From Parashewanella curva (lineage in GTDB: Bacteria; Pseudomonadota; Gammaproteobacteria; Enterobacterales; Shewanellaceae), in NCBI RefSeq assembly GCF_003675895.1, contig NZ_ML014796.1:1-33839 (forward strand): 33,839 nucleotides of DNA, written 5' to 3'. The stretch's first letter is position 1, and each line of letters starts with the position of its first letter. The position numbers and the translations under genes are program-made. Under the pieces are notes generated by a model. It made no database searches, was not told where the DNA came from, and saw only the letters and a program-made list of their open reading frames with translations. Shown here piece after piece: positions 1-33,839 of this stretch.

Positions 1-108
1 AAAAATGAGAAAACAGCAAAAGTTGGAATAAAAAGCAAACGGTTAAAAGCTGGCTGGGATGAAGATTATTTGATGAAGGTTTTAACCGTGGGCAAACTGA
101 GTGTCTAA
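1..108 (+). CDS. 3' end of an unidentified gene (partial at window edge)
   Basis: Frame 1 is open from the first base to a TAA at 106-108 and encodes about 35 residues, rich in Lys and ending KVLTVGKLSV. There is no start codon context because the gene runs off the left edge. I do not recognise the fragment. It may be part of the same ancestral gene as the FUSC-like remnant that follows: a GTG at 101-103 in the next frame overlaps its end, and the two frames would join sensibly if one or two frameshifts are assumed. It could equally be a separate gene tail. Confidence 0.3.
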   Translation, partial: KNEKTAKVGIKSKRLKAGWDEDYLMKVLTVGKLSV

Positions 109-353
109 TTTAGACCCGTTTGCCCTAGTGGTTATTGGTGTTTGCATGGGTTGCTGAATATTGGCACCAATTTAAGTATCTTTTACTTCAAGCTGGGGTG
201 ATCACTATCATTTTATTAGCGGTACCATACGATGAGTCTACAGTGTCGACGAATTTATCTTGGTATCGTGCTCTAGGCTCGTTGGAAGGTGGTTTAGTCA
301 GCTTGGTGATCATCTATGTGAGCCGTCTGTATTCACCGGATCTTGATGAATAA
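101..353 (+). pseudogene. Frameshifted C-terminal remnant of a FUSC-like inner-membrane protein
   Basis: Frame 2 from GTG 101 reads VSNLDPFALVVIGVCMG and then stops at TGA 155-157. Frame 3 continues the same kind of sequence from about 141 to a TAA at 351-353 (AEYWHQFKYLLLQAGVITI..., then a Gly-containing RALGSLEGGLVSL helix). The hydrophobic pattern YLLLQAGVIT...R.LGSLEGGLVSL resembles the last transmembrane segments of the FUSC/YccS aromatic-acid exporter family. That is a family impression, not a proven match. The 3' end overlaps the end of convergent fieF by 44 bases. Either the gene is broken by a one-base shift near 140-155 or the sequence has an error there. If it is read as a single ORF, only the TTG at 135 could start it, which is unconvincing. 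Confidence 0.4.
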
Positions 354-1200
354 TCACTTCAGCATGATCAAACAACTGCTCGATTTTATGTTCAATGGTA
401 TCGGCAATGTCATGGGCCTGATATAAAGATAAATCAGCGTCCAGATCTAAATGCAGTTGCACAAACACCATTCGGCCAGATTGACGGGTACGTATGTCAT
501 GAGCCCCTTGCGTTTGCGGGTGTGCCATCGTGATATCATAAATTTGTTGCTGTACTTCTGGACTCAGTTCTTTATCCATCAGTTCATTAATGGCTTCCTT
601 ACCTAATTGTAAGCTTTGCCAGCCAAGATAGAGTGCGATTAAAATAGCGAACAGGCCATCACTCCACCACCATCCATACTGAGATAGCACCAAAGCGATT
701 AATACCGAAAGATTGAGCAATAAATCACTCTTGTAATGGAGTGCATCAGCCGCAATGACACGGCTTTGCGTTTTTGCATGAGCGATGCGTTGCAAGAGCA
801 CTAACCCGAAAGTTAATACAATGGCAAATGCACTGACACCAATGCCCAAATTTGTCCGCTCAACAGGAGCTTGTTCTAACAGTCGTTCGCCACCATAAAA
901 AATCAATACCAGTGCCGTTCCCGTAATAAATGCTGATTGAGCCAGAGCGGCTAGAGATTCTGCTTTGCCATGACCAAAACGGTGATCATCATCTGCGGGA
1001 GTAATGGCGATACGTAGGGCAAAAAAGTTAACTAAAGAGGCCGCAAGATCCGAGGTGGAATCGGCTAGTGATGCCAACATACTGGCTGAACCAGAATAAA
1101 GCCAAGCAAAGAGTTTGGCTACAATCAGGGTTATTGCGACCAGCACCGAGGCGCGACTGGCGAGTTTTACCCAAAAGACGTAATCGGTTTGGTGAGCCAT
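310..1200 (-). CDS. fieF: Cation-efflux pump FieF (CDF family, Fe2+/Zn2+ export)
   Basis: This 296-residue cation diffusion facilitator resembles E. coli FieF/YiiP (300 aa). FieF is a homodimeric inner-membrane antiporter that exports divalent metals in exchange for protons. It has six transmembrane helices followed by a cytoplasmic ferredoxin-like domain. The transport-site residues are present: D47 and D51 in the LADSTSD stretch, and H155 and D159 in ADALHYKSD. The second metal site is D70-H73-H77 in the segment PADDDHRFGHGKAES. The C-terminal domain keeps GAHDIRTRQSG and EVIIHQDP. I chose ATG 1200 because it gives the family N-terminus; the longer frame would need TTG at 1221. It lies downstream of cpxP in the same orientation. 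A TATAAT at 1231-1236 (minus strand) suggests its own promoter as well. Confidence 0.95.
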   Translation of the reverse strand: MAHQTDYVFWVKLASRASVLVAITLIVAKLFAWLYSGSASMLASLADSTSDLAASLVNFFALRIAITPADDDHRFGHGKAESLAALAQSAFITGTALVLIFYGGERLLEQAPVERTNLGIGVSAFAIVLTFGLVLLQRIAHAKTQSRVIAADALHYKSDLLLNLSVLIALVLSQYGWWWSDGLFAILIALYLGWQSLQLGKEAINELMDKELSPEVQQQIYDITMAHPQTQGAHDIRTRQSGRMVFVQLHLDLDADLSLYQAHDIADTIEHKIEQLFDHAEVIIHQDPVNTDGSHR

Positions 1201-1230
1201 TGCATATTGACCAAGAATCAAGATGTTAAC

Positions 1231-1236
1231 ATTATA
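1231..1236 (-). promoter_or_regulatory. Putative -10 element for fieF
   Basis: A perfect TATAAT is read on the minus strand 30 bases before the fieF ATG, which would start transcription near 1224. I see no good -35 hexamer at 17 bases, so the promoter may depend on an activator or may not be real. Confidence 0.35.
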
Positions 1237-1265
1237 GTCAAGGATAAAGCTGGGAAGAAGAGGGC

Positions 1266-1285
1266 GTGCCTGAGAAATCAGGCAC
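1266..1285 (-). other. Stem-loop between cpxP and fieF
   Basis: GTGCCTGA-GAAA-TCAGGCAC is a perfect 8-bp stem with a 4-base loop, 31 bases after the cpxP stop. On the minus strand it is followed by a pyrimidine-rich stretch (gccctcttcttccc) rather than a pure U-run. It could end or attenuate the cpxP transcript, or protect its 3' end. Confidence 0.55.
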
Positions 1286-1316
1286 TTAAAGAAGAAATAA
1301 CTGAGTAAAGTTAAGT

Positions 1317-1787
1317 TTATTGATCTGAACGAGCTTTTTTAGCAGCTCTAAGTTGCTCTGCTTTAGCTTGTTGTTCGGGAGTCAGCACTTGAGACATGTC
1401 ATGACGTAATTTCATTGTTGCTACGGCTTGTTGCTGACGAAGTTGACTACGTTGATCAACTAAGTTGGCTGCGGCTTGGGCATCGAAATCTGCAGACTGA
1501 ACCAGTGCTTTTACTTGCTCAGCATAAGCTTGTCGGTCTTCTTTGGTCGGTCTAAGTGACTTTTGCTCTTGTCTGTACGCTTTGTAAATATCTTTGATTT
1601 GCTGTTTTTGGTCAGCGGTTAAATCAAGCTTACGGAAAAATTTCATTAATTTATGGTGACCGCGTTTTTGCACTTGTTGCATGCATTTTGTTCCAGCATC
1701 AGGTTTCGCATAGACAGCGATAGGGGCGAGTGCAGAACAAGTTAACATTGCAGCAGCCATTAATTTTTTAGTCGTAGAGATGGTCAT
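1317..1787 (-). CDS. cpxP: Periplasmic CpxP/Spy-family stress protein
   Basis: A 156-residue secreted protein of the CpxP/Spy family, which acts as a periplasmic chaperone and, as CpxP, as a negative modulator of the CpxA sensor. Residues 1-28 form a signal peptide (KK, then a hydrophobic run, ending VYAKP). The mature part is almost wholly helical and charged and carries two LTxxQ family motifs, LTADQ and LTPEQ. The start is ATG 1787 with an AAAGGAA ribosome site 7 to 8 bases upstream. The frame is open a further 46 codons, but that extension would destroy the signal peptide. It diverges from cpxR across a region with CpxR-type repeats, so it is probably the classical Cpx-induced target. Very low sequence conservation in this family makes CpxP versus Spy a context-based choice. 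Confidence 0.88.
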   Translation of the reverse strand: MTISTTKKLMAAAMLTCSALAPIAVYAKPDAGTKCMQQVQKRGHHKLMKFFRKLDLTADQKQQIKDIYKAYRQEQKSLRPTKEDRQAYAEQVKALVQSADFDAQAAANLVDQRSQLRQQQAVATMKLRHDMSQVLTPEQQAKAEQLRAAKKARSDQ

Positions 1788-1869
1788 AATAACGTTCCTT
1801 TTGTGAAGGGAAATTAACTGGGTTGCTAGCAAGTGTAGGGATTGCAATGTAAGTTTGAATATGTGAAAC

Positions 1870-1884
1870 GTAAAGCTAAGTAAA
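1870..1884. promoter_or_regulatory. CpxR box 1 (GTAAA-N5-GTAAA)
   Basis: The sequence GTAAAgctaaGTAAA exactly matches the tandem CpxR recognition pattern GTAAA-N(4-8)-GTAAA. It lies between divergent cpxP and cpxR, 82 bases from the cpxP ATG and 65 from the cpxR ATG. A TATTAT at 1914-1919 could be the -10 of cpxRA, which would place the box near -49, a typical activator position. Confidence 0.75.
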
Positions 1885-1932
1885 GATGGGTAAGGAAAGC
1901 GCACAAATATTGCTATTATCAGCAACAGTACG

Positions 1933-1946
1933 GTAAAGCGAGTAAA
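1933..1946. promoter_or_regulatory. CpxR box 2 overlapping the cpxR start region
   Basis: GTAAAgcgaGTAAA is a second direct repeat with 4-base spacing. It ends 3 bases before the cpxR ATG and occupies the position of the ribosome-binding site. If bound, it would sit downstream of the putative start of transcription and could act as a repressor site, giving feedback on cpxRA. Confidence 0.55.
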
Positions 1947-1949
1947 TGA

Positions 1950-2624
1950 ATGGCACGACTATTATTAGTAGATGATGATCAGGGGTTGGCAGAGTTATTA
2001 GGGCAACTGCTTGAACTTGAAGGCTTTGATCTCACTTTGGCACATGATGGTGCCCAAGGCTTGAATTATGCTTTAGCCGATGATTTTGATTTGATTTTAT
2101 TGGACGTCATGCTGCCAAAACTCAATGGCTTTGAAGTATTACGTCAATTAAGAGAGCAAAAACATACGCCAGTATTAATGTTAACGGCAAGAGGTGATGA
2201 CATCGATCGAGTGGTTGGGCTTGAAATGGGAGCCGATGACTACCTGTCTAAACCGTTTAATGATCGTGAATTAGTCGCACGAGTTAGAGCGATTCTTCGT
2301 CGCATTGGAAACCACACGATTACAGCAGAACAGCACCATGATGACATCAGTATTGATGTATCACGGCAAGAAGCCCGTTGTCAGCAGCAGGTGTTGCCCT
2401 TAACCGATTGTGAATTTGCACTGTTGCAAGCCTTGATTGAGCATTGTGGTGAAATGATCAGTAAAGAAACCTTAAACCTTCAGGTATTGGGCAAGCGTTT
2501 GATGCCGTTTGACCGCAGTTTGGATATGCACTTATCCAATCTACGCAAAAAATTGCCTGAGCGTGAAGATGGCCGACCAAGGATCAAAACGGTTCGTGGC
2601 AAAGGTTACATTTGGCTGGCTTAA
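1950..2624 (+). CDS. cpxR: Response regulator CpxR (OmpR family)
   Basis: A 224-residue OmpR-type response regulator. The receiver domain (about 1-118) has the acidic triad D8-D9-D10, the phospho-acceptor near D52 in LLDVMLP, the switch Thr in MLTARGDD and the conserved Lys in YLSKPF. The winged-helix domain (about 130-224) contains FALLQALIEHCGEMISKETL and ends with the wing motif RIKTVRGKGYIWLA. It is phosphorylated by CpxA and controls envelope-stress genes. The start ATG 1950 gives the standard MARLLLVDDD N-terminus. cpxA follows after 15 bases, so the two are one operon. Two CpxR boxes upstream suggest autoregulation. Identity as CpxR rests on the cpxP/fieF/cpxA context as well as on sequence. 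Confidence 0.95.
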   Translation: MARLLLVDDDQGLAELLGQLLELEGFDLTLAHDGAQGLNYALADDFDLILLDVMLPKLNGFEVLRQLREQKHTPVLMLTARGDDIDRVVGLEMGADDYLSKPFNDRELVARVRAILRRIGNHTITAEQHHDDISIDVSRQEARCQQQVLPLTDCEFALLQALIEHCGEMISKETLNLQVLGKRLMPFDRSLDMHLSNLRKKLPEREDGRPRIKTVRGKGYIWLA

Positions 2625-2639
2625 GGAATTCAAAATAAC

Positions 2640-3995
2640 GTGGCAAATCGTATTTTTATCAAATTATTAGTAGGCTTTTGGTTGTGTAGCTCGCTTACAA
2701 TTGGAGCCGTGGCGTTATTGCCATTGATACAGCAAAAACACGATCAGGCTCCATTACCGAGCAATCTTCAAAAAATTCTAATAAAGGCTGGAAAAAAACT
2801 TCAGAAAAATCCTGATTTACTCAAGCCTGAAAATGTTCGCCGTTTATCTAAACTCAAACGCTTTAATCCTCGATTTGTACTGTTTATTGCGAATGAAGAT
2901 GGCCGCATACTCAATCGCCGACACTTTTCTCGGGATTTGAGGCGTTTTATGCTGATGGCGGAAGATGCACAAAAGCCAATCCGTCATCAATTTCGAGAGC
3001 GAGTCTTTTTTGGTCCCTATCAAATTGAAGTTCAAAATAGAACGTATTCACTTTATGGCAGCCTAGAAAACCGACATCCACGACCTTGGTTTTTTTGGTT
3101 TACGGAGTATAAATTACTGACGTTATCATTAGCCATTTTACTATCTGGCCTACTCTGCAGTGTATTGGCTTGGCACTTGGGTCGGCCGTTAAAGCAGTTA
3201 AAACGTAGTGCGGATAAATTGGCTCAAGGAGAGCTGAGCAGTAGGGTAGATGATTCAACCTTAAAGCGCAGTGATGAAATCGGGCAGTTAGCGCGTGCTT
3301 TCAACAGCATGGCAAATGCCATTGAACAAATGGTCAATCAACAACAGCGTTTAATTGGGGATATTTCTCATGAATTACGAACCCCGTTAACTCGATTGCA
3401 GTTGGCATTAGCGGTGGCACATAAAAAAGGACAACAGACCAAAGAAACTGAGCGTATCGGCTATGAAGCAGAACAACTTGAAGCGTTAATTCAAGAGCTA
3501 TTGACCTTGTCTCGAGTCAGCAATCAGTCAATGCAGCAAAAGCAATCCCTTTCATTAAATCAATGTTTAGCGCAGATGATTTCTGATGTTGAGTTTGAGG
3601 CTGAGCAAGAGCAAAAACAAGTAGTCGTAGATATTGATGGCGCGATCAAAGTTGAGGTGGTGCCTAATTTACTTTGCCGAGCAGTAGAGAACATTTTACG
3701 TAATGCGCTTCGTTATGCTGAAACGACGATCCGTATTCGTGCTCTGCGATATAAATCCGGTGTGCAGTTGACGATAGAAGATGATGGCTCAGGCATTGAG
3801 CAGTCGGAGTTAGAAAATATTTTTCAGCCGTTTTATCGTCCCGATAGTGCCCGAGATCGCAATTCTGGAGGCTGTGGTTTAGGTTTGGCGATCAGCCAAG
3901 CTGCCATTGCGGCTCACCAAGGAGAAATAAAAGCAGAAAATATTGAGCCGCACGGTTTAAAAGTGACCATCGTATTACCCCGTAAAATGGGGTAA
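2640..3995 (+). CDS. cpxA: Sensor histidine kinase CpxA
   Basis: A 451-residue membrane histidine kinase (E. coli CpxA is 457). Transmembrane helix 1 is about residues 8-30. A basic periplasmic sensor domain follows (31 to about 150), then helix 2 (about 157-178) and a HAMP linker starting GRPLKQLKRSADKLAQGEL. The phospho-acceptor is H244 in GDISHELRTPLTR. The ATP-binding domain has N351/N355 in VENILRNALRYA, DDGSGI at 381-386 and GCGLGLA at 411-417. Translation starts at GTG 2640 after an AAGGAA site. It senses misfolded envelope proteins and phosphorylates CpxR. The last codons form a small hairpin (ATTACCCC, loop, GGGGTAAT, 3974-3996) whose right arm contains the stop codon. Confidence 0.95.
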   Translation: MANRIFIKLLVGFWLCSSLTIGAVALLPLIQQKHDQAPLPSNLQKILIKAGKKLQKNPDLLKPENVRRLSKLKRFNPRFVLFIANEDGRILNRRHFSRDLRRFMLMAEDAQKPIRHQFRERVFFGPYQIEVQNRTYSLYGSLENRHPRPWFFWFTEYKLLTLSLAILLSGLLCSVLAWHLGRPLKQLKRSADKLAQGELSSRVDDSTLKRSDEIGQLARAFNSMANAIEQMVNQQQRLIGDISHELRTPLTRLQLALAVAHKKGQQTKETERIGYEAEQLEALIQELLTLSRVSNQSMQQKQSLSLNQCLAQMISDVEFEAEQEQKQVVVDIDGAIKVEVVPNLLCRAVENILRNALRYAETTIRIRALRYKSGVQLTIEDDGSGIEQSELENIFQPFYRPDSARDRNSGGCGLGLAISQAAIAAHQGEIKAENIEPHGLKVTIVLPRKMG

Positions 3996-4022
3996 TAGCA
4001 AAGAGTTGGTATTGATGAAAGA

Positions 4023-5252
4023 TCAATAAAACGGATTTGGATCTACGTTTAACGAACGTGGTGAAACACCACGCTCAATGTTGAGCGTATCTTGCTCCAA
4101 CAAGTCCACATATTCAATTTCGACATAGCGGTTGAGCTTGGCGGAATAAAAGCATTTAACTACAGGGTGAAGTACATCTCTGTCTAGCGAGTCCCATACA
4201 ATGCCGACTCGACCATCCGAGAGTTCAACTAGTGAACCTGTAGGGTATACACCAATACATCGTATAAATTCATATACCAAGTCTTTATCGAGATGAAATG
4301 GCGTCAACGATAATAATATCTTGAACGCTGAAGCAGGGCTCATGGCCTCTTTGTAGCAACGGGTAGCGGTAAGAGCATCGTAAATATCAACAATGCAACT
4401 CATACGCCCATGTTGAGGAAGTTGGTCGCCACAGAGCCCTTTGGGGTAGCCTTTACCGTCTAATTTTTCATGGTGCATTAAGCACACATCTTTGCTGATT
4501 TGGGAAAAGTTAGGAATATTTTCTACGATGTCGATGGCATGAAATTGATGCTGCTTTATGATGTCGTACTCTTCAGGGCTTAACTTTCCAGGCTTATTCA
4601 ATATCGTATCATCCACGTGAATCTTTCCGATATCATGCAGCAGCCCACCAACAGCCATTTCTTTAATGGTCTCAGCAGGAAGCTTCATATAATTGCCAAA
4701 GGTGACTAACAGAAAAGCAACATTTATCGAATGCTCAAGCAAGTATGCGTCTTTGGTTCGAAGTGCGGCAACACACTTAAATGCATCAATATCTGTAAGG
4801 GCTGAACGGATCATTTTATCAGCCATGTTCTCAAATTCAGTCAGCTCTATGGCTTTGCCTTCAAAGGTTTCCGATAACACCTTGCGAACCAGCCCTTTGG
4901 CTTCACTGAGCAATGTCTTAGTTTCAGTTTGTTGCTGAGCCCGAAGCAACTGCCGCTGCTTGGCATTGCGCTGTTTAAATTGAGGCTCATTTGGCTTTAT
5001 CTCAAGCTTAGAGTCAGTGTCATCTTGAGTTGGGTGCAAGCCGCAATCAGGGGCTGAACGTTCGACATTCACCCATGCATATTTGATCTTATGCTTTTTT
5101 AATTTCTCCAACATACTTGAATGTCGAATTTGCCCAGAATTCGTAATGTTAAGTTTGCTATTACCGTCTTCAAACTGTTCGATAAACATGCCTTGTCGCA
5201 GCTTATGAATGGGAAGTTTTAGCAATTTAGTTGAAGAAAGAGGGGCTGGCAT
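4023..5252 (-). CDS. HD-GYP domain cyclic-di-GMP phosphodiesterase
   Basis: A 409-residue cytoplasmic protein with an N-terminal DUF3391-like segment (about 10-65, LPIHKLRQGMFIEQF), a Gln/Lys-rich helical linker (about 85-120) and an HD-GYP domain (about 165-330). The catalytic set looks complete: H174, the HD pair H206-D207 in GGLLHDIGKIH, the later His residues in IKQHQFHA, and HHEKLDGKGYP at 260-270, followed by IVDIYDALTATRCYK. Such enzymes usually hydrolyse c-di-GMP, affecting motility and biofilm. There is no transmembrane or receiver domain, so how the protein is regulated is not visible. ATG 5252 has an AGGA site. It converges with cpxA and is separated by 253 non-coding bases from the divergent acetyltransferase gene. 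Substrate is inferred from the family. Confidence 0.9.
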   Translation of the reverse strand: MPAPLSSTKLLKLPIHKLRQGMFIEQFEDGNSKLNITNSGQIRHSSMLEKLKKHKIKYAWVNVERSAPDCGLHPTQDDTDSKLEIKPNEPQFKQRNAKQRQLLRAQQQTETKTLLSEAKGLVRKVLSETFEGKAIELTEFENMADKMIRSALTDIDAFKCVAALRTKDAYLLEHSINVAFLLVTFGNYMKLPAETIKEMAVGGLLHDIGKIHVDDTILNKPGKLSPEEYDIIKQHQFHAIDIVENIPNFSQISKDVCLMHHEKLDGKGYPKGLCGDQLPQHGRMSCIVDIYDALTATRCYKEAMSPASAFKILLSLTPFHLDKDLVYEFIRCIGVYPTGSLVELSDGRVGIVWDSLDRDVLHPVVKCFYSAKLNRYVEIEYVDLLEQDTLNIERGVSPRSLNVDPNPFY

Positions 5253-5474
5253 GAAAACATCCTACGGCAGTGCCGATTTCTATTGCATTCCTTGAAAGCG
5301 GTGCATATTAACATTTTATCTTACAAAATATTGAATTAAATATACAAAATACGAATATAAATGCAGCAGATGATAATCGATAGCTATTTTTAATCAATCC
5401 GTTTGAATTTAGTAAATATTGTGAAACATGTTGAAATTATCGACTTTTGTATTCGGGAGAAAATTTGCTACTCT

Positions 5475-5491
5475 AAGTGGACAGACCAGTT
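5475..5491. promoter_or_regulatory. Near-palindrome resembling a FadR-type operator
   Basis: AAGTGGACAGACCAGTT, centred on TGG-N5-CCA, directly follows a possible -10 (TACTCT, 5469-5474) and lies 15 bases before the acetyltransferase ATG. It matches 15 of 17 positions of AACTGGTCNGACCAGTT, the idealised FadR site as I remember it. Whether this organism uses FadR is unknown, so the assignment is only suggestive. Confidence 0.3.
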
Positions 5492-5505
5492 AAAGTTGAG
5501 AGCTT

Positions 5506-5979
5506 ATGTACCAGATCACCCACATTCAAACCGAGCAACTAACACCTGAACAACTTGAAGATATTCTTGAGATCAGCCGACAAATTTCAGAACTCGATAA
5601 TGGCGTTACCGCTGAAAAAATTCAGCAGCGGTTGCAAGATAAAGCGTATTTAGTGTCTATTGCCTATGTAGAGGGAGAGCCTGCAGGGTATAAAATTGGC
5701 TACGCGCTATCTAATGAGCAATTCTACAGTTGGTTGGGTGGTGTCGCCAAAGACTATCGTAACCTTGGAGTTGCGCAGCAGTTGCTGGACGCTCAAGAGC
5801 AGTGGGTACAAACCAAAGGTTACGGTGTGCTCAAAGTAAAAACCATGAACCAGTTTAAAGGTATGCTTTGCATGTTGATCAATAACGATTATCAATTAAT
5901 GGGTATTGAGTCACCTGTCACAGATAACTTAAGCTCCAAGATTCAACTAGAAAAACACTTCGATTCTGTCTGCGGATAG
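5506..5979 (+). CDS. GNAT-family N-acetyltransferase
   Basis: A 157-residue single-domain protein of the GNAT superfamily, which transfers acetyl groups from acetyl-CoA to amines. The acetyl-CoA-binding motif A region is visible around residues 75-105: a beta strand (QFYSWLGGVAKDYRN) followed by the loop and helix YRNLGVAQQLLDAQEQW, equivalent to Q/RxxGxA. A conserved central segment KVKTMNQFKGMLCMLINNDY follows. The substrate cannot be inferred. ATG 5506 is preceded by TTGAGAG, a weak ribosome site. The gene ends 40 bases before ppc in the same direction and may be co-transcribed with it. A possible operator overlaps its promoter. Confidence 0.85.
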   Translation: MYQITHIQTEQLTPEQLEDILEISRQISELDNGVTAEKIQQRLQDKAYLVSIAYVEGEPAGYKIGYALSNEQFYSWLGGVAKDYRNLGVAQQLLDAQEQWVQTKGYGVLKVKTMNQFKGMLCMLINNDYQLMGIESPVTDNLSSKIQLEKHFDSVCG

Positions 5980-6019
5980 GATATGGTAACTGACATGTCT
6001 TAATAATAAAGGTGTCAGT

Positions 6020-8668
6020 ATGGGAGAGTTATCCGTCGATAGTTACGCGCCATTGCGCGCAAATGTAAACCTGCTTGGACAGATTTTAGGTGAGACAATG
6101 TCCAATGATCTTGGAGCAGGTTTTCTGGAAAAAGTTGAGCAAATTCGAGTGTTGGCGAAAGATTCTCGTAGTGGAGATGAAACGGCTCGAAGCAAGATGC
6201 TGACCATATTGGCTGAACTTCCCGACGAAGAATTAGTGCCCTTTGTTAAAGCCTTTAATCAGTTCTTAAACTTGGCGAACATTGCAGAACAATTTCATAC
6301 AATTAGTCATGATTGTGATGAAAAAGTTTGTGCGCCACAGCCGATTGATGACTTATTCGAGCGATTAAAATCTCAACCCAATGCAGAAGAAAAGGTATTG
6401 AATTGCCTTAATGAAACGTCGATTGATATTGTTCTTACCGCTCACCCTACCGAAATTTCTCGCCGTACTCTGATTAAAAAATACAACTCTATAATTCATT
6501 GTTTATCTGTTTTAGATAGTGAGCGTATCGATTACGATGAACGCCAAAAGTACAGCCAACGTTTGCGAGAGTTAGTGAGCCAAATATGGCACACCAATGA
6601 AATCCGCCAGCAGCGCCCAACACCTGTAGATGAAGCCACTTGGGGATTGTCCACTCTGGAAGTGTCATTGTGGCAAGCCGTACCCGATTTCATGCGTCAA
6701 TTAGAAGGGCAATTTCAAAAACATTTTAACCGTCAATTACCGAAGACGGTAATGCCTTTGAAGTTCTCGTCGTGGATGGGAGGCGATCGCGACGGTAACC
6801 CATTTGTAACCGCAGAAGTAACCCAAGAAGTCTTGTACCGTAACCGTCAAAGAGCGGCATTATTGTACCTAGAAGATATTGATGAGTTGGTGTCAGAGTT
6901 GTCCATGGATGACGCCAGTGACAGAATGATTGAGGCCGTAGGTGCCGACCGAACACCTTATCGTGTGCTACTAAGGCAACTACGTAAACGCCTTAAACGT
7001 ACCATCAAGGCGCTAGACCTCAAATTAGAAGACGAAGAAGCAGAGTTACCGGTTAAAAAACTAATCTGGCATACCAGAGATCTAACAGCACCATTAACCA
7101 TGATGTATGACAGTCTCGTCGAAAAGGGCATGACCTTGATTGCCAATGGTAAGCTGCTTGATACCTTACGCCGTTTGTCCTGTTTTGGAGTACATCTACT
7201 CAAGCTGGATATTCGACAAGACTCTGGACGTCATGCTGAAGTATTTCAAGAATTGCTGGCTTATTTAGAGTTAGGTGATTACAACAGTTGGAGTGAAACC
7301 CAGAAGCAGACGTTTTTATTATTAGAACTGCAAAATAAGCGCCCGCTTATTCCTCAACATTGGAAGCCATCAGCTAACGTACAAGAAGTATTAGATACCA
7401 CACGTGTTGTCGCTCAACAGTCACAACAAGCTTTGGGTTCTTATGTCATTTCTATGGCAAGAGAGCCATCTGATGTATTGGCGGTGATTCTATTACTCCA
7501 AGAAGCGGGCTGCCAATGGACTATGCCGGTTGTGCCGTTATTTGAAACGTTAGATGACTTAAACCACGCCTCTGACAGCATCAATCAACTGTTAACCGTG
7601 GATTGGTACCGTGAGCACATAAAAGGTTCACAAGAAGTGATGATTGGTTATTCCGATTCATCAAAAGATGCAGGAGTGATCGCTGCTTCATGGGCGCAAT
7701 ATGAAGCACAAGAACAATTAGTCGAAGTCTGTAAGCAATGGGATATTAAGCTTACTCTGTTCCATGGTCGTGGTGGAACTATTGGACGAGGTGGTGGCCC
7801 TGCTCACCAAGCGATTTTATCTCAGCCGCCTGGTTCGGTTGATGGCCGGATTCGAGTGACTGAACAAGGGGAGATGATCCGCTTTAAGTTTGGTTTACCT
7901 AAAATGGCCTGTAAAAGTTTAGCTCTGTACGCTTCAGCGGTAATGGAAGCCTCAATATTGCCTCCTCCCGAGCCAAAACCAGAATGGCGAAAGGTAATGC
8001 ATTTAATGTCGGAAACCTCTTTGCACGCTTATCGTAATGTGGTGCGACACGATCCTCAGTTCGTCGAATATTTCCGTTATGCCACACCAGAAGTCGAGCT
8101 AGGTAAATTACCGTTAGGCAGTCGCCCCGCTAAACGTCGAAAAGATGGCGGCATTGAGAGCTTACGAGCCATCCCTTGGTCATTCGCGTGGTCACAAAAC
8201 CGGTTAAACTTACCCGCTTGGTTAGGAGCCGGAGATGCGATCAAAGAAGCGGTCAAGCAAGGTTATATTGATACTTTGCGCATTATGGTCAAAGAGTGGC
8301 CGTATTTTTCATCTCGAATGTCAATGCTTGAGATGGTCTATGCCAAGTCAGAAACCAACATTGCTAAATATTACGAGCGATGCTTGGTACCAAAGCAATT
8401 ACATGGTTTTGGACATCGCTTAAGTGACAAATTACATTCAGGTAAAGCCACCTTGTTGAACTTAATTGAATCTGAGGTGCTGATGGCAAGCACACCATGG
8501 AGCCGAGAGTCGATTAATCTGCGTAACCCTTACTTGGATCCTTTACATGCGTTACAAGTGGAATTATTAGCTCGTACACGTAAAACTTCAGAAATGGATA
8601 AAGAGCTGGAATTGGCTCTGATGTTGACCATTGCGGGGGTTGCTGCTGGGATGCGTAATACAGGGTAA
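6020..8668 (+). CDS. ppc: Phosphoenolpyruvate carboxylase
   Basis: An 882-residue enzyme (E. coli 883) that carboxylates phosphoenolpyruvate with bicarbonate to oxaloacetate, refilling the TCA cycle. It is allosterically controlled by acetyl-CoA and aspartate in the family. The family signatures are all present: [13 protein letters not shown] with catalytic His near residue 142; [12 protein letters not shown] near 253; [10 protein letters not shown] near 543; the glycine-rich loop [16 protein letters not shown] near 580-595; VTEQGEMI; and the terminal AAGMRNTG. The start is ATG 6020 with an AAAGGTG site. Oxaloacetate made here feeds aspartate, the substrate of the thr operon found 4 kb downstream, though there is no sign that the two are co-regulated. 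Confidence 0.98.
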
Positions 8669-8690
8669 TGAAAATACTAGATTTGGCGGC

Positions 8691-10046
8691 CTATCTTCTA
8701 AATGTTGTAAAATTAGGCCCGTCAATGAACTTCATTAAAGCAATGTCTCCCAGCATAACCTTATTTAGTTTTTGAAAATAAGGTTGTAATGTGATTGGAA
8801 GCTTTTGTCGATTAGGGTTAAGTTCTAATGCCTGACCCAGTTGCACTATCGCTGGTTCATATAGTTGGGAGAAACGGGCGTTGTTTGTGGCTACGACATA
8901 TTCACTGCACAACAAACATAACGATTCCCTGAATTTTGGGGTCGGAAGTTTTTTTACCATCCAATTTACTTCATCTTGTGTAATACGAAGCTGAACTACT
9001 TGGTCGCACTTGAGCACCACTTTTAATATCCAGCCTGTGCCGTAATTAATAAATCTATATTCGTTAATATTTTGCTCAAAAGGGGAAGGAAGTCGTCCGT
9101 AGGCACTATCAACTTGTTTGAAATGGTTTTCAGCTTGTTGCCGTCTGTCTTCAATATAAGCTTTAGCAGCCAAGATTGGTAAATGATCCATTGCTATCGT
9201 TAATTTTCGTTCAGCAACAGCAACGGCGGATTCGCAATATTCAGGGGTTAATATAGGTCTTTCGGCCGGGAGTGTTTTTTTGTACTTTGGGACTGAAACT
9301 TGATAGTAAGCCTCTCCGTCACGAATAAATTTTAATCTGCCATAAGTATCACCCCTAACTTCCGTTTCCTCTAATTCAAGTTGATGGGCAAAACGCTCAG
9401 ATTCAGGTAAGTTTTCTAGAACAATATTAAATCGAACAAGCAGTTGATGATGTGCTGATGGCAATGATTGTTTAAGTTGGTCATAGGTTTTAAGTGCGCG
9501 CCGTAAAATATATTTTTCTCGCTCAGCACGTAACATCTCTGCTGTATTACTTTTATTAATACTGTCTTCGAATACTGTGGATTGATTAGAGCTACTTTTA
9601 GGTACCGTCAGTGTCGGTGCTGTTAAGTGGGGGGATTCACCAGGCATACGTTGACGCAAAGATTTACTGCGTGTGAGAGGAGCAACTGGTAGTGATTTTT
9701 TGCTGAGTGCTTTACAGGAATTAGAACGAACCAGTTTACGATTCTTACGAAAAGCCAAAGCAGATTTTTGGGCTGTATTTGGGGATTCTTGAACCGCTTG
9801 TGTCTCTGTATCACCTGCCACACCAAGGTAATATGCCTCGAGCTGTTTTTGAAAATTGGAATGAAATTGTAAAAATAACTGTTGCTTTTCGCCATCATTT
9901 ACAAGGTAATCCCATGTGGAAGCAACAAGCCCAAGTTTAGCTTCTTTTTGGTAGTCAGTACTGCCAGAAATATAGTCAGCTACTTGCTGAGGAGTCAGTA
10001 AATAGCTAATGGGGGCTTTACGGGGAGAAATCGAAGCCACTGACAT
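8691..10046 (-). CDS. Orphan 451-residue protein with basic disordered linker
   Basis: I do not recognise this protein. It has no signal peptide or membrane helix. Residues 1-80 look folded and helical (LLTPQQVADYISGSTDYQKEA...). Residues about 85-165 are a Ser/Lys/Arg/Pro-rich low-complexity linker with repeated RSNS, TRSKSL and PKSSSN stretches. From 168 to the end the sequence is helical again and more conserved-looking, with RAEREKYILRRALKTYDQL and paired Cys in ESLCLLCSEY. ATG 10046 is followed directly by MSVASISPRKAP. It converges with ppc (22 bases apart) and diverges from nothing obvious: cinA ends 62 bases upstream in the same orientation. It could be a lineage-restricted protein or a secreted effector-like protein, but nothing in the sequence proves either. 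Confidence 0.75.
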   Translation of the reverse strand: MSVASISPRKAPISYLLTPQQVADYISGSTDYQKEAKLGLVASTWDYLVNDGEKQQLFLQFHSNFQKQLEAYYLGVAGDTETQAVQESPNTAQKSALAFRKNRKLVRSNSCKALSKKSLPVAPLTRSKSLRQRMPGESPHLTAPTLTVPKSSSNQSTVFEDSINKSNTAEMLRAEREKYILRRALKTYDQLKQSLPSAHHQLLVRFNIVLENLPESERFAHQLELEETEVRGDTYGRLKFIRDGEAYYQVSVPKYKKTLPAERPILTPEYCESAVAVAERKLTIAMDHLPILAAKAYIEDRRQQAENHFKQVDSAYGRLPSPFEQNINEYRFINYGTGWILKVVLKCDQVVQLRITQDEVNWMVKKLPTPKFRESLCLLCSEYVVATNNARFSQLYEPAIVQLGQALELNPNRQKLPITLQPYFQKLNKVMLGDIALMKFIDGPNFTTFRR

Positions 10047-10108
10047 AATTCCATTCCGTTACATTTAAAGCGTTACTTAAATATAGGTTTCGACTTCAGT
10101 AGTTGAGA

Positions 10109-11380
10109 TTAGTTTCTCTTAATGTATGAAGGATAGTTAACAATAACCGCTTTATTCTCAAGATTTCGGCGTAACATATCGTAAGCCACAGCACTCGCAA
10201 GTTGGCGGATAATGGTTCGAGATCGCTTAGGAAACTGTAATAATTGGCTGTAGACACCATTGTTATGGGCTAGTGCGATAGCAACCGTGCCGATAGGTTT
10301 GTCTTCGCTGCCACCTGATGGACCTGCAATACCACTGGTGGCGAGAGCAAAATCAGAGTCTAATATTTGCCGAGCGCCTATCGCCATTTCTTCAGCCGTT
10401 TGGCAAGATACAGCGCCGAATTGCTCTAAGGTAGCAGCATTGACATTCAGTAGTGCTTGCTTCGATTCGTTACTGTAACTCACTACGGCATGCTGTAAAT
10501 ATTGTGAACTACCAGAGAGCGCGATCAACTGCTCTGCAATCATTCCTCCAGTGCAAGATTCAGCTAATGCTAACGTCTTTTGTTGTTGAATTAATTGCTC
10601 ATGTATGGCCTGAGGTAGGCTAGGAATATTGGTGGTTACAATTAAATCAGATAAACAAGCTTTAATCTGCTTGCATACCTTGTCGAGCTGATTTATGGCA
10701 GTTTTGCCACGTGCAAACACCTTTATTTCAATGTATGGCGCCGAAGACCGATACCCTAAACTGATCCCTTCGGGCAAATTAATCTCCTGAATTTGCTCAG
10801 CAAGCCAAGATTCCCCGGCACCAATGGTGAGCATTTTAGTGACTTTAGTGGGTTCAGAGTTTCCAAATTCCTGTTCGATAAACGGCAGTAATTGATCTTT
10901 GATCATGACTTTTAGTTCAGAGGGCACGCCTGGCGTGAAAAACAGCCATGCACGATTAAGCTTTACTCTAAATCCGCACGCAGTACCGACTGGGTTATCC
11001 ACCATAATCGCACTTTCTGGAAGCATGGCTTGCTTTAAATTATTGGCGGGCATAGGGCGGTTATTGTTGCTAAACCATGTTTCTAATCGTTGTCGCCACT
11101 CCGTGTTTTCAACCAGAGTTTCACCTTTGGCTTGAGCCATCGCCTCGGCCGACAAATCATCACTTGTTGGACCTAAACCGCCATTAACGATAATGACATC
11201 GGCATGATGACTACGCTCAATAAAAGCGGAGGCTAAATCATTTAGTCGATCTCCTACCGTGATGCGGTGTTGCATTTCGATGCCCTGATCCATTAGCTCA
11301 TTAGCAACCCAAGCGGCATTAGTATCGATTATTTGACCAGCTAATACTTCTTCACCTGTGCAGATCATTTCCAATTTCAT
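10109..11380 (-). CDS. cinA: CinA family protein, nicotinamide-nucleotide amidohydrolase PncC
   Basis: A 423-residue two-domain protein. Residues 1 to about 170 form the MoCF-like COG1058 domain ([21 protein letters not shown], then [12 protein letters not shown], then [10 protein letters not shown]). About 255-410 is the PncC domain with AESCTGG, YSNESKQ, and [17 protein letters not shown]. In the family the C-terminal domain deamidates nicotinamide mononucleotide and the N-terminal domain can hydrolyse ADP-ribose, both in NAD recycling. ATG 11380 is chosen because AAGGAAA lies just upstream; the longer frame to 11404 adds eight residues without family support. It lies 54 bases downstream of the kelch gene and may share its transcript. 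Confidence 0.95.
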
Positions 11381-11434
11381 AGATTTTCCTTGTGATTTTG
11401 ACATCGATAATCGTTAAAAGGTGTTTTATCAAAG

Positions 11435-12511
11435 TTAAGGAAGTGGGTCGATAACGACTTGATTGGTCACTTGCTGATCGGCTGTCATGCCACCGATACG
11501 GATGAGTTTTTGCTTGTAAACTAATAACCCTCGATGATCCATGCTTGGTTGCTTTAGCCTGATAGGCTCAAGCCATTGATGAGTGGCTAAATCAAAACGC
11601 AGCATCCATGGTGACGGTTTGCTAGGCTTGCCGTTGTAACCAATACCGTTGTAGTTGTATGGATTATCACTGCCACCAATAAAGACGATTTGCCCTTGCT
11701 TACCTGCTTGCGTAACCCCAGTTGCTGCCATGCGATACAAGGCCGTTGGTTGTGGGTGATTGGGTAGTTTGAAATGAGGTAGGTTTTGCCAATGTATGGT
11801 TAAGTGATCTTTAACGTCAATTTGCCCATAAACACACTCTGGAGATGGAGCAAATGTTCGTTTTTTATCTGCAAATGTTTGGATTTTCACACCATCACAC
11901 AATACTATTTTGCCATTTACCATGCCCACAGCCTGACCAAACGTTGCTGGAATAGGCAGAGGAGTGGCCTGAGCCCAAGAATCGGTCTCGGTATCATAAA
12001 CTTGCACTAAATTGACATTAGCGGTTTGATGCCAGCCGCTGAACAAATAGATATAACGGTCTTGATAACTAAACCCAGAGGTGTCATCGACGGCAACAGG
12101 CATATCTGTAATGCGAGTATAGCGACGAGTATTAATGTCAAACTGGTAATTATCACGAGTGCTGATCTCGCTATGATCTTTGCCTACGGTGTAACCGCCG
12201 AAAATATACGCTTTATTCTTAATTCCCACCGCAGTAGCGGCAAGACGTCCCGCTAATGCTTCAATATGCGGAACATCTGGAAGCGATTGCCATTTGGATT
12301 GTCCGTCAAGTGTGAGTCCCCACGCTTTGGCGTGAACGTCTAGATAACCTTTGCCATCAGCTAATCCCATAAAGCTCAATAAGTAGCTATTTTTGCCATC
12401 GGAAACTTGAGCCACAGCGTTATTGGTTACGACTTCAGGTAAAGGAGGAAGTGGTGAAGCAATAGTGATGAATGGGAGACCTAATAATAGGGAAAACAGT
12501 AAGCGATACAT
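11435..12511 (-). CDS. Secreted kelch-repeat (NanM/YjhT-like) protein
   Basis: A 358-residue protein with a signal peptide (about 1-18, ending IASP) followed by a predicted beta-propeller. Kelch-type blades appear repeatedly: GRLAATAVGIKNKAYIFGG, then DDTSGFSYQDRYIYLFSG, then ATFGQAVGMVNGKIVLCDG, and later IVFIGGSDNP and HRGLLVYKQKLIRIGG. The overall form resembles periplasmic N-acetylneuraminate epimerase NanM. No other sialic-acid genes are nearby and I cannot confirm the catalytic residues, so I leave the function open. The ribosome site before ATG 12511 is weak. It diverges from the thr operon. Confidence 0.8.
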   Translation of the reverse strand: MYRLLFSLLLGLPFITIASPLPPLPEVVTNNAVAQVSDGKNSYLLSFMGLADGKGYLDVHAKAWGLTLDGQSKWQSLPDVPHIEALAGRLAATAVGIKNKAYIFGGYTVGKDHSEISTRDNYQFDINTRRYTRITDMPVAVDDTSGFSYQDRYIYLFSGWHQTANVNLVQVYDTETDSWAQATPLPIPATFGQAVGMVNGKIVLCDGVKIQTFADKKRTFAPSPECVYGQIDVKDHLTIHWQNLPHFKLPNHPQPTALYRMAATGVTQAGKQGQIVFIGGSDNPYNYNGIGYNGKPSKPSPWMLRFDLATHQWLEPIRLKQPSMDHRGLLVYKQKLIRIGGMTADQQVTNQVVIDPLP

Positions 12512-12664
12512 GTGGCCAATTTATTCAGTTAATCGATGAAAGAATGGTAACACAGGCATCAAGAATATATCCCTTGTTTATTCAAACCTACTTGTTACAT
12601 AAAAACGTTGATTTACTCCCATGACAAAATTTGCGATCAAATTGAATAAAAATGCATTCTGTTG

Positions 12665-12693
12665 TTGACTTTAGAAACGTAAATGCGTACTAA
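12665..12693 (+). promoter_or_regulatory. thr operon promoter
   Basis: TTGACT (12665-12670), a 17-base spacer and TACTAA (12688-12693) form a good sigma70 promoter. Transcription would start near 12700, about 59 bases before the leader peptide. The rest of 12512-12664 is AT-rich and I see no further structure in it. Confidence 0.75.
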
Positions 12694-12758
12694 TAAAAAA
12701 GCGGTGAAAAAGCCCGCATATTGAGCGCCTTAACGAACAAAACAAGAGTTTGAACACT

Positions 12759-12824
12759 GTGAAAAATACCGCCATTACCACAACCACGATTATGACCACC
12801 CGTACAACAAGCGGGACGGGTTAG
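12759..12824 (+). CDS. thrL: thr operon leader peptide ThrL
   Basis: A 21-codon ORF starting with GTG 12759, the same length as E. coli ThrL. It contains ten Thr codons (residues 4, 7-10, 13, 14, 16, 17 and 20) and two Ile codons (6 and 11), fitting regulation by charged tRNA-Thr and tRNA-Ile. It begins VKNTAITTTTIMTTRTT and ends GTG-stop (residues G-T-G). AAGAG at 12744-12748 gives a ribosome site 10 bases upstream; an in-frame TTG at 12750 is too close to that site. Stalling within the Thr codons would leave the downstream antiterminator free. Confidence 0.88.
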   Translation: MKNTAITTTTIMTTRTTSGTG

Positions 12825-12864
12825 GTTTGGCTGTATAACACAAAAGCAAAAATCGAAACCCGTC
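12815..12864 (+). promoter_or_regulatory. thr attenuator antiterminator pairing
   Basis: GACGGGTT (12815-12822, the last codons and first stop base of thrL) is a perfect complement of AACCCGTC (12857-12864), which is the 5' arm of the terminator. The two structures are mutually exclusive. A ribosome that finishes thrL covers the first arm and allows termination; one stalled earlier does not. Confidence 0.75.
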
Positions 12865-12888
12865 ACCATACAAGGTGCGGGTTTTTTT
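12856..12888 (+). terminator. thr attenuator terminator
   Basis: AAACCCG-t-CACC, loop ATACAA, GGTG-CGGGTTT followed by an uninterrupted U-run (12882-12888): an 11-bp stem with one bulged base. It lies between thrL and thrA, 59 bases before the thrA start. Confidence 0.88.
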
Positions 12889-12947
12889 ATATCTGCGTTT
12901 TCAGGCAGCACGGGTACAAAGGAATAGACAGATGGTAGGAAACAACA

Positions 12948-15404
12948 ATGCGTATACTTAAATTCGGTGGCTCATCTTTGGCTGATCCTGATTGCTTTTA
13001 TCGAGTCGGAGCCATTATTGAAAATACTTTCCAGCAAAGTGCGGTAGCCGTTGTGTTATCTGCTCCTGCTCAAGTGACCAATCATTTAGTGGCACTGACT
13101 CAAGCTACTTCCTCTGTACAACAGGGTGCTGAACATCTTGATCATGTGCAAATTATTTTCACTCGTTTGTTAGAAGGGTTAGCCGAAAAGCGCGCTGGAT
13201 TCGATGTCGCCATGCTTGCGATGCAACTCGAAGAAAGACTTGAACAACTGGGGTGTTTGCACAAAGGCATCGTGCTTTTAGGGCAGTGCCCGAATAATAT
13301 TTATGCACAAATGGTCAGCCAAGGTGAAGCTTTATCGGTAGCGATAATGCAAGCGTTATTACAAAGTGGTGAAACATCGGCAGTGGTGCTTGAGCCTAAA
13401 CAATATCTATTGGCTGAGGGATGCTATCGTGAAGCCATGGTGGATATTGAAGCCTCTAAACTTAAGGTGGCGCAGTCACCATTAGACTTGAGTGCGATAT
13501 CGTTATTACCCGGATTTACTGCGGTGAACGCACAAGGGGAAATCGTGGTATTAGGACGTAATGGCTCTGATTATTCAGCGGCAGTCTTGGCGGCCTGTGT
13601 TGATGCCAAATGCTGCGAAATTTGGACGGACGTCGATGGCGTTTACAATTGTGATCCAAGAGTGGTACCGGATGCTCAACTGCTGAAGCGCTTGTCATAT
13701 GCTGAAGCCATGGAGTTATCTTATTTTGGTGCCGCAGTGTTACATCCAAAAACCATTTCACCGATTGCTCAATATTACATTCCTTGTTTGATCAAAAACA
13801 CCTTTAACCCTCAAGCTGAAGGCACCCTTGTTGGGCCTGAAAGTTGTGATGAACAAGCGATAAAAGGGATCTCAAGTTTGTCCAACTTAACCATGGTCAA
13901 TGTCTCCGGGCCAGGAATGAAAGGCATGGTGGGCATGGCATCTCGTGTGTTTTCCACCCTCTCTCGTGGTGGGATTTCCATTGTACTGATCACTCAATCT
14001 TCATCGGAATACAGCATCAGCTTTTGTATTTCCAGTGATGATCTCGATGCCGCGAACCAATTGCTGAACCAAGAGTTTGAATTGGAATTGGCCAATCACT
14101 TATTGGAAGCCATTGACTATCAGTCTGAGCTTGCGATTGTGTCTGTTGTTGGCGATGGCATGCGAACCGCCAAAGGTGTCGCGGCACGGATGTTCCATTC
14201 ATTGGCTGAAGCTAACATCAATATTGTGGCGATTGCTCAAGGCTCATCTGAGCGTTCGATTTCAGCAGTAATTTCACAAGAAAAAGCGAAAGAGGCGATA
14301 AGAGCCTGTCATCAGAATCTATTTAACAGTCAGCAATTTTTAGATGTTTTCGTACTGGGGCGTGGAGGTGTTGGTGGCGAACTACTGCAACAAATCGAGC
14401 GTCAGCAGTCAGTTTTGACTCAGCAAGGAACCGTCATTCGTGTAATAGGCATTGCGAGCAGTGACAAGATGTTGCTGAATGCTGACGGTGTTGATCTCAG
14501 TTGCTGGCAAGATCAACTGGCATTAAGCCAGACGTCGTTTTCACTGTCAGCGCTGTCAAATCTTATCCAGCAACGTCATCGTATCAACCCTGTGATTGTC
14601 GACTGTACCGCTTCAGATGATATCTCTCGTCAGTATGTGGATTTTTTGGAAGCGGGTTTTCATGTGGTCACAGCCAATAAAAAGGCCAATACCGATAGCC
14701 AAGCCTACTATCGTCAGCTTCGTTTAAGTGCGGCTAAGAACCGCCGTAAGTTTTTGTATGATACTAATGTAGGTGCAGGTTTACCCGTCATTGAGAATTT
14801 ACAAAACTTGTTATTTGCAGGTGACGATCTCAACCAGTTCTCTGGCATATTATCAGGTTCGCTTTCTTATATTTGTGGCATGTTAGATGAAGGTATGAGT
14901 CTGTCACAAGCAACGTTACTCGCCAAAGATAAAGGCTTTACGGAGCCCGATCCTCGTGATGACTTATCCGGTATGGATGTGGCAAGGAAACTGCTGATTT
15001 TGGCAAGAGAATGCGGCCTAGAGCTGGAACTTGACCAAGTTAAAGTTCAGCCATTATTACCTCCAGATTTTGATGCCTCAGGCTCGGTGGATGAGTTTAT
15101 CGCTCGCTTGCCAGAAGCCGATGCCTATTTCAAAGAGCTGCAATCTCAAGCGGCATCCGAAGGCAAAGTGCTTAGATACATTGGACAAATTAATCAGGGA
15201 CAATGCGAGGTCAAAGTCACAGCCGTTGATAGTGATGATCCTATGCATAAAATCAAAGATGGTGAAAATGCATTGGCTTTCTACACCCGCTATTACCAGC
15301 CTATTCCACTAGTGCTAAGAGGATATGGTGCAGGCGGTGCAGTAACAGCCGCTGGTGTGTTTGCTGACATTTTAAGATGTCTGCCATGGAAGCGAGAAGT
15401 ATAA
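12948..15404 (+). CDS. thrA: Bifunctional aspartokinase I / homoserine dehydrogenase I
   Basis: An 818-residue fusion (E. coli ThrA 820) catalysing the first and third steps from aspartate to homoserine. The aspartokinase domain is about 1-290 ([10 protein letters not shown], then [11 protein letters not shown] and [10 protein letters not shown]). Two ACT regulatory domains lie at about 310-460, the site of threonine feedback in the family. The homoserine dehydrogenase domain is about 463-818, starting with the nucleotide-binding [13 protein letters not shown] and containing [20 protein letters not shown] and [12 protein letters not shown]. The start is ATG 12948 with AGGAAA 6 bases upstream. 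Expression is controlled by the attenuator just before it. thrB follows with 2 bases between the stop and the chosen start. Confidence 0.98.
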
Positions 15405-15406
15405 CG

Positions 15407-16378
15407 ATGGATGAAATGAACATGGATTCAGTGGTGGTCTATGCGCCAGCCTCTATTGGTAATGTCAGTGTCGGTTTTGATGTTTTGGGAGCGGCAGTAA
15501 CACCCATTGACGGCTCGTTATTGGGGGATCGCGTTCAAGTATCGGCGACTGATACGTTTAGCTTTGACGCAGTGGGACGATTTGTTGATAAGTTGCCGTC
15601 AAACTCTGACGATAATATTGTGTATCAATGTTACCTCCGCTTTGCTCAGGCACTTGAAAGCAAAAGTGGGACAGTGAAAACATTATCCATAACCCTTGAG
15701 AAAAACATGCCAATAGGCTCTGGATTAGGCTCTTCTGCTTGCTCCATCGTAGCCGCATTGGTGGCTCTGAACGACTTTCACGGTCAGCCATTATCTGAAA
15801 CTGAATTGTTAGAGTTAATGGGTGAGATGGAAGGGCAAATCTCAGGCTCAATTCATTTTGATAACGTTGCGCCTTGTTATTTAGGCGGATTGCAACTGAT
15901 GCCAGAGCGCAATGGCATCATCAGTCAGTCAATCCCTTGTTTTGATGATTGGTATTGGGTGATGGCTTATCCAGGTATTGAAGTCTCGACCGCTAAAGCT
16001 CGCGCTATTTTACCTGCACAATATCGAAAGCAAGATGTGATCGCCCATGGGCGAAATCTCGCCAGTTTTATTCATGCCTGTTATAGCCAGCAACCTCAAC
16101 TGGCGGCTAATTGTATTGAAGATGTGGTGGCCGAGCCTTATCGGGCGCGAATCATCAACGGGTTTCGCCAAGCTCGACAAGGTGCGATGGATGCAGGAGC
16201 GGTTGCCGCTGGCATTTCTGGCTCTGGTCCTACTCTATTTGCCATTGCCTCAAACTTACAAGATGCCCAGCGAATACACCATTGGCTTAAGCAACACTAT
16301 TTACAGAATGAGCTCGGCTTTTGCCATATCTGCCGCTTAGATCCTCAAGGGGCGCGTCAAACAGGACAGCAATTATGA
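15407..16378 (+). CDS. thrB: Homoserine kinase
   Basis: A GHMP-family kinase of 323 residues that phosphorylates homoserine. The N-terminus [22 protein letters not shown], the ATP-binding loop [13 protein letters not shown] and the C-terminal [12 protein letters not shown] match the E. coli enzyme closely. The frame is open from 15377, inside thrA, but ATG 15407 just after the thrA stop (TAA 15402-15404), with GAGAAG upstream, fits better. A further ATG at 15416 or 15422 would give an N-terminus nearer the E. coli length of 310, so the exact start is uncertain by up to five codons. Confidence 0.96.
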
Positions 16379-17661
16379 TGCTTTATAATTTAAAAGACCC
16401 TCAAGAGCAGGTGAGCTTTACACAAGCGGTACGCCAAGGTTTGGGTCGAGAACAAGGCTTATTTTTCCCATCATCCTTACCGCATTTTGAGGATATCGAC
16501 ACCTTACTGGATATGCCGTTTAACCAGCGCAGCAGCGAAATCATATCAGCCGTGATTGGTGATGAGTTTTCAAAGGAGCAAGTCGATGCCTTAGTGGAAC
16601 AAGCGTTTCAATTTCAGGCACCCTTGGCTAAGGTGACGGATACAATATCGGCGTTAGAACTATTCCATGGCCCAACGCTTGCGTTCAAAGACTTTGGCGG
16701 TCGCTTTATGGCGCAATGTTTAGCGGCGATCCGTGACGATGAAAAAATCACGATTCTAACCGCTACGTCAGGTGATACAGGCGCTGCCGTAGCCCACGCG
16801 TTTTACGGGCTGGAAAACATCAATGTGGTGATTTTGTATCCCAAAGGCAAGATCAGTAGCTTACAAGAAAAGTTATTTTGTACGCTCGGCGGTAACATTC
16901 ATACTTTGGCTGTTGATGGTACGTTTGATGACTGCCAAGCGTTAGTAAAACAGTCGTTTGATGATCTTGAACTTATATCCAAGTTTGGCTTGAATAGTGC
17001 CAACTCCATCAACATCAGTCGCCTGCTGGCGCAAACTTGTTATTACTTTGAAGCAGTGGCTCAACTACCTAAAGCACAACGTCAGCAAGCGGTAATTTCA
17101 GTGCCATCAGGCAACTTTGGTAATCTTACGGCAGGCCTGCTTGCTAAAGCCATGGGCTTACCTGTAAAGCGCTTTATTGCTGCCACCAATGAAAACGATA
17201 CTGTGCCGCGATATTTAGAATCGGGTCAGTGGTCACCTAATGTTACTGTACCAACCTTGTCGAATGCCATGGACGTGAGCCAGCCTAATAACTGGCCTAG
17301 GGTTGAGGAGCTAATAAAAGGACAAAATTGGTCATTGGCGGATATTGGTCATGGTCGTTTAACTGATGAAGATGTGAAGCAAAGCCTGACCCGATTATGG
17401 GAAAAAGATTACTTATGCGAACCTCATGGTGCCATTGCTTATCAAGTATTAACTGAGCAATTACAAGAAGAGGAAATAGGGATCTTTTTATGTACCGCTC
17501 ACCCTGCAAAGTTCAAAGACAGTGTCGATGATATTTTAGAAATGGACATTCCATTGCCTGCGCCACTAGCGAAACATGCTGAGTTACCTTTATTGTCACA
17601 TGATATCAGTGCTAATCACGCTGAATTGGTGGATAAAATGCAGCACTTACTGGAAATTTGA
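16375..17661 (+). CDS. thrC: Threonine synthase
   Basis: A pyridoxal-phosphate enzyme that converts O-phosphohomoserine to threonine, the last step of the operon. It has 428 residues, the same as E. coli ThrC, and starts with [17 protein letters not shown]. The PLP lysine lies in [16 protein letters not shown], followed by [16 protein letters not shown] and the phosphate-binding [17 protein letters not shown]. The ATG at 16375 overlaps the thrB stop as ATGA and is preceded by GGACAG, so the genes are translationally coupled. The terminator is 18 bases downstream. Confidence 0.98.
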
Positions 17662-17678
17662 TCTTCTTATCAATTAAG

Positions 17679-17714
17679 TTGAGGCAAATATCATGGTTAT
17701 TCGCCTCAATTTTT
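17679..17714 (+). terminator. thr operon terminator
   Basis: TTGAGGC (17679-17685) and GCCTCAA (17703-17709) form a 7-bp stem with a 17-base loop, followed by TTTTT. It ends the thrABC transcript. Confidence 0.75.
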
Positions 17715-17789
17715 GAGCAGAATAATGCCATTTAGTGGGCTCAGGAAAGGTTAGAAACATTTTTAGGGCACATATAGGGTTCAAAATCA

Positions 17790-17823
17790 AAAAAGGCTTA
17801 ACCTGTTACCGTTAAGCCTTTTT
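17790..17823 (-). terminator. fis terminator (bidirectional)
   Basis: AAAAAGGCTTAAC, 8-base loop, GTTAAGCCTTTTT: a perfect 13-bp stem that has A- and T-runs on both sides. It lies 27 bases after the fis stop on the minus strand and can also stop read-through from thrC. Confidence 0.88.
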
Positions 17824-17849
17824 AACATCAGTATATTACTGAGTGATTC

Positions 17850-18173
<324 letters not shown>

Positions 18174-18199
18174 CTAAATCTGTACTAGGGGGTTAGCCC

Positions 18200-19156
18200 T
18201 TAATCTCTAAAATAGCATTCCACCATGGAATACTGCTGCTCAGCGTCTTCAAGCTTGTTAAATTGAGCTCGAAATTCACGCTGTGAATCTTGGTCGAAAT
18301 ACCAGCCTATGTGCTTACGAGCAAAGCGTACGCCTTTATACTCGCCATATAACTCATAGAGTTTGGTGAGATGTTCAAGCATGACTTGACGCTTTTCAGT
18401 GCCATTGACGGGATCTAAATGTTCCCCTGTTTGTAAGTAATGCTCTATTTCTCTAAATATCCACGGTCGTCCTTGCGCGCCTCGACCAATCATAATGGCA
18501 TCAGCACCGGTCTTTTCCAGTACAAAGCGTGCCTTTTCAGGCGTTGTAATATCACCATTCGCCACTACCGGAATGGATACCGATTGTTTAATGTGAGCGA
18601 TGGTGTCGTACTCCGCTTCGCCTTTGTACATGCATTGTCGCGTTCGACCATGAACTGCGAGGGATGCAATACCACAGGCTTCTGCTATTTGTGCGATGTG
18701 AACCCCATTTTTATGTTCAGGATCCCATCCGGTGCGAATTTTCAGCGTCACTGGTACATCAACCGCATCAACTACGGCTGATACAATTTTTTCTACCAAG
18801 GCTGGATCTTGCATTAATGCCGAACCCGCGAGCTTCTTATTCACTTTTTTTGCAGGACAACCCATATTGATGTCAATGATGTGAGCGCCTTGTTCAACAT
18901 TGAACTGGGCGGCTTGCGCCATTAACTTAGGATCGGCTCCCGCAATCTGCACAGATCGAATGCCTTCTTCACCTGAATGTGCCATCCGTTTTTTGCTTTT
19001 TTCAGAATCCCAAACTTTGGGATTTGAAGACAGCATTTCTGATACAGCAAGTGCCGCACCATGACGTAGACAAAGGTTGCGAAAGGCTTGATCGGTGACG
19101 CCTGCCATTGGCGCCACGATCAGCTGATTTTTCAGTTGATAGGGTCCAATTCTCAT
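18200..19156 (-). CDS. dusB: tRNA-dihydrouridine synthase B
   Basis: A 318-residue flavoenzyme that reduces uridine to dihydrouridine in the tRNA D-loop. It has a TIM barrel with FMN-binding APMAGVTDQAFR, INMGCPAKKVNKKLAGSAL (active-site Cys), LKIRTGW, VHGRTR, ANGDI and MIGRGAQGRPWIF. The start is ATG 19156, giving MRIGPYQLKN like E. coli; AAGGTGAT lies upstream, and the longer frame would need TTG at 19180. First gene of the dusB-fis operon, with a promoter 27 to 60 bases upstream. Confidence 0.97.
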   Translation of the reverse strand: MRIGPYQLKNQLIVAPMAGVTDQAFRNLCLRHGAALAVSEMLSSNPKVWDSEKSKKRMAHSGEEGIRSVQIAGADPKLMAQAAQFNVEQGAHIIDINMGCPAKKVNKKLAGSALMQDPALVEKIVSAVVDAVDVPVTLKIRTGWDPEHKNGVHIAQIAEACGIASLAVHGRTRQCMYKGEAEYDTIAHIKQSVSIPVVANGDITTPEKARFVLEKTGADAIMIGRGAQGRPWIFREIEHYLQTGEHLDPVNGTEKRQVMLEHLTKLYELYGEYKGVRFARKHIGWYFDQDSQREFRAQFNKLEDAEQQYSMVECYFRD

Positions 19157-19189
19157 GCGTACTATCACCTTGTGCGTCAAAGGGGCGCT

Positions 19190-19218
19190 ATATTAGCCCT
19201 TTTTGCACGGCTTGAAAA
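19190..19218 (-). promoter_or_regulatory. dusB-fis promoter with GC-rich discriminator
   Basis: On the minus strand TTTTCA (19213-19218), a 17-base spacer and TAATAT (19190-19195) are followed by AGCGCCCC up to the probable start near 19183. A GC-rich discriminator is the hallmark of promoters inhibited by ppGpp/DksA, as known for fis. Confidence 0.6.
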
Positions 19219-19357
19219 GGTCAATAAATAACCTAGATGCAAGTTTTTTGCTTGACATTGTATTGATGTGATACTTGTAACACTGTTGCTGAAACATGAT
19301 TTTTACATTTTAAGTGAAAATACACCCTAAAGTGCATATTTATCACCAAAATGCGGG

Positions 19358-19397
19358 ATTGGCATAAGCTCACAGCCTAAGTTTTACTTATGCCAAT
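19358..19397. repeat. 11-bp inverted repeat after prmA
   Basis: ATTGGCATAAG and CTTATGCCAAT are perfect inverted arms separated by 18 bases, starting 10 bases after the prmA stop. No T-run follows on either strand, so it is not a standard terminator. Confidence 0.7.
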
Positions 19398-19407
19398 AAG
19401 TGATAAT

Positions 19408-20289
19408 TTATTTACGAACCCCAGTTAAGCGGCTCCAATCTTCTTTATGGGAAGGCTCATCCATCTCAAACCACTGGCTGTAATGCTCAGCCAGTTCGAT
19501 GGCTTGCTCTTTAAGCAAACCTGAAAGTGCCAGTTTTCCACCTTGTTTGACATGGCTGGCAATTTGCGGTGCCAATTCACGTAAAGGGCCAGCAAGAATG
19601 TTAGCGACTAAAACTTCGGCTTTTAAGTCAGTAGGGGTTTGCTCTGTTAAGTATAGAGACAACTGCTCAGCACAATTGTTGCGTTCTGCATTGGCTTTTG
19701 AGGCTTCAATGGCTTGATAATCGATATCGATGCCAACCACTTGCTTAGCGCCAAGCTTCAGTGCTGCTACAGCGAGAATACCTGAACCACAACCAAAGTC
19801 GATGACCTCTGATTGTGCTAAGTCCAAACCGTCTAGCCATTCTAAGCACAAAGCTGTGGTTGGATGCGTACCTGTGCCAAAGGCTAGACCGGGATCTAGG
19901 ATAACGTTGATGGCGTTAGGATCGGGGATGTCGCGCCAACTTGGGCAAATCCACAGGCGTTTGCCAAATTGGATTGGGTGGAAGTTATCCATCCATTCAC
20001 GCACCCAATCTTTATCTTCGATTTGTTCAATTTTGTAATTCAGTTTGCCGTTAAACTCAGGCATTGCTTGCATTTCAGCCACGATAGGGTTGAGATCCCA
20101 ATCGGCTTCAAATAAGGCAATCACTATGGTGTCGTTCCATAGTGGGGTTTCTCCGAGCTTAGGCTCGAAAATAGGTTGGTCTTGCCCGTCTTCTAGTGTG
20201 ATGGATAGAGAGCCTTGCTCCATTAACCAATCACCGAGCGTTTCGGCGTGTTCTTTGTCGGAATGAAAGCGTAATTGTATCCAAGCCAT
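19408..20289 (-). CDS. prmA: Ribosomal protein L11 methyltransferase
   Basis: A 293-residue enzyme, exactly the E. coli length, that trimethylates ribosomal protein L11 with S-adenosylmethionine. The N-terminal L11-binding domain is about 1-70; the methyltransferase domain has [14 protein letters not shown], the SAM-binding [30 protein letters not shown] and [13 protein letters not shown]. In many gammaproteobacteria prmA heads the prmA-dusB-fis cluster. Here a 251-base gap with its own dusB promoter and an inverted repeat separates it from dusB. Confidence 0.97.
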
Positions 20290-20324
20290 AATGATATTCC
20301 GTATATAAAATAGATAGAAAACAA

Positions 20325-20351
20325 AAAGCCAGTCAGATCATGACTGGCTTT
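20325..20351 (-). terminator. rho gene terminator
   Basis: AAAGCCAGTCA, 5-base loop, TGACTGGCTTT: an 11-bp perfect stem 20 bases after the rho stop. Read on the minus strand it is followed by TTGTTTTC, making TTTTTGTTTT with the end of the stem. Confidence 0.88.
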
Positions 20352-20370
20352 ATTGACCGATAAGGGGCGA

Positions 20371-21636
20371 TTAAGACTTCGCGCGTTTCATCGCTTCGAA
20401 GAACTCATCGTTGGTCTTAGTCATAGCCAATTTGTCGATGAGGAATTCCATGGCGCTGACTTCATCCATTGGGTTGAGGATCTTACGTAAGATCCACATT
20501 TTTTGCAGTTCTTCAGCCGTGGTCAGTTTCTCTTCACGACGAGTACCTGAGCGGTTAAAGTCAATCGCTGGGAATACACGTTTTTCAGCGGCTTTACGAG
20601 AAAGGTGCAGTTCTTGGTTACCGGTACCTTTAAATTCTTCGTAAATGACTTCGTCCATCTTAGAACCTGTATCAACCAGCGCGGTTGCGATAATGGTTAA
20701 ACTGCCACCTTGTTCAATGTTACGTGCCGCACCAAAGAAACGCTTAGGACGATGTAGAGCGTGAGCATCAACACCACCGGTAAGAACTTTACCTGATGAT
20801 GGGATCACAGTGTTGTAAGCACGAGCAAGACGAGTAATCGAGTCAAGCAGGATAACTACGTCTTTTTTGTGCTCAACCAAACGCTTGGCTTTTTCGATCA
20901 CCATTTCCGCTACTTGAACGTGACGGCTTGCTGGCTCATCAAAGGTCGAAGCGATGACTTCACCTTTTACAAGACGCTTCATCTCGGTGACTTCTTCAGG
21001 ACGTTCGTCAATCAGCAGTACCATCAACACCACTTCAGGGTTGTTGTAGGTGATCGACTGGGCGATGTTTTGAAGCAGTAAGGTTTTCCCCGCTTTGGGT
21101 GGTGCCACGATCAGGCCACGTTGGCCTTTACCGATTGGTGAACACAAGTCCAAAATACGAGCGGTAATGTCTTCAGTAGAACCGTTACCACGTTCCATGC
21201 GGATACGTTCTTCAGCATGCAGTGGCGTCAAGTTTTCAAACAAGATCTTGTTGCGAGAATTTTCAGGTCTGTCGAAGTTAACTTCGTTGACTTTTAATAG
21301 TGCAAAGTAGCGCTCGCCTTCTTTTGGAGGACGAATTTTACCTGAAAGTGTATCACCCGTACGCATGTTAAAACGGCGGATCTGGCTCGGTGATACATAA
21401 ATATCATCGGGACCTGCAAGGTAAGAACCACCCGCACTACGCAGGAAGCCAAAGCCATCTTGTAAAATTTCTAGAACGCCGCCACCGAAAATGTCTTCAC
21501 CACTTTTGGCGTGGGCTTTTAAGATAGAGAAAATGATGTCTTGCTTGCGGGCGCGCGCCATATTCTCAAGGTTCATGCTCTCAGCCAGTTCAACCAGCTT
21601 CGATATGGGCATTTCTTTAAGTTCTGATAAATTCAT
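20371..21636 (-). CDS. rho: Transcription termination factor Rho
   Basis: A 421-residue hexameric RNA-dependent ATPase (E. coli 419). The N-terminal helix bundle and RNA-binding domain cover about 1-125 ([20 protein letters not shown], then GFGFLRS). The motor domain has Walker [12 protein letters not shown] near 175-185, Walker [13 protein letters not shown], the Q-loop region with [20 protein letters not shown], and the C-terminal [14 protein letters not shown]. It lies downstream of trxA, as in E. coli. The 204-base leader is long, like known Rho autoregulated leaders, but I see no rhoL-type leader ORF in it. Confidence 0.98.
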
Positions 21637-21782
21637 GTTGGGGATCTTGTGTTACGCAACAAACGGCTGAATGGTTCTCAGGCGTTGTGGTTAAGGATTA
21701 TGATTTAAGTATAGAAGGTGGATATTTAGAATATTTTATGCCTAATAAATTAGCACTAACTTAATCAGACGTCCAGAAATTT

Positions 21783-21828
21783 AGTCAAACTTAGTGTAAA
21801 TTATTTAGACAGGGCACTAAGTTTGACT
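21783..21828. repeat. 14-bp inverted repeat between trxA and rho
   Basis: AGTCAAACTTAGTG and CACTAAGTTTGACT are perfect inverted arms separated by 18 bases, starting 12 bases after the trxA stop. There is no T-run after it. An imperfect half-copy (GCACTAACTT) occurs 30 bases further on at 21753. Confidence 0.75.
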
Positions 21829-21840
21829 GGTATTTGGGGA

Positions 21841-22167
21841 TTAAAGCTGAGCGTCAATAAACTCTTTAAGTTGAGTTTTTGAGACTGCGCCTACTTTAGT
21901 CGCCACTACTTCACCGTTTTTAAACAGTAGTAATGTAGGGATACCACGAACACCATATTTCGCTGGAGAAGTGTTGTTTTGGTCTACGTTTAATTTAGCT
22001 ACAGTCACTTGACCGTCGTATTCCTCTGCGATGTCATCTAGGATTGGAGCGATCATTTTACAAGGACCACACCACTCAGCCCAAAAATCTACTAGAACAG
22101 GTTTGTCAGAATTTAATACGTCCGCTTCAAAGGCGTCATCGCTTAGGTATACAATTTTTTCGCTCAT
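21841..22167 (-). CDS. trxA: Thioredoxin 1
   Basis: A 108-residue thioredoxin. The redox site [13 protein letters not shown] lies near residues 29-41 and the cis-proline loop is RGIPTLLLF. It reduces protein disulfides in the cytoplasm and is recycled by thioredoxin reductase. ATG 22167 has a strong GGAG site 6 bases upstream. It is the first gene of a trxA-rho pair and diverges from rhlB across 364 bases. A weak promoter-like pair (TTGAAT at 22241-22246, TATACA at 22216-22221 on the minus strand, 19-base spacer) may drive it. Confidence 0.98.
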
Positions 22168-22424
22168 GATTTTCTCCAGTTAGGTTGCCATTTCTGGTTT
22201 GTTAATGGCTTAACCTGTATATTGGGGTTCAATTTGAAAGATTCAAGACTGAGTCGTCTATATATTAATCATACTCGATGCTTGAGTAATAACAAATGAT
22301 ATGGATATTAGCCCACTTATTTTCAAAGTAAAAAGTCTTGTTTTAGCAGAAGCTGAGAAAGTGCCTACTTTTTGTTAAGATAGGGATATTTCCAAATGCT
22401 TTTTATCATGTTAACAAGGTATCA

Positions 22425-22453
22425 TTGTCACAAAGGGCATCGATAGTTATCTA
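22425..22453 (+). promoter_or_regulatory. rhlB promoter
   Basis: TTGTCA (22425-22430), a 17-base spacer and TATCTA (22448-22453) match sigma70 well. Transcription would start near 22460, giving a leader of about 70 bases before the rhlB ATG. The rest of 22168-22424 is AT-rich without other structure I can support. Confidence 0.6.
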
Positions 22454-22531
22454 TATATGACCTGTTAATTGATGGTGATATTACAAATCATCAAATATTT
22501 TGTTGCAACCCAAAACTGGTATGCCGACGCT

Positions 22532-23842
22532 ATGAGCGAAACACATTTATCAAATCAGAGGTTTGCCGATTTACCTCTGCAGCCAAACGTGCTGTCGGCA
22601 TTAAATGAAACAGGATTCGAATACTGTACTCCGATCCAAGCGCTATCGTTACCGGTATTGCTGGAAAGCAAAGACATTGCAGGGCAAGCCCAAACGGGTA
22701 CAGGTAAAACCATGGCGTTTTTGGTGGCGACCTTTAACCACTTATTAGCGACGCCATCTTCAAATACTCGTCAGCTAAATCAACCTCGGGCCATCATTAT
22801 GGCTCCGACTCGTGAATTAGCGATTCAAATTGCGAATGATGCCAAACTACTATCAAAACACACCAAGTTAAAAGTGGGTATTGTATACGGTGGTGAGAGC
22901 TACGAAACTCAAATGAAAGTGCTTGAAAAAGGCGTCGATATTTTGATTGGTACCACTGGGCGCATCATTGATTATGTTCGTCAAGGGGTCGTGAGCTTAA
23001 GTGCTATTCAAGCCGTGGTACTTGATGAAGCGGATCGTATGTTCGATTTAGGGTTTATCAAGGACATTCGCTTTTTATTCCGCCGTATGCCAGATGCAAA
23101 AGATCGCTTAAATATGTTGTACTCGGCGACGCTTTCGATGAAAGTGCAGGAGCTGGCCTATGACCACATGAACGATCCTGTGAAAGTGGAAATTGCGCCA
23201 GAAGAGAAAACCTCGAAAAATATTAAAGAAGAGCTGTTTTATCCATCGGCTGAAGACAAAATTCCATTATTGTTGTCTCTTATTGAAGAAGATTGGCCAG
23301 ATAAAGCTATCGTGTTCGCCAATACCAAGCATGTATGTGAAAAACTGTGGTCGTGGCTTGAAGGCGACGGTCATCGTGTTGGCTTATTAACGGGTGACGT
23401 ACCGCAGAAGAAGCGTTTGCGCATTCTTGATCAGTTCACTAACGGTCAGTTAGATATTTTAGTGGCGACAGACGTTGCGGCTCGTGGTTTGCATATTTCT
23501 GATGTCTCGCATGTCTATAACTATGATTTACCGGATGATTGTGAAGATTACGTGCACCGCATTGGTCGTACCGGTCGTGCGGGCAAAAAAGGTGTCTCAG
23601 CCAGTTTTGCATGTGAAGAATACGCACTGAATCTGCCAACAATTGAAACCTACATTGGTCATTCGATTCCAGTAACGGGTTATGACAGAGAAGCCTTGTT
23701 GGATGATATTCCTAAACCTGCGCCTATCCATCGCCGTCATACGCCAAGATCTCCAAGAGAACGTTCTGGACAACGAAATACGGGAAATCAAAAGCGTAAC
23801 TCTCGTCCAAGCCGTAATCCTAGACACCGTAGAAGCACCTAA
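22532..23842 (+). CDS. rhlB: ATP-dependent RNA helicase RhlB
   Basis: A 436-residue DEAD-box helicase, in E. coli part of the RNA degradosome. The motifs in order are the Q motif [11 protein letters not shown], Walker [31 protein letters not shown], then [11 protein letters not shown] and [11 protein letters not shown]. The last 40 residues are rich in Arg, Pro and Asn ([17 protein letters not shown]), a basic RNA-binding tail. ATG 22532 aligns with the E. coli start; the longer frame to TTG 22469 has no support. The ribosome site at 22532 is poor. The stop codon touches the next gene's ATG. Confidence 0.96.
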
Positions 23843-24742
23843 ATGAGTCGACAGATCTGCGCCATCACCTTAGGCTCCAACAGTTTTAATATGTTGGTGG
23901 CTGAGGTGAAATCTGATCATCCCGTAGTGGTGGCTAAATACAAACAAAAAGTGCGTTTGGCTGATGGAATTAATGGTGATGGTCATCTGGAGCAAGACGC
24001 CTTTGAACGTGGTATTGCTTGCCTTAAATATTTTGCTGAGCAAATAAAGCAACACCCACTTTGTGACCAAGATATTAAAATTATCGCCACAGCAACCTTG
24101 AGGCAGGTGACTAATCAGCAAGCGTTTATTGACCAAGCGTTCAAAGTGTTGCCAACCCAAATACAAGTCATTTCTGGTGATGAAGAAGCTGAGTATATCT
24201 ACCAAGGTATGTGGCATACCACACAAGGCGATGACCGCCGATTGGTGATTGATATTGGTGGGGCCAGTACCGAATTTGTGGTTGGAGATACTCACAATAT
24301 TCTATTTAAAGTAAGCAAACCGATAGGGTGTGTTAGCTTACATCATCCATACTTTTCTCACTTCCCTTATCGCAATAGTGATTTTGAAGCCGTTGTGAAG
24401 CAAGTCAATGTGCAGTTGGCGGACTGTTTAGTGCGATTAAAAAATTACGGTTGCCACAAAGCCGTAGGCGCTTCAGGGACAGTGCAAACCTTGATGGAAT
24501 TATTAAAGCACAGAGCTCAGCATCAAAAAATCACTGCCGAATTTCTTGAACAGATCAAAGCTGAAATTCTCAATGAGTCATGCCATAAACTCAGTAATAT
24601 TGCAGGGCTGTCACAAGAAAGAGCGCCAACTTTAGCTGCCGGAGTGGCAATTTTGCTAGCGCTATTTAAATTGCTTGATCTCAATGCCGTTCACCTATCA
24701 GGTGGTGCACTTCGTGAGGGTGTGTTGTACTCAATGATTTAA
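23843..24742 (+). CDS. Short Ppx/GppA-family phosphatase
   Basis: A 299-residue protein with only the Ppx/GppA actin-like domain. Present are the phosphate loop TLGSNSFNMLVAEV (normally DxGSNS), TATLRQVTN, ISGDEEAEYIYQG, the second phosphate loop VIDIGGASTEFVVG and the closing HLSGGALREGVLYSM. Family members hydrolyse exopolyphosphate and the gamma-phosphate of pppGpp. E. coli GppA has 494 residues with a C-terminal HD-like domain that is missing here, and the first Asp of the loop is Thr. The ATG follows the rhlB TAA with no gap, so translation is coupled. Position next to rhlB matches E. coli gppA, but the substrate is uncertain. Confidence 0.88.
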   Translation: MSRQICAITLGSNSFNMLVAEVKSDHPVVVAKYKQKVRLADGINGDGHLEQDAFERGIACLKYFAEQIKQHPLCDQDIKIIATATLRQVTNQQAFIDQAFKVLPTQIQVISGDEEAEYIYQGMWHTTQGDDRRLVIDIGGASTEFVVGDTHNILFKVSKPIGCVSLHHPYFSHFPYRNSDFEAVVKQVNVQLADCLVRLKNYGCHKAVGASGTVQTLMELLKHRAQHQKITAEFLEQIKAEILNESCHKLSNIAGLSQERAPTLAAGVAILLALFKLLDLNAVHLSGGALREGVLYSMI

Positions 24743-24754
24743 TAGTCATTGAGT
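24729..24754. repeat. Stem-loop at the convergent ends of the Ppx/GppA and thioredoxin-fold genes
   Basis: ACTCAATGA, 8-base loop, TCATTGAGT. The loop and arms contain the stop codons of both convergent genes. No T-run follows. Confidence 0.55.
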
Positions 24755-25147
24755 TAGAATCTCGACCAAATCTTTTTCTAACGACTGTTGTGGCTTTTCT
24801 ATAATTCGCCCCAGCTCTTGCTGATCATGATGAAGGATAATGGTAGGGATACGCTCAAATTGATATTGGGCGCTGATGTTCTCTGGATCCGTTTTTTGTT
24901 TATCTACGCCAATATATTCCACAGTTATATTCTTGCCCTTGATGGCATCAATGACTTTAGCCAATCGAGGGATCTCTCGGTGACAGTCTGGGCACCATGT
25001 GCCTATGATCACTGATATGGTAATTTCTTTGTTGAAATGTAAAACTGAGGTTAGACTGTCAACGTCAACCTGATAATCAGCATCGTAATCAGGGTAGTTT
25101 TTAAGGTGCTCCAATAGATCAGGTAAAGCGAGTTGACCTAATAACAT
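24746..25147 (-). CDS. Thioredoxin-fold protein with WCPDC motif
   Basis: A 133-residue cytoplasmic protein. A CxxC redox motif, GTWCPDCHREIPRL, lies near residues 49-62, and the cis-Pro loop is FERIPTIILHHD near 97-108. The first 35 residues are helical (LPDLLEHLKNYPDYDADYQ). There is no signal peptide, so it probably acts in the cytoplasm as a thiol-disulfide or related redox protein; the substrate is unknown. It is separated by 96 bases from the divergent mechanosensitive channel gene. Confidence 0.85.
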   Translation of the reverse strand: MLLGQLALPDLLEHLKNYPDYDADYQVDVDSLTSVLHFNKEITISVIIGTWCPDCHREIPRLAKVIDAIKGKNITVEYIGVDKQKTDPENISAQYQFERIPTIILHHDQQELGRIIEKPQQSLEKDLVEILTQ

Positions 25148-25243
25148 AATATATTCTCTATAAACCTGATTGATGATTAAGACTATTCTTAGCCATGAAT
25201 CTCTAGGGTTGGTTAGGGGTTTATTTAAATTGAGGGATGCGTA

Positions 25244-26512
25244 ATGGAAAAAGATTTTCCCATCGATGTCAATGCTTGGTTACTGCACCATGGTTTTAGT
25301 CAAGGATTAGCAGAAGCTTTAACTGCCATGACCATGCTTATTATCTCCATATTATTGGTATGGTTAGTCTACTTAGTGGTAAAAAGCGTGATTCTACGCT
25401 TTATTCATGCGCTGATTCATCGAACCAAAGTGCAGTGGGATGATTTATTGGTTGAGCATAAAGTGTTTGATAAAGCAGTCATTGTGCTACCGATTTTGGT
25501 GTTATCGGAGCAAATGACGTACATTTTATCTGAGCATCAAAAAATCGCTTCCGGCACCCAACGAGTTCTCAGTGCGTTAGCTGTAGTGTTTATTATTCGA
25601 GCCATATATTCGGCATTGGATGTCGGAGAAACCTTATTTGAACGCTCCTCTGTAAGTCGCCGTATTCCCTCTAAAAGCTTCGTACAGTTAACTAAATTGT
25701 TTTTATTCCTCGTGGGCGCGGTGTTAGCGATAGCGGCCATCATCGATGAATCACCGTTATTCTTCCTGAGCGGTTTAGGTGTTGCCACTGGTTTACTTGC
25801 CATTGTATTTAAGGACACCATTTTGGGTTTTGTTGCCGGCGTTCAGTTAGCAGCGAACAGAATGGTCAGTGTAGGTGACTGGATCCAAATGGATAAGTAC
25901 GGCGCTGACGGTGAAGTGATCGAAGTGTCGCTTACTACGGTTAAAGTACAGAATTGGGATAAAACCTTTTCTATGATCCCAGCCTACGCGTTAGTTTCTG
26001 ATGCCTTTAAAAACTGGCAAGGAATGTCAGAGTCTGGTGGCCGCCGCATCAAACGAGCTGTTTATATTGACTTATCTAGCGTACGATTTTTAAGTGAAGA
26101 AGATAAGAACGAACTGCTGCGGATTAATCATTTAAAAGAGTACATTCCAAGGATAGAATCTGAGCTGGCACAGACCAATGCTCAGGTATTAGATTTTGAA
26201 AAACGTGTGAATGGTCGCCGTTTAACTAATGTCGGTACTTTCAGAGCTTACCTTAAAGCGTATCTAGAGAATCATGAGAAGATCCATAAGGGAATGACAC
26301 TATTGGTTCGCCAATTAGATCCGGGTGCTCAAGGTTTGCCAATTGAAATTTATGTATTTACCAATGACACTAATTGGGGCACATACGAAGATATTCAATC
26401 CGATATTTTTGATCATATTTTTGCTATTCTGCCAGAATTCGATTTGAAAGCATTCCAGTCACCATCAGGTGAAGATGTGCGTCAGACCCATTTAGTTATC
26501 AAGGAATCATAG
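25244..26512 (+). CDS. YbdG-type mechanosensitive channel (MscS superfamily)
   Basis: A 422-residue inner-membrane channel close in length and sequence to E. coli YbdG (415). Helices lie at about 25-50, 82-105 and 140-163. The pore helix and beta domain follow, with ISGLG-like [32 protein letters not shown] and [20 protein letters not shown]. The C-terminal cytoplasmic part has [19 protein letters not shown] and [17 protein letters not shown]. Such channels open under membrane tension in osmotic downshock. ATG 25244 has a GAGGGA site. The stop TAG shares its G with the coaD GTG start. Confidence 0.93.
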
Positions 26513-26988
26513 TGAACATTGCTATTTACCCAGGAACTTTTGATCCCATTACCAACGGTCACTTAGATTTGATTGAACGTGGCAGCCAATTATTCGATAA
26601 AGTGATCATTGGTGTGGCGAACAGTTCGTCTAAACAGCCCATGTTTGATCTTGAAGAGCGTGTCGCTTTGGTTAAAAAAGTTACTGAAAAATTTGGTAAC
26701 GTAGAAGTTCAAGGCTTTAGTGGTTTGTTAGTGGATTTTGCTAAAAACAATGGCGCTAATGTTTTATTGCGAGGTGTCAGAACCACGATTGATTTTGAAT
26801 ATGAATTGACGCTTGCCAATATGAACCGAGCCTTAAGTCCTGAACTAGAAAGTGTGTTATTGATGCCAAAATCCGAAAATAGCTTTATTTCATCAACACT
26901 GGTGAAAGATGTGGTCAGGCACGGTGGTGATATTAGCGCCTTTACTCATGTAGAAGTCGTTAATGCTATTGAGAAAAAATTGAAGTAA
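26512..26988 (+). CDS. coaD: Phosphopantetheine adenylyltransferase
   Basis: A 158-residue enzyme (E. coli 159) that makes dephospho-CoA from 4'-phosphopantetheine and ATP, the penultimate step of CoA synthesis. The nucleotidyltransferase motif is [19 protein letters not shown] with His17. Also present are [14 protein letters not shown] and the [15 protein letters not shown] loop. It starts with GTG 26512, overlapping the previous stop by one base, with AAGGAA 5 bases upstream, so it is translated from the channel's transcript. Confidence 0.97.
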
Positions 26989-26997
26989 GCCATGTCA

Positions 26998-27038
26998 TAG
27001 CAGAGTACTATCAAATTTATTTTAAGGGTACTCTGCTA
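26998..27038. repeat. 11-bp inverted repeat after coaD
   Basis: TAGCAGAGTAC and GTACTCTGCTA are perfect inverted arms with a 19-base loop, 9 bases after the coaD stop. On the plus strand it is followed by TAAAAAAG rather than T's, so it is a 3'-end stem without a U-tract. Confidence 0.7.
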
Positions 27039-27066
27039 TAAAAAAGATAGAGATTGAGCAATAGTT

Positions 27067-27459
27067 CTATTGCCTACTACTTATGTAATATAGGCTGTTT
27101 CGGCCAGAAAAATACCCTAATGTTATTATGCGACCGTGATTTGTTGTTTGCTTATAAACTTTTGAATCATCCACTGCACCTTTCTCTACTTTATCTGAGG
27201 CACATTCGAGATAGCTTCTCATTTCGTCTTGAGTCATTTTAGAGATGTCATACCTAGATAAAAATTTTACGAATCTTTGCTGGTTTTCCTTGATTTTATT
27301 AATCGTGTATTTATTGTCGCTAGGTGAATACCAGATCACAGGTATTTGACTTTGGGGTCTTCTATAGGTTCTACAGTCATTCTGATCTGTATCATTGCTT
27401 TCTAAATTATCCCAGATAATATATTGCAAAATCGCATTTTGAGACATTTCTATAGTCAT
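27067..27459 (-). CDS. Orphan 130-residue protein
   Basis: I do not recognise this protein. It has no signal peptide or membrane segment. It begins MTIEMSQNAILQYIIWDN and has a charged middle (INKIKENQQRFVKFLSRYD), then MTQDEMRSYLECASDKVEKG. ATG 27459 has an AGGTG site 7 bases upstream; the frame can also start at GTG 27468. It stands alone between coaD and mutM, with 195 bases of non-coding sequence on the mutM side in which I see nothing definite. Codon use is more AT-rich than in its neighbours, as expected of an accessory gene. Confidence 0.6.
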   Translation of the reverse strand: MTIEMSQNAILQYIIWDNLESNDTDQNDCRTYRRPQSQIPVIWYSPSDNKYTINKIKENQQRFVKFLSRYDISKMTQDEMRSYLECASDKVEKGAVDDSKVYKQTTNHGRIITLGYFSGRNSLYYISSRQ

Positions 27460-27654
27460 TATGTGCACCTCTGACAGTGAATTGAATTTAGAAATTGCTT
27501 CCTAGCCATTGGTTTTCAAAAATTTTTTAGCTTTTGCAGTATAAGGGTGTTTCAGGAGAAGATTGGGTTAATTATTAAGTCCGAATTACCATAACTTATA
27601 TCGTTCACACTCATAGTAGGTGACATTGGTGCACAGAAAGTAAGCTCAACGGTA

Positions 27655-28470
27655 TTAAACAGGCTGACAATGATCACAAAAGACGGTTGTCCTTTGGCCT
27701 AATTTAATTTCATGGAGCACAGTGCCACACTCATGACAAGCTTGCCCACCACGACCATACACATGAAGCTTCTGAGCGAAATACCCCGGCTTTCCATCGG
27801 CATTGGTAAAATCTTTTAAGGTAGTACCACCTTGTTTAATGGCATTGGTTAAGATGAGTTTGACTGTTTCAACCAATTTGGGAAGTTTATCGACATCAAC
27901 TCTATTGGCTGGTATTTTGGGATGAATGCCTGCTGTAAATAAGGCTTCGTTAGCGTAAATGTTACCAACACCGACCACGATGTGATTATCCATCAAACAT
28001 AACTTGATGGCTTTTTTCTTTCCTTCAAGCGCTTGTGAAAATTGCTCAACATTAAAATCATCACTTAATGGTTCTGGGCCTAATTTATTCAATAATGGGT
28101 GAGTTTCAATGGGCAGTTCATACCACAACCAGGCGCCAAAGCGGCGAGGGTCGTTAAACCTCAGCACTTTATGATTGCCTAACACCAAATCTACATGATC
28201 ATGTTTTTCTACTGGGGTATTTTCATCTAGTACCCGTAAACTGCCGGACATTCCCAAATGAATGATGGTGATCCCTGCATTGGTTTCCAATAGCAAATAC
28301 TTAGCTCGACGGTGAACGCTGTTGATGGTCTGACCAACAATGTTGTGAGCCACATCTGGTATCGGCCAGCGTAAGCTGTGGTTACGGATAATAAGGTTAG
28401 CAACGTCCTGTTTGATTATATGAGGGCTGATCCCTTGGCGAGTAACTTCAACTTCAGGTAATTCAGGCAT
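27655..28470 (-). CDS. mutM: Formamidopyrimidine-DNA glycosylase
   Basis: A 271-residue base-excision repair enzyme (E. coli 269) that removes 8-oxoguanine and formamidopyrimidines and cuts the abasic site. The catalytic PE (residues 2-3) begins [14 protein letters not shown]. The lysine in [10 protein letters not shown], the [11 protein letters not shown] loop and the helix-two-turn-helix [12 protein letters not shown] are present. The C-terminal zinc finger has CHECG and CDHCQ. It lies 7 bases after the small membrane-anchored protein gene and so is probably co-transcribed with it. Confidence 0.97.
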
Positions 28471-28477
28471 AGGAATT

Positions 28478-28927
28478 TTATTCTTTGTTTAATTCTGTCG
28501 GTAACAAGTTATTTTGTAAGCTAGGGGGAATTTTATACCAATTGCCCGAGGCTGATTTTAGAAACCCATCTTGGGTATAAAATTGCCAGCTCATTGGCTG
28601 AGGTGATTGCTGGACGGTAATTTCTAGGTGTTTGAACTTATCATCACTCAAGCTAGGCTGAGCAATAGGGCTTATCTTGAGTTGATGCCAAGCTTGTTGC
28701 CATAATTGACACTGCTCAAGCTTAGGTTGGCAGTCCCAATTATTTTTGTTTTTTGTTAAGGTGTAACCATCGACGCTGATTTGTTTTATGGTCGCTTGTT
28801 GATCAAACAAGGGGATAGCATCATCGGGTATGTTTGCTGTTTTGTTGTGCAAAACAGTCAGGGTGCCTATCATCGCAGCACTGGCAAGAATAATAATGTT
28901 ATTCCATTGTTTTCGGGTTAACGCCAT
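28478..28927 (-). CDS. Small membrane-anchored protein upstream of mutM
   Basis: A 149-residue protein of unknown function. Residues 1-10 are basic ([10 protein letters not shown]) and 11-27 form a single transmembrane helix or uncleaved signal. The rest (28-149) would be periplasmic, with two Cys in [16 protein letters not shown] that could form a disulfide and a C-terminal Trp- and Pro-containing part ([14 protein letters not shown]). It precedes mutM by 7 bases in the same operon; that position alone does not imply a repair role. The gene begins just inside the MITE-like element's left side (15 bases away), so its promoter may lie within or beyond the element. Confidence 0.8.
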
Positions 28928-28942
28928 TACGCTCTCATTCTA

Positions 28943-29241
28943 TATACTCGTGATACCTGTAGATGCAGGATTTCAGCGAGAATTAACTGCCATTTAGGCA
29001 AGGCACTTATCCGCAGAAAACGAAGTAACGACAGTTTTGTATGTCGGTCATAGTCAGTCTATTTCAAGGGTAAGTAACGCAGTATAAATGGCAGTTAAAC
29101 TCGCACTGTGTGGGCTTTTTAGCGTTGATTCTTCGTTGTTGTGAAAGCTTAAATTAGCCCGCTAGTTCTGCACTTTCACGCCTCGAATAATGCAACGCTA
29201 AATAAGCTCTGAAAGTTGCATCTTCAAGTATTACGAGTATA
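28943..29241. mobile_element. MITE-like nested palindromic element
   Basis: The 331-base gap between mobA and the mutM operon is almost filled by a structured, non-coding block. Its ends are imperfect inverted repeats of about 35 bases: left TATACTCGTGATACCTGTAG (28943-28962) and right TATACTCGTAATACTTGAAG (29241-29222 on the minus strand), followed on both sides by ATGCA and TTTCAG. Inside are two further inverted pairs: TTAACTGCCATTTA at 28983-28996 with TAAATGGCAGTTAA at 29085-29098, and TTAGCGTTG at about 29119-29127 with CAACGCTAA at about 29193-29201, extended through GTGAAAG and CTTTCAC. If the ends are TACTCG...CGAGTA, both are flanked by TA, consistent with a mariner/IS630-type duplication. 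No transposase is present. Confidence 0.6.
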
Positions 29242-29258
29242 ACGCTTTGATGAGTGTA

Positions 29259-29822
29259 TCACGACAGCTCATCAATGTGGTTGCAGTTGATAAAGTGTTT
29301 GGCATCGAACTCAACGGTTTGGTATTGATGACGGCGATACCATGCCATGACTCGACGCTCTCCGGAAGCAAGATAATCATCCAGATCAGCTTTTAATTGT
29401 CGTTTGAGTAACATGATCACCGCATGCTCTTTATGACTGTCACAGGCCACGACAATATCTGTATTGTCTTGAGCTAATGCAAGTTGCATTTTTTCCAATA
29501 GATCACTCGGGAGATGAGGAGTATCACAGGGGAGCATCAGAAGCCATTCTGATTGGCAATGGTGTAATGCGGTGGATAATCCTGATAGCGGCCCTTGAAA
29601 TCCTGACAATTCATCGCTGAAGACGGGGTAACCAAACGCTTGGTATGATTCGATATTGCGATTAGCCATGATCATAAGGCGATTGACTTGTGGGTGAATC
29701 GTATCAATGACGTGCTGTACCAAAGGTCGATGTTGAAACGTGACTAGGCCTTTATCTTGGTACTGCATGCGTCGACCTTGCCCTCCGGCAAGGATCACTG
29801 CTTCAACAGAAAGATCAGACAT
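29259..29822 (-). CDS. mobA: Molybdenum cofactor guanylyltransferase
   Basis: A 187-residue enzyme (E. coli MobA 194) that attaches GMP to molybdopterin to make the guanine dinucleotide cofactor. The nucleotide-binding loop is VILAGGQGRRMQYQDKGLV with Lys24. SGFQGPLSGLSTAL and MLPCDTPHLP (metal-binding Asp) follow. It has a weak ribosome site (AATAGCAAT before ATG 29822). The gene begins 40 bases after the terminator of the RyhB-like sRNA, and I see no convincing separate promoter, so mobA may depend partly on read-through. Confidence 0.95.
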   Translation of the reverse strand: MSDLSVEAVILAGGQGRRMQYQDKGLVTFQHRPLVQHVIDTIHPQVNRLMIMANRNIESYQAFGYPVFSDELSGFQGPLSGLSTALHHCQSEWLLMLPCDTPHLPSDLLEKMQLALAQDNTDIVVACDSHKEHAVIMLLKRQLKADLDDYLASGERRVMAWYRRHQYQTVEFDAKHFINCNHIDELS

Positions 29823-29861
29823 ATTGCTATTTTATGAAGTGAATAATGGTATTAGCTTATC

Positions 29862-29890
29862 AAAAAAAAAGGCCGGACTGAGAGTCCGGC
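29862..29890 (-). terminator. Terminator of ryhB
   Basis: GCCGGACT, 3-base loop, AGTCCGGC: an 8-bp GC-rich stem followed on the minus strand by C and nine T's. A U-run of this length is typical of Hfq-binding sRNAs. It may also stop read-through from the acyl-CoA synthetase gene. Confidence 0.92.
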
Positions 29891-29989
29891 ATAAGAGTGT
29901 GAGCAATGTTGTGCTTGCATACCCATCCAGAGAAACTAACCAACTTACAATCGAACTATTTTAGTTCTCAAGAATGAGTTTTGGAACGC
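29862..29989 (-). ncRNA. ryhB: Fur-regulated small RNA RyhB
   Basis: A non-coding transcription unit of about 128 bases on the minus strand. It contains AAGCACAACATTGCTCACAC (29916-29897), which differs from the E. coli RyhB core AAGCACGACATTGCTCACA at a single position (A for G); this core holds the seed that pairs with mRNAs of iron proteins. It starts near 29989, 7 bases after a TATCAT -10, under a strong Fur box, and ends in a GC hairpin with nine U's. RyhB is an Hfq-dependent sRNA that represses iron-using proteins when iron is low. The longer 5' part (29989-29917), which contains two AACT...AGTT-like arms, is not recognisably conserved. It lies between the acyl-CoA synthetase gene and mobA. 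Confidence 0.88.
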
Positions 29990-29991
29990 AA

Positions 29992-30010
29992 ATTAATGAT
30001 AATCATTCTC
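29992..30010. promoter_or_regulatory. Fur box
   Basis: ATTAATGATAATCATTCTC matches the 19-base Fur consensus GATAATGATAATCATTATC at 16 positions, including the whole central TAATGATAATCATT. It covers the -10 and part of the spacer of the ryhB promoter, so Fur with iron would block it. Confidence 0.9.
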
Positions 30011-30024
30011 ATTTTCTTTTGCAA
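29996..30024 (-). promoter_or_regulatory. ryhB promoter
   Basis: On the minus strand TTGCAA (30019-30024), a spacer of exactly 17 bases and TATCAT (29996-30001). The -10 lies inside the Fur box. Confidence 0.82.
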
Positions 30025-30056
30025 GCTTTATTGTTCATTTTTTTCGCAGTTTTTTA

Positions 30057-31712
30057 TTACAACTCATCTTCCCATTTCACAACACCACCGCGTAGGCCAT
30101 CAACAATACTTGTAAAACGCTGCTCTAATATGTGGCGTTTAATTTTTAGAGTTGGGGTCAATACGTCATTTTCAGTTGTCCATGGTTCACTAACAATCAC
30201 GATAGCATCTAAGGTGGCGTGAGATTCCAGTGTTGGATTAAGTTGATCCAAAGTTGTTTTAAGGGCATGGCGAATGTCATTACGCGGCATAAGTGATGCG
30301 CCTTCCGCCAATTGCACTAAGGCTACAGGGTGAGGTAACCCTGCTCCAATGACACATAAGAGTTCAATATGCGTGTCTTGTGCTAATTTACGCTCGATTG
30401 GCACTGGAGCAACATATTTGCCTTTAGCGGTTTTAAAATTATCTTTGATACGTCCGGTAATTTTAATGTAGCCATCAGCATCAATCTCTGCGACATCACC
30501 TGTATGGAAGAAACCATCGGCTTCGAATACCTGCGTGGACGTTGTTTCATCCTTATAATAACCAGTCATTAATCCGGGACTGCGAACCAAAAGTTCATTT
30601 TGGTCACCTAAGCGAATGTCACAGCCATCGACAGGCACGCCAATGGTGCCGATTTTATTAGGGTTGAATGGATAGTTAATGATCGAATAAGCGCAGTTTT
30701 CGGTCATTCCCCATGCTTCACAAATTTCAATACCAATACCTGCAAACCATTGAATAATGGCTTTAGGCAATGGTGCAGAACCGGAGCCAAATAAACGGCA
30801 CTGATTAAGTCCTAAGCCTTTGCGGATTTTTCTTTTGATCATGCTGTTGAGAATAGGAATACGCAATAGCGTGTTCAGCTTTTTAGCGCCGCCGGCTTTT
30901 TCAATAATGTTTTTCTGGAACAAGCTCCAGAGTCTTGGCACAGATAAAAAGAACGTAGGTTGGCAACGATTGACATCATCAATGAAGCTATCCAAGCTTT
31001 CCACAAAGGCCACTTGAGCACCGTTGTAGACGGAAGTTCCAAGAATGGCGACACGCTCCGTGATGTGGGCCAGTGGTAAATAAGAAATCAGCCTGTCAGT
31101 ATCTTTAATTTGAATATGGTTGGCGGCGCAGCCACACGTCCAGCCATAGCTGGCAAAGGTTTGCATTGCCCCTTTAGGGTTACCGGTTGAGCCTGAGGTA
31201 TAAATGATGGTCATTAACTCATCAATCTGAGGGTAGGGCTGGTTAGTTAATGGTTCGCCAATATTGAGAAAACTTTGCCATTGATATTGAGCGGGCATGG
31301 TGTCATATGGGAATGCGATTCGAATAATATCTCCAGCAATGGCTGGTTCTTGGTCTTGCCAGTAATCTAATTTACCAACAAAGACCGCTTTTGCATCACT
31401 GTGTTCAAGTACATAACTGATAGTATCGGCATTGGCGGTTGGGTAAATGGGCACACTGATATAGCCGCCGAGCATTAAGGCAAAGTCGGTAATGAACCAC
31501 TCAGCGCAGTTTTTAGATAACACCGCAATTTTATCACCGGGTACAAATCCTAAGTGACGCAACCCTCCTGCGACTTGTTGTGACATTTTGCGAACTTGTT
31601 GCCAAGTGTAGTCTTGGTATTGGCCGCTTATCGGTTGTCTTAGATAAACTTTGTCTCCATGGGCATCAGCCCAAAAATCGAGCATTTCAACGGGTGTTTT
31701 TATGGTTGTCAT
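30057..31712 (-). CDS. Long-chain fatty acyl-CoA synthetase (AMP-binding)
   Basis: A 551-residue ANL-superfamily enzyme that activates fatty acids to acyl-CoA through an acyl-AMP. The phosphate loop is IIYTSGSTGNPKGAMQTF near 168-185. The AMP-binding motif is ICEAWGMTENCAYS; the hinge follows in FHTGDVAEIDADGYIKITGR, and then the C-terminal lid with catalytic-type Lys in NFKTAKGKYVAPVPIE. Length and the YLPLAHITERV segment fit the long-chain (FadD15/FAA1-like) group rather than acetyl-CoA synthetase. The exact chain length is not readable. ATG 31712 is preceded by a weak site. The ryhB gene starts 68 bases after its stop. Confidence 0.92.
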   Translation of the reverse strand: MTTIKTPVEMLDFWADAHGDKVYLRQPISGQYQDYTWQQVRKMSQQVAGGLRHLGFVPGDKIAVLSKNCAEWFITDFALMLGGYISVPIYPTANADTISYVLEHSDAKAVFVGKLDYWQDQEPAIAGDIIRIAFPYDTMPAQYQWQSFLNIGEPLTNQPYPQIDELMTIIYTSGSTGNPKGAMQTFASYGWTCGCAANHIQIKDTDRLISYLPLAHITERVAILGTSVYNGAQVAFVESLDSFIDDVNRCQPTFFLSVPRLWSLFQKNIIEKAGGAKKLNTLLRIPILNSMIKRKIRKGLGLNQCRLFGSGSAPLPKAIIQWFAGIGIEICEAWGMTENCAYSIINYPFNPNKIGTIGVPVDGCDIRLGDQNELLVRSPGLMTGYYKDETTSTQVFEADGFFHTGDVAEIDADGYIKITGRIKDNFKTAKGKYVAPVPIERKLAQDTHIELLCVIGAGLPHPVALVQLAEGASLMPRNDIRHALKTTLDQLNPTLESHATLDAIVIVSEPWTTENDVLTPTLKIKRHILEQRFTSIVDGLRGGVVKWEDEL

Positions 31713-31863
31713 TGTAATTTTCTCACCTTGTTAGTGCCGAATTCATTCAGTATGGCGGCTTTTTAAACGAGGTGCAAATCAAGCGATTGATGATAATTCT
31801 TGAGGATGTTTTAAAGGAATAATGTGGCCTTATCCCTGTCAGGTAAAGAAAGGACGATTGCCA

Positions 31864-32697
31864 CTATAAAATTGTGCAGGTTTGCATAAGCTGCTTACAA
31901 ATCGAGGGGTTAAGGCGCTCAGCAACGTTATCATGGTTAAGAGCTCGGGCAAATTGGTAGGGGGGGATACCCTCGGAGTGTACAGATAACCTCTTGTGTC
32001 TCAGCATTAGTTGCTCTGGTGGCTGAAGTAACAAGTGTTCAGTTTGTCTAAGTTGAACTAATGATTTTTGTTTAGTGGGCGTTTCTGGTAATAATGCTAC
32101 GATCGTTAGTTGTAGCTGAAATCGCTTTACAAGGTACTCCCTATCTTGGGCGTTGATCATAAGCATTGGGTGAATCGATTGAATTAAGCGATAAGCACTT
32201 TTATTTTTTTCGCTACTCGATGATGATTCCTGCAGAAATAAAGTGCTATCAAACAATGCCGTTAGCTCTTGTTCAAGACGACTATTGTTGCCAAACACAA
32301 TATTAGCTGTCATAAGAACCGTTTGTTTAAACTGCCCAAAGCTCACTTTTGGCCTAGTTTCAACTGGTCTTACTATCAAAGGGGCTTTCACTTGTACGAG
32401 TGAACTTTTGGTTTTTTTGTTTAAAGCGTGGGATACCCAATCTCGATTAAGAAGAACCGGCCATTGTTTTAGTTCTTGCTGAAGTGGCTTATTTAGATAT
32501 TTGCTTTTTTCTGCAAATATAAAGAAACTCTCAGAATGCAATAGACCATGAATAGTTGCGGTACTTAACTGCCATTGTTGGCAAACGGCTGGATCATTTG
32601 GTAAAGACAAAAGGGTTAGCAAGGCTTTTTGAATAGGGTTTAGTCTTATATCGTCATCGATGTCTATCAAACATGAGAACAGTCGTGACCATACCAC
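31864..32697 (-). CDS. Orphan protein, probably 5'-truncated
   Basis: I do not recognise this protein. From the only canonical start in frame (GTG 32697) it is 277 residues, mostly helical, with no signal peptide. It has a Ser-rich turn (QESSSSSEKNKS near 155-165) and a Gln/Leu-rich second half. The GTG has no ribosome site. The same frame stays open for 81 codons upstream to a TAG at 32941-32943, and that stretch reads like protein. The annotated start is therefore suspect and the gene may be a remnant of a larger one. Confidence 0.5.
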   Translation of the reverse strand: MVWSRLFSCLIDIDDDIRLNPIQKALLTLLSLPNDPAVCQQWQLSTATIHGLLHSESFFIFAEKSKYLNKPLQQELKQWPVLLNRDWVSHALNKKTKSSLVQVKAPLIVRPVETRPKVSFGQFKQTVLMTANIVFGNNSRLEQELTALFDSTLFLQESSSSSEKNKSAYRLIQSIHPMLMINAQDREYLVKRFQLQLTIVALLPETPTKQKSLVQLRQTEHLLLQPPEQLMLRHKRLSVHSEGIPPYQFARALNHDNVAERLNPSICKQLMQTCTIL

Positions 32698-32940
32698 TGG
32701 CTGAGAAGCTTGATCAAATGATTCAACGTGTTTTGTGATTTGTTCTTGAAGTGGTTTAACGGATTGTTGCGGTAAACCGAGTAAGAGACTTATTAGGCTA
32801 CACAGTTTGTCATTACCGATGTAGAGCCCGCATGGTGCCGCCCTAACTTTGTTTATTGCATGAGTCTTGGAAGACTCCTTTTGGCTTGTATGATTTTCGA
32901 GGATGGTGTTGAGTAAGCGGTTGTTTAATTTGATATGTGC
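32698..32940 (-). pseudogene. Open upstream extension lacking any start codon
   Basis: These 81 codons join in frame to the ORF ending at 31864 and read, in part, GLYIGNDKLCSLISLLLGL and PLQEQITKHVESFDQ. There is no ATG, GTG or TTG in frame (one CTG at 32805 and several ATT/ATC/ATA codons). The 5' end of the gene was probably lost by deletion or frameshift near 32941. A rare start is the less likely alternative. Confidence 0.45.
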
Positions 32941-33262
32941 CTAAAATGAGTTTGTTAAGTTGAAAGTTATTCGTTCAAAGTAAGATGAGAAGAAGAAACC
33001 CAACAGGTTTGGCAAGTAAAGCGTTACATCTTATTGAGAATGAACCTGAGTTATACATTAAGCTTGCACTTTCATAGGCAAGGCTGAATTTGATACCTGT
33101 ATTTGAATAAGTATTCTTCTGCTCTACGACACTGTCAAAAATGTCAGTGAGCAGGCTCGAAATACCCAAAAGTGCGCGAGATACTCATTTAGGTTCTCGA
33201 TTATTAATGGGTAAATCCCGGTGTGACAATGATCAATGTTATCGAAAATAATAGGTAAAAGT

Positions 33263-33478
33263 TTACTGCCAACCGTAACGCCAAACAGTAGAGTTTTTTA
33301 ATTCTCTCCAATTTATTTGATATTGATTGTGGTTGATCACCGCCTCAATTGAGCAACCTATGATAGTGTCTTCTTCGTCCTTTAAAAGCTCAACAATAAT
33401 GAAGTGCTTTTCTTTGTTAACAACCTCAGTTTTAGTCCACTTACTATTAAGGAGATGTTTGGGGTTAACTTGATTCAT
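33263..33478 (-). CDS. Trp-rich small protein, TIGR02450 family
   Basis: A 71-residue cytoplasmic protein. The pattern NPKHLLNSKWT, KEKHFIIVELLKDEE, SIEAVINHNQYQINWRELK and a final WRYGWQ matches the short Trp-rich TIGR02450 family as I remember it. Function is unknown. The ATG (33476-33478) overlaps the TGA of a short upstream frame (33475-33477) as ATGA, so the two were once an operon. Confidence 0.75.
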   Translation of the reverse strand: MNQVNPKHLLNSKWTKTEVVNKEKHFIIVELLKDEEDTIIGCSIEAVINHNQYQINWRELKNSTVWRYGWQ

Positions 33479-33657
33479 AACTTAGCGCAAATTTTTGCAA
33501 GCTTAGCTTCAAACTGATGAAGGTCTTCTTTGTTGGGGTATTCAAGCCGATACTTTCCGTGAAACTGAAGCGTCATTATTAGTTGGTTGTATTGCAGATA
33601 ACAAGTGTAACCATCAAAATCATACCAAGCTCGAATACCGTCTAATTTATAATATAG
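33475..33657 (-). pseudogene. 5'-truncated small gene abutting an inverted repeat
   Basis: On the minus strand an open frame reads KLDGIRAWYDFDGYTCYLQY, then LQFHGKYRLEYPNKEDLHQF and EAKLAKICAKL, and ends with TGA overlapping the next ATG. It is protein-like but open only to a TAG at 33658-33660, inside the left arm of the 20-bp inverted repeat. The sole ATG (33576) leaves 33 codons. It looks like the C-terminal half of a small conserved gene whose start was removed at the repeat. Confidence 0.5.
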
Positions 33658-33708
33658 CTAAATCAATATAAAGCTCTGAGAATGCCATTTTATATTGATT
33701 TAGCTATA
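33653..33708. repeat. 20-bp perfect AT-rich inverted repeat
   Basis: TATAGCTAAATCAATATAAA (33653-33672) and TTTATATTGATTTAGCTATA (33689-33708) are exact inverted arms with a 16-base loop. There is no T-run. It marks the break of the small truncated gene and could be the end of an insertion element whose body lies to the right, outside the window. The remaining 33709-33839 has no ORF I can support. Confidence 0.65.
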
Positions 33709-33839
33709 AATATCGTAACTATTCAGCCCATCTGACTCAATCTGCTTAAAATAGCAACGGTTGAGTCACCATTTTACTTGATCCTCAATGATCATTTGAC
33801 CGATCTTCCCAGTATGTCATGCTGACCAAATATTTAGTC

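Follow-up and report, generated by a model that had tools for sequence, protein, structure and literature searches.

Among the described systems, the one closest to the RNA analysed here is the RyhB of Shewanella oneidensis. Its gene has been placed at 4,920,234-4,920,401, where BLAST and the Rfam model had both missed it, and the accessible text of that report gives it a Fur box matching at 15 of 19 positions, a 20-fold induction in a fur mutant, RACE ends corresponding to 168 nt and, upon overexpression, repression of sodB but not of sdhA and acnA (PMC2964681). A tandem arrangement of ryhB is in print for S. amazonensis in the same text (PMC2964681). A later report, in the part of its text that is accessible, describes by northern blot a S. 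oneidensis RyhB of ~127 nt that needs Hfq, with sodB and ten cytochromes negatively affected (PMC5826389).

The window, by which we mean the whole stretch of 33,839 nucleotides analysed here, carries on its minus strand a unit whose RNA is very probably the organism's Shewanella-type RyhB, expected to be made without iron and to pair with the mRNAs of iron proteins. The identification draws on sequence elements, their conservation, support for the structure and a match in the sodB leader; transcription, Fur binding, Hfq use and target repression in the window organism, together with an iron response of the RNA, are what we infer from it. The RNA is a relative of the RyhB already studied in Shewanella and its kind is not new. 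Added here are a defined 5' domain, the spread of the RNA over 116 genomes and core-only satellites in one relative, none of which was found in the accessible parts of the literature on Shewanella and tandem RyhB.

The unit between mobA and the acyl-CoA ligase gene

The predicted transcript of ~128-130 nt occupies 29862-29991 of the minus strand, where the covariance model R1, described below, matches 29864-29991 with 92.2 bits. It lies between mobA downstream (29259-29822, minus strand; TIGR02665, 222.4 bits) and a long-chain acyl-CoA ligase-like gene upstream (30057-31712, minus strand; PF00501, 239.3 bits). The initial annotation had proposed such a minus-strand unit between these two genes, and all of its elements were found in place. 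A -35 element TTGCAA (30019-30024) and a -10 element TATCAT (29996-30001) form the expected TTGCAA-17-TATCAT promoter at 30024-29996 of the minus strand; taken alone, a promoter of this type is not above chance, with 2 found against 2.0 expected in 701 bases. The Fur box over the -10 (29992-30010, minus strand) matches the consensus GATAATGATTATCATTATC at 16 of 19 positions, as had been noted, and at 15 of 19 when scored on the strand printed in PMC2964681. Allowing up to three mismatches, a search of the 33.8-kb window returned only two Fur-box matches, which overlap on opposite strands, against 0.02 expected.

The promoter and the Fur box could be compared over 45 copies with an exact core (loci L007-L076 only, with at least 150 bases upstream and near-identical copies merged, the 5' motif not being required). 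A TTGC promoter with the same spacing is present in all 45, as is an upstream Fur box of at least 13/19, and a FUR-family gene is found in each of the five genomes of the window's genus. The predicted window transcript also folds better than all of 200 shuffled versions (z -3.58).

It is extremely improbable that the stretch encodes a small protein, or that it is merely the leader of mobA or the 3' region of the ligase gene. A 24-codon frame does run from an ATG at 29926 (minus strand) through the terminator, but this ATG is missing in five other copies from the genus that keep the core and the helices, and the next ATG stays in genome G009, where, however, the frame shifts behind the core. 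All three versions are opposed by a unit bounded by its own promoter and terminator. Further along the same strand, between mobA and mutM, sits a 149-aa protein (28478-28927, minus strand) for which neither Pfam nor NCBIfam gave a match at E 0.001; proteins that resemble it (MALTRRQWNN..., MALARKQWNN...) adjoin mutM in loci L026 and L044.

Core, terminator and distribution

The RyhB core AAGCACAACATTGCTCACACT, the predicted target-pairing region, is located at 29896-29916 of the minus strand and differs at 2 of 21 bases from the E. coli RyhB core, with 0.00 such matches expected by chance. The single difference originally claimed is correct for 29897-29916 but not over 29916-29896, which holds both. 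The window core is an exact match to the Shewanella-type core AGCACNACATTGCTCAC. The intrinsic terminator (29862-29890, minus strand) consists of an 8-pair stem (29890-29872), a 3-base loop and C followed by nine T, in agreement with the GC hairpin and nine U's described at first. Terminator-like sites number 2 against 0.6 expected, and a T-run stands behind the core in 45/45 of the exact-core copies.

Searching 116 family genomes for the core pattern AGCACNACATTGCTCAC with one mismatch allowed retrieved it in 95 of them, and exactly in 5/5 genomes of the window's genus. Some one-mismatch matches are due to chance, for example L006 of genome G024, which lies inside a gene and was dropped; G003 has a one-mismatch core match and no R1 match. 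The exact core adjoins mobA in all five genomes of the genus; elsewhere the copy stands beside mobA in G014 and G019, and ~6 kb from mobA in G001 and G023.

R1 was built from 23 compact copies, the window copy being part of the training set, and finds in the window genome a single copy, at 92.2 bits, the next best match scoring 17.8 bits. It matches 98/116 family genomes at E 0.001 and, at E 0.01, 25 of 197 genomes of the order (12 inside the family and 13 outside). Twelve of the 13 outside matches hold a RyhB core, the exception being L101, and the three outside-family loci that were tested score 68-72 bits on the Rfam RyhB model RF00057, whose cut-off is 55. Thus, R1 extends to accepted RyhBs of RF00057 grade and connects them, within a single model, with the window RNA.

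In genome G100, the R1 match at 4,920,217-4,920,345 overlaps the published S. oneidensis ryhB, and this genome is almost surely that of S. oneidensis MR-1; genus g2 is therefore Shewanella. Of 121 bases aligned between the G100 RNA and that of the window, 97 are identical. The initial view of a RyhB-type RNA under a Fur-box promoter is supported by a conserved place and architecture and by an experimentally studied relative. At the S. oneidensis locus (L187, G100:C1:4918600-4921800), the published RACE start, as given in the accessible text, lies past UUCCA, 17 bases further downstream than the conserved start, and the RACE end 56 bases beyond the model end at the terminator, while the later estimate of ~127 nt fits the conserved unit.

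Relationship to the Rfam families

A scan of the window with Rfam at gathering cut-offs found nothing, and the window RNA scores 17.8 bits against RF00057, below the gathering cut-off of 55 bits, so that the search with the RyhB family model suggested by the initial annotation turned out negative. Among eight other family loci, L026 alone was listed at an E of at most 1, scoring 25.9 bits. The same blind spot of the Rfam model for Shewanella RyhB is in print (PMC2964681). We file the window RNA as a Shewanella-type RyhB and not as a member of RF00057 as that model stands.

PrrF of Pseudomonas (RF00444), an RNA with an iron-sparing role, is the other family to be weighed. On its model the window RNA scores 29.6 bits (E 0.0024), more than the 17.8 bits on the RyhB model, which might suggest a Fur-controlled RNA of separate, PrrF-like origin that resembles RyhB in action only. 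However, this score is far under the PrrF gathering cut-off of 90 bits, and comparable PrrF scores are obtained for two loci above the RyhB cut-off, L091 (33.4 bits) and L097 (29.9 bits). PrrF identity was rejected, since the score is below the cut-off and driven, as judged by eye, by the Fur box and terminator; the core, the genomic place and the Shewanella relatives favour RyhB, and a separate origin appears highly unlikely.

The 5' domain

The initial annotation recognised no counterpart for the first 70 bases of the transcript; this was wrong, as Shewanella RyhB has a matching 5' domain. The length of ~128 nt stands as predicted but is not unusual for the group, S. oneidensis RyhB measuring ~127 nt. 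The domain opens with a conserved element TGCGTTCCAAA (29980-29990, minus strand), the TGCGT of which pairs with ATGCA, followed by a hairpin at 29921-29979 (minus strand) with outer arms ACTCATTC (29979-29972) and GGATGGGT (29928-29921). In the minimum-energy fold of the window RNA itself, TCCAAA (29985-29980) is an unpaired bulge and the first U of UUCCA is paired. The lineage-specific pairing sites suspected in this region find no support: it is mostly closed in a hairpin, and it starts with the element in 45/45 exact-core copies.

In these 45 copies, [G/A]TTCCA occurs 4-10 bases behind the -10 in company with a TTGC-type -35; the count is 45/45 when anchored on the promoter and 41/45 when anchored on the best-scoring Fur box, whose register is shifted in four. 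RyhBs with diverged cores keep the element too, in L174 (two copies), L175 and L176 by pattern and in L177 by eye. The folds were examined in a set of 47 transcripts, the selection pattern for which required the 5' motif. Folded alone, the 5' domain has at least four long-range closing pairs in 44/47 copies, and three fold otherwise. UUCCA, positioned between a TGC:GCA helix and an ACTCA:TGAGT helix, is wholly unpaired in 34/47 of these predicted folds, and each of its bases taken singly in 37 to 45 of the 47.

Pair counts used 23 compact rows that had been picked by hand. Here, a structure given by hand has 91.5% of its cells paired, against 88.3% in shuffles and 23-40% in slid versions, and both-side changes number 14 versus 4.4 in shuffles; pair types, in contrast, are no more numerous than in shuffles, of which 140/500 reach as high a number. 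RNAalifold on the 46-row alignment A1, which holds 46 of the 47 transcripts (one near-copy in L073 is left out), returned 7 pairs only, the arms perhaps being out of register. The predicted folds and pair counts support the 5' part as a conserved hairpin domain, and UUCCA looks like the stretch in it that most resembles a fixed contact site.

One may speculate that RyhB of this family is a two-site regulator, in which UUCCA serves as a second pairing or protein-binding site besides the core, a reading that we hold as tentative and rather doubtful. Such a second site would have gone unrecognised because the Rfam RyhB model, with only 67 positions, starts close to the core and runs to the terminator.

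We also note CUUCAUC[A/U]C in the 5' domain of 17/46 A1 copies, all Shewanella rows, three of which have the full CUUCAUCUCC, the complement of a ribosome site and AUG taken together (GGAGAUGAAG). UUCAUC is present in none of the six A1 rows from the window's genus.

Predicted target sites

Within the core, TGCTCACA at 29905-29898 (minus strand) complements TGTGAGCA in the sodB leader of the same genome, a site that starts 39 bases before the start codon, opposite UGCUCACA. Over 75 bases before the start, scored by Watson-Crick match against Markov shuffles, sodB leaders match the core complement over at least 7 bases in 19/21 core-positive genomes (2.39 expected) and over at least 8 in 17/21 (0.6 expected), although the genomes are related and the counts not independent. 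The core-positive genomes that do not have the site are G001 and G031. A TACAAT-like -10 immediately precedes the site in many leaders, so that the site is perhaps close to the mRNA 5' end. This sodB leader match supports the expected RyhB function at the level of sequence.

Pairing with sodB does not appear to be universal in the family, since in genus g3 only 2/14 sodB leaders show a match of at least 7 bases, one of them overlapping the -10, and the other 12 are without a site even though at least three g3 genomes (G012, G024, G032) have a RyhB. An apparent co-loss of core and sodB site (19/21 core-positive genomes versus 2/15 others, Fisher 4e-6, with 4/40 genomes, namely G003, G005, G008 and G010, excluded as their start was not recognised) was dropped because G012, G024 and G032 carry a diverged RyhB.

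Of the pairing predictions proposed for candidate targets, the sodB leader match stood above shuffles in core-positive genomes, and the duplex energies for sodB and sdhC did not rise above background. With 25 window genes as background (mean -18.1, sd 3.1), the RNAduplex energies of the sodB, sdhC, petC and cymA/napC-like leaders show no clear advantage. In sdhC, GTGAGCA is found in the first codons in G016 and the four genus genomes examined, a match of 7 bases that is near chance, and no control of sdhA by RyhB was seen in S. oneidensis according to the accessible text of PMC2964681. The window genome has two strong matches to NapC/CymA-type cytochromes (G000:C45:4340-4864 and G000:C56:1751-2275), as does G009; the other three genus members have one each.

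Copy number, diverged copies and satellites

A second ryhB was not found in the window genome: its RF00057 matches L001, L003 and L004 are without ATTGCTCAC nearby and have no Fur box above 13/19. L079, the R1 match of 17.8 bits, does contain ATTGCTCAC but was rejected as a second copy, since the motif is antisense to a long reading frame that encloses it and no Fur box there exceeds 12/19. G009 and G004 carry two tandem ryhB copies and the window genome one. By a count made by eye, R1 matches two or three times in 40/116 family genomes, in most cases with the matches no more than ~1 kb apart. In the 15 loci inspected, a Fur box scoring 13-16/19 accompanies every copy that carries the 5' element, and one further 5'-element match, in L173, is due to chance.

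The two copies in other genomes of the genus (G009, G004) might suggest that the window copy has decayed and is no longer made or used, and its R1 score is the lowest among the best copies of the five genus genomes (92.2 against 94.0-116 bits). Against this, its promoter, Fur box, core, closing helix and terminator are intact, the sodB site is retained, and it is the sole copy found in its genome, corresponding best to the mobA-proximal copy of G009. Decay is therefore very improbable. In G009, whose MobA is the most similar within the genus, L173 (G009:C1:185400-186300) holds a second, ligase-proximal ryhB with a shortened core AGCAAACATTGCTCAC; the window genome keeps only the mobA-proximal copy. 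A hybrid origin of the window copy from both G009 copies found no support, since no piece except the promoter is nearer the other copy, and that one marginally so (60 vs 57).

Diverged RyhB cores, which the pattern AGCACNACATTGCTCAC misses, were seen as CACAGCATTGCTCACACGG in g3 (L174, L175, L177) and CTTTGCTCACAAAA in g5 (L176). These RyhBs have the same Fur-type promoter and a UGCGUUCCAA start, and the upstream coding sequence is GNAT-like by eye. Our guess for g3 is Ferrimonas, for which a literature search on RyhB found nothing.

G073 has two Fur-driven RyhBs, and behind each come units repeated head to tail that contain a core and a terminator-like hairpin, or what remains of one, and have no Fur box. 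The places concerned are L070 (G073:C13:1-1800, at 618-1373 and 1-336) and L185 (G073:C14:137600-139554, at 1609-1955); one RyhB is followed by 7.3 copies of 103 bp, and a contig edge that seems to follow the other holds at least 2.8 copies of 119 bp. Such arrays may give a read-through multi-core RNA, act as a sponge-like array or represent decay.

Proposed mechanism and significance

With iron present, Fur would sit on the box over the -10 and keep the gene off; with iron absent, it would leave, allowing an RNA of ~128-130 nt that ends at the GC hairpin to be made. The core ACAUUGCUCACA, aided by Hfq, would then pair with the leaders of mRNAs for dispensable iron proteins and lower their translation and stability, sodB being the best supported target and cytochromes being suggested by analogy. 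The 5' domain would form a closed hairpin ahead of the core, with a conserved, mostly unpaired UUCCAAA.

The iron-sparing RNA of the window's genus can now be grouped with Shewanella RyhB, and R1 offers a working model for a group of RNAs that escapes the public RyhB family. What had been an unknown 5' extension becomes a defined, testable structure with a conserved element, and specialists gain a larger set for asking how RyhB target sets drift under a constant core.

Comparison with known systems

PrrF resembles the window RNA in its Fur-box promoter and its terminator, and in the alignment to the PrrF model the match lies, by eye, mainly in these two elements. Enterobacterial RyhB (RF00057) shares with it the core (2 differences in 21), a terminator and, as predicted for the window RNA, Fur control, whereas the 5' domain of the window RNA is longer, and its core is followed by ACUCUU where the outside-family copies have AUUGCUUCC. 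The RyhB of S. oneidensis MR-1 has, like the window RNA, a Fur box over the promoter, the core, a terminator and a length of ~127 nt, and its 5' start UUGCGUUCCAAAACUCAU is identical to that of the window RNA. The location in the mobA region is shared with other Shewanella-type genomes, and the sodB site is shared within the group. The two differ in that the window core has CACAACAUUG in place of CACGACAUUG and lacks a CA repeat, and in the upstream neighbour, which is an acyl-CoA ligase gene in the window and a GNAT gene (SO_4716 by position) in S. oneidensis.
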